From contig NZ_LT977070.1 in assembly GCF_900250075.1 (NCBI RefSeq), positions 3,424,749 to 3,488,748 of the forward strand: 64,000 bases of DNA, written 5' to 3'. Origin of the DNA: Cupriavidus taiwanensis (GTDB lineage: Bacteria > Pseudomonadota > Gammaproteobacteria > Burkholderiales > Burkholderiaceae). Under the pieces are notes generated by a model that saw only the letters and a list, made by a program, of their open reading frames with translations, did no database searches and was not told the DNA's origin. This document shows, in pieces, positions 1 to 64,000 of the stretch (position 1 is its first letter; each line of letters starts with the position of its first letter). Both the position numbers and the translations under genes were made by a program.

Positions 1-167
1 AGGTACAGCACCGCGGTCAGCACCGGCGCGGCCACGGTCTGGAAGCTTACTTTCCAGAAGCGCAGCACTTCCTTGTACAGCAGCGTGCGGAAGCCCACCA
101 GGCCGCCGACGGCCATCGGGCCGAGGCGGGTGTCGTCGAGGATTTCGATGTCGCCAGGCTGCTTCAT
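1..167 (-). CDS. ABC-2 type transporter permease, 5' part only
   Basis: This is the first ~55 codons of an ABC exporter membrane subunit; the rest lies beyond the left edge. The visible part contains the stretch LLYKEVLRFWKV followed by QTVAAPVLTAVLYL, typical of the amino-terminal cytoplasmic region and first membrane helix of ABC-2 permeases. Its ATG overlaps the TGA of the ATPase gene upstream (ATGA), so the two are translationally coupled and should form one transporter. The substrate cannot be told from this fragment. Confidence 0.85.
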   Translation of the reverse strand, partial: MKQPGDIEILDDTRLGPMAVGGLVGFRTLLYKEVLRFWKVSFQTVAAPVLTAVLY

Positions 168-1114
168 GCCGCGGCCTCCATCGCCGGGTCGGGCAGCGCG
201 CCGGGCATATGCCCCTCGCGGCGCATGATCTGCACGAATACGTCCTCGAGGTCGGCCTTGTTGATTTCCATGTCTTCGATCTCACAACCCGCTTCGCGGC
301 AGGCGGCCAGGATCGGCTCCACCGCCTGGTAGCCCGACAGCCGCAGCCGCACCGCGCGCTCGCCGGGGTTGGCCGGCATGCGCAGCGGCTCCAGCGACGG
401 CGGCAGGCCGCCGCGCGCGAAGGTCAGCACCAGCTGCAGGCCGGCAAACTGCGTCAGCAGGTTGCTGGTGCGGTCCAGCGCCACCACTTCGCCGAACTTG
501 AGCATGGCGATGCGGTCGCACAAGGCCTCGGCCTCTTCGAGGTAATGCGTGGTCAGGATGATGGTGTGCCCTTCGCGGTTCAGGCGCGAGATGAACTTCC
601 ACAGCGTTTGCCGCAACTCAACATCGACGCCGGCAGTGGGCTCGTCGAGCACGATCACCGGCGGGCGGTGCACCAGCGCCTGTGCCACCAGCACGCGCCG
701 CTTCATGCCGCCGGACAGCTGGCGCATATTGGCATCGGCTTTCCCGGTCAGGTCCAGGTTGGCCATGATTTCGTCGATCCAGTCGTCGTTGCGCGTCAGG
801 CCGAAATAGCCTGACTGCAGCCGCAGCGTCTCGCGCACCGTGAAGAACGGATCGAACACCAGCTCCTGCGGCACCACGCCCAGCATACGCCGCGCCATCC
901 GGTAATCGCCGACGACATCGTGCCCCAGCACACTGACGCGGCCGGAATCGGCGCGGTTCAGGCCGGCGAGGATCGAGATCAGCGTGGTCTTGCCGGCGCC
1001 GTTGGGCCCGAGCAGGCCGAAGAATTCGCCGCGTTCGACGGTGAAGCTGACGCCCTTGAGCGCCTGCAGGTTGCGGTAGCGCTTGCGAACGTCGTGGATT
1101 TCAATGGCTTTCAT
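164..1114 (-). CDS. ABC-2 type transporter ATP-binding protein
   Basis: This 316-residue cytoplasmic ATPase drives the permease encoded immediately downstream. Walker A (GPNGAGKT, residues 36-43), signature LSGGM (133-137) and Walker B with catalytic Glu (VIVLDEP, 153-159) are all intact. The ~80 residues after the nucleotide-binding domain are typical of the DrrA/YadG-type exporter ATPases. It follows mlaB at a distance of about 260 bp on the same strand. In related beta-proteobacteria this pair commonly sits downstream of the mla genes, but a role in lipid transport is only a guess from position. Confidence 0.9.
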   Translation of the reverse strand: MKAIEIHDVRKRYRNLQALKGVSFTVERGEFFGLLGPNGAGKTTLISILAGLNRADSGRVSVLGHDVVGDYRMARRMLGVVPQELVFDPFFTVRETLRLQSGYFGLTRNDDWIDEIMANLDLTGKADANMRQLSGGMKRRVLVAQALVHRPPVIVLDEPTAGVDVELRQTLWKFISRLNREGHTIILTTHYLEEAEALCDRIAMLKFGEVVALDRTSNLLTQFAGLQLVLTFARGGLPPSLEPLRMPANPGERAVRLRLSGYQAVEPILAACREAGCEIEDMEINKADLEDVFVQIMRREGHMPGALPDPAMEAAA

Positions 1115-1373
1115 GGCCGATTGTTTGTGGCGGGTCCGGCTCTTTCAGGGGCCGGCCGCCAGGAAATGGGGAGCAAAGCGTGCCCGGATGTCCTGCTCCG
1201 GCATGGATCGGGCCGGCAACAGGCGGGGGGATGGGCGAACAACCCGGAATTATAGGGGATGCGGGGTCGGTCCCGCTTGATCCCCGCCGGATCCGCCCGG
1301 GGGCTCGGCGGCCGCGCCAGCGGTCGCCGCGGCATCGCGTGCGGCCGCCTGGATGGCGACCGGCGATGCCGGA

Positions 1374-1682
1374 TCAATGTCGGTGATGGTGTGCCGGTGG
1401 GATGGCGGCGGGAGCTGCCGCGCTCGCCAGGCCGAGCAGGCCATCGACGCCGTACAGGCTGGCCAGTTGCGCCAGTTGCGCCGGCACGCCGCGCAGCACC
1501 AGCGCCTGGCCGCGCGCCACCGCGGCCCGATGCCATGCCAGCAGCACGGCGACGGCCGAGGAGTCCACCTGCGCCAGGCCGGCGCAGTCCACTTCGACGT
1601 CGCCCTGCGCCACGCGTGCCAGCCCGTCGCGCAGCACCGCGGCGGCATTCTGGTTGGTCAGCGAGTTACCCGGCGAAAGCAT
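1374..1682 (-). CDS. mlaB: STAS-domain protein, MlaB-like subunit of the Mla ABC transporter
   Basis: This 102-residue protein has a STAS fold pattern: an early strand ending in DCAGLAQVDSSAVAVLL, then a helix and the strand ALVLRGVP. MlaB proteins bind the MlaF ATPase and are needed for assembly or activity of the MlaFEDB complex at the inner membrane. The ATG at 1682 was chosen because the domain begins just after it. The frame stays open upstream to 1802, but that stretch runs through the 1733-1751 hairpin and looks non-coding. The carboxy end is Ala/Pro/His-rich and poorly conserved. It lies downstream of mlaC in the same direction. Confidence 0.8.
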   Translation of the reverse strand: MLSPGNSLTNQNAAAVLRDGLARVAQGDVEVDCAGLAQVDSSAVAVLLAWHRAAVARGQALVLRGVPAQLAQLASLYGVDGLLGLASAAAPAAIPPAHHHRH

Positions 1683-1711
1683 GGCGTCAGTGGCCTGGAT
1701 GCGGAAAGAAG

Positions 1712-1751
1712 AAAGGGATCTGAAAACGAAGACTCCCGCGCGGAGCGGGAG
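1712..1751 (-). terminator. Hairpin with T-rich tail between mlaC and mlaB
   Basis: CTCCCGC (1733-1739) pairs with GCGGGAG (1745-1751) around a 5-nt loop. Read on the minus strand the stem is followed by TCTTCGTTTTC. This resembles a weak intrinsic terminator or attenuator that would lower transcription into mlaB and the ABC exporter genes. Confidence 0.5.
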
Positions 1752-1830
1752 CCTGTGTCGCGAACGGCCATTGTAGTGCAACTTCGGCGCGCCGTGCTGC
1801 ATTGCAGCGGCGCACCGCGGGCATGCCCCG

Positions 1831-2460
1831 TCAGCTCTTGGCGTTGGCGAGCTGGCGGTTGCGGTCCTGCAGCGTCTTGATCACGCCCTCGACGCCCTGC
1901 TGGCCGACGATGGTGTTGAAGCTGCCCTTGTAGGCCTCGGTCAGCCACGCGCCCAGCACGTTGATGTCATAGACCTTCCAGCCCTGCGCGGTCTTTTCCA
2001 GGCGGTAGTCCATCTGGATCGGCTCGCCCTTGTTGATGACCTGGGTGCGGATGGTGGCATCGGTATCGTCGGCGGTGCCGCGGTACGGACGGTATTGCAC
2101 GGTCTGGTCGCGGATCTGCGCGATGGCGCCGGCATAGGTGCGGATCAGCAGGGTCTTGAATTCCTCGGTGATCTGCTTCTGCTGCTCGGGCGTGGCCTTG
2201 GACCAGTTGCGGCCCATGGCGATCTGCGTGGTCTTCTGGAAGTTGGCGTTGGGAATGATCTTCTGTTCGACCAGCGCGGTGATCTTGCCGATATTGCCGG
2301 CCTGCATGTCCTTGTCGGCCTTCACGGTCGACATCACGTCATTGACCACGGCCTTGACCAGCCCGTCCGGGGTGGCCGCGTCCTGGGCCGATACCTGGGC
2401 CTGCGCGGTCCCCGCGAAGGCAACCGCCGTCAGGAGGGGGAGCAACAGTCGCTTGAGCAT
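1831..2460 (-). CDS. mlaC: MlaC, periplasmic phospholipid-binding protein
   Basis: MlaC (209 residues) shuttles phospholipid across the periplasm between the outer-membrane MlaA and the inner-membrane MlaFEDB complex. It opens with a classical Sec signal peptide (MLKRLLLPLL hydrophobic core, cleavage near residue 21). The mature part is a Ttg2D/MlaC domain with the family-typical segments TPEQQKQITEEFKTLLIRTYAGAI and, near the end, YDINVLGAWLTEAYKGSF. Length fits the family. It follows mlaA by about 200 bp on the same strand. Older annotations call this family toluene tolerance protein Ttg2D. Confidence 0.93.
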   Translation of the reverse strand: MLKRLLLPLLTAVAFAGTAQAQVSAQDAATPDGLVKAVVNDVMSTVKADKDMQAGNIGKITALVEQKIIPNANFQKTTQIAMGRNWSKATPEQQKQITEEFKTLLIRTYAGAIAQIRDQTVQYRPYRGTADDTDATIRTQVINKGEPIQMDYRLEKTAQGWKVYDINVLGAWLTEAYKGSFNTIVGQQGVEGVIKTLQDRNRQLANAKS

Positions 2461-2658
2461 GTGAGATTTCCTTCTTTATCAAAGAGGTCGTGACCCGCGC
2501 CCGCGCGTCGATACGCGGCCGGAAGGCCACGGGTCCTTGCAGATTGGAACATAGCGGCGTCGCGCGCGTTGCCATCAAAAGCGCGCCAGACGCCACCTAC
2601 AAACAATTTGTTTCAGCGGTCACAGCGCATTCACAGCGCCAGTGTCGCCTTCGCCGCT

Positions 2659-3576
2659 TCAGCGGAAGCGCACTCCGGGCATACCCGGCAGCACCGGCGG
2701 CAACGGCATGCTCTGGCCTTCAGGCTGGGTCTCGCCCGCGGCGCCGGGCTTGGGCGGCTCCGCGGCCGGGGCCGAAGCGCCATCGGCCGCGGGAGCCGGT
2801 GCCGGTGCTGGTGCGGCACCGGGGTCGGCCGCGGCGGGCGCCGGCGCCGCGTCGTCGGCCTCGGCCTCGTCGTCGCCGCCCGGCGGATTGCCGTCGTAGA
2901 TCAGGTACTGGCGCCGCTGCAGGTAGGAGTCACGCAGGAACGAGTACTTGTCCAGCGCCGCCTGCTCCAGCAGGTTGCTGGCACCCAGCAGCTGGGCCCG
3001 GCCGGCGACGATGCGCACCCCGACCAGCGAATTGCGCAGCGAAACCGGATAGAAGTACGCCGACGGATCGGCCTGGCGGTCGACCAGCATGCCGGCAGTG
3101 TCGCGGAAGGTGCTCGGGCCGAACAGCGGCAGCACCAGGTACGGGCCGGCCGGCACGCCCCACACGCCCAGCGTCTGGCCGAAGTCTTCCTTGTACTTGG
3201 GCAGGCCGGCCGGGGTCGCGATGTCGATCAGGCCGCCGATGCCCAGCACGGTGTTCATCGCCACGCGCATGGTGTCTTCGGCCGCGCGCGTCGGCTTGCC
3301 CTGCAGCAGGTTGTTCACCGCCGAATAAACGTCGCTGACATTGGAGAAGAAGTTCTCCACCGCGCGCTGCACCGGCGTCGGCGTGTAGTCGGCATAGAGT
3401 TCGGCCACCGGGCGCATGATGCCCTTGTCGAAGTCCTCGTTGATCTTCGAGACCTCGCGGTTGAACGGCTCGAGCGGGTCTTTCGGGTTGGCGGTGGGGC
3501 CAGTGGCGCAACCGGCAAGCGCCGCGGCGGCCGCGGCCGTAGCCATGAGGTTGCGGATGTGGCGGGGGGCGTTCAC
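2659..3576 (-). CDS. mlaA: MlaA (VacJ) outer-membrane lipoprotein
   Basis: MlaA removes mislocalised phospholipid from the outer leaflet of the outer membrane and passes it to MlaC. The start is GTG at 3576, overlapping the mlaD stop (GTGA), with GGAG 7 nt upstream. This start keeps the basic RHIR segment before the hydrophobic core and the lipobox LAGC (Cys23); the internal ATG at residue 11 would lose it. The VacJ domain spans roughly residues 30-235 (DPLEPFNREV, YFYPVSLRNSLVGVRI). A Pro/Ala-rich tail of about 70 residues makes the 305-residue protein longer than the E. coli homologue. In E. coli mlaA is separate; here it lies between mlaD and mlaC. Confidence 0.92.
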   Translation of the reverse strand: MNAPRHIRNLMATAAAAAALAGCATGPTANPKDPLEPFNREVSKINEDFDKGIMRPVAELYADYTPTPVQRAVENFFSNVSDVYSAVNNLLQGKPTRAAEDTMRVAMNTVLGIGGLIDIATPAGLPKYKEDFGQTLGVWGVPAGPYLVLPLFGPSTFRDTAGMLVDRQADPSAYFYPVSLRNSLVGVRIVAGRAQLLGASNLLEQAALDKYSFLRDSYLQRRQYLIYDGNPPGGDDEAEADDAAPAPAAADPGAAPAPAPAPAADGASAPAAEPPKPGAAGETQPEGQSMPLPPVLPGMPGVRFR

Positions 3577-4085
3577 TTGAGGTCTCCAGCCGGGGCCGGC
3601 GCGCTGGCGCCGGGGGACGAGCCGCCGCCGGCATCGGCGGCCTTGTTGTACAGGAACTGCCCGATCAGGTTTTCGAGCACCACCGCGGACTGCGTCATGG
3701 TGATGCGCGCGCCGTTGGCCAGCATGGCGGTGTCGCCGCCGGCTTCGAGGCCGATGTACTGCTCGCCCAGCAGGCCCGAGGTCAGGATCTTGGCCGAGGT
3801 GTCCTTCGGGAACTGGTAGCGCGTCTCCAGGCTCATCTCGACGGTAGCCTGGTAGGTCTTGTCGTCGAAGCGGATCGCCGCGACCCGGCCGACCACCACG
3901 CCCGCGCTCTTGACCGGCGCGCGCGGCTTGAGCCCGCCGATATTGTCGAAGCGGGCCTGCACGCTATAGGTGTCCTGGAAGCTGAAGGCGCTCATGTTTC
4001 CTGCCTTGAGGGCCAGGAAGAGCAAGGCGACGAACCCTGCCGCCACAAACAGTCCCACCCAGAAATCGAGTGTGTTCTTTTTCAT
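3573..4085 (-). CDS. mlaD: MlaD, MCE-domain substrate-binding subunit
   Basis: MlaD forms the hexameric periplasmic ring of the MlaFEDB complex and holds phospholipid. The protein starts MKKNTLDFWVGLFVAAG, a single amino-terminal membrane anchor, followed by one MCE domain (NIGGLKPRAPVKSAGVVVG, residues ~50-68). ATG 4085 is preferred to the in-frame ATG at 4103 because AAGAGA lies at good distance before it and family members begin here. Length is 170 residues. Its stop overlaps the GTG of mlaA and it follows mlaE by about 85 bp. Confidence 0.92.
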   Translation of the reverse strand: MKKNTLDFWVGLFVAAGFVALLFLALKAGNMSAFSFQDTYSVQARFDNIGGLKPRAPVKSAGVVVGRVAAIRFDDKTYQATVEMSLETRYQFPKDTSAKILTSGLLGEQYIGLEAGGDTAMLANGARITMTQSAVVLENLIGQFLYNKAADAGGGSSPGASAPAPAGDLK

Positions 4086-4169
4086 TGGAATCTCTTTCTT
4101 CAACCCCGTAGTGTCTGTCGCTGCCGTCTTGTTATCGTAGCGCCCGCATCGTTGCGGCGGGCATCCGCC

Positions 4170-4961
4170 TCAATTGCTGAACATCAGCGCCGTCAGCAGG
4201 AAATCCAGTCCCAGCACCGCGAGCGACGCGATCACCACGGTGCGGGTGGTCGCGCGCGAGACGCCTTCCGGCGTGGGCTTGGCCTCGAACCCCTGGTACA
4301 GCGCAATGAACGTCACCGCGATGCCAAAGATAAAGCTCTTGATCACGCCGTTGAGCACATCGGCGCGCACGTCCACGCCGCCCTGCATCTGCGACCAGAA
4401 GGCCCCGGCGTCGACGCCGATCAGTTGCACGCCGACCACGTAACCGCCCAGGATGCCCACCGCGCTGAAGATCGCGGCCAGCACCGGCATGGCGATCACG
4501 CCCGCCCAGAAGCGCGGCGCGACTACGCGCTGCAGCGGGTTCACCGCCATCATTTCCATCGCCGTGAGCTGCTCGCCCGCCTTCATCAGTCCGATTTCGG
4601 CAGTCAGCGAGGTGCCGGCGCGGCCGGCGAACAGCAGCGCGGTGACCACCGGGCCCAGTTCCCGCACCAGCGACAGCGCCACCAGCAGCCCGAGCGCCTG
4701 CTCGGAGCCGTAGCGGTTGAGCGTGTAGTAGCCCTGCAGCCCGAGCACGAAGCCGACGAACAGGCCCGACACCGCGATGATCACCAGCGACAGGTTGCCG
4801 ACAAAGAAGACCTGGTCAGTCACCAGCCGGAAGCGGCGCAGCAGCGCCGGCGACAGTGCCAGCACGGCCAGGAACATGCGCGTGGCATGGCCCAGCCCGG
4901 AAATGCTGCGGCGCACGGCTGCGCCGATGGCGCTGAAGAAGCCCGTCAGGAAGCCGGTCAT
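4170..4961 (-). CDS. mlaE: MlaE, lipid ABC transporter permease
   Basis: MlaE (263 residues) is the inner-membrane permease of the Mla phospholipid system. Several hydrophobic segments are visible, with the family signature region around ELGPVVTALLFAGRAGTSLTAEIG, which contains the conserved Glu and Gly residues of the MlaE/DUF140 family, and a following EQLTAMEMMAVNP. The ATG at 4961 overlaps the TGA of mlaF (ATGA), indicating coupled synthesis with its ATPase. Length and topology match the family. Confidence 0.95.
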   Translation of the reverse strand: MTGFLTGFFSAIGAAVRRSISGLGHATRMFLAVLALSPALLRRFRLVTDQVFFVGNLSLVIIAVSGLFVGFVLGLQGYYTLNRYGSEQALGLLVALSLVRELGPVVTALLFAGRAGTSLTAEIGLMKAGEQLTAMEMMAVNPLQRVVAPRFWAGVIAMPVLAAIFSAVGILGGYVVGVQLIGVDAGAFWSQMQGGVDVRADVLNGVIKSFIFGIAVTFIALYQGFEAKPTPEGVSRATTRTVVIASLAVLGLDFLLTALMFSN

Positions 4962-5776
4962 CGCGCCCCTCCGGCGAAATCCTCGGCCAGCGACGGTCCG
5001 GCATAGTGGAACGGCACCGGGCCGTCGGCCTCGGCGTGGACGAACTGGTGCACGAACGGATCGGTGGAGGCGCGCAGGGCCTCGGGCGTGCCTTCGGCAG
5101 CGATGCGCCCGTCGGCAATGAAGTAGACGTAGTCGGCGATCTGGAAGGTCTCGTGCACGTCGTGCGAGACGATGATGGTGGTGGCGCCGAGCGCGTCGTT
5201 GAGGCTGCGGATCAGCCGGGCGGTCAGTCCCAGCGAGATCGGATCCAGGCCGGCGAAGGGCTCGTCATACATCAGCAGGGCCGGATCCAGCGCAATCGCG
5301 CGCGCCAGCGCCACGCGCCGCGCCATGCCGCCGGAGATCTGCGACGGCATCAGGTCGCGCGCGCCGCGCAGGCCGACCGCATTGAGCTTCATCAGCACCA
5401 GGTCGCGGATCATCGACTCGGGCAGGTCGGTGTGCTCGCGCAGCGGGAAGGCGACGTTGTCGAACACCGACAGGTCGGTAAACAGCGCGCCGAACTGGAA
5501 CAGCATCCCCATCTGGCGGCGCACGGCGTACAGGCCGGCGGTATCGAGCTGGTGAATGTCGGTGCCGGCAAAGCGCACCGCGCCCGCCTGCGGCCGCACC
5601 TGGCCGCCGATCAGCCGCAGCACCGTGGTCTTGCCGCAGCCCGATCCGCCCATCACCGCGATCACCTTGCCGCGCGGGAATTGCATGGTCAGGCCGGACA
5701 GGATCGGCTTGCCGTGGTCCGCGTAGGCGAAATCCACCGCAGTCAGTTCGACAAGGTTTTGAGCAGAATCGGTCAC
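4958..5776 (-). CDS. mlaF: MlaF, lipid ABC transporter ATPase
   Basis: MlaF (272 residues) powers phospholipid transport by the MlaFEDB inner-membrane complex. Walker A GGSGCGKT (43-50), signature ISGGM (147-151) and Walker B LLMYDEP (167-173) are intact. The best start is GTG at 5776; no ATG lies early in the frame and no strong ribosome-binding site is visible, so initiation may be modest. It is the first gene of the mla operon, with a -10 like TATAAT about 27 bp upstream. The carboxy-terminal ~25 residues after the ATPase core are Ala/Gly-rich. Confidence 0.94.
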   Translation of the reverse strand: MTDSAQNLVELTAVDFAYADHGKPILSGLTMQFPRGKVIAVMGGSGCGKTTVLRLIGGQVRPQAGAVRFAGTDIHQLDTAGLYAVRRQMGMLFQFGALFTDLSVFDNVAFPLREHTDLPESMIRDLVLMKLNAVGLRGARDLMPSQISGGMARRVALARAIALDPALLMYDEPFAGLDPISLGLTARLIRSLNDALGATTIIVSHDVHETFQIADYVYFIADGRIAAEGTPEALRASTDPFVHQFVHAEADGPVPFHYAGPSLAEDFAGGAR

Positions 5777-5802
5777 GTTGGCACCGGTCGGGACAGGGGC
5801 GC

Positions 5803-5808
5803 ATTATA
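5803..5808 (-). promoter_or_regulatory. Candidate -10 element of the mla operon
   Basis: A perfect TATAAT (minus strand) lies 27 bp before the mlaF GTG, giving a predicted leader of about 20 nt. No good -35 box is found 16-18 bp upstream, so support is limited to the -10 and its position. Confidence 0.4.
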
Positions 5809-5954
5809 AGGTGTACTACCTAGCCCTGCTGGTACCCGTGTGTCTCGCGCCACATGAAGCGCGGCTGTGGTGCCTCAGAATTCTCCTGGCCGGACGGCAA
5901 ACTGGCCGATTTCCCCTGGAAACCGGCCACTGTCCCACCGCGCCGCGGTGCCGC

Positions 5955-7046
5955 TCAAGGCTCCTGCGCGATCGGCACGTCCCTGAGGATGACCTGCCAC
6001 TGGATCGATTCCGAGCGGATCGCGGTGGCAAACGCCTCCGGCGAGTCGCGCAGCGGCGTCAGGCCGGCGGCCTGCAGGCGCGAGCGCACCTCGCGTTCGG
6101 CCATCACGCCGTCCAGCTCACCGGCCAGCCGCGCCACGATGGCGCGCGGCGTCTTGGCCGGCGCCATCACGCCAAACCAGGCCGCCGCGGCGTAGCCGTC
6201 CTGCCCGGACTCCTGCAGCGTCGGCACCAGCGGCGCCAGCGGGGAACGCGCCACGCCGGTCACGCCGACCAGCCGCAGCCCGCCGCTCTTGACCTGGCTC
6301 TGGACTGCCGCGAATGAACAGAAGCAGGCGCTGATGCGGCCGGCCAGCATCTCCTGCACCACCGCGGCCTCGCCCTTGGCCGTGACCAGCGGCACGCCGC
6401 CGCGCAGGCCGCGCACCGCGTACTCGGCGTACAGGTGGGAAGGGCTGCCGGGCTGGCCGTAGCCGTAGCTGTAGGAACCGGGACTCGACTTCACCGCGGT
6501 CATCCATTGTTCCGGGGTGCGCATCGGCAGCCGGGCGTCGATCACCAGGAACAGCGGCGTGGTGGCGACGCGCGCCACCGGCGTGAAATCGCGCACGACG
6601 TCGTAGGGCACCGGCTCCAGCCCCGGCTGGATCAGCATGTTGGCCTGGTGGAACAGCAGCGTATGGCCGTCGGAGCTGGCCTTGGCGACGACATCGCCGG
6701 CGATGGTGCCGGCGCTGCCGGGACGATTGTCGACCTCGACCGGCACGCCAAGCCTGGCCGACAGGCGCTCGGCCAGCATCCGCGCCACGGCGTCGGCGAC
6801 GCCGCCGGCCGGGAACGGCACGATCAGGCGCATCGGCCGATCCGGGAACGACATGCTGCGCGCAAGCGGCTGGGTGCCGGCATGCGCTGGCTTGGCTGGC
6901 ACGGCGAACGCCAGCGTGGCACAGCCCATGGCGACCAGGCACAGCACGCGCGGCAGCCAGCGCCGGGCGGCGTTGGCCGCGGGCAGGCGCGGCGCGATTT
7001 TCGCTTTACCTCGCCAAAGTCGCGACAGATTGCGCACTTCGGACAT
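5955..7046 (-). CDS. Tripartite tricarboxylate transporter (TctC/Bug family) substrate-binding protein
   Basis: This 363-residue periplasmic binding protein belongs to the Bug/TctC family that is greatly expanded in Cupriavidus and Bordetella. It has an Arg-rich amino end, a hydrophobic core and a likely cleavage after residues near PAHA, then FPDRPMRLIVPFPAGGVADAVAR and VDNRPGSAGTIAGDVVAKA, the family ligand-loop motifs. ATG 7046 is chosen for the strong GGAGG upstream; the frame is open further but that part is not signal-peptide-like. No TctA/TctB membrane genes are adjacent, so it is an orphan whose ligand is unknown. Confidence 0.9.
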   Translation of the reverse strand: MSEVRNLSRLWRGKAKIAPRLPAANAARRWLPRVLCLVAMGCATLAFAVPAKPAHAGTQPLARSMSFPDRPMRLIVPFPAGGVADAVARMLAERLSARLGVPVEVDNRPGSAGTIAGDVVAKASSDGHTLLFHQANMLIQPGLEPVPYDVVRDFTPVARVATTPLFLVIDARLPMRTPEQWMTAVKSSPGSYSYGYGQPGSPSHLYAEYAVRGLRGGVPLVTAKGEAAVVQEMLAGRISACFCSFAAVQSQVKSGGLRLVGVTGVARSPLAPLVPTLQESGQDGYAAAAWFGVMAPAKTPRAIVARLAGELDGVMAEREVRSRLQAAGLTPLRDSPEAFATAIRSESIQWQVILRDVPIAQEP

Positions 7047-7254
7047 CGTTTTCCTCCGGCCCGTCTCCTGAGGAGGCGGCAAACAGGTTCTGGGGAAAAT
7101 GGATAGCGAGGCAGTTTCCGTTAGTTGTTTTTGAAAATTGTAAGGACAATGTCGGGGCCGCCACAGGCACGTAAACCATAGCCGGGAGAACCCTGAAAGC
7201 CTTGCTGCGCCTTGCCAAATGCGCCCTCGCGCCTGGCCGCGCAAAGCGCGCCGC

Positions 7255-7260
7255 TATAAT
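7255..7260 (+). promoter_or_regulatory. -10 element suggesting a leaderless mRNA for the acetyltransferase
   Basis: A perfect TATAAT ends 6 bp before the ATG at 7267. A transcript starting at the usual distance would begin at or next to the start codon. The -35 region is poor (CCTGGC at the expected place). Confidence 0.4.
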
Positions 7261-7266
7261 CCGCCG

Positions 7267-7803
7267 ATGACGAATTTCACCGTGCGGCGCATGGTCTTGG
7301 CCGACCTGCCGGCCGTGCTGGCGGTGCAGGCCAGCTGCTATACCGAAGTCCTGCTGGAAAGCGAGACGGCGCTGGCCAGCCGGCTGGCGCTGTCGCCGGC
7401 CACTTGCTGGGTCGCGCACGATCCTGCGCAGCGCAGCAGCCTGGCCGCGTACCTGTTTACCCACGCCTGGCCCGAAGACAGCCTGCCGCCGCTGGACGGC
7501 GTGCTCGACGACGGCTGGCGCCGGCACACCGCCACCAGCCTGACCTGGTTCGTGCACGACATGGCCGTGGCCCCGGCCGGCCGCGGTGCCGGGCTGGCGC
7601 CGCGCCTGTACGCGGCGGCGCAGGCGGCCGCGCACGCCGCCGGGCTGCGGCGTTCGCGGCTGATCGCGGTGCAGTCCGCGGCGCCGTGGTGGCGCAGGCT
7701 CGGGTACGCTCCGGTACCGGCGCAGACGGCGGCGCGGCACGCCGGCAAGCTGGCCGCATACGGCGCCAGCGCGGTGCTGATGGAGCGGACGCTGGCCGGC
7801 TGA
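7267..7803 (+). CDS. GNAT-family N-acetyltransferase
   Basis: This is a 178-residue GCN5-related acetyltransferase. Motif A is visible as [20 protein letters not shown], containing the acetyl-CoA pyrophosphate-binding pattern (R/Q-x-x-G-x-G/A), followed by an Ala-rich helix and the WWRRLGY segment near the end that is common in the fold. The start MTNFTVRRM places the first beta strand at the amino end. The substrate cannot be predicted. It is transcribed divergently from the Bug gene and ends at a bidirectional terminator shared with gltD. Confidence 0.85.
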
Positions 7804-7822
7804 ACGCCGCCATCGCGCAGAC

Positions 7823-7858
7823 AAAAAAGCCCGCCGGCTTGCGCCAGGCGGGCTTTTT
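7823..7858. terminator. Bidirectional intrinsic terminator between the acetyltransferase gene and gltD
   Basis: A GC-rich stem (GCCCGCC with GGCGGGC) is flanked by six A residues on the left and five T residues on the right, so it can stop the plus-strand acetyltransferase transcript and the minus-strand gltBD transcript. Confidence 0.85.
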
Positions 7859-7878
7859 GTTGGGACGACGAGGCCGGA

Positions 7879-9342
<1,464 letters not shown>

Positions 9343-9470
9343 GTTGCGTCCTTGGTCATGCTGCGCGGGACCGGCGGCGTCGCCGGCCCTGCGGTGGGGT
9401 CAGTATCTTGTCGGGACCGCGGCGGCTTGCCGCGGCCCTTCGCTACGTTGGTTTGCTGCGCTCGTCTCGC

Positions 9471-14276
<4,806 letters not shown>

Positions 14277-14454
14277 GGGCTGAATTCCGGTGAAGGCTGC
14301 GCGAACTGCTGGACTACCGGAACGGGGACCGCGCGCTTTCTGAAATCCACCCAGACCGGTGGACCGGCGGGAAGGGAAATGGGGACGAAGCTGTCAGCGG
14401 GCCGCAGCGGCGTACACGAGCGTGACGCGCCGCACAATGACTGTGGGTGGAGCA

Positions 14455-14483
14455 ACTATATGGGAATCGCCTGCGCCTCGCAA
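14455..14483 (-). promoter_or_regulatory. Sigma70-type promoter of gltBD
   Basis: On the minus strand TTGCGA (14478-14483), a 17-bp spacer and TATAGT (14455-14460) form a good housekeeping promoter. The predicted start near 14448 gives a leader of about 170 nt before the gltB GTG. The first RAYT-associated repeat begins only 4 bp upstream of the -35 box. Confidence 0.7.
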
Positions 14484-14486
14484 AAA

Positions 14487-14547
14487 AATTAAATGGGGTC
14501 GGATTACATTAAATAACGCACCGTTTCGGTGAATCAATTAAATGGGG
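14487..14547 (+). repeat. RAYT-associated REP-like direct repeats and hairpin
   Basis: AATTAAATGGGG occurs at 14487-14498 and again at 14536-14547, and each copy is followed by related bases (TCGGATTA and ACACATAATC). Between them CACCG (14519-14523) and CGGTG (14527-14531) form a small hairpin. A repeated G-rich tag beside a hairpin next to a RAYT gene is the layout expected for REP/REPIN-type substrates. Confidence 0.6.
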
Positions 14548-14558
14548 ACACATAATCT

Positions 14559-15278
14559 TTATGGCGTTTTTGCCGCATTTCCAGGCGCCGTTTGCACCTT
14601 TTTGGGGCGACCTTTCGGCAAGGGCTGGACCCGTCGTGGACCATGTCTCTCCAGTTGCGCCAGGAATGCGTCGCCGCCGAGCGGCCAGCCGCTATGCGCA
14701 TGGGCGCGCAACGTCTGCAGGGTCTTGCCGGACAAGCCTTCGGCGCTGAGCGTCCGGTAGTTCGATTGCCGTTCGAATGGGGTATTGCCCAGCTCCCAGT
14801 AGGCGGCGTGGTCGCTGACAAAGGGACTGGCCTCGATGCCGGCGTGATGGCGGTAGCTGCTCCAGCAGTCGGCCTCCGGGCTGTTGACCTCCCCCGCGCG
14901 CACCGCGTTGCCCTCGACGTAGAGCATGGCCGGCAGCAGCCACTGGGCCGGATCGAACACGGCGGAACGGAAGCGACCCTCCCACAGGGTGCCGGTGCGG
15001 CTCGCGACGCGGTTGAAGTAGCGCGCGTAGCGGCGTCCGACCGCCTGCATGGTCAGGCTAAGCGCGTCCTCACTTTTCGGCGTTGCCACCAGGTGTACGT
15101 GATTGGGCCGCAGCGCATAGGCGTGGATGGCGAGGTCGTGCTCGCGCGCGGCCATGCGCAGGCAGTCGAGGTAATGCACGTAGTCGTCGGCGCCCAGGAA
15201 GACGGGCTGGCGGTTGTTGCCGCGCTGCAACACCAACGCGGGCAATCCGGTGGGGGAAAAACGGGGAAGACGGGCCAT
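14559..15278 (-). CDS. REP-associated tyrosine transposase (RAYT, Y1_Tnp/IS200-like)
   Basis: This 239-residue protein has the HUH single-strand nuclease fold: PNHVHLV supplies the metal-binding His-x-His pair and the helix GRRYARYFN contains the likely catalytic Tyr. The following GTLWEGRFRS and LPAMLYVEGNAVRAG are hallmarks of the RAYT subgroup. RAYTs are single-copy, non-self-mobile relatives of IS200/IS605 transposases that act on REP sequences. ATG 15278 (MARLPRF) is preferred because the family begins with M-A-R-L/P-R; an ATG at 15311 would add an unrelated extension. The coding frame appears intact. Confidence 0.88.
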   Translation of the reverse strand: MARLPRFSPTGLPALVLQRGNNRQPVFLGADDYVHYLDCLRMAAREHDLAIHAYALRPNHVHLVATPKSEDALSLTMQAVGRRYARYFNRVASRTGTLWEGRFRSAVFDPAQWLLPAMLYVEGNAVRAGEVNSPEADCWSSYRHHAGIEASPFVSDHAAYWELGNTPFERQSNYRTLSAEGLSGKTLQTLRAHAHSGWPLGGDAFLAQLERHGPRRVQPLPKGRPKKVQTAPGNAAKTP

Positions 15279-15332
15279 GACAGGTCGTGCGGGCTGCGAT
15301 GCCCGCATCATAGCCTGATCCGTCCCTAATTT

Positions 15333-16475
15333 TCAGGGCGCGGTGCCCTCGCTGACCGCGAAGATGCGGCGATGTTCGCGGATGGCGTAGCGGTCGGTCA
15401 TGCCGGCAATGTAATGGGCAATCAGCCGCGACTGGTCGCCGCCATGGCTGGCCTGGTACTGCGGCGGCAGCAGGCGCGGATCGGACATGAAGGCCTGGAA
15501 CAGGTCGCCGACGATGCGCTGCGCCTTGGCCGACATCCGCATCACCAGGTAATGCCGGTACAGGTGCCGGAACAGGAAGCGCTTGAGCGCCGCGGCTTCC
15601 TCGTGGATCTGCGCACTGAAGCCGACCAGCGGCCCGGCGGCCCGCACCGCGTCGATATTGCGCGGGTTGGTGTCGGCGATATTGCGGCTGGTGGTTTCGA
15701 TCAGGTCGACGATCAGCGTGTTGATCATGCGCCGGACCGTCTCGTTGATGGCGCGCCGGCCATTGATGCCGGGGAAGGCCTCGGCCACCTCGGCCCGGTG
15801 GCGGCCCCACATCGGCACCTCGTCGAGCTGCTCCAGCGTCAGCAGCCCGGAGCGCAGGCCGTCGTCGATGTCGTGGTTGTTGTAGGCGATCTCGTCGGCA
15901 AGGTTGGCCAGCTGGGCCTCCAGCGACGGTTGCGTGCCCTCCAGGAAGCGCCGGCCCAGCTCGCCCAGCGCCGACGCATTGACGCGCGAGCAATGCTTGA
16001 GGATGCCCTCGCGCGTCTCGAAGGTCAGGTTCAGGCCGTTGAAGCCGCCGTAGCGCTCTTCCAGCTCGTCCACCACCAGCAGGCTCTGCAGGTTGTGCTC
16101 GAAGCCGCCGTGGTTCTTCATGCACTGGTTCAGCGCGTCCTGCCCGGCGTGGCCAAACGGGGTGTGCCCCAGGTCGTGCGCCAGCGAGATCGCCTCGACC
16201 AGGTCCTCGTTCAGGCGCAGGTTGCGCGCGATCGAGCGGGCGATCTGCGCCACTTCCAGGCTGTGGGTGAGCCGGGTGCGGAACAGGTCGCCCTCGTGGT
16301 TGACGAAGACCTGGGTCTTGTACTCGAGCCGCCGGAACGCCGTGCTGTGGATCACGCGGTCGCGGTCGCGCTGGAATTCGCTGCGCGACAGCGACGCGGG
16401 TTCGGCGTGCACGCGCCCGCGCGTCTGCGCGGAGCGGGCGGCGTACGGGGCGAGGTGGCTTTCAAAGTCGGTCAT
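15333..16475 (-). CDS. dgt: Deoxyguanosinetriphosphate triphosphohydrolase-like protein (HD domain)
   Basis: This 380-residue dNTP triphosphohydrolase of the HD superfamily hydrolyses dGTP or other dNTPs to nucleoside and triphosphate. The metal-binding residues are visible as [20 protein letters not shown] (first His) and [16 protein letters not shown] (the HD pair and second-shell His). An amino-terminal Arg-rich helix and [15 protein letters not shown] are also typical. ATG 16475 gives the standard start [14 protein letters not shown]. It lies downstream of aroB, and the stop codon is immediately followed by the RAYT end sequence, so the last residues could have been altered by insertion. 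Confidence 0.93.
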
Positions 16476-16522
16476 GCGGCGCGTCCGGTGGCTGGGTCGG
16501 GTGGCGAGGCATAACCGATCGG

Positions 16523-17629
16523 TCAGGCGACCGGTGCCTCGGTGGGAGGTTTCAGGACGGCGTGGGCCAGCGTCGCGCGCAGATCCGTGTCCGGCACGCT
16601 GGTAATGAACGCCTCGCCGAGCTTCTTCAGCAGGATGAACTTGATGCTGCCGGCCTCGGCCTTCTTGTCGACCTTCATCAGTTCGATATAGCGGTCGGCG
16701 CCCAGTTCCGGCGCCACCACCGGCAGCATCGCCGCCTGCGTCAGCGTGCGCACGCGCGCCAGCGTCTCGATATCGATAAAGCCCAGCCGGTGCGACAGGT
16801 CGGCGGCCATCACCATGCCGCAGCCCACGGCTTCGCCGTGCAGCCAGGCGCCGTAGCCCATGCCGGCCTCGATCGCGTGGCCGAAGGTATGGCCGAAATT
16901 GAGGATGGCACGCAGTCCGCCCTCGCGCTCGTCCTGCGCCACCACGCCCGCCTTGATCTCGCATGAGCGCTGCACGGCAACCGCCATCAGCTCCGGGTCG
17001 CAGGCATTCAGTGCCTGGATGTTGCGCTCGATCCAGGCGAAGTACTCGGCGTCGGCAATGGCGCCGTGCTTGATCACCTCGGCCATGCCCGCCGCCAGTT
17101 CGCGCGGCGGCAGCGTGCGCAGCGTGTCGATGTCGGCGATCACCGCGTTGGGCTGGTGGAACGCGCCGATCATGTTCTTGCCGAGCGGGTGGTTGATGCC
17201 GGTCTTGCCGCCCACCGACGAATCGACCTGCGCCAGCAGCGTGGTCGGCATCTGCACGAACGGCACGCCGCGCATGTAGCAGGCGGCGGCAAACCCGGTC
17301 ATGTCGCCCACCACGCCGCCGCCCAGCGCCACCAGCGTGGTCTTGCGGTCGGCGCCTGCCTGCAGCAAGGCATCGAAGATGCGGTTCAGCGTTTCCCAGT
17401 GCTTGAAGGCCTCGCCGTCGGGCAGCGTGACGGTGCGCACGGTCTTGCCCAGCGCCGCCAGCGCGGCCTCGACGCGCGCCGCATAGAGCGGGCCGACGGT
17501 TTCATTGGTGACGATGACGGCGTGCCGGCCGCGCACGTGCGGGCGCAGCAGCTCGGCGTTGTCGAGCAGGCCGGTGCCGATATGGATGGGGTAGCTGCGC
17601 TCGCCCAGGTCGACTTCAAGGGTAATCAT
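16523..17629 (-). CDS. aroB: 3-dehydroquinate synthase
   Basis: AroB (368 residues) converts DAHP to 3-dehydroquinate, the second step of the shikimate pathway, using NAD and a divalent metal. The NAD-binding segment [16 protein letters not shown], the substrate region [19 protein letters not shown], and the metal ligands in [13 protein letters not shown] and [12 protein letters not shown] are all present. Its ATG overlaps the aroK stop codon (ATGA), a coupling of two shikimate-pathway genes. Length is normal. Confidence 0.97.
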
Positions 17630-18366
17630 GGATTGGGGTCCTGCGCCGGCGGCCCGGCATCGCCCGCGGGCGGGGACGCCGGCTGCGGGGGATCGATCCG
17701 GAAACCGGCCATTTCAAGTTGCATCAACACCATATTAGCAAGCTGCGCCACCGAGGGCTTGCCGGTTTCGATGATGAAGTCGGCGACTTCGCGGTACAGC
17801 GGATCGCGCTCGGCGTACAGCGCCTCGAGCTTGCCCTTGGGATCCTCGGTCTGCAGCAGCGGGCGGTTGCGGTCGTGCCGGGTACGCAGCCACAGGTCGT
17901 GCGGGCTGGCGCGCAGGTATACGACCGTGCCGCGGGACTTCAGCACCTCGCGGTTCTCGGCGCGCAGCACCGCGCCGCCGCCGGTGGCCAGCACGATGCC
18001 CTGGCGCTGCGCCAGTTCGCGGATCATCGCGGCCTCGCGGTCGCGGAAGCCGGCCTCGCCCTCGAGTTCGAAGATCACCGGGATGCGCACGCCGCAGTGC
18101 GCCTCCAGTTCGTGGTCGGAATCGAAGAACGGATAGTGCAGGCGCCGCGCCACCGTGCGGCCCACGGTGGTCTTGCCGGCGCCCATCAGGCCGACGAAAA
18201 AGAGGTTGGGTCGATCGGATTCCGGGCGGTCGGCATCGGATCGTTCGGCTTCGCGCCGATCCGGCGCCTGGCGCTGCGCCGCCGGCCCTGTCGCTGAGGC
18301 TGTCACGGGACTGTGGTTCGGGAGCGCGGCATGCGGGCCGTCCTCCCCGGTTGGGAACTGCATCAT
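17626..18366 (-). CDS. aroK: Shikimate kinase
   Basis: AroK phosphorylates shikimate with ATP. The P-loop [12 protein letters not shown], the shikimate-binding [11 protein letters not shown] and [11 protein letters not shown], and the lid RPLLQT are present. At 246 residues it is longer than the usual ~175: about 50 charged residues (Arg/Asp/Pro-rich) precede the core and a Pro/Ala tail of ~25 follows. The start is one of two adjacent ATGs (18366 or 18363) with AAGAAG just upstream. A later start would be needed if the extension is not real. It is followed by aroB with a 4-bp overlap. Confidence 0.93.
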
Positions 18367-18481
18367 CTTCTTATGTTGTGGCGCGGCCGGCAAGTGCCGA
18401 ATGCGGCATAGGCCGCATTTCTCGCCGTCGCGCATGCATTCCGGGCCGGGGCCAGGCCCGGCTGCTTGCGGCGCGCGGCGC

Positions 18482-18510
18482 AAAAAAAGGCCGCATCGGT
18501 CGATGCGGCC
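18482..18510 (-). terminator. Intrinsic terminator after pilQ
   Basis: A perfect 10-bp stem GGCCGCATCG/CGATGCGGCC with a 2-nt loop is followed on the minus strand by seven T residues. It separates pilMNOPQ from aroK. Confidence 0.88.
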
Positions 18511-18539
18511 TGCCAGTCTACTGTATCCGGCGCCCGGCG

Positions 18540-20675
18540 CTACCTGAGCGACACGCTTTCGTTGAGGATGCGCGGGGTCAGGAACACCAGCAGCTCGGTC
18601 CGGTTGCGGACCTTGGCGTTGTTCTTGAACAGGTAGCCGAGCACCGGGATATCGCCCAGCAGCGGCACCTTGTCGACGTCGGTGGACTCGGTCTGGGTGT
18701 AGATACCGCCAATCACCACGGTGCCGCCGTTCTCGACCAGCACCTGGGTCTGCACATGCTTGGTGTCGATGGCAAAGCCCGAGGTGGTCTGGATCCCCAC
18801 GCTGTCCTTGTTCACGTCCACGTCGAGCAGCACGTTGCCTTCGGGCGTGATCTGCGGCGTCACCTCGAGCTTCAGGTTGGCCTTGCGGAACTGCACCGAG
18901 GTGGCACCGCTGGACGTGGCGGCCTGGTAAGGCAGTTCGGTACCCTGCTCGATCAGCGCCTTGATGTTGTTGGCCGTGACCACGCGCGGGCTGGAAATGA
19001 TCTTGCCCTTGCCGTCCGCCTCCAGCGCCGACAATTCCAGTGCCAGGAAGCGCGTGGCGGCGCTGTTGAACAGGCTCACCGCGATATTGGCCGGGTTGGT
19101 GCCGTTGATGGATCCGGCCGGCAGGCTCAGGAACGGGCCGTTGTCGGAGGTCGCCCCCGGCAGCACGTTGTTGTAGGTGTTGCCGACGCGGGCATTGTTG
19201 TACTGCCCGGCAAAGCCCAGCTTGACGCCCAGGTTGCGGCTGAAGGTATCGGTGGCCTCGACGATGCGCGCCTCGATGATGACCTGGCGCACCGGAATGT
19301 CGATCTTGCCGATAAAGCTCTGCACCTCTTCCAGCTTGGAGGCGATATCCGACACAAAGAGCTGGTTGGTGCGCGCATCGGCCGTCAGCGAACCGCGCCT
19401 GGACAGCATGCGCGTGCTGGCGCCCGCCGCCCCCGCGGACCCGATGGGCGCGGCCGCGCCGCCGCCGGCGCCCATGCCCAGCAGCATCCTGCGCACGTCC
19501 TCGGCGCGCTGGTAATTGAGCTGGAACACCTGGCTGCGGATCGGCTCGAGGTCATTGATCTGCTGCTGCGACTCGAGCTCCAGCTTCTCCTTGGTCTGCA
19601 GCTCGGCCCTGGGCGCCACCCACAGCACATTGCCGTTGCGGCGCGAGGCCAGCCCCTTCGCATCCATCACGATCTGCAGCGCCTGGTCCCACGGCACGTC
19701 CTTGAGCCGCAGCGTGATGTTGCCCTGCACGCTTTCGCTGGTGATGATGTTCAGGTTGGTAAAGTCGGCGAACACCTGCAGCAGCGAGCGGATGTCGATG
19801 TTCTGGAAGTTCAGCGACAGGCGCTCGCCGCGGTAGCCCGGGCCGCTGATCAGCTTGGTGGGGTCTTCCTTGACCGGCCGGACCTCGACCACGAACTGGG
19901 TGTCGGTCTGGTACGAGCTGTATTCCCAGTTGCCGCGCGGCTCGATGGTCAGGCGCGCATTGCCGTTGGCGTCGGAGGCGCGCATGCCCTGCACCGGCGA
20001 GCCATAGTCGCTGACGTCGAAGTGCCGCCGCAGGTTCTCCGGCAGCGTGGTGCCGAGGAAATCGACCACCACGTTCTTGCCCTGTTGCGCGATATTGATG
20101 CCCGACTCGCGCGAGGACAGGTCCACCACCACGCGCCCGGCGCCGTCCGCGCCCCGGCGGAAGTCGATAGCACGCACCGACGGCCGCCCCGCCGCGGCGC
20201 CAGGCGCCGTCGCGGCCGGCGCGAAGGTCGGCGCGGCACTCTTGGCCGCCGGCGCCACGTTGTCCAGCGACACCACGAAGACATTGCCGCGCTGGTCGGT
20301 GCGATACGTGGCGCTGCGCGTCAGGTCGAGGATCAACCGCGTGCGGTCGCCGATCTGCATCACATTGGCAGACTTGACCAGCTTGCCGCCGTATTCATAT
20401 TGCGCGCGCCGCTCGGCAAAGCCGGTATCGAAGAAATCGATCGCGAGCCGGGCCGGGTTCTGCGTGGTGAAGTCCGCCGGCTTCTGCGCCAGCGGCCGTT
20501 CCAGTTCGACCACCAGCACGGTCTGTTCCCCGGTCGTGCTGACGTCCACCGACTTGATCCGGTTGGCTTGCGCCAGCGCAGCCGGTGCGGCGAGCGCAAG
20601 CCATAGCGCCAGCGCGGTGGCCATGGTCCTCATCACGGCGCCCGCGCGCGCACGATACCAGCGCGCGGGGGTCAT
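18540..20675 (-). CDS. pilQ: Type IV pilus secretin PilQ
   Basis: PilQ (711 residues) forms the outer-membrane channel through which type IV pili emerge. After a signal peptide ([12 protein letters not shown], cleavage near AQA) come two AMIN domains that bind peptidoglycan, an STN-like domain ([21 protein letters not shown]), N-domain repeats and the carboxy-terminal secretin domain with [16 protein letters not shown]. The ATG at 20675 overlaps the pilP stop (ATGA); the frame stays open a little further upstream. A low-complexity Gly/Ala loop ([16 protein letters not shown]) sits between N-domains. Last gene of pilMNOPQ. Confidence 0.95.
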
Positions 20676-21220
20676 GCCGCCGCGTCCAGCTTCAGGCTGG
20701 TCATTTTCTCTTTCCACTCGGATACCCCCTCCCGGACCAATTCGCGCAACACGATCTCCTGATCGGTGATGCGGACCACCCGGCCATAGCTCTGGCCGAG
20801 ATACTGACCCACCTTCACATGGTGGATCTTGTTATCAACACGGACGATGCCGAAGGTTTCCCCCTGCTTCTTCATCATCCCGAGCATCTTGAAGTTTTCG
20901 AGCGGATAGTCCTCGAGCGGCTCGCGGCGCCGGCCGGCTTCGGGCGAATCGGCCAGGGTCTTGTTCAGTTCGCCGATCTTGGCCTGCGCGAACGGCTCGG
21001 GCGCGCTGGCCGCGGCGTATTCGCGCGGCACGTAGGGGCGGGCGTCGGGCACGGGCTCGGGCGGCTTGGTGCGGGCGCTGCGGGTCGCTTCCATCCACTG
21101 GCGCAGCGCATCCTCATCGCTGGCGCCGCAGGCGCCCAGCAAGCCGAGCGCCAGCGCCGCCGCCAGCGTGCGCCGCGACGCGGTCCAGGCCAGGGCGCGG
21201 GTTCGAACGGCACGGCTCAT
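20672..21220 (-). CDS. pilP: Type IV pilus lipoprotein PilP
   Basis: PilP (182 residues) is an inner-membrane lipoprotein linking the PilN/PilO alignment complex to the PilQ secretin. A basic amino end and hydrophobic core lead to the lipobox LLGAC (Cys31). The carboxy half carries the PilP fold (YPLENFKMLGMMKKQGETFGIV, VGQYLGQSYGRVVRI). It overlaps both neighbours by 4 bp. Confidence 0.95.
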   Translation of the reverse strand: MSRAVRTRALAWTASRRTLAAALALGLLGACGASDEDALRQWMEATRSARTKPPEPVPDARPYVPREYAAASAPEPFAQAKIGELNKTLADSPEAGRRREPLEDYPLENFKMLGMMKKQGETFGIVRVDNKIHHVKVGQYLGQSYGRVVRITDQEIVLRELVREGVSEWKEKMTSLKLDAAA

Positions 21221-21888
21221 TTCGGACCTCCCGCCTTGGCGGCCGCCGCGGCCGCGGCGGCCTTGCGTTGCGCCGCCTGTTCTTCCGCGTCGAGCGCGCG
21301 GTAGGCCATCGCCACCGCCTCCATCGACAGCCCGCCATCCTTGGTATTGGCCAGCTGCAGGTTCTGCATCGACACGATCCGCGACAGCGCCGCGACGTCG
21401 GCATTGAACTGAGCCACCTCGTGATAGCGCCCGGTGACCCGCAGGTTCACCGGAATCTCGGCAAAGTAGGGCTTGATCACCGCCGCCTGCGGCTTGAACA
21501 GCTCGAATTGCAGCCCCCGCGCGACGCCGGCATGGTTGACGTCGGCCAGCAGCGCATCCATTTCCGTCTTGTTGGGCAGCTGCCGCTCCAGCAGCGCCAC
21601 GCGCTGCTCGACCTGCTTCTTCTGCTCGCGCAGCGCCTCGAGATTGGCCACCTGCGCCACCTTGGACTGGTACGCCTGCTTCAGGCTTTCCTGCTCCTGG
21701 CGCTGGCGCTCGAGTTCTTCGAACTTTGCGCTCCAGTAGAACTGCCAGCCCAGCAGCAGCACCACCGCCGCGGCCAGGATCGCGAACAGCACGCGCGGCG
21801 CGGCCGGCCAGGTCTCCGGCTCGTTCAGGTTGAGCCCGCGGAACTGGCTGGTCAGGTCAGCCAGGTTGATTTCGGTATTGAGCGCCAT
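21217..21888 (-). CDS. pilO: Type IV pilus inner-membrane protein PilO
   Basis: PilO (223 residues) pairs with PilN in the inner-membrane alignment complex. A single membrane helix (VLFAILAAAVVLLLGWQFYW, residues ~30-50) is followed by a heptad-rich coiled coil (residues ~55-105, rich in Gln/Glu/Lys) and a ferredoxin-like periplasmic domain. The carboxy end is unusually Ala-rich. It starts 2 bp after pilN and overlaps pilP. Confidence 0.95.
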   Translation of the reverse strand: MALNTEINLADLTSQFRGLNLNEPETWPAAPRVLFAILAAAVVLLLGWQFYWSAKFEELERQRQEQESLKQAYQSKVAQVANLEALREQKKQVEQRVALLERQLPNKTEMDALLADVNHAGVARGLQFELFKPQAAVIKPYFAEIPVNLRVTGRYHEVAQFNADVAALSRIVSMQNLQLANTKDGGLSMEAVAMAYRALDAEEQAAQRKAAAAAAAAKAGGPK

Positions 21889-21890
21889 GG

Positions 21891-22556
21891 TCAGGCCTTT
21901 CCGCCCGCGGGTGCGGGGGCGGGGACAGGTACGGCGGCAGGGGCCGAAGCGCCCGCGGCAGCCTTCTTGCCGTCGGCCGGGACCTCCGGCGCGCGGTACG
22001 CGAAGCGCATCGAGAAATCGAACAGCCGGCGCTGCTCGCGCAGGTTGTTGGTCATGGTGACCGCCTTGGACTCGACCAGCTCGGCCTTGTCGAGCCAGGC
22101 CACCCCGCCCAGGTTGCGCAGCAGCTCGGAAATGCGTTCGTTGGACTGCGCCACGCCGGCAATGGTGAAGGCCTCGCCGGCCTGCTTCAGGCTGGTCAGG
22201 TAGACGCCTTCCGGCACCTGCCGCACCAGTTCCTCGAGCAGCTGCACCGGGCGGTTGCGCTCGGTCTGCAGGCTTTCGACGGCCTTCTGGCGCTGCAGCA
22301 GCGCGTCGATGTCTTTCTTCAGCGTGTTGACTTCGCGGATCTGCCCGTCAAGCCGGGCGTTTTCCGCGCTCAGCACCTGGTTGAGCGCCACCACGGACGC
22401 GATGCGCCCGTCGATATAGACGCCGCCCAGCAGCACCACCGCCGCGCCCGCCGCGGCCGCCGCGCCCAGCATGGTGTAGACCTTCTTGCGCCGCGCCGCC
22501 TTGCGGGCTTCATGGTAGGGCAGCAGGTTGACCGAAGGCAGTGTGTTCGTTGACAT
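21891..22556 (-). CDS. pilN: Type IV pilus inner-membrane protein PilN
   Basis: PilN (221 residues) connects cytoplasmic PilM to periplasmic PilO. The conserved amino-terminal NLLPYHEARK motif, which docks into PilM, is at residues 10-19 and is followed by one membrane helix, a coiled coil (SAENARLDGQIREVNTLKKD) and a periplasmic domain. The Ala/Pro tail (PVPAPAPAGGKA) is low complexity. ATG 22556 was chosen because it places the PilM-binding motif at the amino end. Confidence 0.95.
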   Translation of the reverse strand: MSTNTLPSVNLLPYHEARKAARRKKVYTMLGAAAAAGAAVVLLGGVYIDGRIASVVALNQVLSAENARLDGQIREVNTLKKDIDALLQRQKAVESLQTERNRPVQLLEELVRQVPEGVYLTSLKQAGEAFTIAGVAQSNERISELLRNLGGVAWLDKAELVESKAVTMTNNLREQRRLFDFSMRFAYRAPEVPADGKKAAAGASAPAAVPVPAPAPAGGKA

Positions 22557-22573
22557 CTCATGCCTCCGGTACG

Positions 22574-23659
22574 TTATTGCAGGCCGCGCAGGGCCAGGCC
22601 GGCACTGACGATATACGCCGGCAGGTCGCGCTGCAGGTAGCGCTCGTTGACCTTGGCGTTGGTCGCCATGTTGGCGAACGGATTCGCCAGCGTGGTGGTG
22701 ATCTTGGTCTGGTGCTGGATTGCCGCCTGCACGCCGAACAGCGATGCATGCCCGCCCGACAGCAGGATCTCGTCGACCCGGCCCAGGCTGGAACTGGCGA
22801 TGAAGTTGCCGATCGCGGACTGCACTTCCATGGCGAGGGCATCGAGCGATGGCTTGAGCAACTGGGCGCGCCAGGCCTCGGGCAGCGTGTTCTTGCGCTT
22901 CTTGATCTCGGCCTTGAGCGCGTCGAGCGTGAACATGCGCGCGGCGCTTTGGGTAAGCTGGTCGCCGTAGCTGTTCAGCGGCTGTTCGTAGAGTTCTTTC
23001 CAGCCCTGGTAGAAGATGGCCTTGGAGCGGCTGCCGCCCAGGTGGACCACCGCCACCACCGGCAGCGCGCGCGCGTCGGCCTCGGACATCTCTTGCGGCA
23101 CGCCCAGCATCTGCACGATCGAGCGCTGCACCGCGTATTCCTCGACGTCCATCACCTGCGGCTTGAGGCCGGCCATTTCCGCCGCGGTCACGCGCTCTTG
23201 CACGCGATCGCTGTTGGCCGCGGTAACGCGCACGCCAATGCCGCCCTCGGTCTCGCTGGGGCCGATCACGGCGAAATCGAAGTTGACCGCCTGCGACGGC
23301 GGATAGAGCCGGTGCGCCTCGGATTCGACCTGGGAATAGAGCTCGTCTTCGGACAGGTTGTCCGGCAGGCTGACCGTCTGCGATTCGGTCAGCATGGAGG
23401 GCACGCCCAGCACCACGTCCTTGGAGCGGATGCCGGCCTTGCCGAGCGCGCGCCTGAGCGCGATCCCGACTGCCTCGATATTGATGACGTTGCCATCGGC
23501 AACGGCATTGCGGTCCAGCAGTTCGCTGGCGCATTTTTCCAGCCGGTAGTCTTGCCTGCTGCTCCCCACGGAGAGCTCGACTACCTTGACACTGGACGAC
23601 CCGATATCCACGCCGACCGTAGTCCGGCGCAGAAGCCCCGACAAAATGCCCCGACGCAA
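22574..23659 (-). CDS. pilM: Type IV pilus assembly ATPase-fold protein PilM
   Basis: PilM (361 residues) is the actin-like cytoplasmic component that binds PilN. The phosphate-1 motif VGVDIGSSSVKVVEL and carboxy-terminal ILLSGGHASLFGV show the FtsA/actin-type fold. The start is TTG at 23659 with a strong GGGGG(T) 5-6 nt upstream; no in-frame ATG occurs before the core motif. It is the first gene of pilMNOPQ, divergent from the PBP1A gene. Confidence 0.93.
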   Translation of the reverse strand: MRRGILSGLLRRTTVGVDIGSSSVKVVELSVGSSRQDYRLEKCASELLDRNAVADGNVINIEAVGIALRRALGKAGIRSKDVVLGVPSMLTESQTVSLPDNLSEDELYSQVESEAHRLYPPSQAVNFDFAVIGPSETEGGIGVRVTAANSDRVQERVTAAEMAGLKPQVMDVEEYAVQRSIVQMLGVPQEMSEADARALPVVAVVHLGGSRSKAIFYQGWKELYEQPLNSYGDQLTQSAARMFTLDALKAEIKKRKNTLPEAWRAQLLKPSLDALAMEVQSAIGNFIASSSLGRVDEILLSGGHASLFGVQAAIQHQTKITTTLANPFANMATNAKVNERYLQRDLPAYIVSAGLALRGLQ

Positions 23660-24043
23660 GGTGACCCCCTGACTTTTGAACTCGCCCCTGGCTTGAACGC
23701 TCTAATCGGACGAGCCTAGTTTCTTGAATGAAACGTGTGCTTTTTATGTTGGCCGATTCTCACAAAATCCAGCATTGGTGGCAACGTGCCGAACTGGGGC
23801 GAACTTGTTTTTGAGAAGGCCCTCATCAATCCGTTGCCAAAACCCCACGGTCGTCGGGTTCCCTTCCATGCCTGCCTGTGCCGCGCGCTTCCCCCGTAGT
23901 CGCCCCCAACGTCGCCCTGCACGCCGGCATCCGTGGCCTTACATCTTGTAACAGCGCGATAGCGGCGCCCCCGCCACTGTGCGCCCGGGCGGGCCGATGC
24001 CGGAAGATATAATCGCGGGCACCCCTGACTAGGTATTTCCCTT
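23660..24043. other. Divergent intergenic region pilM / PBP1A gene
   Basis: This 384-bp region must hold the promoters of pilMNOPQ (minus) and the PBP1A gene (plus). On the plus strand a perfect TATAAT (24008-24013) lies about 30 bp before the PBP1A ATG, without a recognisable -35. AT-rich sequence near 23725-23770 is the likely pil promoter zone, but no clear box pair was found. No convincing small gene is present. Confidence 0.5.
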
Positions 24044-26419
24044 ATGGCCACAGCACAACACAAGCCGCCCCACCCTGCCCGCAGTTCGATCTGGACGCGG
24101 CTCATGTTCTGGGCGGTGGGACTGGTTGTCGCCGGTGCCGTCGTGATTGCGCTGCTGCTGGGCTACGCGCTGCTGGTGGCCGCGCCCAACCTGCCTTCGC
24201 TGGACACCATCACCGACTACCGGCCCAAGATTCCGCTGCGGATCTACACCGCGGACAATGTGCTGATCGGTGAATTTGGCGAGGAGCGGCGCAACTTCGT
24301 GCCCATCGCCGAGATTCCGGACGTGATGAAAAAGGCAGTGCTGGCGATCGAGGACGACCGCTTCTACGAGCACGGGGGTGTCGACTTCGTCGGCGTGATG
24401 CGTGCCGGCCTGGCCAACCTGCGCGGCGGGCTGTCGCAGGGCGCCTCGACCATCACCATGCAGGTGGCCCGCAATTTCTTCCTGTCCAGCGAGAAGACCT
24501 ACACCCGCAAGATCTACGAGATGCTGCTCGCGTACAAGATCGAGGCCAACCTGAGCAAGGACCAGATCCTCGAGCTGTACATGAACCAGATCTACCTGGG
24601 CCAGCGCGCCTACGGCTTCGACAGCGCCGCGCGCGTGTACTTCGGCAAGTCGGTGCGCGATGTGACGCCGGCCGAGGCGGCGATGCTGGCCGGGCTGCCG
24701 AAGGCGCCGTCGGCGTACAACCCGGTGGTCAACCCGCGCCGCGCCAAGGTGCGCCAGGAGTACATCCTGCAGCGCATGCGCGACCTGCGCTACATCACGC
24801 CCGAACAGTACGACGAGGCCGCGCAGGCCGAGCTGAAGGTGCGCACCGAAGGCAACGAGTTTTCGACCCACGCCGAATACGTCGCCGAGATCGTGCGCCA
24901 GCTGATGTACGCGCAGTACCGCGAGGAGACCTACACGCGCGGCCTGACGGTCTACACCACGCTGACCAAGACCGACCAGGACGCCGCCTATGAAGCCGTG
25001 CGCACCGGCATCATGAACTACGAGCGCAAGCACGGCTACCGCGGTCCCGAGGCCTTTATCGACCTGCCTTCCGACCCGGCCGAGCGAGAGCAGGCCATCG
25101 ACGATGCGCTGGTCGAGCACCCGGGCAGCGGCGACCTGCGCTCGGCCGTGGTCACCAGCGTGTCGCCCAAGCAGGTCAAGGCGACGCTGCTGTCCGGCGA
25201 AGTCGCGACCATCGAAGGCGCGGCGCTGCGCTTTATCGCGCCGTCGCTGTCGGCCAACGCGCAGCCCAAGATGAAGATGCGCCCGGGCGCGGTGATCCGC
25301 GTGACGCAGGACGAGAAAAACAACTGGTCGGTGACGCAGCTGCCGGAAGTGGCCGCGGCGTTCGTGTCGATCAACCCGCAGGATGGCGAGATCCGCTCGA
25401 TGGTGGGCGGCTTCGATTTCAACCGCAACAAGTTCAACCGCGTGACCCAGGCCTGGCGCCAGCCCGGCTCCAGCTTCAAGCCGTTCATCTACTCGGCGGC
25501 GCTGGAAAAGGGCTTCTCGCCGGCCACGGTGATCAACGACGCGCCGCTGACGATCGGTCCCGATACCGGTGGCCAGGTGTGGGAACCGAAGAACTACGAC
25601 GGCCGCTTCGAGGGCCCGATGACCATGCGCCGCGCGCTGGCCAAGTCCAAGAACCTGGTCTCGGTGCGGATCCTGCGAGCGATCGGCACGCAGTATGCGC
25701 AGGACTACATCACCCGCTTCGGCTTCGAGGCCGACAAGCACCCGGCCTACCTGCCGATGGCGCTGGGCTCGGGTGCGGTGACGCCGCTGCAGATGGCCGG
25801 CGCCTATTCGGTATTTGCCAACGGCGGCTACCGCGTCAACCCTTACCTGATCCAGAAGGTGGTCGATGCGCGCGGCAACGTGATCTCTGAAACCCATCCG
25901 CAACGCGCCGGCACCGACGCCGTGCGCGTGCTCGACGCGCGCACGGCCTTTATCGCGGACACCATGCTGCGCGACGTGGTGCGCTACGGCACCGCCAACA
26001 GCGCCAAGCAGCGCCTGGGCCGCAACGACCTGGCCGGCAAGACCGGCACCACCAACGACGCGGTCGATGCCTGGTTCGCCGGCTACACCCCCAACCTGGT
26101 GGCGATCGCCTGGATGGGCTACGACCAGCCCAAGAGCCTGGGCGTGCGCGAGACCGGCGGCGGCCTGGCGCTGCCGATCTGGGTCGGCTACATGAGCAAG
26201 GCGCTCAAGGGCGTGCCGGAGTCTCCGGAACGGCCAGCGCCCGAAGGCGTGCTGATGGTGGGCGGCGACTGGACCTTCGAAGAGAACGCCGGCGGTGCCG
26301 GCGTGGCCTCGGTGGGCCTGGGCGATCCGTGGCCGGGCAAGCCGGAAGAATCCACCACCCCGTCGGTCGATACCGAGTCCGAGAAACGCAAGATCCTGGA
26401 GATGTTCGGCGGCGCCTGA
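24044..26419 (+). CDS. mrcA: Penicillin-binding protein 1A (bifunctional transglycosylase/transpeptidase)
   Basis: This class A PBP (791 residues) polymerises and cross-links peptidoglycan. A membrane anchor (residues ~21-47) is followed by the GT51 transglycosylase domain with EDDRFYEH (103-110; catalytic Glu) and QGASTITMQVARN. The OB-like linker precedes the transpeptidase with the SxxK motif GSSFK (Ser476), SKN in AKSKNLVS and KTG at 666-668. It is oriented opposite to pilMNOPQ, a common neighbour arrangement, and is also named ponA. The carboxy end is acidic and short. Confidence 0.96.
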   Translation: MATAQHKPPHPARSSIWTRLMFWAVGLVVAGAVVIALLLGYALLVAAPNLPSLDTITDYRPKIPLRIYTADNVLIGEFGEERRNFVPIAEIPDVMKKAVLAIEDDRFYEHGGVDFVGVMRAGLANLRGGLSQGASTITMQVARNFFLSSEKTYTRKIYEMLLAYKIEANLSKDQILELYMNQIYLGQRAYGFDSAARVYFGKSVRDVTPAEAAMLAGLPKAPSAYNPVVNPRRAKVRQEYILQRMRDLRYITPEQYDEAAQAELKVRTEGNEFSTHAEYVAEIVRQLMYAQYREETYTRGLTVYTTLTKTDQDAAYEAVRTGIMNYERKHGYRGPEAFIDLPSDPAEREQAIDDALVEHPGSGDLRSAVVTSVSPKQVKATLLSGEVATIEGAALRFIAPSLSANAQPKMKMRPGAVIRVTQDEKNNWSVTQLPEVAAAFVSINPQDGEIRSMVGGFDFNRNKFNRVTQAWRQPGSSFKPFIYSAALEKGFSPATVINDAPLTIGPDTGGQVWEPKNYDGRFEGPMTMRRALAKSKNLVSVRILRAIGTQYAQDYITRFGFEADKHPAYLPMALGSGAVTPLQMAGAYSVFANGGYRVNPYLIQKVVDARGNVISETHPQRAGTDAVRVLDARTAFIADTMLRDVVRYGTANSAKQRLGRNDLAGKTGTTNDAVDAWFAGYTPNLVAIAWMGYDQPKSLGVRETGGGLALPIWVGYMSKALKGVPESPERPAPEGVLMVGGDWTFEENAGGAGVASVGLGDPWPGKPEESTTPSVDTESEKRKILEMFGGA

Positions 26420-26440
26420 GCGCGCTCGCCAGACAGCAGA

Positions 26441-26471
26441 AAGCCGGCCGCGAGGCCGGCTTTTCTTTTTT
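26441..26471 (+). terminator. Intrinsic terminator after the PBP1A gene
   Basis: AAGCCGGCC and GGCCGGCTT form a 9-bp stem around GCGA, followed by TTCTTTTTT. It lies between the convergent PBP1A gene and cyaY. Confidence 0.85.
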
Positions 26472-26503
26472 GCGCTCCGGGGTCCGCCCCGGAGATGCCG
26501 GGG

Positions 26504-26839
26504 TCAGTGCAGGCTGAGACTGGCGCCCGCCTGCTCGCTGACGTAGCCCGACAGCGCCGCGTACAGTTCGCCGCCGTTGCGGGTATCGACCCAGCGCTCG
26601 CCCTCGCGGCGGAAGTGGAAGCCGCCCGCGCGCGCGGCCACCCACAGTTCCTGCATCGGCGCCTGGCTGTTGATGATGATCTTGGAACCGTTCTCGAATT
26701 CCAGCTCCATCACGTTGCCGGTGCGGCTGATTTCAATGTCAGCGTCGGCCGCGTCGGCGGCCGCCTCGACCGCGGCTTCGATGCGGTCCAGCTCGCGCGT
26801 GGCCAGGGCCAGGAACTCGCTTTCGCTCAAGGGGGGCAT
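26504..26839 (-). CDS. cyaY: Iron-sulfur cluster assembly protein CyaY (frataxin)
   Basis: CyaY (111 residues) is the bacterial frataxin, an iron-binding regulator of Fe-S cluster assembly by IscS. The acidic first helix (ESEFLALATRELDRIEAAVEAA), the strand GNVMELEFENGSKIIINSQAP and the WVAARAGGFHFRR segment are diagnostic. ATG 26839 gives the family-typical start and length. It is divergent from lptM-lysA, which is the common order in these bacteria. Confidence 0.95.
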   Translation of the reverse strand: MPPLSESEFLALATRELDRIEAAVEAAADAADADIEISRTGNVMELEFENGSKIIINSQAPMQELWVAARAGGFHFRREGERWVDTRNGGELYAALSGYVSEQAGASLSLH

Positions 26840-26984
26840 GCTAAACTCCGAGACCGCCGTTGCCGCCGCTGCCCGGACCGGGCGTACGTGGCGCGAACGG
26901 CTTTTTTTGTTAAGAATCCTCAGGATGACCGGCCATCGCGCCGGGTCATCCAACGCCTTGCCAACAAGCCAAAAGGACGACCCG

Positions 26985-27206
26985 ATGCTGCGTCGTGTTG
27001 CGATTGTATCGGCGTTTGCCGCCGCCCTTGCGATGCCCCTGCTGGGCGGATGCGGTATCCGCGGGCCGCTGACCCTGCCCAAGGTGCCGCCAGAGCCGGC
27101 CCCGCCGACCGTGCCGGACCCGGGCCTGGGCCGTGCCGATGCCGTGCCGCCTGCAGCGACCACGCCGGCACCGGCATCGTCCCCCGCCGCCCCCACCACC
27201 CGATAA
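26985..27206 (+). CDS. lptM: LPS translocon maturation chaperone LptM (small lipoprotein)
   Basis: This 73-residue lipoprotein matches the LptM (formerly YifL) family, which assists disulfide maturation of the outer-membrane LptD translocon. The signal peptide ends in the lipobox LGGC (Cys23) directly followed by GIRGPLTLP, the family's core motif; the rest is a Pro/Ala tail. AAGGA lies upstream at good distance. It is 2 bp before lysA, so the genes are cotranscribed. Confidence 0.88.
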   Translation: MLRRVAIVSAFAAALAMPLLGGCGIRGPLTLPKVPPEPAPPTVPDPGLGRADAVPPAATTPAPASSPAAPTTR

Positions 27207-27208
27207 CC

Positions 27209-28468
<1,260 letters not shown>

Positions 28469-28494
28469 TTCCCGCCGGCCCGGCCCGCCGCTGC

Positions 28495-29178
28495 TTATGC
28501 GGCGGGCTGGCGCGTCCCCGCGGCCGGCTTGCGCAGCCGCCACCACAGCCGCATCCCCAGCAGCACCAACACCACCGCGGCATAGATCGACACCTCGCCG
28601 AAGTCGTTCTTGCCCGCCTTGTGCCACCAGTAGTGCAGGATCGCCAGCACGGCAATGGCATAGACCAGCCGGTGCAGCGCCTGCCAGCGCTTGCCGCCGA
28701 GGCGGCGCACCATGCCGTTGGTCGAGGTCAGCGCCAGCGGCACCATCAGCATGAAGGCGGTAAAGCCGACCGTGATGAAGGGCCGCTTGTACACGTCCTT
28801 GATCATGTAGGCCAGATCGAAGCCGCGGTCGACCCCGATCCATAGCAGGAAGTGCTGCAGGCCATAGAAAAACGCGAACAAACCCAGCATCCGCCGCATC
28901 CGGATCAGCCAGTTCCAGCCGGTCAGGCGGCGCAGCGGCGTGATCGCAAGCGTCAGGCACAGCATCACCAGGGTCCAGGTGCCGGTCGAACGCGTGACGA
29001 ATTCGAGCGGGTTGGCGCCGTACTGTTCGGTCGCGCCCAGGTACAGCAGCCGCACGAACGGCAGCAGCGCCAGCAGCCACAGCACGAGCTTGAGCGCGCG
29101 CACCCGCTGCGGCGACAGCGTTGCCAGGCCTGCCGGCTTGCGCACGGCGGCCGCGGCGGTGGGGGAAGAGGTTGCCAT
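28495..29178 (-). CDS. msrQ: MsrQ, heme-binding membrane subunit of methionine sulfoxide reductase
   Basis: MsrQ (227 residues) carries electrons across the inner membrane to periplasmic MsrP. It has about six hydrophobic segments and the heme-ligand histidines in YGLQHFLLW and ALHRLVYAIAVLAILHYWW, typical of the ferric-reductase-like domain. The ATG at 29178 is 14 bp after the msrP stop and follows a GGCGAG-type site. Partner of the upstream gene. Confidence 0.94.
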   Translation of the reverse strand: MATSSPTAAAAVRKPAGLATLSPQRVRALKLVLWLLALLPFVRLLYLGATEQYGANPLEFVTRSTGTWTLVMLCLTLAITPLRRLTGWNWLIRMRRMLGLFAFFYGLQHFLLWIGVDRGFDLAYMIKDVYKRPFITVGFTAFMLMVPLALTSTNGMVRRLGGKRWQALHRLVYAIAVLAILHYWWHKAGKNDFGEVSIYAAVVLVLLGMRLWWRLRKPAAGTRQPAA

Positions 29179-29192
29179 GCGCTCGCCTTGCT

Positions 29193-30194
<1,002 letters not shown>

Positions 30195-30366
30195 GGTTTT
30201 CCTCGATTGCCTGGTCGTGCCGGCGCCGGCGGCGCCGCGTGCTTGCAGGATTGGACTCCGGGCTTGGTCGTGGAGTGCGGGCCAGTCCTGACAGTTTTTT
30301 GTGATGGCGTCGAATTGACGCAAACCTGGTGCGCCGGCCATGTGCCGCAAGCGCGGTGCCGGTGCG

Positions 30367-31230
30367 TTATCCGCCCTGGTATTGCTGGTACACCACTTGC
30401 GCCAGGGTCAGCAACCGGGCGCGTTCCAGCGGCCCCGCCAGCGCAAAGCCCAGGTCGCGGTCGATCCAGTAGAACGCCATCATCGGGTCGCGGCCCGGCG
30501 TTCGCCGCCGCGCGCCCTCGCCTGTCATGCGCTCGACGCGGAAGCCGGTATCGGGCGTCCCCTGCGCCATGCGCCGCAGCTGCAGCGACAGGCGCGTGCC
30601 GTCGTCGGCTTCATACATCAGGATCGCCGACGGGCCGCCCTCGGCCACGCCCAGCCGGCCGCCGATCAGGTGGAAGCCCTGCGCGCGCAGGTCGGGCACC
30701 TGCAGCGCCGTGCCCAGGCGGCGGGACAGCCAGGCGACCAGGTGGGCCTCTTCGGTCGCGGCGACTTCCACGGGGTGGCGCATCTCCGGGGCGTAGACCG
30801 CGTGCGTGGCGAGCGCCTCGCGCGCAAAGCGCTCGCCCGGTGCCAGCACCAGCGTGCTGCCGCCAAGGCGGTCGTGCGCCAGCCAGCCCAGCGTACCGCC
30901 GACGGCCAGCAGCGCGACCGATGCGCATGTGGCCGCCACGGCCATGGTCCAGCGCGGCCAGGGACGGGCGCCATCGCGCCGGGCGTCGCGGACGCGGGTG
31001 CGCCCCTGGTCGCCGTGCAGACCCGGCGGCAAGGCCGCCAGGGGCACCGGTTCGTTGAGTACCGGGTCGAGCGCGCGGTGCAGCGCCTCGGCCTGCCGGC
31101 GCCAGGCGGCAACCTGTGCCGCCGCGTCCGGGTGCTGCGCCAGGTAGGCCTCGACGGCTGCGCGGCGCGCGCCGGCGAGCTGGCCATCGGCATAGGCGTG
31201 GAGATCGGCTTCGTGGATGCCCGCCATCAT
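30367..31230 (-). CDS. Anti-sigma factor (membrane-anchored)
   Basis: This 287-residue protein has the layout of anti-ECF factors: a cytoplasmic amino part ([18 protein letters not shown] and [13 protein letters not shown]), one membrane helix ([22 protein letters not shown], ~residue 100-120) and a periplasmic sensor domain. The classical zinc-binding H-x3-C-x2-C motif is absent, so it belongs to the zinc-free type. Its first ATG overlaps the stop of the sigma gene (ATGA), the usual sign of a cognate pair. Signal unknown. Confidence 0.85.
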
Positions 31231-31766
31231 TTCACCCGTTGCAGCGCATTGGCCGCCGTGGGGGTTCGGGCCGGCGCCGCGCCGTCGAGCAGCCGTCGCA
31301 TCTGTTCGCGTGCCCGCGCCAGCCGCGACATCACCGTGCCTGGCGGGATGTCGAGCACGCGCGCGGCCTCGGCGTAGGTCAATTGTTCCAGGCTGACCAG
31401 CAGCAGCACCGCGCGCTGCGGCTCGGGCAGCTGCGCCAGCGCCTGCGACAGGTCGCGGCGCAGGCCCGGGTCTTCGGCGGGGCCGCTGACCTCGGGCAGG
31501 GTATCGGTGGCCACCACCAGGTCCTTGCGGCGCAACGCGTTCAGGCGCAGCCGGTGCATCAGCGTCAGCAGCCATGGCAGCAGGCCATCGGCGCCGTCGC
31601 CCCACCACGCGCCGGGGCGCAGGCGGAAGCGCCAGCGGTAGCGCAGCGCGCGCTCGAGCGTGTCCTGCACCAGGTCGTCGGCCAGCGCCGCGTCGCCGGT
31701 GAGGCCGCGCGCATGGCGCCGCAGCCGCGGCGCCAGCGCAACGAGCTGGCCGTCAAACCCTTCCAT
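31227..31766 (-). CDS. ECF-type RNA polymerase sigma factor
   Basis: This 179-residue sigma factor has only regions 2 and 4. Region 2 is visible in LVQDTLERALRY (residues ~30-45), region 4 in PEPQRAVLLLVSLEQLTYAEAARVLDIPPGTVMSRLARAREQ as a helix-turn-helix. It directs transcription of a stress or envelope regulon that probably includes its own cluster. It lies 50 bp after the lipoprotein gene and overlaps the anti-sigma gene. Confidence 0.92.
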   Translation of the reverse strand: MEGFDGQLVALAPRLRRHARGLTGDAALADDLVQDTLERALRYRWRFRLRPGAWWGDGADGLLPWLLTLMHRLRLNALRRKDLVVATDTLPEVSGPAEDPGLRRDLSQALAQLPEPQRAVLLLVSLEQLTYAEAARVLDIPPGTVMSRLARAREQMRRLLDGAAPARTPTAANALQRVK

Positions 31767-31817
31767 ACCGGGGTGGCTGTGGTGGTTGTGGTGGCACTGG
31801 GGGTGGCTGCCGCCGCG

Positions 31818-32255
31818 TCAGGGCTTGGCCACGTGCCAGACGTTGTTGACGTTGTCGCCGGTGCGGTCGCCCGGCTTGGCATCCTTGGCGAAGCGGTACA
31901 GCGGCAGGCCGCGGTAGGCCCACTGCTTGCTGCCATCATCCCGCGTGATGATGGTGTACTGGCCCGAACCGCTGGTGCCCGGAGCCGCCATCAGCGGCGG
32001 CCAGTTGGTGGCGCAGGGGCCGTTACAGGCGCTCTTGCCGCTGCCGGCGGTATCGCGGTCAAAGGTGTACAGCGTCAGGCCCTGCGGATCGGTCAGCACG
32101 CCATCGGTCACCTTCACCGTGGGCGGCAGATTGCCGGCGCTGCCGCCGCCCATGCCCATGCCGGCACAACCGGCGAGCAGAACGGCCGCGCAGCCGAGCG
32201 CGAGCGCGCCGGGACGAACCAGGGATGCAGCAGCGTTACGACGCAGACTTGCCAT
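31818..32255 (-). CDS. Lipoprotein with two 'secreted repeat' domains
   Basis: This 145-residue predicted lipoprotein (lipobox LLAGC) contains two copies of the short 'secreted repeat of unknown function' (Lipoprotein_15 type): DPQGLTLYTFDRD...GPCATNWPPL and AYRGLPLYRFAKD...NVWHVA. Two cysteines in SACNGPC may form a disulfide. ATG 32255 has GGAG upstream, whereas the ATG at 32270 has no site. First gene of the lipoprotein/sigma/anti-sigma cluster. Molecular function is not known. Confidence 0.85.
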   Translation of the reverse strand: MASLRRNAAASLVRPGALALGCAAVLLAGCAGMGMGGGSAGNLPPTVKVTDGVLTDPQGLTLYTFDRDTAGSGKSACNGPCATNWPPLMAAPGTSGSGQYTIITRDDGSKQWAYRGLPLYRFAKDAKPGDRTGDNVNNVWHVAKP

Positions 32256-32302
32256 GATCTTGTTCTCCATGCAATTCGGTGCCGCCAGCCGGCACCGTCC
32301 CT

Positions 32303-32335
32303 CCAGTAAACACTGGATGTGATCTCTTTATTCCC
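32303..32335 (-). promoter_or_regulatory. Candidate ECF-type promoter of the lipoprotein/sigma cluster
   Basis: On the minus strand GGGAATAA (32328-32335) resembles the GGAA(C/T) -35 elements used by ECF sigma factors and is followed about 17 bp later by GTTT inside the inverted repeat CCAGT-AAAC-ACTGG (32303-32316). An autoregulatory promoter is plausible, but the exact -10 is uncertain. Confidence 0.35.
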
Positions 32336-32364
32336 GCAGCGGCCAAAAAAATTGAAAAAAGTCG

Positions 32365-32393
32365 AAAAAAAACCTGCCCGAAGGCAGGTCTTT
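32365..32393 (-). terminator. Strong intrinsic terminator after ccsB (UUCG loop)
   Basis: On the minus strand ACCTGCC-TTCG-GGCAGGT forms a 7-bp stem capped by the very stable UUCG tetraloop and runs directly into eight T residues. Confidence 0.9.
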
Positions 32394-32413
32394 TGCATTG
32401 CAGCATGCGCGTG

Positions 32414-33613
32414 TCACAGTTCGCCGTAGCTGTGCAGCCCCGACAGGAACATGTTGACGCCGAGAAAGGCAAAGGTCGTCACCAGCAGGCCGACCAGCGC
32501 CCACCAGGCCGCCACCGTGCCGCGCAGCCCCTTCATCAGCCGCATATGCAGCCAGGCCGCGTAGTTCAGCCAGACGATCAGCGCCCAGGTTTCCTTCGGG
32601 TCCCAGCTCCAGTAGCCGCCCCAGGCTTCGGCCGCCCACAGCGCACCGAGGATGGTGGCGATGGTGAAGAAGGCAAAGCCGACCGCGATCGCCTTGTACA
32701 TCACGTCGTCGAGCAGCTCCAGCGACGGCAGGCGCTCGGCCAGGACGCCGCGCTGCTTGAGCAGGTAGGCCACCGCGACCATCGCTGCCAGCGCAAAGGT
32801 GCCGTAGCCGATAAAGTTGGCCGGCACATGGATCTTCATCCACCAGCTTTGCAGCGCCGGCACCAGCGGCTGGATCTCCTGCGCATTGCGGCTGACCGTG
32901 TACCACAGCAGGAAGCCCACCGCGGCCGACACCACCAGCATCACGAACGGGCCCAGCGCGCGCGTGGCGTAGCGGCCTTCGTAGTACAGGTAGAACAGCG
33001 AGGTGATCAGCGTGAACAGCACGAAGACTTCGTACAAGTTCGAGATCGGAATGTGGCCGATGTCGGCGCCGAGCAGGTAGGACTCGTACCAGCGCACCAG
33101 CATGCCGACAAAGCCGAGTACCACTGCCGCCCAGCACAGCTTGCTGCCGAGGCTGTAGCCGGTGCCCGAGCGCGTGGCCAGCCCGACCCAGTAGAACAGC
33201 GTCGACAGGAACACCAGCGCGCTCATCCACAGGATGGCCGACTGGCTCGACAGGAAGTACTTGAGGAAGAAGGCCTGGTCGGCGCGCGCGAGCTGGCCCT
33301 GGTAGAGCTGGATCGCGAACAGCGACAGCACCGCCAGCGCTAACATCAGCGGGCGCACCGGCTTCCAGTGCCAGCCGAGCAGCGCGAAGGTGGGCACGGC
33401 GCCGATCAGCACGGCCTTGTCGTAGCCGTCCATCCATTGCCCGTATTGCGCCAGCGCCACGCCGGCACCGGCGGCCAGCGCCAGCGCGAACAGCCAGTCC
33501 ACCCAGCTCAGGCGGCGCAGGAAGGAAGGTTCGAGGTAGGCCTCGTCGGCGCCCGTGTCGGCGCCCGGGGTGCCGCGCATGGCGGGACCGGCCTGGTTCA
33601 CATTAGAGGACAT
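32414..33613 (-). CDS. ccsB: System II cytochrome c biogenesis protein CcsB (CcsA/ResC family)
   Basis: This 399-residue polytopic protein forms with ResB the heme exporter and cytochrome c synthetase. The tryptophan-rich heme-binding WWD-type motif is clear in GGYWSWDPKETWAL, with conserved His residues in neighbouring loops and about eight membrane spans. It begins 16 bp after resB. Naming varies (ccsA, resC, ccsB). Confidence 0.93.
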   Translation of the reverse strand: MSSNVNQAGPAMRGTPGADTGADEAYLEPSFLRRLSWVDWLFALALAAGAGVALAQYGQWMDGYDKAVLIGAVPTFALLGWHWKPVRPLMLALAVLSLFAIQLYQGQLARADQAFFLKYFLSSQSAILWMSALVFLSTLFYWVGLATRSGTGYSLGSKLCWAAVVLGFVGMLVRWYESYLLGADIGHIPISNLYEVFVLFTLITSLFYLYYEGRYATRALGPFVMLVVSAAVGFLLWYTVSRNAQEIQPLVPALQSWWMKIHVPANFIGYGTFALAAMVAVAYLLKQRGVLAERLPSLELLDDVMYKAIAVGFAFFTIATILGALWAAEAWGGYWSWDPKETWALIVWLNYAAWLHMRLMKGLRGTVAAWWALVGLLVTTFAFLGVNMFLSGLHSYGEL

Positions 33614-33629
33614 AGCGTACCTGCTCGAT

Positions 33630-35837
33630 TCAGTGGGGAGTGCCGGCGGGCTCGTGGGCGGCGCTGCGGCCGCCTGCGGCGCGGCCGATGTCGTCGCGCA
33701 GTGCCGTGAATTCCTTTTCGAAATCCATGGTGCGGCGCTGGGTCGACATCGCCATCAGCACATGGCTGCCGGCATCGCCGTCGCCGGTGTGGCCCGTAGC
33801 CGACGGGTCGGCGGGCTTGTCTTTCACCCAGACCCAGACCCGGCGCTCGCGGATGTAGAACATCGCGAACACGCCCAGCACCAGCAGCAGACAGCCAAGA
33901 TACACGATGTTCTTGCCCGGCGCACGGGTCAGCTGGAACACGCTGGCCTTGATTTCCTGGAAGTCGTCGAGCTGCAGGAACACCGGTGCGCCGTAGAAAA
34001 AACTATCCGACAGCGCATTGATGGCCTGCTGCAGGAAGGCGCCGCTCTGGGCACTGTTGGCCACCACCGGCAGCCGGTCCTGCGCGCGCGCGAGCTGCCA
34101 CAGCTCCCACATCGAGCCGTTCAGGATCTTCAGCAGCACGTCGGCCGCCTTCTGCTGTTCGGCCGGCGGCACCGATTTTTCCAGAAAGGCGGCGATGGCG
34201 GTGAAGCCGCCCGGCGGTGAGTCCGGCGTGGGGCGCGTCGCCCCCGCGAACAGGTCGAGCGCGCGCAGCGCGCTTTCGGCCAGCTGCCGGCGCAGCTCGG
34301 CCTTGTCGTCGCCGGGCATCGATGCCAGCGCAAAGCGGCGCGCGGCCTCGCCGCGCAGCGCGCGGTCCTGCAGCGCGGCACGCAGGCGCATCCAGTCGGC
34401 CACGCTGCCCTGGTCGTCGGCGGGAATGCGCAGGTAGCGGAACTGCTCGCTGGGCGACTCGCGCATGCCGGCCAGGAACACCGACTGGCCGTCCATCTGC
34501 ACCGGCACCATGTAGTTGTTGTACTCGCGCGCCTGCCCGGTCCGGTCGCGCAGCTTGTACTGCACCGACGGGCCGACATTGCGCAGGGTCTTGGCGCGGT
34601 CGGTGCTGGCCGCGGCGCCGAGATGCTTGTCCAGCGTTTCGTTGAAGGACTTGCGCGCCACGCCGCGCGCGTCGGGCTTGCCCGAGGCGTCGGTGACGTT
34701 CTCGATATTCATCAGCCGGAAGTCGCTGAACTCCACCGTCAGTCCGTCGCTGTCCGCGCTGGTGCCGGTGGCGGCCAGCGGCTTGTTGCCGCCCACCGCG
34801 CCGTCGATGGTGAAGGTGGCATGACCGCTGCCCTGCATCGGGTAGCCGACGAACTTCAGGCGCGAACCGCCGTCCTCGAAACTGGACTGGTAGATGGCGA
34901 TGCCGTCGACGATCAGCGGCTCGTTCACCTTGATGGTGGCCTCGGTGCGCTTGCCGGTGGCGCGATCGGTCACGATCACGTCCGAGGCAAACAGCTTGGG
35001 CATGCCGGTCTCGTAGAAGTCGACCTTGAACTTCTTGAGCGTGATCGCGAACGGCAGGTCCTGCACCAGCGCTCCATCGGCAATATTGAGAATCGCCGTG
35101 GAGACGGTCGAGCCCTCGGGCACGTAGGCGTTGCCGCGGAAGCCCGGGTTGTTCACCGACAGCCGGTGCTGCGGCGGGATCTCGCTGATCACCGCGTTGC
35201 CGCGGATCGGGGTCTTGTCGCCCAGCCACATCTGCGCGCGGATCAGCAGGTCGCCGTCGAGCAGGCCGCCGATGCAGATCACCACGATGGCGGTGTGCGC
35301 CAGGATATAGCCGACCTTGTTGGCGGCGCCGGCCTTGGCCGCCAGCAGCGTGGCGCCGTCATGCTCGACCGCCTTGACGCGGTAGCCGCGGTTGCGCAGC
35401 AACGCCGTGAGCCGGCCGACGGCCTCGGTGCGCGGACGGGCGCCGTCGAACTCGCCGCGATGATGGAAGGCGCGCAGGCTGCGCTCGCGCACATGGTCCT
35501 TCCACGAGCGCATGTCGGCGATCATCCTGGGCGCGTTGCGCACCAGGCACAGGCTGGTGGACACCACCAGGAAGGCCAGGATCAGCAGGAACCACCACGA
35601 CCCGTAAACCTTCTGCAGCGACAGCGTGTGGAACACCTCGGCCCAGAACGGGCCGAACTGGTTGACGTAGTTGGGATACGGCTCGTTCTGCTTGAGCACG
35701 GTGCCGATCACGCTGGCGATGGAGATCACCGTCAACAGCGCGATCGCAAAGCGCATCGAGGACAACAATTCGACCGCGTCGCGCAGCACGCGGTGAGGGG
35801 TCTTCAGGTGCAGCCCTGAAGTGGAAGCGGTCGACAT
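33630..35837 (-). CDS. resB: System II cytochrome c biogenesis protein ResB (Ccs1)
   Basis: ResB (735 residues) is the large partner of CcsB in attaching heme to apocytochrome c in the periplasm. Two amino-terminal helices (RFAIALLTVISIASVIGTVL, WFLLILAFLVVSTSLCLV), a third near residue 185, a large periplasmic domain and a final helix (IVYLGCLLLVLGVFAMFYI) give the four-span topology. The short cytoplasmic tail after the last helix is normal. Cotranscribed with cytochrome c4 upstream or its own start is possible because a terminator-like hairpin precedes it. Confidence 0.94.
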   Translation of the reverse strand: MSTASTSGLHLKTPHRVLRDAVELLSSMRFAIALLTVISIASVIGTVLKQNEPYPNYVNQFGPFWAEVFHTLSLQKVYGSWWFLLILAFLVVSTSLCLVRNAPRMIADMRSWKDHVRERSLRAFHHRGEFDGARPRTEAVGRLTALLRNRGYRVKAVEHDGATLLAAKAGAANKVGYILAHTAIVVICIGGLLDGDLLIRAQMWLGDKTPIRGNAVISEIPPQHRLSVNNPGFRGNAYVPEGSTVSTAILNIADGALVQDLPFAITLKKFKVDFYETGMPKLFASDVIVTDRATGKRTEATIKVNEPLIVDGIAIYQSSFEDGGSRLKFVGYPMQGSGHATFTIDGAVGGNKPLAATGTSADSDGLTVEFSDFRLMNIENVTDASGKPDARGVARKSFNETLDKHLGAAASTDRAKTLRNVGPSVQYKLRDRTGQAREYNNYMVPVQMDGQSVFLAGMRESPSEQFRYLRIPADDQGSVADWMRLRAALQDRALRGEAARRFALASMPGDDKAELRRQLAESALRALDLFAGATRPTPDSPPGGFTAIAAFLEKSVPPAEQQKAADVLLKILNGSMWELWQLARAQDRLPVVANSAQSGAFLQQAINALSDSFFYGAPVFLQLDDFQEIKASVFQLTRAPGKNIVYLGCLLLVLGVFAMFYIRERRVWVWVKDKPADPSATGHTGDGDAGSHVLMAMSTQRRTMDFEKEFTALRDDIGRAAGGRSAAHEPAGTPH

Positions 35838-35878
35838 GTGCAGTGAAACCTAAAACAGCGTACGGCCTGGAAATGAAT

Positions 35879-35916
35879 AAAGGGTGGACATGCTTTGGCA
35901 AGCAGGCCACCCTTTT
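35879..35916 (-). terminator. Hairpin terminator after cytochrome c4
   Basis: AAAGGGTGG pairs with CCACCCTTT, with an inner stem TGCTT/AAGCA. On the minus strand the tail is TTTATTCATTT. It lies between the cytochrome c4 gene and resB. Confidence 0.6.
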
Positions 35917-36024
35917 CGATTGTGACAAGCGCGTTCGGTTGCATGGCTGCCGCGCCATCCGGCGGCGGCCGCTCAACCGGTGCGCCGGCGCGCGTGGGCG
36001 CCAGCGTCGCGGAATCCCGGATCG

Positions 36025-36684
36025 TCAGCGAACCCCGGCGACGTAGTCCGCCACCGCCTTGATCTCGGCATCCGACATCTTGGCGGCGATGGTCGTCATG
36101 ACCGGGTTGTTCTTGCGGGTGCCCTGGCGGAATGCCACCAGTTGTGCCTCGGTATAGTCGGCCCACTGGCCGCCGATGCGCGGATACTGCGCCGGCATGC
36201 CTGCGCCGGCGGGGCCATGGCAGGCGGCGCAGGCCGGCACGCCCTTGGCGGCGATGCCGGCGCGATAGATCTTCTGGCCGGCTTCGATGCTGTCCTTGTT
36301 CTTGGCGGTGGCCGGCTTGAGCGACTGCTTGGCGAGGTAGGCGCCAACGTTGCGCATTTCCTCGTCGGTCAGCACCGATGCCATCGGCACCATGATCGCG
36401 TTGTTGCGGGTCTTGGCCTTGAAGTCGGCCAGCTGCTTGTGGACGTACTCGGGATGCTGCGCGGCCAGCTTGGGGTTGGCGGCGGCCGCGCTGTTGCCGG
36501 CGGCACCGTGGCAGCTCAGGCAGGCGGGCACATTGCGATCGGGGGCACCTTGCGTGTACAGCGTTTCACCCTTGGCCGGGTCCGCCTTCGCGGCGGCCTG
36601 CTCTGCGGCAGATGCCAGACCGGAAAGGGCGGCGGCAGGAACGGCCAGAGCCAGGACACCCAGAATCTTCGCAATGCGGTTCAT
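36025..36684 (-). CDS. Cytochrome c4 (diheme)
   Basis: This periplasmic diheme cytochrome (219 residues) passes electrons to terminal oxidases. A signal peptide (VPAAALSGLASA) is followed by two homologous domains with heme motifs CLSCH (55-59) and CAACH (152-156), and distal Met ligands in VPMAS and PVMTT. The position next to the System II maturation genes fits its need for covalent heme. Confidence 0.95.
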   Translation of the reverse strand: MNRIAKILGVLALAVPAAALSGLASAAEQAAAKADPAKGETLYTQGAPDRNVPACLSCHGAAGNSAAAANPKLAAQHPEYVHKQLADFKAKTRNNAIMVPMASVLTDEEMRNVGAYLAKQSLKPATAKNKDSIEAGQKIYRAGIAAKGVPACAACHGPAGAGMPAQYPRIGGQWADYTEAQLVAFRQGTRKNNPVMTTIAAKMSDAEIKAVADYVAGVR

Positions 36685-37184
36685 TCGCACACCTTCTCTG
36701 AATTGTTTTGGATACCGTGATGCGTGCCGCTCCGGCGCTTTGCCGGCGGTGAGGACGCGCCGGTGCAAAAGGCTGGGAATCGTGGCGACCCGCGAGCGGC
36801 TGACCGATCCGCGCAACGCTGGCCGTGGCGGCAGACCCCGCCAGCCCGCTCCCGCCGACGCCGCACCGTCCGGTGCAGCGCGCGATGCGGGGCAAAGGCC
36901 CTGCCCACGATGGAACGACACACTAGGCTTCCCGCCCGGACGACGGCAGCCGAGGCACGCGGCATGGATGCCACGCGTCACCCGCTCAGGAGACCGTAAA
37001 CCGGCGTATTGTACAATAAGTTATGTGCCGGATTGATGCCTTGCGCCTTGTCGTGCCCGCTTCGGGCTGCGCCAGATCAAGCCCCGGCGGGCGGCCAGCG
37101 GCCGCAGCCATCCCACCCTGGCGGAACCCCGGCCCTGGCGCGCGCTGCGCGTGGCCTGCGCGGCCCGCCCCACTGCTCTAGCGC
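36685..37184. other. Divergent intergenic region cytochrome c4 / engB
   Basis: This 500-bp region contains no convincing gene. It should hold promoters for cytochrome c4 (minus) and engB (plus). A perfect 12-bp palindrome TATTGTACAATA (37007-37018) provides a TACAAT -10-like hexamer on both strands. The rest is GC-rich with open frames on every strand that look like noise. Confidence 0.45.
37007..37018. promoter_or_regulatory. Perfect palindrome TATTGTACAATA, candidate -10 or operator
   Basis: The 12-bp self-complementary AT-rich sequence stands out in a GC-rich region, 167 bp before engB. It contains TACAAT in both orientations. It may be a divergent -10 or a regulator site. Confidence 0.35.
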
Positions 37185-37898
37185 ATGTCCCTTCTTCACC
37201 AGGCCCGCTTCTTCATCACCGTGAACCACCTGCGCGACCTGCCCGCCACGGCCGTGCCCGAGGTGGCGTTCGCCGGGCGCTCCAACGCGGGCAAGTCCAC
37301 CGCCATCAACATCCTGTGCAACCAGAAGCGGCTGGCCTTTTCGTCGCGCACGCCCGGGCGCACCCAGCACATCAACTATTTCTCGGTGGCGCCGGTCAAG
37401 GCGCCCGATCCGCTGGCGTTCCTGGTCGACCTGCCCGGCTACGGCTATGCCGAGGTCTCAGGCTCGGCCAAATACCACTGGCAGGGCCTGCTGAGCGATT
37501 ACGTGCAGACGCGTCAGCAACTGGCCGGCCTGATCCTGATGATGGACGCGCGCCGGCCGTTCACGGACCTCGATTGCCAGATGGTCGAGTGGTTCCTGCC
37601 CACCGGGCGGCCCATCCACGTGCTGCTGACCAAGGCTGACAAGCTCACCAACAGCGAAAACGCCAAGGCGCTGCGCGAAACCCGCAAGATGCTGCAAGGC
37701 TATGCCGAGCAGCTGGAAACGCCGGTGCCGATGACGGCGCAGCTGTTCTCCAGCCTCAAGCGCCGCGGCATCGAAGAGGCGCAGGGCGTGATCGCCGGCT
37801 GGCTGAACCTGCCCGAAGCGCAGAAGCTGCAACGCGAGGCCGCCGCCGCGAACAACGCGCCCGCCGCCGTACCTCCCGCGTCCGATCCGGCCGCGTGA
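37185..37898 (+). CDS. engB: Ribosome biogenesis GTPase EngB (YsxC/YihA)
   Basis: EngB (237 residues) is an essential GTPase acting in late large-subunit assembly. G-motifs are G1 GRSNAGKST (31-39), G3 DLPGYG (82-87) and G4 TKAD (149-152). The carboxy-terminal ~20 residues form an Ala/Pro tail beyond the usual ~200-residue core. ATG 37185 gives the conserved start with the FF(I/V)x amino-terminal strand. Confidence 0.95.
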
Positions 37899-37912
37899 TC
37901 CGGCAGCTGGCG

Positions 37913-37936
37913 CGCAAAAAAAAGCCCCGTCGCAAG
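37913..37936 (-). repeat. Terminator-like hairpin on the strand opposite engB/hemB
   Basis: CCCCGT and ACGGGG form a stem; on the minus strand it is followed by GCTTTTTTTT. Read on the plus strand the tail lacks T residues, so it fits poorly as an engB terminator. It could stop antisense transcription or be bidirectional but weak. Confidence 0.4.
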
Positions 37937-38066
37937 CAACGGGGACAAACTTTCCCGCCGGTGGGGCGGGTACCCGCTCAGGGAGGAGTAGCGGGGGACA
38001 CCGCGCCACGCAGCGCGCAACGCAAAGTGTCCGCGAGTATGATGGCGGGCACGCACAAAAGTTTAG

Positions 38067-39140
<1,074 letters not shown>

Positions 39141-39158
39141 CGGCCGAACCGACTGCGC

Positions 39159-40379
39159 ATGGAGCTGCTAGGGTTTTCAGCGAGCCAGGTTCACCCGCTC
39201 GCCTCTCTCACCGAGGCGGGCAACTTTCTGTCGGACAATGCAGCGTCGCTGTTCGTGTGGGCGGATTTTTCCACCGAAGAGGTCACCGCGGCGCCCGACG
39301 CATGGCGCGAGCAGGTGCGCCAGCTTGCCGGCGCGCCCATCCTCGACCTGCACCTCGCCGACGCCACCAACGCGGCGCATCCGTCGTACTTCGATACGAC
39401 CCATGCGTACGACATGGTGATCTTCCGCAAGCTCACCTTCGAAACCAGCCGCGCCATCGCCGAGGCCGAGCCGCAAGACGCCGCCGGCACCGCTGGCACC
39501 ACCAAGCCGCCCGCGGCCGAGGCAGCGGCCCGGCAGAAGCGTTATGCGCCCGGCTTCCTGCCGGCACTGGCCAAGATCGATACCCAGCCGGTCACGTTCT
39601 TCATGTTCGACACCGTGCTGGTGACGGTGCGCTCGGGGCCGTCGCGCACCGTCGACCAGGTGCGCCAGCGTTTGCTCGAGCTGTGCCAGGCGCCGCGTCC
39701 GCAAGCCGTGCCCGCGCGTGGCAACGGCCAGTCGCTGCTGCACGGCATCCGTCCGCCGAGCCGGCCCGAGGACCTGATGCTGCGGCTGCTCAACGCCATG
39801 GTCGACCGCTACCTGGAACTGCGCGCGCCGCTGACGCGCCAGCTCGACCGCTGGCAGCGCGCGCTGCTGAACTCGCGCCGCAGCTTCTCCAGCTGGGAAG
39901 GGCTGCTCGATGCGCGCATCCAGCTGCGCAAGCTGGAACACCTGAGCGAGGAGCAGCGCGACGCGCTGCAGGAGTTCCGCGACAGCCTGCTGGACAACCG
40001 CTACAGCAGCGACCAGCCGGGCGGCGCGGCCAACGCGCCGGGGCGCGACGAGGTGCTGCTGGTGCGCATCAACGACGTGATGGAGCATATCCAGCGGGTG
40101 CTGGCGCATGCGCGCCGGCTTGAGGATTCGATCGAATCGGCGGTGCAGATCCACTTCTCGGCGGTGGCGCACCGGACCAACCGCACCATGCGCGCGCTGA
40201 CGCTGATTACGGCGCTGTTCATGCCGCTGACGCTGATCACCGGCGTGTTCGGCATGAACTTCGAGCGCATGCCCTGGCTGCAGGAGCCGCAGGGCTTCTG
40301 GTGGTCGATCGGCCTGATGGGCGCGGTGGCGGTGGTACTGGCGGCGTTGTGGGGCGTGGCGCGGCAGCTCGAGCGCTAG
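39159..40379 (+). CDS. CorA-family divalent cation transporter
   Basis: This 406-residue protein has the CorA fold: a cytoplasmic funnel with a long helix region (residues ~230-330) and two carboxy-terminal membrane helices. The first ends in the diagnostic GMN motif (VFGMNFERMPW). Two Ala/Pro-rich insertions (near residues 105-130 and 180-205) lengthen the amino-terminal domain. It is 18 bp after hemB, so cotranscription is possible. Mg2+ or another divalent cation is the likely substrate; selectivity is not evident. Confidence 0.9.
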   Translation: MELLGFSASQVHPLASLTEAGNFLSDNAASLFVWADFSTEEVTAAPDAWREQVRQLAGAPILDLHLADATNAAHPSYFDTTHAYDMVIFRKLTFETSRAIAEAEPQDAAGTAGTTKPPAAEAAARQKRYAPGFLPALAKIDTQPVTFFMFDTVLVTVRSGPSRTVDQVRQRLLELCQAPRPQAVPARGNGQSLLHGIRPPSRPEDLMLRLLNAMVDRYLELRAPLTRQLDRWQRALLNSRRSFSSWEGLLDARIQLRKLEHLSEEQRDALQEFRDSLLDNRYSSDQPGGAANAPGRDEVLLVRINDVMEHIQRVLAHARRLEDSIESAVQIHFSAVAHRTNRTMRALTLITALFMPLTLITGVFGMNFERMPWLQEPQGFWWSIGLMGAVAVVLAALWGVARQLER

Positions 40380-40409
40380 CCGCAGGCCTGGGTACGCCCT
40401 GCGTACGCT

Positions 40410-42326
40410 TCAGGTACGCGTGCGCGTACCGAACGCGCGCTCCAGGCTTTCCAGGAAACGGTTGGCCGACTGGTAGCCGATCACGCGCACCGGGCGCTCG
40501 CGCCCGTCCGGCCCGAACAGGATGATGCCGGGGGGCCCGAACAACCCGAAGCGCTTGAGCAAGGCCTTGTCGTCGGCATTGTTGGCGGTCACGTCCGCCT
40601 GCAGCAGCACGATCTCCGACAGCCGCGCGCGCACGCGCGGATCGACGAAGGTCATGCGCTCCATCTCCTTGCAGCTGACGCACCAGTCGGCATAGAAATC
40701 CAGCAGCACCGGCTTGCCCGCGGCGGCGGCCTGCGCCACCCGGGCGTCGAGTTCGGCCACGCTGCGCACGCGCTCGAAACGCACCGCCTCCGTACCACCG
40801 GCGTTTTCGCCGCCAGTGCGCGCTACGCTCAAATGCGACAGCGGCTGCAGCGGATCGCGTCCGCCCGAGGCCACGCCGATCAGCACGATCGCGGCGGCGA
40901 TGGCAAACAGCATGCCCACGCCCTTGCCCACCCGCACCAGGTTGCGCGGATCAGGCCCCAGTCCGTCGAAGGCACCAAGGAACACCGCCGCCACCAGCAG
41001 CAGTGCCGCCAGCAATAGCATCGTGGCCCACGCCGGCAGCACCGGCCCCAGCATCCACAGCGCCACGCCCAGCAGCAGGAAGCCGAAGAAGCGCTTGGTC
41101 ACCTCCATCCAGCGGCCGGCGCGCGGCAGCAGGTTGCCTGCACCCACGCCGACCAGCACCAGCGGCACGCCCATGCCCAGCGCCATCGCGAACAGCGCGG
41201 CGCCGCCGGTCACCGCGTCGCGGCTCTGTGCGATATAGGCCAGCGCGCCCGCCAGCGGCGCCGTCACGCACGGCCCGACGATCAGCGCGGAGATCGCCCC
41301 CATCGCCGCGGCGCCGGCCACTTGCCCGCCCTGGCGGCGGTTGGACGATTCCGTGAGCCGGGTCTGCCAGCGCTGCGGCAGCTGCAGCTCGTACAGGCCG
41401 AACATCGACAGCGCCAGCGCCACCATCAGCGCGGCGAAGGCACCGAGCACCCAGGGCTTCTGCAACGCGGCGGACAGCCCCTCGCCCAGCAGCCCCGCGG
41501 CCACGCCAACCGCGGTGTACACCACCGCCATGCCTAGCACATAGGCCAGCGACACCACCAGCGCGCGGCTGCGCGTGACGTGCTCGCCGACCACGATCGA
41601 TGACAGGATCGGCACCATCGGCAGCACGCAGGGCGTAAAGGTCAGCAGCAGACCCAGGCCGAAGAACAGCGCGGCGATCAGGCCCAGGTTGCGGCTCGCC
41701 AGCGCCCCGGCGATACGGTCGCTGTCGTCGGCGCGCAGGGTCGCGGCCGCGCCCGGCACGGCGGGTGCTGCCGGTGCCGGGGCCGGCGCGGCCGCGGGCG
41801 CATCGCTGCGGCCGCGCTTGCCGAACAGGTCGGCCAGGGCGCTGCCGCCCACCTTGTGGACGCTTTCCATCGGCGGATAGCACAGGCCCTTGTCGGCGCA
41901 GCCCTGGGAAGTCACCGTCAGCGTCCATTTGCCGTCGGTGGGGTCGGCCTCGACCGGCACGCGGATGACCACGCTGTCGCGGTAGGTTTCCATCTCCTTG
42001 CCGAAGGTCTCGTCGAACTTGACCTTGCCCGGAGGATAGACCGGCGAGCCCAGTTTCACGCCCGCCGGCTGGGCGGCGAAGGCGAAGCGTTCGCGGTACA
42101 TGTAGTAGCCCGGCGCCACATCGAAGCGCACCTCGATGGTCTTGTCGCCGGGCTGGCTGGCGGCAAAGCGAAAGGCTTGCTCCGGCGGCAGGAAGTCGTC
42201 CTCGGTGGCGGCGTGAAGGCTGCCCGCCAGGCACAGCCAGGCCAGCGCCGCCAGCAGCGCTGCGGCAATATGCCGCGCCCACATCTGCCCGGGCGTGCCC
42301 GCCCGCCGTGCCAAACCGATAGTCAT
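40410..42326 (-). CDS. dsbD: Thiol:disulfide interchange protein DsbD
   Basis: DsbD (638 residues) carries reducing power from cytoplasmic thioredoxin to periplasmic thiols, including apocytochromes. Signal peptide (to about residue 39), an immunoglobulin-like alpha domain with the Cys pair in CADKGLCYPP, an eight-helix beta domain with FTPCVLPM and GPCVTAPLAG, and a carboxy-terminal thioredoxin domain with DWCVSCKEM. The ATG at 42326 overlaps the cutA stop (ATGA). Confidence 0.96.
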   Translation of the reverse strand: MTIGLARRAGTPGQMWARHIAAALLAALAWLCLAGSLHAATEDDFLPPEQAFRFAASQPGDKTIEVRFDVAPGYYMYRERFAFAAQPAGVKLGSPVYPPGKVKFDETFGKEMETYRDSVVIRVPVEADPTDGKWTLTVTSQGCADKGLCYPPMESVHKVGGSALADLFGKRGRSDAPAAAPAPAPAAPAVPGAAATLRADDSDRIAGALASRNLGLIAALFFGLGLLLTFTPCVLPMVPILSSIVVGEHVTRSRALVVSLAYVLGMAVVYTAVGVAAGLLGEGLSAALQKPWVLGAFAALMVALALSMFGLYELQLPQRWQTRLTESSNRRQGGQVAGAAAMGAISALIVGPCVTAPLAGALAYIAQSRDAVTGGAALFAMALGMGVPLVLVGVGAGNLLPRAGRWMEVTKRFFGFLLLGVALWMLGPVLPAWATMLLLAALLLVAAVFLGAFDGLGPDPRNLVRVGKGVGMLFAIAAAIVLIGVASGGRDPLQPLSHLSVARTGGENAGGTEAVRFERVRSVAELDARVAQAAAAGKPVLLDFYADWCVSCKEMERMTFVDPRVRARLSEIVLLQADVTANNADDKALLKRFGLFGPPGIILFGPDGRERPVRVIGYQSANRFLESLERAFGTRTRT

Positions 42327-42727
42327 GAAGCCGATTCCTGTCTGTTCTGATCCCGGGGTGCTGCCGTACCTGCTGCGGCGCCGGCGGTCTCGCCGCGAAC
42401 CCATTCCAGGTAGGGCCCGTAGCCCGCTGACACGGGCCACGCGAGCAGCTCCGGCACCTCATAGGGGTGATGTTGCCGGATCACGGCCTCGAGCGCAGCG
42501 TAGCGTGCGCGCGTGGTCTTGATCAGCAGCGGCCATTCCTGCGCCCGTTCGAGCTTGCCCTGCCACCAGTACTCGGATTCGACCGGCGCCAGACGGTTCA
42601 CGCAGGCGGCGGCGCGCGCCTCCAGCACGGCCCGCGACAAGCGCGCCGCGGTGTCGGCATCGGGAGCATTGGTCATGGCGACGAGCACCTCGTCCGGGCC
42701 GGTAAATTGGTCAGTATGGCTTTGCAT
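42323..42727 (-). CDS. cutA: Divalent cation tolerance protein CutA
   Basis: CutA (134 residues) is a small trimeric signalling-type protein linked to copper tolerance. Core motifs are EARAAACVNRLAPVESEYWWQGKLE, PLLIKTTRARYAALEAVIRQHHPYEVPELLAWPVSAGYGPYLEW. ATG 42727 has GGGGGAG just upstream; the earlier in-frame start lacks a site. The carboxy tail is Ala/Gln/Ser-rich. Coupled to dsbD. Confidence 0.95.
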   Translation of the reverse strand: MQSHTDQFTGPDEVLVAMTNAPDADTAARLSRAVLEARAAACVNRLAPVESEYWWQGKLERAQEWPLLIKTTRARYAALEAVIRQHHPYEVPELLAWPVSAGYGPYLEWVRGETAGAAAGTAAPRDQNRQESAS

Positions 42728-42763
42728 CGACACTCCCCCGCGGCCGGCCATCGCCGACCCGCA

Positions 42764-42795
42764 CAAAACAAAAGAGCCAGGCGGATGCCTGGCTC
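42764..42795 (-). terminator. Intrinsic terminator after rplQ (end of the alpha operon)
   Basis: GAGCCAGGC/GCCTGGCTC form a 9-bp stem; on the minus strand it is followed by TTTTGTTTTG. Lies between rplQ and cutA. Confidence 0.88.
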
Positions 42796-42851
42796 GATTG
42801 TAAGCGGTGCGCCCGGAACCGTCGCACGACGGCTGCGGGCAGGGAACGTAC

Positions 42852-43247
42852 TTATTCCGCGGCTTCTTTGGCCGGGGCTTCGGTGATTTCCGGGCGATCC
42901 ACCAGCTCGACCAGCGCCATCGGCGCGTTGTCGCCCTGACGGAAGCCGAACTTCAGGATGCGGGTGTAGCCGCCCGGACGGGTGGCGTAGCGCGGGCCCA
43001 GCTCGGTGAACAGCTTGGTGACCATGTCGCGGTCGCGCAGGCGGGCGAACGCCAGGCGGCGGTTGGCAACGGTGTCCTTCTTGGCCAGCGTGATCAGCGG
43101 CTCGACAACCTTGCGCAGTTCCTTGGCCTTGGGCACGGTGGTCTTGATCAGCTCGTGCTGGAACAGCGAGTTGGACATGTTGCGCAGCATCGCGAGACGG
43201 TGCGACGAGGTGCGGTTCAGTTTCCGCAGACCATGACGGTGACGCAT
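42852..43247 (-). CDS. rplQ: 50S ribosomal protein L17
   Basis: L17 (131 residues) opens with [20 protein letters not shown] and contains [15 protein letters not shown] and RLRD, diagnostic for the family. It is the last gene of the alpha operon, about 135 bp after rpoA. The intervening region contains a GC-rich hairpin (43326-43345). Confidence 0.97.
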
Positions 43248-43325
43248 GATGATTCCTTTCAGTTAAGTGTTTGACCAGCTCTTCTATCGTCCGATGCGGC
43301 GGGACGCGGGCCGGTAGTCATACAT

Positions 43326-43345
43326 GCCCCGGCCACAGCCGGGGC
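43326..43345 (-). other. Intercistronic hairpin rpoA/rplQ
   Basis: GCCCCGGC and GCCGGGGC form a perfect 8-bp stem with CACA loop. No T-tract, so more likely an mRNA stability or processing structure than a terminator. Confidence 0.5.
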
Positions 43346-43382
43346 GGTTGCTGCGATGCGGGACGGATGCCCCGCGCCACAA

Positions 43383-44363
43383 TTACTTTTCCAGACCTGC
43401 GGGCGGCCAGTTCTCGAGCTTCATGCCGAGGGTCAGGCCGCGCGAGGCGAGGACTTCCTTGATCTCGTTGAGCGACTTGCGACCCAGGTTCGGGGTCTTG
43501 AGCAGCTCGTTCTCGGTACGCTGGATCAGGTCGCCGATGTAGTAGATGTTTTCGGCCTTCAGGCAGTTGGCCGAACGCACCGTCAGCTCCAGGTCGTCGA
43601 CCGGGCGCAGCAGGATCGGGTCGATCTGCGGCGTGCGGCTCGAAGCGGCCTCGGCGGCGGACTCGGTGCCTTCCAGCGCGGCGAACACGGACAGCTGGTC
43701 GACCAGGATGCGGGCCGACTGGCGGATCGCTTCCTCGGGCGAGATCACGCCGTCGGTTTCGATGTTCATCACCAGCTTGTCGAGGTCGGTACGCTGCTCC
43801 ACGCGGGCGGATTCAACCGCGTACGACACGCGGCGCACCGGCGAGAACGAGGCGTCCAGCACGATGCGGCCGATGACCTTGCCGGATTCGTCGCCGAACT
43901 TGCGCACGTTGCCCGGCACATAGCCGCGGCCTTGCTCGACCTTGATCTGCATGTCCAGCTTGCCGCCGGCCGACAGATGGGCGATCACGTGGTTCGGGTT
44001 GATGATCTCGACGTCGTGCGGCAGCTCGATATCGGCGGCCGTGACCACGCCTTCGCCATCCTTGCGCAGCGACACCGTGACTTCGTCGCGGTTGTGCAGC
44101 TTGAACACCACGCCCTTCAGGTTGAGCAGCAGGTTGACGACGTCTTCCTGCACGCCGTCGATGGTGGAATACTCGTGGACCACCCCAGCGATCGTGACTT
44201 CGGTCGGGGCATAACCGACCATCGACGACAGCAGCACGCGACGCAGGGCGTTACCGAGCGTATGGCCGTAGCCGCGCTCGAACGGCTCCATCACGACTTT
44301 GGCGTGATGGTCGCCCAGAGGCTCGACGGCGATGATTTTTGGCTTGAGGAGTGCTGTTTGCAT
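43383..44363 (-). CDS. rpoA: RNA polymerase subunit alpha
   Basis: RpoA (326 residues) dimerises to nucleate RNA polymerase assembly. The amino-terminal domain has [12 protein letters not shown]; the linker is at ~residues 235-250; the carboxy-terminal DNA-binding domain has the [14 protein letters not shown] and [16 protein letters not shown] signature. Length is standard. Between rpsD and rplQ. Confidence 0.98.
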
Positions 44364-44429
44364 TAGGTTGTCCTTTTCAATACCCTCGGCTCGTTACACC
44401 GATAAGGCTGACGTTTGGAACCTGGAAAT

Positions 44430-44478
44430 CCCATCGTAACGATGGGCGAAGCCCGACGCGCGCGAAGCGCGTCGGGCT
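44430..44478 (-). other. Two tandem hairpins between rpsD and rpoA
   Basis: CCCATCG (44430-44436) pairs with CGATGGG (44440-44446), then AGCCCGACGCGC (44450-44461) pairs perfectly with GCGCGTCGGGCT (44467-44478). No T-tract follows on the minus strand. A 12-bp perfect stem in a 165-bp intercistronic gap suggests RNA processing, stabilisation or control of rpoA synthesis. Confidence 0.6.
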
Positions 44479-44528
44479 GAAGGAGAAGCTTTGCGACGAA
44501 CGCAAGCTCTGGGCCGGCTGCTCGCGGA

Positions 44529-45152
44529 TTAACGCGAGTACAGTTCGACGATCAGGCTTTCGTTGATGTCGCCCGAGATATCGGCGCGATCCGGGACTTG
44601 CTTGAAGGTGCCTTCGAACTTCTTGGCATCCACGGCGACCCAGGTCGGGAAGCCCGACTGCTCGGCCAGCGACAGCGCTTCGGCGATACGGACCTGCTTC
44701 TTCGACTGCTCGCGGATGGTGATGACGTCGCCCGACTTGATCTGGGCCGACGGCACGTTCAGGGTCTGACCGTTCACCAGGATCGCCTTGTGCGACACCA
44801 GCTGGCGCGCTTCAGCGCGGGTCGAGCCGAAGCCCATGCGGTACACCACGTTGTCCAGGCGCGATTCCAGCAGTTGCAGCAGGTTTTCGCCGGTGTTGCC
44901 CTTGCGGCGGTCGGCTTCGGCGAAGTAGCGGCGGAACTGGCGCTCGAGCACGCCGTAGATGCGCTTGACCTTCTGCTTTTCGCGCAGCTGGTTGCCGTAG
45001 TCGGAGGTGCGGGCACCCGAGGTGCGGCCATGCTGGCCCGGCTTGCTGTCCAGCTTGCACTTGTCGGCCAGCGAGCGGCGCGAGCTCTTCAGGAACAGGT
45101 CGGTGCCTTCACGGCGGGAAAGTTTGGCCTTCGGGCCGGTATAACGTGCCAC
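44529..45152 (-). CDS. rpsD: 30S ribosomal protein S4
   Basis: S4 (207 residues) is a primary 16S rRNA-binding protein. It starts with GTG ([16 protein letters not shown] as coded; initiator Met in the protein), preceded by AAAGGAAG. The S4 RNA-binding motif [34 protein letters not shown] is present. An upstream in-frame extension to 45302 is open but non-coding. A 301-bp gap separates it from rpsK. Confidence 0.97.
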
Positions 45153-45453
45153 GTTGTCTTCCTTTGATCGATCACGGCGCCTTAAGGACGCGCCGTGAGT
45201 CCGCCAACGCAGTGCCGGCGCGGTGCAACAGGGCACACGCCAGACCGTGACGGACGGTGGGCTTATTAAGCGCGCCCCGTTGGGGAGGCGTGCTGCAAGC
45301 AATTTACCAATACGCCGGCATCATAATGTGCCCTTTACGGCACTGACGCGGCGCAAAACGAAAACCTGCCGCATAAAAATGCAGCAGGTCAACGCGCGAT
45401 ACTAGCATATCCGAAACCGGCAGGTAAACCCGCCGGGCTCGGACGCCAACGCA
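45153..45453 (-). other. Long rpsK-rpsD intercistronic region
   Basis: This 301-bp gap is unusually long for the alpha operon. It contains a terminator-like hairpin near its rpsK end, a TATGAT hexamer further on (around 45320-45325) without a good -35, and the inverted repeat CACGGCGC/GCGCCGTG near the rpsD start. A separate transcription unit rpsD-rpoA-rplQ is possible. Confidence 0.5.
45353..45390 (-). terminator. Terminator-like hairpin after rpsK
   Basis: On the minus strand ACCTGCTGCAT pairs with ATGCGGCAGGT (one mismatch) around TTTT, followed by TTTCGTTTTGC. It may attenuate read-through from rpsK into rpsD. Confidence 0.6.
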
Positions 45454-45852
45454 TCAGATGCGGCGGCGCTTCGGCGGACGGCAGCCGTTGTGCGGAATCG
45501 GCGTGACGTCTTCGATGATCGCGATCTTGATGCCCAGCGCGTTCAGCGCGCGGACAGCCGATTCACGACCCGGGCCGGGGCCCTTGATACGCACTTCCAG
45601 GTTCTTGATGCCCTGGTCTTGCGCCACGCGGCCGGCGTTCTCGGCAGCAACCTGGGCAGCGAACGGGGTCGACTTGCGCGAACCCTTGAAGCCCTGGCCA
45701 CCGGCGGTCGCCCACGACAGGGCGTTGCCCTGGCGATCGGTGATCGTGATGATGGTGTTGTTGAACGAAGCGTGGACGTGCGCAATGCCGTCGGCAACGT
45801 TCTTCTTGACCTTCTTACGCGCGCGAGCGGCGTTATTCGGACCTTTTGCCAT
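45454..45852 (-). CDS. rpsK: 30S ribosomal protein S11
   Basis: S11 (132 residues) lies in the platform of the small subunit. Family features are [25 protein letters not shown] and the basic end [12 protein letters not shown]. Preceded by rpsM by 24 bp. Confidence 0.98.
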
Positions 45853-45876
45853 TAGTTTCTTCCTCTGCCTTCGGCT

Positions 45877-46242
45877 TTACTTCTTCAGAGCCACGCCGGC
45901 CTTGCGCGGACCCTTGCGGGTACGGGCGTTGGTGCGCGTACGCTGGCCGCGCATCGGCAGGCCCTTGCGGTGACGCATGCCACGATAGCAACCAAGGTCC
46001 ATCAGACGCTTGATGTTCATCGTGGTTTCACGACGCAGGTCACCCTCGACCGTGACCTTGCCCACTTCGTCACGAAGCTTTTCCAGGTCGGCGTCGGTCA
46101 GGTCCTTGACCTTCTTGTCAAACGGTACACCGGTGGCCTCGCAAATCTTGCGGGCGCGCGAGCGGCCGATACCGTAAATAGCCGTCAGGCCGATTTCGGT
46201 ATGCTTGTGGTTCGGGATGTTAACCCCTGCGATACGTGCCAT
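45877..46242 (-). CDS. rpsM: 30S ribosomal protein S13
   Basis: S13 (121 residues) binds the head of the small subunit and contacts tRNAs. [14 protein letters not shown] and the Arg-rich [21 protein letters not shown] are diagnostic. First gene of the S13-S11-S4 group; rpmJ is immediately upstream. Confidence 0.98.
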
Positions 46243-46261
46243 TCGTCAATCCTCTTTCCGA

Positions 46262-46378
46262 TTAGCCTTGGCGTTGCTTGTGGCGGGGATCCGACGAGCA
46301 GATCACGCGCACGACACCGTTGCGCTTGATGATTTTGCAGTTGCGGCAAATGCGCTTAACAGAAGCCAGCACTTTCAT
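46262..46378 (-). CDS. rpmJ: 50S ribosomal protein L36
   Basis: This 38-residue gene is too short for most ORF scans. It reads [14 protein letters not shown] and ends [11 protein letters not shown], with the zinc-ribbon residues Cys-x2-Cys (CRNC), then Cys and His (the C+ form of L36). It lies between infA and rpsM, the normal place. Confidence 0.97.
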
Positions 46379-46408
46379 AATTTTCCTCTTCCTTCAATTC
46401 CTGTTCGC

Positions 46409-46627
46409 TCACTTCGTCCGGAAGACGATTCGTGCGCGCGAGAGATCATATGGGGTCAGTTCGACCGTCACCTTGTCACCCGGAAGGATCCGGATGTAGT
46501 TCATTCTCATCTTGCCGGAGATATGGCCCAGCACTACATGGCCATTCTCCAGCTTGACTCGGAACGTCGCATTGGGCAGGTTTTCCAGGACCTCGCCCTG
46601 CATCTGGATGACGTCGTCTTTAGCCAT
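46409..46627 (-). CDS. infA: Translation initiation factor IF-1
   Basis: IF-1 (72 residues) is a single OB-fold protein that blocks the ribosomal A site during initiation. [13 protein letters not shown] and [22 protein letters not shown] are typical of the beta-proteobacterial form. Between secY and rpmJ. Confidence 0.97.
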
Positions 46628-46650
46628 ACCTAGCCTGTACCGATCCGAAG

Positions 46651-47994
46651 TCAGCGCAAGGTCAGATTGCCCTTGAAATTCGCCTTCTTCAGCAGCGACT
46701 CATACTGCTGCGACATGACATAGGACTGAACCTGGGCCATGAAGTCCATCGTGACCACCACGATGATCAGCAGGGAGGTTCCGCCAAAATAGAACGGAAC
46801 GTTCCAGCGCAGCACCAGGAATTCCGGCAACAGGCAGACCAGTGTGATGTAGATCGCACCAGCCAACGTCAGACGCACCAGGATCTTGTCGATATAGCGC
46901 GTCGTCTGCTCGCCCGGACGAATGCCCGGAATGAAGGCACCGCTTTTCTTCAGGTTGTCTGCCACTTCACGGCTGTTGTACACCAGGGCCGTGTAGAAGA
47001 AGCAGAAAAATACAATCGCAGCAGCGTACAGCAGGATGTAGACCGGCTGGCCCGGCGACAGCGTGGCAGCCAGGTCCTTGATGAACCGGCCGACCGTGCC
47101 CGTCGAGTCAGACGTGAACCAGCCCGCGATCGTCGCCGGGAACAGGATGATCGACGATGCGAAGATCGGCGGAATCACCCCTGCCATGTTCAGCTTCAGC
47201 GGCAGGTGCGACGACTGGCCGCCGTACACCTTGTTGCCGACCTGACGCTTGGCATAGTTCACCAGGATCTTGCGCTGGCCACGCTCGACGAACACCACGG
47301 CGAAGGTCACACCGATCACGATCGCCACGATGAAGATCGCCGCGATGATGCTCATGGAACCCGTGCGGACCAGTTCGAACAGTCCGCCGATCGCGTTGGG
47401 CAGGCCCGCCGCGATACCGCCGAAGATGATGATCGAGATGCCGTTGCCCAGACCCCGCTCGGTGATCTGCTCACCCAGCCACATCAGGAACATCGTGCCG
47501 GTCACCAGCGTGATCACCGCCGTGGCCCGGAACATCAGGCCCGGATCCAGCACCAGCCCCGGCTGCGACTCCAGCGCGACCGCGATCGACAGCGCCTGGA
47601 ACGTGGCCAGGACCACGGTGCCGTAGCGCGTGTACTGCGTGATCTTGCGCTGCCCTGCCTGCCCTTCCTTCTTCAGCGACTCCAGCTGCGGCAGCACGAT
47701 CGTCAGCAACTGCATGATGATCGACGCCGAGATGTACGGCATGATGCCGAGCGCGAAGACGGTAAAGCGCGACAGCGCCCCGCCCGAGAACAGGTTGAAC
47801 ATCCCGAGGATGCCACCCGACTGACTCTGGAAAAGCTTCGCAAGCTGCTCCGGATCGATACCGGGCACCGGAATATGAGCGCCGATGCGGTACACGATCA
47901 GGGCCAGCACCAGGAACATCAGCCGGCGCTTGAGGTCGCCGTACTTCGCCGTGTTCCTGGCTTGCGCGCTTGCATTGGGTTTCGCCGTGGCCAA
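46651..47994 (-). CDS. secY: Preprotein translocase subunit SecY
   Basis: SecY (447 residues) is the channel of the Sec translocon with ten membrane helices. [12 protein letters not shown], the plug/loop region and [20 protein letters not shown] (cytoplasmic loop) are conserved. The start is TTG at 47994, with GGAG six bases upstream; no ATG occurs in frame before the first helix. Follows rplO by ~48 bp. Confidence 0.96.
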
Positions 47995-48041
47995 ACGATG
48001 CTCCGACTATGACTGCCTATGCTGCGATGAATGCTGCCGTA

Positions 48042-48476
48042 TCAGGCTGCGATCTGGCCGCCGGCGGCTTCGATCGCGGCCTTGGCGCCAGCGGTGGCGC
48101 CCAGACCCTTGATCGTCACCTTGCGGGTCAGCTCGCCGGCCTTGATGACCTTGGCGCTCTTGACCAGGTCGCCGACCAGGCCAGCCTGCTTCAGGACCAG
48201 CAGGTCGACTTCGGCCGCTTCCAGGCGCTCGATGTCACGCAGCGTGACTTCGGCGGTGAACGCCTTGGTCAGCGAGGTGAAGCCGCGCTTCGGCAGGCGA
48301 CGATACAGCGGCATTTGACCGCCTTCGAAGCCCACCTTGTGGAAGCCGCCCGAACGCGACTTCTGACCCTTGTGACCGCGACCGGCGGTCTTGCCCAGGC
48401 CGGAGCCGATACCGCGGCCGACGCGACGCTTGGCGTGCTTCGAACCGGCAGCCGGTTTCAGGTTGTTCAGTTGCAT
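48042..48476 (-). CDS. rplO: 50S ribosomal protein L15
   Basis: L15 (144 residues) has the Gly-rich signature [26 protein letters not shown] near the amino end as a split motif, and [15 protein letters not shown] 48476 (MQLNNLKPA) follows GGAGAG. Eighteen bases after rpmD. Confidence 0.97.
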
Positions 48477-48495
48477 CTTGCTCTCCAAGTCCCGA

Positions 48496-48678
48496 TCAGG
48501 CCAGAACCTTGACCAGGTACGAGACCTTGTTGATCATGCCGCGCACGGCGGGCGTGTCCTGCAGCTCCGACACCGAGTTGATGCGGCGCAGGCCCAGGCC
48601 ACGAACGGTGGCGCGATGATCCTCGCGCGTGCCGATCAGGCTGCGCACGAGTTGCACTTTTACGGTTTTCTGCGACAT
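48496..48678 (-). CDS. rpmD: 50S ribosomal protein L30
   Basis: L30 (60 residues) reads [16 protein letters not shown] and ends [16 protein letters not shown]. The start is the internal ATG 48678; the frame upstream overlaps rpsE. Ten bases after rpsE. Confidence 0.97.
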
Positions 48679-48688
48679 TGCGTTCACC

Positions 48689-49207
48689 TTAACCCAGGAT
48701 GTCTTCGACCGACTTGCCACGCTTGGCGGCGATTTCGCCCGGCGTGCTCATCTTCTGAAGGCCGTCCAGCGTGGCGCGAACCATGTTGTACGGGTTGGTG
48801 GAGCCGTGCGACTTGGTCACCACGTTGGTGACGCCCATCACTTCGAAGATCGCGCGCATCGGGCCGCCGGCGATCACGCCGGTACCTTCCTTGGCGGGCA
48901 TCATCAGCACCTTGGCGGCGCCGTGCTTGCCAACGACTTCGTGTTGCAGCGTGCCGTTCTTCAGCGAGACCTTGACCATCTTGCGACGGGCTTCGTCCAT
49001 TGCCTTCTGAACAGCAACCGGCACTTCCTTGGCCTTGCCCTTGCCCATGCCGATGCGGCCATCGCCGTCACCGACCACGGTCAGCGCAGCGAAACCGAGA
49101 ATCCGGCCACCCTTCACCACCTTGGTGACACGGTTGACCGAGATCATCTTCTCGCGGAGGCCGTCGTCGCGTTCGTCCTGTTGGACTTTTGCTTGCATCT
49201 TTGCCAT
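48689..49207 (-). CDS. rpsE: 30S ribosomal protein S5
   Basis: S5 (172 residues) has the double-stranded RNA-binding amino domain ([21 protein letters not shown]) and the [24 protein letters not shown] segment. Length normal. Between rplR and rpmD. Confidence 0.98.
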
Positions 49208-49228
49208 GACGTATCTCTCTCTATGCGC

Positions 49229-49585
49229 TTAGAACTTCAGGCCAGCTTCGCGGGCGGCGTCTGCCAGGGCCTTGACGCGGCCATGGAAACGGAAGCCGGC
49301 GCGGTCGAAGGCGACGGTTTCCACGCCGGCAGCCTTCGCCTTCTCGGCGATGCGCTTGCCCACGACGGTAGCGGCAGCGGCGGTAGCGCCCTTGCCTTCC
49401 AGTTCCTTGCGCACTTCTGCCTCGACGGTCGAAGCCGAAGCCAGCACCTTGGTGCCGCACTCGGAGAAGACCTGGGCGTAAATGTTCGAATTCGTACGGA
49501 ACACGGTCAGACGATTGACTTTCATCTCCGCGATCTTGGCGCGGGTCTGACGTGCACGGCGCAAACGAGCGTCTTTCTTGTTCAT
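49229..49585 (-). CDS. rplR: 50S ribosomal protein L18
   Basis: L18 (118 residues) binds 5S r[19 protein letters not shown] and [13 protein letters not shown] are conserved, with the [19 protein letters not shown] end. Two adjacent ATGs exist; the second (49585) fits the family start [10 protein letters not shown]. Confidence 0.97.
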
Positions 49586-49596
49586 CATTGCACCCC

Positions 49597-50130
49597 TTAC
49601 TTCTTCTTGGTTTCCTTCAGGATGACGCGCTCGTCGCTGTAGCGCACACCCTTGCCCTTGTAGGGCTCGGGCGGGCGGTACGCGCGGACTTCCGCGGCAA
49701 CCTGACCGACTTTCTGCTTGTCCGCACCCTTGATCAGGATTTCGGTCTGCGTCGGCGTTTCAGCCTTCACGCCTTCCGGCATCTCATGGATCACGTCGTG
49801 CGAGAAACCAAGCTGGAGCTTCAGCGCAGTGCCTTGCAGCTGGGCACGATAGCCCACGCCAACGAGGTTCAGCTTGCGCTCGAAACCGGTGGTCACGCCC
49901 TTGACCATGTTCGCCGCCAGGGCGCGCATGGTGCCTTGCAGGGCGTTTGCTTCACGCGACTCGTCAGCCGGCGCGAAGGTCAGCGTGTCGTTCTCGACAT
50001 TGACCTTGACCAGGCTGTGAATCGGCTGCGACAGCGTACCCAGCGGACCCTTCACGGAGAGCACGCCAGCTGCCACGTTCACTTCCGCGCCCTTGGGGAG
50101 CGCGATGGGAGCCTTACCTACACGGGACAT
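49597..50130 (-). CDS. rplF: 50S ribosomal protein L6
   Basis: L6 (177 residues) has two similar domains; the carboxy-terminal signature [15 protein letters not shown] is intact, and [14 protein letters not shown] is the usual start. Ten bases after rpsH. Confidence 0.98.
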
Positions 50131-50140
50131 GGTTCTCTCC

Positions 50141-50536
50141 TTAAGCGACGTAGCAGAGAACTTCGCCGCCCACGCCGGTGGCGCGAGCCTTGCGGTCGGT
50201 CATCAGACCCTGCGGGGTCGAGATGATCGCCACACCGAGGCCGTTCATCACTTGCGGAATGTCGCTGCGGCCCTTGTACACGCGCAGGCCGGGCTTCGAG
50301 ACGCGCTCGATGCGCTCGATCACCGGACGGCCGGCGTAGTACTTGAGACCGATGCTCAGTTGTGCCTTGCCGCCATCTTCCTGGACGGCGTAGTCGTCGA
50401 TGTAGCCTTCGTCCTTCAGGACCTTGGCGATTGCCACTTTCAGCTTCGACGACGGCATGACAACCGACGCTTTCTGCACGCCCTGGGCGTTGCGGATGCG
50501 CGTCAGCATATCGGCGATAGGATCGCTCATGCTCAT
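50141..50536 (-). CDS. rpsH: 30S ribosomal protein S8
   Basis: S8 (131 residues) contains [16 protein letters not shown] and the [11 protein letters not shown] end. The first of two ATGs (50536) has AGGAGA seven bases upstream, so the protein begins MSMSDPI. S8 is a translational repressor of spc genes in E. coli. Confidence 0.98.
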
Positions 50537-50563
50537 ACTGTTTCTCCTGTAGCCTGTGCGTAA

Positions 50564-50869
50564 TTACCAGCTGGCTTTCGTCAGACCCGGGATTTCGCCC
50601 TTGAAGGCGATTTCGCGGATCTTGTTACGCGCCAGGCCAAACTTGCGGAAGGTACCGCGGGGACGACCGGTGATCGCGCAGCGGTTGCGCTGGCGGGTCG
50701 GGTTCGCGTTGCGCGGGAGCTGCTGCAGCTCGAGACGCGCGCTGTAACGCTCTTCTTCCGACTTTTCTTGGTCGTCGATAATGGCCTTGAGGTTGGCGCG
50801 CTTGGCGGCATACTTTGCCACCAGCTTGGCGCGCTTCTTCTCACGTTCAATCAGAGCCAGTTTAGCCAC
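50564..50869 (-). CDS. rpsN: 30S ribosomal protein S14
   Basis: S14 (101 residues, the long zinc-free form) contains [26 protein letters not shown] as split conserved blocks. The start codon is GTG at 50869 with AAGGGG upstream. Nine bases after rplE. Confidence 0.97.
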
Positions 50870-50878
50870 GGTTACCCC

Positions 50879-51421
50879 TTAATTGCGGAACGGGAACTTG
50901 AACGCACCGAGGAGGGCCTTGGCTTCCTCGTCGTTCTTTGCCGTCGTCGTGATGCTGATGTTCAGACCACGCAGTGCGTCGATCTTGTCGTACTCGATTT
51001 CGGGGAAAATGATCTGCTCTTTCACACCGATGTTGTAGTTGCCACGACCGTCGAACGAACGGCCCGACACACCACGGAAGTCACGCACGCGCGGCAGGGC
51101 CACGGTGACGAAACGATCGAGGAATTCGAACATGCGCTCGCCGCGCAGGGTCACCATCGCACCGATGGGATAGCCCTGGCGGATCTTGAAGCCGGCGATG
51201 GCCTTCTTGGCCTTCGTCACGACCGGCTTCTGACCGGCGATCTTGGTCAGGTCGCCCACGGCGTTTTCAATGATCTTCTTGTCATTGATGGCTTCGCCAA
51301 GACCCATGTTCAGGGTGATCTTGGTGATGCGCGGCACTTCCATGACCGACTTGTAGCCGAACTGCTCGATCAGCTTCGGCACAACCTGTTCTTTGTAAAA
51401 CTCTTGCAGACGTGCTGCCAT
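50879..51421 (-). CDS. rplE: 50S ribosomal protein L5
   Basis: L5 (180 residues) binds 5S r[24 protein letters not shown] and [14 protein letters not shown] are typical. ATG 51421 ([12 protein letters not shown]) has GGAG at good distance; a TTG six bases upstream is in frame but less likely. Confidence 0.97.
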
Positions 51422-51446
51422 GCTCAACTCCTATACGTGCCCAGAA

Positions 51447-51755
51447 TCAAGCTGCCACGACGGCGCCGGTGGTCTTCAGCACGCGCACGCGCTTGCCGTC
51501 TTCCACCTTGATGCCGACGCGCGACGGCTTGCCATTGGCATCCACGAGCGCAACGTTGGAAATATGCAGCGGCATGACCTTGTCGACCACACCACCGGTA
51601 GTGCCCAGCATCGGGTTCGGGCGGGCATGCTTCTTGGCGATGTTCACGCCTTGCACCGCAACCTTGTCGCCGAGGACGGCTTGCACGGTACCGCGCTTGC
51701 CCTTGTCCTTGCCGGTCAGCACGATGACTTCGTCGCCTTTGCGAATCTTGTTCAT
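51447..51755 (-). CDS. rplX: 50S ribosomal protein L24
   Basis: L24 (102 residues) has the KOW motif [19 protein letters not shown] at the amino end. Between rplN and rplE, nine bases after rplN. Confidence 0.98.
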
Positions 51756-51764
51756 GGCGGCTCC

Positions 51765-52133
51765 TTACAGCACTTCCGGAGCGAGCGACACGATCTTCAT
51801 GAAGCGCTCGGTACGGAGTTCACGAGTCACCGGCCCGAAGATACGGGTGCCGATCGGCTCGAGCTTGTTGTTCAGCAGGACGGCGGCGTTGCCGTCGAAC
51901 TTGATCAGCGAACCGTCAGCGCGGCGCACGCCCTTGGCGGTACGCACGACGACGGCGTTGTAGATGTCGCCCTTCTTGACGCGACCGCGCGGCGCTGCGT
52001 CCTTGACGGTCACCTTGATGATGTCGCCAACGCTTGCGTAGCGGCGCTTGGAGCCACCCAGCACCTTGATGCACAGCACTTCGCGCGCACCAGTGTTATC
52101 GGCCACTTCGAGCCGGCTTTCTGTCTGAATCAT
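51765..52133 (-). CDS. rplN: 50S ribosomal protein L14
   Basis: L14 (122 residues) reads [27 protein letters not shown] and ends [12 protein letters not shown]. It is the first gene of the spc operon, preceded by a 281-bp region with a strong promoter. Confidence 0.98.
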
Positions 52134-52350
52134 GGTGTTTGTCTTCCCAACTTAATCCGCCAGGTGCGATAGCGCCCGTCGGTCAGTCTTGGTCCCGTCG
52201 GTTCCGGCCTTGCGCCAGCACCGTATGGGTTGATCAACTTTGAAGTCGGTAGGAGCCTGGCAATCCGACTAAAAAAACATCGGAGCCGCCTGGCCCTGGC
52301 TCGCTCAACAGGCCCGCCCGGGTGGTACAACTAAGGCGAACGCAATAAAG
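52134..52350 (-). other. Leader region of the spc operon
   Basis: About 220 nt separate the predicted transcription start from rplN. On the minus strand GAGCC-N10-GGCTC is followed by CGATGTTTTTTTAG, a possible attenuator. No gene is seen; a short open frame (52130-52330) is not credible. Confidence 0.4.
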
Positions 52351-52353
52351 CGG

Positions 52354-52391
52354 AAGTCCAGGATTATAGCTACATAATCCTGGACTTGCAA
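52354..52391 (-). promoter_or_regulatory. spc operon promoter inside a perfect inverted repeat
   Basis: On the minus strand TTGCAA (52386-52391), 17 bp, TATAAT (52363-52368): a near-consensus sigma70 promoter. The arms AAGTCCAGGATTAT (52354-52367) and ATAATCCTGGACTT (52374-52387) form a perfect 14-bp inverted repeat spanning most of the promoter. Confidence 0.8.
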
Positions 52392-52397
52392 GTCAAG

Positions 52398-52418
52398 CTA
52401 AGAACGTGTTGTTCTTAG
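52398..52418 (-). other. Hairpin over the rpsQ stop codon
   Basis: CTAAGAAC and GTTCTTAG pair (8 bp, 5-nt loop) and include the rpsQ TAA. No T-run follows, so it may act as an mRNA 3'-end structure of the S10 transcript. Confidence 0.5.
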
Positions 52419-52693
52419 ATGACGCGTGCAGCCTCTACCAGCCGGGAAACCACCCAGGACTTGGTCCGCGACAGCGGACGGCCTTCCTGGATTTCGACCT
52501 TGTCGCCTTCCTTGTACTGGTTGGCTTCGTCGTGTGCGTGGTACTTCTTGGAACGCAGCACGTACTTGCCGTACAGGGGATGCTTGACGCGGTTTTCCAC
52601 CAAGACCGTAACGGTCTTGTCCATCTTGTCGCTCACGACACGGCCGACCAGGGTGCGGCGAAGCGACTTTTCCGTTTGTGCAGCTTCAGTCAT
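52415..52693 (-). CDS. rpsQ: 30S ribosomal protein S17
   Basis: S17 (92 residues) has an OB fold; [24 protein letters not shown] and ECRPLSRTK-like [17 protein letters not shown] are conserved. Overlaps rpmC by 4 bp (ATGA). Last gene of the S10 operon. Confidence 0.98.
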
Positions 52694-52884
52694 TTCGCGT
52701 TCGCCTTTTCAGTCAGCACGGTTTGCACGCGCGCGATGTCCTTGCGAACCTTCTTCAGCTGGCTGGTGTTCTGCAGCTGTTGGGTTGCCTTTTGCATGCG
52801 CAGGCTAAATTGGGCCTTCAGCAGCTCGGAGAGCTCCTGGTTCAGGCCTGCGGCGTCCTTGCCGCGAAGTTCGGATGCTTTCAT
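52690..52884 (-). CDS. rpmC: 50S ribosomal protein L29
   Basis: L29 (64 residues) is a small coiled protein: [22 protein letters not shown] and the [15 protein letters not shown] end are typical. Confidence 0.97.
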
Positions 52885-52895
52885 CCCTGCTCTCC

Positions 52896-53312
52896 TTACG
52901 TCCCGACCTGGCGCACCACGAAATTGGTGGCGATCGGCAGCTTGGCCGCTGCGAGGCGGAACGCCTCACGTGCCAGGTCTTCGCTCACGCCATCCATTTC
53001 GTACAGCATCTTGCCCGGCTGGATTTCAGCCACGTAGTACTCCGGATTGCCCTTGCCGTTACCCATACGGACTTCGGCGGGCTTCTTCGAGATCGGCTTG
53101 TCCGGGAAGATCCGGATCCAGATGCGGCCGCCACGCTTGATGTGGCGGGTCATCGCACGACGTGCCGACTCGATCTGACGAGCCGTCAGGCGGCCACGGC
53201 CCATTGCCTTCAGGCCGAATTCGCCGAAAGACACGGCGTTGCCACGGGTAGCCTTACCCGTGTTGCGGCCCTTCTGCTCCTTGCGGTATTTTCTGCGCTT
53301 AGGTTGCAGCAT
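52896..53312 (-). CDS. rplP: 50S ribosomal protein L16
   Basis: L16 (138 residues) reads [17 protein letters not shown] and contains [20 protein letters not shown], important near the peptidyl transferase centre. Two bases after rpsC. Confidence 0.98.
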
Positions 53313-53314
53313 CG

Positions 53315-54115
53315 TTATTCTCCACTCTTCGCATCGCCAGGCGCACCGCGGCGACCGGCACCTGCACCGGCGCCACCGCGACGGTTGCCACCCGGACGGC
53401 CTTCGCCTTCACGGCGGCGGCCTTCCGGACGACCCGGGCGACGACGACGGTCGTCTTGCGGCTCTTCCACCACCGGCGCGTCATTGCGGCCGAGGTGATC
53501 CCCCTTGTAGACCCACACCTTGACACCGATGATGCCGTAGGTGGTTTCTGCCTCGGAGAAGCCGTAGTCGATGTCGGCGCGCAGGGTGTGCAGGGGCACA
53601 CGGCCTTCGCGGTACCACTCGGTACGTGCGATTTCGATACCGTTCAGACGGCCGGCGCTCATGATCTTGATACCCTGGGCGCCCAGGCGCATCGCGTTCT
53701 GCATGGCGCGCTTCATGGCGCGGCGGAACATGATGCGGCGCTCGAGCTGCTGGGTGATCGAGTCGGCGATCAGCTGAGCATCGGTTTCCGGCTTGCGGAT
53801 TTCCTCGATGTTCACGTGCACGGGCACGCCCATGCGACGCTGCAGTTCGGCCTTCAGCAGTTCGATGTCCTCACCCTTCTTGCCGATCACCACGCCCGGA
53901 CGCGAGCTGTAAATGGTGATGCGGGCATTGCGGGCGGGGCGCTCGATCACGACGCGGCCAACCGATGCGTTCTTCAGCTTCTTCTTCAGGAAGTCGCGAA
54001 CTTCGATGTCTTCCTTCAGCATGCCGGCGAACTTCGTGTTGCTGGCGTACCAGCGCGAAGCCCAGTTACGGCTGACAGCCAGACGGAAGCCAGTCGGATG
54101 AATCTTCTGTCCCAT
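53315..54115 (-). CDS. rpsC: 30S ribosomal protein S3
   Basis: S3 (266 residues) has a KH domain ([19 protein letters not shown]) and the carboxy domain [25 protein letters not shown] segment. The final ~45 residues are Arg/Gly-rich ([18 protein letters not shown]), longer than in E. coli but common in this group. Confidence 0.97.
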
Positions 54116-54124
54116 CGTGACTCC

Positions 54125-54454
54125 TTAGTTGCCGAGCGTCACAGTGATGTGACAGGTTTGTTTCTCGATGCGGTTGCCGCGGCCCTTTGCCCGTGCCGTG
54201 AAGCGCTTGAGCGAGGTTGCCTTGTCGACGTAGATCGATTTGACCTTGAGTTCGTCGATGTCGGCGCCTTCGTTGTGCTCGGCGTTGGCGATGGCCGATT
54301 CGACCACCTTCTTCACGATCCCGGCAGCCTTTTTCGGGCTGAACGTCAGGACGTTGAGCGCGCGCTCGATCGGCAGACCACGGATCTGGTCAGCGACCAG
54401 GCGCGTCTTCTGGGCGGAGATGCGGGCACCGCGATGAATCGCTTTCACTTCCAT
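54125..54454 (-). CDS. rplV: 50S ribosomal protein L22
   Basis: L22 (109 residues) lines the exit tunnel. [17 protein letters not shown] and [24 protein letters not shown] are diagnostic. Confidence 0.98.
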
Positions 54455-54463
54455 GATGGCACC

Positions 54464-54739
54464 TTACCTCTTCGCTTTCTTGTCAGCCGCGTGGCCCTTG
54501 AACGTGCGGGTGATCGCAAATTCGCCGAGCTTGTGGCCAACCATGTTTTCCGTAACGTACACCGGCACGTGTTGACGGCCGTTGTGAACGGCGATCGTCA
54601 GGCCAATGAACTCCGGCAGAATGGTCGAGCGGCGCGACCACGTCTTGATGGGCTTCTTGTCCTTGCCGCTGGTTGCAACTTCCACCTTTTTCAGCAGGTG
54701 GGCGTCGCAGAACGGACCCTTTTTAGCGGAACGAGTCAT
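54464..54739 (-). CDS. rpsS: 30S ribosomal protein S19
   Basis: S19 (91 residues) contains [15 protein letters not shown] and [21 protein letters not shown]. Nine bases before rplV. Confidence 0.98.
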
Positions 54740-54761
54740 ATCTTTAGCTCCTACCTACCGA

Positions 54762-55592
54762 TTAACGCTTGTGGCGCTTCTGGACGATCATGCTGTCCGT
54801 GCGCTTGTTGCTGCGGGTACGGTAACCCTTGGTCGGGGTACCCCACGGCGACACCGGATCGCGGCCAGCAGCGGTCTTGCCCTCGCCACCACCGTGCGGG
54901 TGGTCGACCGGGTTCATCACCACGCCGCGGACCGTCGGGCGGATACCGCGCCAACGGGTCGCACCGGCCTTGCCGATGACGCGCAGGCTGTGCTCTTCGT
55001 TGCCCACTTCACCGACGGTGGCGCGGCACTCGATGTGCACGCGGCGCACTTCGCCGGAGCGCAGGCGAACCTGGGCGTACAGGCCTTCACGGGCCAGCAG
55101 CACGGCGGAACCGCCAGCGGCGCGGGCGATCTGGGCGCCCTTGCCCGGCAGCATTTCCACGTTGTTGATCGTGGTACCGACCGGAATGTTGCGGATCGGC
55201 AGGTTGTTACCAGCCTTGATCGGCGCTTCCGAGCCATTCAGCAGCGCTTGGCCGGCAACCATGCCCTTGGTGGCGATGATGTAGCGGCGCTCGCCGTCGG
55301 CGAACACGACCAGCGCGATGTTGGCGCTGCGGTTCGGATCGTATTCCAGGCGCTCGACCTTGGCGGGGATGCCGTCCTTGTCGTTGCGCTTGAAATCGAC
55401 CACGCGGTAGTGGTGCTTATGACCACCGCCCTTGTGGCGGGTGGTGATATGACCATTGTTGTTACGGCCCGACTTCTGGAATTGCTTTTCCAGCAGCGGA
55501 GCGTGCGGGGCGCCCTTGTGAAGGTCCTTGTTGACGACCTTCACCATCGAGCGACGACCCGGGGAAGTCGGCTTGGTCTTGACGAGTGCCAT
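54762..55592 (-). CDS. rplB: 50S ribosomal protein L2
   Basis: L2 (276 residues) is needed for peptidyl transferase centre assembly. [21 protein letters not shown] and the carboxy-terminal [15 protein letters not shown] with the key His are intact. Confidence 0.98.
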
Positions 55593-55594
55593 GA

Positions 55595-55909
55595 TTACTT
55601 GGCCTCCGCTTCAAAATTGATTTCCTGACCCGGCTTCAGCGACACGTAAGCTTTCTTCACGTGGTTGCGACGGCCCATGAAACGGCCGAAGCGCTTCTGC
55701 TTGCCCTTCTGGTTCAGGATCTGAACGGACTGCACCTCGACCTTGAACAGCAGTTCGACGGCGGCCTTCACTTCTGCCTTGTTGGCATCGCGAGCCACTT
55801 CGAACACGACTTGTTCATTCTTGTCGGCGACCAGGGTTGCCTTTTCGGAAACCACCGGCGCGAGCAGCACCTGCATCAAACGATGATCGTTCTTGGCTAC
55901 TTGCGTCAT
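55595..55909 (-). CDS. rplW: 50S ribosomal protein L23
   Basis: L23 (104 residues) sits at the tunnel exit and binds trigger factor and [28 protein letters not shown] is typical. Its ATG overlaps the rplD stop. Confidence 0.98.
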
Positions 55910-56526
55910 TTCAGCAACTCCTCGATCTGCGCGACGGCTGCCTTGGTCACCAGCACCTTCTTGTAGTGCACGAGCGACAGCGGATCAGCCTGGCGCGGCT
56001 CGACAACTGCCACGTGCGGCAGGTTGCGCGAAGCCAGGTAGAGGTTTTCGTCGAGGCTGTCGGTGATGATCAGCACCGAGTCCAGGCCCATGGCCTTGAA
56101 CTTGTCGGCCAAGAGCTTGGTCTTGGGCGCGTCGACGGTGAAACCGTCCACCACATTGATACGACCTTCACGTGCGAGCTGCGAGTAAATCGAGCGCATG
56201 CCGGCACGGAACATCTTCTTGTTGACCTTCTGGCTGAAGTTCTCTTCCGGCGAATTCGGGAAGATACGGCCGCCCCCGCGCCACAGCGGCGAGGAAGACA
56301 TACCGGCACGAGCACGGCCCGTACCCTTCTGGCGCCACGGCTTCTTGGTCGTGTGCTTGACCTCTTCACGATCCTTCTGCTTGCGGTTGCCGCTGCGCGC
56401 GTTGGCCTGGTAAGCGACGACGATCTGGTGAACGAGGGCTTCGTTGTAGTCACGGCCGAACACTTCGGGCGACGCGTCAACGCCGGCGCCGATCTGGCCA
56501 TTGTCCTGGAGGAGCTTGAGTTCCAT
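55906..56526 (-). CDS. rplD: 50S ribosomal protein L4
   Basis: L4 (206 residues) has the tunnel loop [25 protein letters not shown]. In E. coli L4 represses the S10 operon through a leader upstream of rpsJ. Here rpsJ is separated from this gene cluster, so any such control needs another site. Confidence 0.98.
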
Positions 56527-56538
56527 TACATGCGCTCC

Positions 56539-57189
56539 TTAAGCTTTGGCTTTGGCCTTGACGGCCGGGGTAACGATGACCTTGCCGTTCTTGGAGCCGG
56601 GAATGGCGCCCTTGACCAGCAGCAGCTTGCGCTCTGCGTCGATCTTGGCGATCTCCAGGTTCTGCACGGTGCGGGTGACATCGCCCAGGTGACCGGTCAT
56701 GCGCTTGCCCGGGAACACGCGGCCCGGATCCTGCGCCATACCGATCGAGCCCGGCACGTTGTGCGAGCGCGAGTTACCGTGGGTGGCACGGCCGGAGGCG
56801 AAGTGGTAGCGCTTGATGGTACCGGCGTAGCCCTTACCGATGGTCACGCCCTGCACGTCGATCTTCTGACCGACTTCGAACAGGTCGACCGACAGCGAAC
56901 CGCCAGCTTGCAGTTCGGCAGCCTTGGCTGCGTCGATACGGAATTCGCGGATGATTTCGCCGGCTTCCACGCCGGCTTTGGCGAGGTGACCCGCCAGCGG
57001 CTTGGTGACGCGGCTTGCGCGTCGTGCGCCGAAGGTGACTTGAACCGCGGTGTAACCGTCGGTCTCGTCCGTCTTGATTTGCGTCACGCGGTTGTCGCCG
57101 ACCTCGACCACGGTCACGGGAATCGCTTCACCGTCGTCCGTGAAAATACGGGTCATGCCAACCTTGCGACCTACAAGGCCAAGGCTCAT
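56539..57189 (-). CDS. rplC: 50S ribosomal protein L3
   Basis: L3 (216 residues) reads [20 protein letters not shown] and includes [32 protein letters not shown] 57189 has GGAG six bases upstream; open frame further up is untranslated leader. It is the first gene of the interrupted S10 operon and has its own promoter. Confidence 0.98.
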
Positions 57190-57332
57190 GGTTTGCTCCA
57201 TTCCCAGCTGCGATTGGCCGGGGCTGATTGATACACGAAAACTGTGCTTGCGCTTGTGCGCGGATGGACTTGCGCTAAACAAGACTGCGCGCGACCAAAA
57301 TGGCCAGCCCACTACCCGATGGGTAGCCTTAC

Positions 57333-57361
57333 ACTATATCGCAGCAGTTTGGAAAGGGCAA
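57333..57361 (-). promoter_or_regulatory. Sigma70-type promoter of the rplC-rpsQ unit
   Basis: On the minus strand TTGCCC (57356-57361), a 17-bp spacer, TATAGT (57333-57338). Predicted start near 57326 coincides with the 5' hairpin. It drives rplC independently of tuf-rpsJ. Confidence 0.78.
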
Positions 57362-57448
57362 TATGAATTGCGGATTTCCCTGCAATGTTGTAGGCAGGGA
57401 TCGCGCAGCAGTGACGCTTGCGCTGCCTGGCTGTGGTGTCGGGACGAC

Positions 57449-57469
57449 GGGCCGCTATCGGAGCGGCCC
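57449..57469 (-). terminator. GC hairpin after the flavin reductase gene
   Basis: GGGCCGCT/AGCGGCCC form an 8-bp stem with a 5-nt loop 22 bp beyond the stop codon. No T-tract follows, so it could be a weak or Rho-assisted terminator. Confidence 0.4.
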
Positions 57470-57490
57470 ATCAGGCACAGCAAAAAGCGT

Positions 57491-57991
57491 TTAGGCCGCG
57501 ATGCGAACGAATTCGCCGCCATAGAAAACCAGCGGCTCGCCCTCCCCTGCCGTGAACGCTTCGACGGCGCCGACGATCAGCAAGTGGTCGCCCACCGGAT
57601 CGGCCCGCTCGACCCGGCATGACAGCGTCGCCAGCGCCTGGTCCAGGTAAGGCACGCCGTGCGGGCAACGACGATGGCCAACGCCGGCGAACTTGTCGGG
57701 CGACGGCGTGGCAAAGCGGCGCGCCAGTTCGCCGTGGCCGGCGCTCAGGATGCTGACGCCGAACGGCGCGCCCGGTGCGAACAGGCCCGCATTGGGCGAA
57801 TGCCTGGCCAGGCTCCAGAGGATCAATGGCGGCGCCAGCGACAGCGACGCGAACGAGTTGACGGTGATGCCGACCGGCCGCCGCTGCGGCGTGCAGGCAC
57901 CGATAACCGCCACGCCGGTCGCGTAGCGCCCGCAAACCCGGCGCAGTTCGCGCGGATCGAGCGCGGGGGCGGCATGGCTTGAGGCGTCCAT
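57491..57991 (-). CDS. iifD: Flavin reductase, partner of the StyA-like monooxygenase
   Basis: This 166-residue NAD(P)H:flavin reductase of the HpaC/StyB type delivers reduced FAD to the oxygenase. The fold is seen in YATGVAVIGACTPQRRPVGITVNSFASLSLAPPLILWSL and in the GVPYLDQALATLSCRVE segment, which lies before the final strands. It starts one base after the oxygenase stop (TGA-C-ATG). Corresponds in position to iifD/indB of indole clusters; flavin preference is not visible. Confidence 0.85.
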   Translation of the reverse strand: MDASSHAAPALDPRELRRVCGRYATGVAVIGACTPQRRPVGITVNSFASLSLAPPLILWSLARHSPNAGLFAPGAPFGVSILSAGHGELARRFATPSPDKFAGVGHRRCPHGVPYLDQALATLSCRVERADPVGDHLLIVGAVEAFTAGEGEPLVFYGGEFVRIAA

Positions 57992-57992
57992 G

Positions 57993-59234
57993 TCAGGCGG
58001 CCTGCGGCAGGTGATGATCGATCAGCTGATGGCACGCCTGCGGGTCCATCCACCACGGGAAGTAGTCCGGCGGATTATCGAAGCCGTTGGCGATGCGAGC
58101 CGCCAGCGCCGGCGATTGCCCCGCGGCTCCCAGCAGCGCCAGGATGTGCGGCGGCGGCGGTGTCAGCAGCGAGTTGGTCCAAGCCACCACATCTCCGGCG
58201 TATTGCCAGTAACTGGCGAAGGTCTGCGCCATCCAGTCACCGTCGAACGGCCGCTCGCCATGGGCGAGGATGGCGTCGAGGTAGACCTTGCAGCATTTGG
58301 CGGCATTGTTGGAGCCTTGGCCGGTAATCGGATCGTTGACCACCACGGCATCGGCCATGCCGAATACCAGCCGGCCCGACGGCAGCGTCAGCACCGGCTT
58401 GCGCACCGTCGGCGCGAAGCGGCCCGACAGGATGCCGTTGTCGTCGGTCAGCGCCACCCGCTCGCAGCGCTCGGCTTCCCATGGCGCATAGGTGCGCAGT
58501 ATGCGCAGGCTTTCCGCGAGGTGCTGTTCGGGCGTGCGGGCCTCGGCCCAGCGATCCATCGGGCCGCCCGGAATGCCCTCGAACACCATGATCTCGCACG
58601 GCCCCGACAACGTCAGCGCGGGAAAGACGAAGTACTCGCCCACGCCCGGAATCAGGTTGAAGCAAACCCGCGAGAACGGCTCGCGCGGCAGCATGCCGGT
58701 GACGTAGGTCAGCGCCAGCGCGCGCTGGGGCCGCTCGAACGGGCTGCGCGACGCATCGCGTTCGAAGCGGCTGACGATCTCGCCCTTGCCGGCAGCCAGC
58801 AGCACCAGGTCATGCTCGCGCGCCAGTTCTTCGAGCTCGTCGACGCCGACATCGACGATGCGCAGGTCGCCGCGGCGCGCAACAAAGGCCTCCATCCATG
58901 CCGGCATCTTCAGGCGCTGGTCCACCGCCTGCGCCGGCCGGTCCAGGGGTGCGGCCCAGTCGATGACCTTGGCGCCGGGCAGCTCGGGATGCGGCACGGC
59001 CAGGCCGATGCCCTGCACCGGCGGGCACGTGTCGTCCCACCAGTTCAGGCCCAGCTCGCGCTCGGTCTGCAGCGCGCGGTCGAACATGCACTGGCTGGAC
59101 ATGACCTTGCCGGCGCGAACCTGTTCCGGCGTGCGGTTGGACAGCAACGTGACGCGGTAGCCGTGGGCTTGCAGCCCGAGGGCCATTTGCAGGCCCGACT
59201 GGCCCGCTCCGACGATGGCGATGCGCTGGCGCAT
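57993..59234 (-). CDS. iifC: Styrene/indole monooxygenase-type flavoprotein oxygenase (StyA family)
   Basis: This 413-residue FAD-dependent monooxygenase resembles StyA/IndA/IifC. The dinucleotide motif GAGQSG (9-14), the mid-region FERDASRSPFERPQRAL and carboxy-side NDPITGQGSNNA (the flavin-binding stretch) are conserved, as is TNSLLTPPPPHIL. Such enzymes epoxidise styrene or indole using reduced FAD. The SDR and DLH/SnoaL partners and AraC regulator favour indole. ATG 59234 has AGGAGA upstream. Substrate is inferred from context. Confidence 0.82.
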   Translation of the reverse strand: MRQRIAIVGAGQSGLQMALGLQAHGYRVTLLSNRTPEQVRAGKVMSSQCMFDRALQTERELGLNWWDDTCPPVQGIGLAVPHPELPGAKVIDWAAPLDRPAQAVDQRLKMPAWMEAFVARRGDLRIVDVGVDELEELAREHDLVLLAAGKGEIVSRFERDASRSPFERPQRALALTYVTGMLPREPFSRVCFNLIPGVGEYFVFPALTLSGPCEIMVFEGIPGGPMDRWAEARTPEQHLAESLRILRTYAPWEAERCERVALTDDNGILSGRFAPTVRKPVLTLPSGRLVFGMADAVVVNDPITGQGSNNAAKCCKVYLDAILAHGERPFDGDWMAQTFASYWQYAGDVVAWTNSLLTPPPPHILALLGAAGQSPALAARIANGFDNPPDYFPWWMDPQACHQLIDHHLPQAA

Positions 59235-59269
59235 GACGTGGTCTCCTGAAGGATCGTTGTGGGGCGTTT

Positions 59270-60058
59270 TCAGCCGGCCAGCTTGCCGATGGCAGGCAAG
59301 TTCTGCTCCGGACCCATGGCGGAGTAGCCACCGTCGACGGCATAGTCCGCGCCGGTGACGAAGCTCGCGTGATCGGAGCAGAGGAAGAGCACCACCTGCG
59401 CTACCTCGTCCGGCTCGCCGACGCGCCCGAGCAGGTGGAACGGCGCGGCCACCGCATCGGTTCGGGCACGGTTGCCGCTGCTGACCTGGTCCATCAGCCG
59501 GCACCAGGTCCAGCCGGGCGATACCGAGTTCACGCGGATGCGGTCCGGCGCCAGATCCATCGCCATGCTGCGCGTCAGCTGCGCGATGGCCGCCTTCGAC
59601 ACCGGATAGAGCCAGCGCCCGGTCTGCGCCACACTGGCCGAGATGCTGGTGAAATTGACGATGGCGCCGCCGCCGCGCGCGCGCATCAGCGGATGCACCG
59701 CCTGCGCCAGCATCACCCCGGAGACCACGTTGACATCGAGCGCCGCCAGCCAGTCGGCGCGATTCGAGCGCAAGCCATCGTCGAGATAGGTGCAGGCGAG
59801 GTTGACCAGGAAATCGACGCCTCCGAAGTGCCGGGCGACCTGGCCGACCGCATCGCGGACCTGCTCGTCCCGCGTGATGTCCGCCGCGATGAAGAGCGCG
59901 TCCTTGCCCAGTTCCGCGGCAACGCGCTCGCCATTGGCGGCGTCGATATCGAAGATCGCCACGCGCGCGCCGGCCTCGACGAAGGCCCGTGCCACTCCCG
60001 CGCCGATCAGCGTGGCGCCGCCGGTGACGATGGCCACCTTGTCCTGCAATCCCTTCAT
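59270..60058 (-). CDS. iifB: Short-chain dehydrogenase/reductase of the indole-type cluster
   Basis: This 262-residue classical SDR has the cofactor motif TGGATLIG (12-19), a following Asp (FDID) that favours NAD, VNLA instead of the usual NNAG, and the catalytic Ser138-Tyr151-Lys155 (YPVSK). In the Acinetobacter system the equivalent IifB oxidises the dihydrodiol formed from indole epoxide. ATG 60058 has GGGAG upstream. Thirty-five bases before the oxygenase gene. Confidence 0.8.
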   Translation of the reverse strand: MKGLQDKVAIVTGGATLIGAGVARAFVEAGARVAIFDIDAANGERVAAELGKDALFIAADITRDEQVRDAVGQVARHFGGVDFLVNLACTYLDDGLRSNRADWLAALDVNVVSGVMLAQAVHPLMRARGGGAIVNFTSISASVAQTGRWLYPVSKAAIAQLTRSMAMDLAPDRIRVNSVSPGWTWCRLMDQVSSGNRARTDAVAAPFHLLGRVGEPDEVAQVVLFLCSDHASFVTGADYAVDGGYSAMGPEQNLPAIGKLAG

Positions 60059-60148
60059 GGTTGTCTCCCTGTTGGTCTCCGGCTCGGTCACCGTTGTCCG
60101 GTACGGGGCTGGCCTGTGCGGGCCCGCTCCCGTTCAGTGCCGCCTGGC

Positions 60149-61378
60149 TTACTTGCCTTCGCTCTGCTGCCAGCGCGCCATCAGCGTGTTGGATGGCAGG
60201 GTTTCATCCAGCAGCTTGCGCGCGGTTTCCACGCCCGCCACCGGCAAACCCGCCGGGTCCAGCTTGCCGATCTGCACCAGCACGCTGGCCTGGTCCCAGT
60301 AGATGTGCTCGTGGTAGAGCTTGTCGCCGCGGAACTTGACGATGGCGATCAGCGGGATCTCCACGCGCTTGCCGGTGGGCGGCACGCCGGGCAGCATCCA
60401 GTCGATCTCGCTGGTGTGGGTGAAGCAGAACAGCAGCTCGTCGACGATCTGGCTGGCACCGACCGTGCGCGACAGCGGGATCAGCGTCGTGTCCGGCGGA
60501 TTGCTGTGCACGAAGTGGTGCTGGTAGAAGCGGCGCAGCTGCGCGTGGCCGACACCGCCGGTCATGGTCGGGATATGGTTCACATAAGGCTGCGCCACCA
60601 TCGTCGCCATGGTTGCATCGACATCGCGGGTGGCGAATTCATACTCGCAGTGCTTGTCCCACAGTGCCGAGAAGTCGTAGTGCGGCCCCATCTCGCGGCG
60701 CAGCGCGGCGATCGAGCGCTGGTGCGCCATCAGCGCCGAGGGCTTGTCGAAATGCTCGCCGCCGGCGCGCGCAAAGGCATGGTCGACGCCGGCATAGACG
60801 TACACCTCGATGTGGTCCCGGCCGGCCAGCGCCTCGCGGATCGCCGCCTGCGCCTGTGGCGGGCAGAAGCCGTCCTGCTCTGCGATATGCAGCACCAGGC
60901 GGCCACGCACGTTGGCGGCCTCTCCCAGCGCGTGCTCGATACCCACGCCGTAGTAGGACACCGCGCAGGCCACATCGGGCAGCCGGCAGGCCGCCAGGTA
61001 GGCCAGCTTGCCGCCCAGGCAGAAGCCCAGCACGCCGGCCTGGCCGACGCATTCGGGCCGCGCGCGCAACGTCTCCAGCGCCGCGCCCACATCCTTCACG
61101 CCCTGCGCTTCGTCGAACTGCTGATAGAGGCCGAGCGCGCGCTGGAAGTCGTCGCCGCGGTCGGTCAGCTCGATGCCCGGTGCGATGCGCCAGAACAGGT
61201 CGGGCACCAGCACCGTATAGCCTTCTTCGGCGTAGTAATCGGCCACCTGGCGCATGGTGGCATTGACGCCGAAGATTTCCTGGCACAGCACGATGCCGGG
61301 GCCCTTGCCGGCCGCCGGTGTGGCGAGATAGCCGCTGAAACTGCCTTCGGGGGTCTGGATCTGGATGGTCTGGCCCAT
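60149..61378 (-). CDS. iifA: Dienelactone hydrolase fused to a SnoaL-like domain
   Basis: This 409-residue protein combines an alpha/beta hydrolase of the dienelactone hydrolase type (residues 1-230) with Cys120 in GFCLGG, Asp169 and His200 as the likely triad, and a SnoaL-like (NTF2-fold) carboxy domain (~235-409). In indole clusters the equivalent first gene (IifA) is reported to turn 3-hydroxyindolin-2-one into anthranilate without a cofactor. First gene of the catabolic operon. ATG 61378 (MGQTIQIQTPEG) starts the hydrolase fold. Confidence 0.78.
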   Translation of the reverse strand: MGQTIQIQTPEGSFSGYLATPAAGKGPGIVLCQEIFGVNATMRQVADYYAEEGYTVLVPDLFWRIAPGIELTDRGDDFQRALGLYQQFDEAQGVKDVGAALETLRARPECVGQAGVLGFCLGGKLAYLAACRLPDVACAVSYYGVGIEHALGEAANVRGRLVLHIAEQDGFCPPQAQAAIREALAGRDHIEVYVYAGVDHAFARAGGEHFDKPSALMAHQRSIAALRREMGPHYDFSALWDKHCEYEFATRDVDATMATMVAQPYVNHIPTMTGGVGHAQLRRFYQHHFVHSNPPDTTLIPLSRTVGASQIVDELLFCFTHTSEIDWMLPGVPPTGKRVEIPLIAIVKFRGDKLYHEHIYWDQASVLVQIGKLDPAGLPVAGVETARKLLDETLPSNTLMARWQQSEGK

Positions 61379-61659
61379 GGCCTGCGCTCCTTGTCGTTCT
61401 CTGTTGGCTGACAGCTGGTGGAGGGTCGCGCTGCCGTGCTGGATCCCATGATGGTGGCTCCGCACCGCAGCAAACTAGCCGCTGGCTGCAGCGGCTATCC
61501 GATTAGTGCAGGAAAGTTCGGCTTCGGTCAACGCAACGCCAGAGGCGAGCGGGTCGATCCGCTATAGTGGTTGCGTGGACCATGCGGAGCGCATGGCGCC
61601 CCGGCCCCCGCTGCCGTGGACGCCAGCCAGCGCCGCGGCCACGCCAGAGGAGCGAGACC
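61379..61659. other. Divergent control region of the catabolic cluster
   Basis: The 281 bp between the DLH-fusion gene (minus) and the AraC-type gene (plus) hold a perfect 9-4-9 inverted repeat and a TATAGT (61563-61568) likely to serve the regulator gene. No further gene. Confidence 0.55.
61476..61497. promoter_or_regulatory. Perfect inverted repeat, candidate operator of the AraC-type regulator
   Basis: TAGCCGCTG (61476-61484) and CAGCGGCTA (61489-61497) are perfect arms around GCTG, about 100 bp upstream of the catabolic operon's first ATG and 160 bp upstream of the regulator's. Position and symmetry suit a regulator binding site. Confidence 0.5.
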
Positions 61660-62673
61660 ATGTTGCAGCTGCCCCCGACTGCCCGCGCGCCGGCGCCGCT
61701 GGCCCACGCCCTGCTGCACGATGCCGGGCGGCAGGTGTTCGCCTCGACCGACCTCGGCCAGACGCGTGCGGCGGTTGGCCGGGTCTTCAAGCCACACCGG
61801 CTCGATATCCGCGGAACCAGCCTGTCGGCGCGCATGCATCACGCCCCGCTGGGCGCGGTGTCGCTGAACCGGCTCGCCTACGGCGCCGATGTCACCATCG
61901 ACCCGGGGCCGCTCGGAGACTTCCTGCTGGTGCAGATGCCGCTCAGCGGCCAGGCGGAGATCCGTTGCGGCGCGCAGCAGATCGTGTCGACGCCCGACTG
62001 CGCTTCGGTGGTGACACCCAGCGATCCGCTGCTGATGCGCTGGAGCGCGGACAACGACCAGCTCATCGTGCGTGTCGAGCGCAGCGCGCTGGAGCGCGTG
62101 TGCGCCGCCTATCTCGGGCATCGCCCGGACCCGCCGCTGCGCTTCCAGCTCGGCATGGCCTGGCGCAGCGCCGGCTGGTATCCATTGATGGAGTATCTGG
62201 CGCAGATGCTGTCGATGGCGCCCGAAGCGGCCCGCCATCCGCTCACGGCATGCCAGCTCGAGCAACTGGTGATCGGCGCGCTGCTGACGCTGCAGCCGCA
62301 CAGCCTGTCGGAGGCGCTGCAGCGGCATGGCAAGCCGCTGGCGCCGCGCCACGTGAAAGTGGTCGAGGAGTATATCCACGCGCATGCCGCCGCCGCGCTG
62401 ACGCCAGCACTGCTGGCCGAAATCGCGGGGGTCAGCCTGCGCAGCCTGTATGCGGGCTTCCGCGAGCATCGCGGGCTGAGCCCGATGGCCTACCTGCGCA
62501 CGGTCCGGCTCGACCGGGTACGGCACGACCTGCTCAACGACGCGGCGCTGTCGTCGGTGACCGGCGCCGCGCTGCGCTGGGGCTTTACCCACCTGGGACG
62601 CTTCAGCGCCGAATACCGGCGCGCGTTCGGCGAGTGCCCGGCCGAGACGCTGCGCCGGCGCGGCAGCGTGTAA
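61660..62673 (+). CDS. iifR: AraC-family transcriptional regulator of the catabolic cluster
   Basis: This 337-residue activator has an amino-terminal cupin-like AraC-binding domain ([17 protein letters not shown]) and a carboxy-terminal double helix-turn-helix ([36 protein letters not shown] and [21 protein letters not shown]). The overall form resembles XylS/NahR-region activators of aromatic catabolism that end in [16 protein letters not shown] sequence. ATG 61660 has GAGGAG upstream. Divergent from the catabolic genes; the inducer is probably indole or a derivative. Confidence 0.85.
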
Positions 62674-62712
62674 GTGCCTGTGTGGCGCCGCCGCGCGGCG
62701 CGCCACCAAACA

Positions 62713-62740
62713 AAAACGGCGAACCGAGGTTCGCCGTTTT
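62713..62740. terminator. Bidirectional terminator between the regulator gene and rpsJ
   Basis: AAAACGGCGAACC (62713-62725) pairs with GGTTCGCCGTTTT (62728-62740) almost without loop, giving T-runs on both strands. It can end the regulator transcript and the tuf-rpsJ transcript. Confidence 0.9.
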
Positions 62741-62775
62741 GCTGCAGCAGGCTGCGCAAGCAGCCCGAAGCATGA

Positions 62776-63084
62776 TTACACCTTGATCTCGACGTCCACG
62801 CCTGCCGGCAGGTCGAGCTTCATCAGCGCGTCAACCGTCTTGTCGGTCGGGTCGACGATGTCCATCAGGCGCTGGTGGGTGCGGATCTCGAACTGATCGC
62901 GGCTGGTCTTGTTGACGTGCGGCGAACGCAGGATGTCGAAGCGCTGGATGCGGGTCGGCAGGGGCACCGGGCCCTTGACGATCGCGCCGGTACGCTTGGC
63001 GGTATCCACGATTTCGGCAGCCGACTGGTCGATCAGGCGATAGTCGAAAGCCTTCAGGCGGATACGGATCTTCTGGTTCTGCAT
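62776..63084 (-). CDS. rpsJ: 30S ribosomal protein S10
   Basis: S10 (102 residues) reads [19 protein letters not shown] and contains [22 protein letters not shown]. It follows tuf and is followed by a terminator instead of rplC, an interrupted S10 operon. Confidence 0.98.
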
Positions 63085-63161
63085 GATATTTCCTTAAAAG
63101 AGCGATTGGGCAAGCTGCCCGTTGAATGGGGACATGCCCGCGGGCATGTCCCAGGAAGTGC

Positions 63162-64000
63162 TTAGTCGAGGATCTTTGCCACGACGCCGGCGCCGACGGT
63201 ACGGCCACCTTCGCGGATAGCGAAGCGCAGGCCTTCTTCCATGGCGATCGGGGCGATCAGCTTGACGGTGATCGACACGTTGTCACCCGGCATGACCATT
63301 TCCTTGTCCTTCGGCAGCTCGATCGAGCCGGTCACGTCGGTGGTACGGAAGTAGAACTGCGGGCGATAGTTGTTGAAGAACGGGGTGTGACGGCCGCCTT
63401 CGTCCTTCGACAGGATGTACACCTCGCCGGTGAAGTGGGTGTGCGGCTTGATCGAACCCGGCTTGCACAGCACCTGGCCGCGCTCGACGTCTTCACGCTT
63501 GGTGCCGCGCAGCAGCAGACCGACGTTGTCGCCAGCCTGGCCCTGGTCCAGCAGCTTGCGGAACATTTCCACGCCGGTGCAGGTGGTCTTCACGGTCGGC
63601 TTGATACCGACGATTTCGATTTCCTCGCCGACCTTGATCACGCCGCGCTCGATACGGCCGGTCACCACGGTGCCGCGACCCGAGATCGAGAACACGTCTT
63701 CCACCGGCATCAGGAAGGTACCGTCAACGGCACGCTCCGGCGTCGGGATGTAGGTGTCCAGCGCGTCGGCCAGGCGCATGATGGCTTCTTCGCCCAGGTC
63801 GCCCTTGTCGCCTTCCAGCGCCAGCTTGGCCGAACCCTTGATGATCGGGGTGTCGTCGCCGGGGAATTCGTACTTCGACAGCAGCTCGCGAACTTCCATC
63901 TCGACCAGCTCGAGCAGTTCGGCGTCGTCCACCATGTCGCACTTGTTCAGGAACACGATGATGTACGGCACGCCAACCTGACGGGCCAGCAGGATGTGCT
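63162..64000 (-). CDS. tuf: Elongation factor Tu, 3' part
   Basis: The visible ~278 codons cover the end of the G domain ([25 protein letters not shown] with the NKCD motif G4), domain 2 and domain 3 ([25 protein letters not shown]). The gene continues beyond the right edge. It delivers aminoacyl-tRNA to the ribosome; placement before rpsJ is the usual str-S10 junction. Confidence 0.97.

Follow-up and report, generated by a model that had tools for sequence, protein, structure and literature searches.

The DNA analysed here, called the window throughout, is a stretch of 64,000 nucleotides of Cupriavidus taiwanensis (contig NZ_LT977070.1, positions 3,424,749 to 3,488,748 of the forward strand). 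In the window, rpsJ and rplC lie 5,586 bp apart, and the interval between them holds five non-ribosomal genes, each with a Pfam match, as a preliminary description of this DNA had reported. The start codons of these five genes were chosen by us, and their coordinates depend on that choice. The features, in order from rpsJ to rplC, are as follows.

62776..63084, minus strand: rpsJ (S10), the left border, after tuf (Pfam PF00338, NCBIfam NF001861)
62713..62740, minus strand: intrinsic-terminator-like hairpin with a T-run, directly 3' of rpsJ (strict scan and a separate scanner)
61660..62673, plus strand: iifR-like regulator of the AraC family, divergent (Pfam PF14525, PF12833)
61461..61515, minus strand: candidate regulator site upstream of iifA, a conserved box containing a pair of similar 15-base stretches that lie 20 bases apart
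60149..61378, minus strand: iifA, a fusion of dienelactone hydrolase (DLH) and SnoaL domains (Pfam PF01738, PF12680)
59270..60058, minus strand: iifB, a short-chain dehydrogenase (SDR; Pfam PF13561, NCBIfam NF006121)
57993..59234, minus strand: iifC, a flavoprotein of the indole/styrene-monooxygenase (StyA) type (Pfam PF17885; NF045732 below its cut-off; solved relatives)
57491..57991, minus strand: iifD, a flavin reductase (Pfam PF01613)
57333..57361, minus strand: sigma-70-like promoter of rplC, TTGCCC-17-TATAGT (sequence scans)
57203..57222, minus strand: conserved hairpin directly 5' of the rplC ribosome-binding site (sequence comparison)
56539..57189, minus strand: rplC (L3), the right border (NCBIfam TIGR03625)

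The genes iifA, iifB, iifC and iifD run in one direction with the AraC-type iifR adjoining, and the predicted IifA is a two-domain protein of DLH and SnoaL parts, the solved structures nearest to it spanning the DLH half only. Judged by domains and order, the interval is an iif/ind-type indole-to-anthranilate cluster (iifR, iifA, iifB, iifC, iifD), and here too the preliminary description stands. According to published reports, the Acinetobacter iif operon (iifABCDE with iifR) and the ind cluster of Cupriavidus sp. SHE have the same DLH-family IifA (416 residues in Acinetobacter) with a C-terminal domain of SnoaL fold (PMC4577076, PMC7225977), and the same SDR IifB, flavoprotein IifC, flavin reductase IifD and AraC-type IifR (PMC6221969). 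They differ from the window cluster in the iifE porin gene, for which the rpsJ-rplC interval holds no open reading frame; we treat this gene as accessory, its role having been ruled out according to PMC6221969. The seat between rpsJ and rplC may be a further difference. In the open-access papers searched, with Qu 2017, Sadauskas 2017 and Dai 2019 represented by papers that cite them, we found no iif/ind cluster placed between rpsJ and rplC. The indole cluster of Providencia rettgeri GS-2 resembles that of the window in its SDR, oxygenase, flavin reductase and AraC regulator, but has a PF04199 cyclase instead of iifA and an extra oxidoreductase and porin (PMC9871250).

In the published system, IifC and IifD convert indole to the cis-2,3-dihydrodiol, the product of IifB is 3-hydroxyindolin-2-one and that of IifA is anthranilate (PMC6221969). 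By analogy with these homologues, IifC with IifD would be expected to form the 2,3-dihydrodiol in C. taiwanensis, IifB to pass it on to 3-hydroxyindolin-2-one and IifA to release anthranilate, with IifR activating iifABCD. The box upstream of iifA, with its two similar stretches (61501-61487 and 61481-61467), is a candidate site for this activator; it is near-invariant across 31 aligned full junctions, and we infer that it is the IifR site.

To place the cluster in its genus, 60 Cupriavidus genomes (own included) were considered, of which 56 were informative; G011, G031 and G048 were dropped as being without the two ribosomal genes and G021 as cut by a contig end. The full five-gene set occupies the junction in 32 of the 56, a count that includes G049, which is cut by a contig end within its reductase gene, and G038, in which the oxygenase gene is broken in two. 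Eight junctions hold iifA alone (among them the frameshifted draft G052), one (G002) holds iifA, iifD and a broken iifB, two (G007 and G039) hold 3' remnants only, and 13 are empty. Altogether iifA is kept at the junction in 41 of 56 genomes. The preliminary description had named the presence of these genes at the same place in most relatives as the finding that would refute its reading, and within the genus this is what is observed. That 31 further genomes have the same five genes at this junction also rules out an assembly error there.

A search of 100 relatives detected the oxygenase in 38 of 59 other genus genomes (30 whole at 84-96% identity, the broken G038, and seven with only a homologue of about 60% elsewhere) and in none of 40 genomes of the order outside the genus. 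Among the best 80 named loci with a related oxygenase, 18 were of the Cupriavidus type, mostly the same assemblies as the genus genomes above; two of these are named otherwise (Ralstonia sp. 25mfcol4.1 and Burkholderiaceae bacterium 16). The cluster lies between rpsJ and rplC in 17 of the 18, and the remaining locus (L162) shows rpsJ and the cluster up to the contig end. Neither rpsJ nor rplC was found near the oxygenase in any of the other 62 loci, which include Halomonas, Marinobacterium, Burkholderia, Pseudomonas and Providencia, within up to 8 kb on each side (less at contig ends).

Outside the genus, the junction could be measured in 126 of 136 genomes, the other ten being left out because they lacked one of the genes or had them on separate contigs or on opposite strands. 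The rpsJ-rplC gap is at most 303 bp in 121 of the 126, and the five-gene junction is not the ordinary arrangement of the family. The five long junctions comprise one of 8.6 kb that contains molybdenum-hydroxylase genes (G104), one of 32 kb (G119), and three of 3.2-7.6 kb in the three sampled members of one genus, with an FAD protein (G113), a like open reading frame (G148) and an amidase (G133). Insertions at the str|S10 operon boundary are known, namely bfd-bfr and, in Sporolactobacillaceae, ilv-leu (PMC8046335). There likewise a few non-ribosomal genes enter a ribosomal-operon boundary, are inherited and are later altered. The Cupriavidus case differs in the position of the boundary, which is behind rpsJ, in the inserted genes, which form a catabolic operon and include a regulator for it, and in the outcome of decay, which is a single remaining gene.

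We then compared the two ends of the junction across the 55 genus genomes in which it is contiguous, G049 being excluded with rplC on another contig. A sigma-70-like promoter with a 17-base spacer precedes rplC in 55 of 55, empty junctions included, and ten other genera, sampled with 20 sequences, have the same promoter type in 20 of 20. Of 2200 control stretches obtained by plain shuffling, 215 attain this promoter score. A hairpin with a T-rich tail follows rpsJ in 52 of 55 by strict scan, and in each of the three missed (G018, G036 and G052) the hairpin is visible by eye. This terminator was found in three of three sequences of the two nearest sampled genera (g44 and g64) but, by strict scan, in none of 17 sampled sequences of the other eight, more distant genera, and it is therefore not family-wide. 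A separate scanner recovered both signals in the window, the promoter above chance expectation and the terminator with a count there not above chance. The rplC leader (L251 is absent from its alignment, the start-motif search having failed) has no Rfam match at E up to 1.

Among the empty junctions, the promoter is present in 13 of 13 and the terminator in 12 of 13 by strict scan (G036 missed), and all 13 align to full junctions only at the terminator end and at the promoter/leader end, the latter over the last 122-194 bp before rplC, the gene block being without a match. Had an operon been split, its empty relatives would be expected to lack the rplC promoter and the rpsJ terminator; they carry both, and non-ribosomal genes lie between units that are adjacent in relatives, the unit borders being judged from sequence. 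As far as sequence tells, the cluster does not look like a split operon. The preliminary description had it that the cluster splits the S10 operon and requires new signals to keep L3-S17 expressed; neither part is supported, with terminator, promoter and leader also seen in the 13 empty junctions and the nearest outgroups. A recent insertion, private to this strain, that broke up the S10 operon and made new promoters and terminators necessary would accord with the short junction of the 121 measured genomes of other genera, in which rpsJ and rplC are neighbours, but the cluster sits at the same place in 31 other genus genomes and the signals exist without it, so we regard such an event as extremely improbable. 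The cluster is a widely shared feature of the genus that was apparently misread as an operon split. A broken 'conserved' order of ribosomal genes need not, this suggests, disturb the ribosomal genes themselves, and the rpsJ|rplC junction of Cupriavidus looks like a unit boundary that is tolerant of cargo.

A species tree was built from a 3.7-kb stretch starting with rplC (59 rows including three outgroups; without G052, which has frameshifts also in rplC) and a cluster tree without G038 and G049. In the species tree, the first to branch off are six genomes with empty junctions; the remaining 50 are grouped together (100/96), and among them full, reduced and empty junctions are intermixed. At least 11 changes among three junction states (full, iifA kept, none) are needed on this tree, a count that is blind to gain versus loss. 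The cluster and species trees have only 8 of 27 splits in common, although their distances are correlated (r 0.89), and they strongly support different positions for G058 and G051. We read this as inheritance by descent with some exchange between species. An oxygenase tree, which excludes segments of up to 350 residues and with them one of the 11 copies from a second, diverged cluster (below), places 29 of 30 junction copies in one group (SH-aLRT 87, not starred). The remaining copy, that of G057, stands in a polytomous fork with L185, G340 and G366, none of which was found at the junction. Since G057 sits in this fork and the support of 87 is not starred, one single gain is not proven.

In place of one gain with many losses, similar clusters could have been gained separately, several times over, at a junction that is favoured for insertion; the patchy distribution, the unclear grouping of G057 and the different cargo that other genera have there would fit this as well. 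Against this, the five-gene order is identical in every full junction, the oxygenases group as stated, and losses are documented by the remnants in G007 and G039 and by the two-sided scars of reduced junctions, which show a clean gap on either side of iifA when aligned with full junctions; we consider separate gains clearly unlikely. No remnant is seen in two empty clades, G017/G036 and G005/G026/G027, whose members may never have carried the cluster.

What is directly observed here is the place and gene content of the cluster, the common signals at sequence level, the deletion scars and the selection on lone iifA described below; the chemistry, the regulation, one single gain and the reason for keeping iifA are inferred. 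In the history that we favour, an operon for indole catabolism of the iif/ind type would have come into the genus at an early stage, once the six-genome clade with empty junctions had split off, and would have entered the spacer between the rpsJ terminator, taken as the end of a str-type unit (here ending tuf-rpsJ), and the rplC promoter, taken as the start of the L3-L4 unit. Because both signals would already have been there, ribosomal expression need not have changed and the junction would tolerate cargo. The cluster would then have passed largely by descent, with some exchange between species, and have been lost in part or in whole in several lineages, iifA alone being kept repeatedly. That an early single gain between existing signals, followed by descent and loss, explains the locus is in our judgement quite likely. 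Such an insertion has precedents (PMC8046335); a decay that spares iifA was unexpected.

Reduced junctions fall into six groups of the tree (G014, G053, G016/G043, G034/G041, G028 and G002). Members of a reduced pair may share their first deletion step. In these approximately six lineages, with differing breakpoints, the regulator, oxygenase and dehydrogenase are lost or broken, the reductase is also lost or broken in all but one, and iifA is intact; on either side of iifA a deletion comes close to the gene, and the endpoints differ among the junctions. No stop was found in iifA over the aligned length in seven of seven lone copies besides G052, nor in G002. The dN/dS of iifA is 0.038-0.147 in pairs including a lone or reduced copy and 0.026-0.113 in 12 full-full pairs; the two pairs in which both copies are lone give 0.040 (G016/G043) and 0.147 (G034/G041). 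In 267 columns invariant among 31 full copies, lone copies show 0-3 changes, compared with 0-8 in leave-one-out controls on full copies. Lone iifA is under purifying selection. A lone iifA could also have survived by chance alone, as a stage before the whole cluster disappears: some genomes have lost the cluster completely, erosion from two ends tends to spare inner genes such as iifA, and G034/G041 has the highest dN/dS. The open frames of all seven lone copies, the low value for G016/G043, which lies within the range of full copies, and the few changes at invariant columns speak against it, and we hold this reading to be unlikely.

Judged by eye, G041, G043 and G053 have lost the box upstream of iifA and G034 has lost part of it; in G014 it is altered, and G016, G028 and G002 retain it fully or almost fully. 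None of the eight reduced genomes (G052 aside) has the regulator gene at the junction, apart from a fragment in G016. With box and regulator gone, lone iifA must be expressed otherwise in at least three genomes. In G014 and G053, both with lone iifA, an oxygenase of this family gave no match at E 0.001, so iifA is not kept there for such a partner, and it may have a role of its own. Tentatively, and short of an even chance, we propose as the reason for its retention that IifA is valued apart from indole oxygenation, for example in clearing compounds like 3-hydroxyindolin-2-one of other origin, and that in several lineages loss of regulator and box put iifA directly behind rpsJ, where, through its ribosomal address, read-through past the rpsJ terminator or a new promoter would make steady the expression of a formerly inducible catabolic gene. 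The scarred junctions in which one intact gene has repeatedly been left form a natural experiment as to which part of the indole pathway is worth keeping, and they make a second role of IifA directly testable.

A diverged araC-sdr-fmo-reductase cluster lies elsewhere in 11 genomes, with no adjoining iifA, and lone iifA might be kept to serve it. Within one clade this second cluster occurs in 7 of 8 genomes with reduced junctions versus 4 of 17 with full ones (Fisher p 0.007, uncorrected for relatedness). This count takes G002 and G052, the latter absent from the tree, as reduced; it omits G007 and G039, and G053 falls outside the clade. Only five independent pairs bear on the association, and about two agree while three do not differ. 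Moreover, G014 and G053 keep lone iifA without any oxygenase match, and the second cluster of G028 (L237), read in detail, has a PF04199 cyclase of its own. These three points weaken the idea that lone iifA is kept solely to serve the second cluster, which we consider unlikely. L237 also holds an amine-oxidase-like flavoprotein and a MetA-type porin, and its gene content is that described for the GS-2 indole cluster (PMC9871250), which resembles this second cluster and not the one in the window. G055 is also among the genomes with a second cluster, and Cupriavidus sp. IDO is described in PMC6221969 as having more than one iif copy.

Directly 5' of rplC, a stretch of approximately 30 bases that is near-invariant among 41 family sequences carries a hairpin of six pairs, as seen in the rplC leader sequences of alignment A1; its place in the window is:

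57203-57222, minus strand, conserved hairpin directly 5' of rplC

Across the 33 distinct rows of this alignment, 100% of cells in the hairpin were paired. Changes on both sides occurred at one pair only, a result equalled in 92 of 500 shuffles, and the leader sequences therefore lend the predicted structure modest support. No match to the rplC-leader stretch was found in Rfam. The hairpin may serve in autoregulation of the L3-L4 unit, which is predicted to start with rplC.

The rpsJ-rplC junction holds different cargo in two other genera, at the following loci:

L229, molybdenum-hydroxylase genes
L230, FAD-dependent protein
L231, amidase
L232, ORF resembling the FAD-dependent protein of L230

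In one relative (G029), about 2 kb of additional DNA lies between the regulator and rpsJ (junction locus L119, 10050-11620, minus strand), and by eye this stretch resembles a hydrolase gene that has decayed into a number of fragments.

Away from the junction, a diverged second araC-sdr-fmo-reductase cluster is present in 11 genomes of the genus (L236-L246), accompanied at one of these loci (L237) by a cyclase, an amine-oxidase-like protein and a porin.

Two further elements were noted in the window, the first by eye and the second as a match to Rfam family RF02837:

63085-63161, minus strand, strong hairpin without a T-run in the tuf-rpsJ gap
37916-37998, minus strand, anti-hemB small RNA
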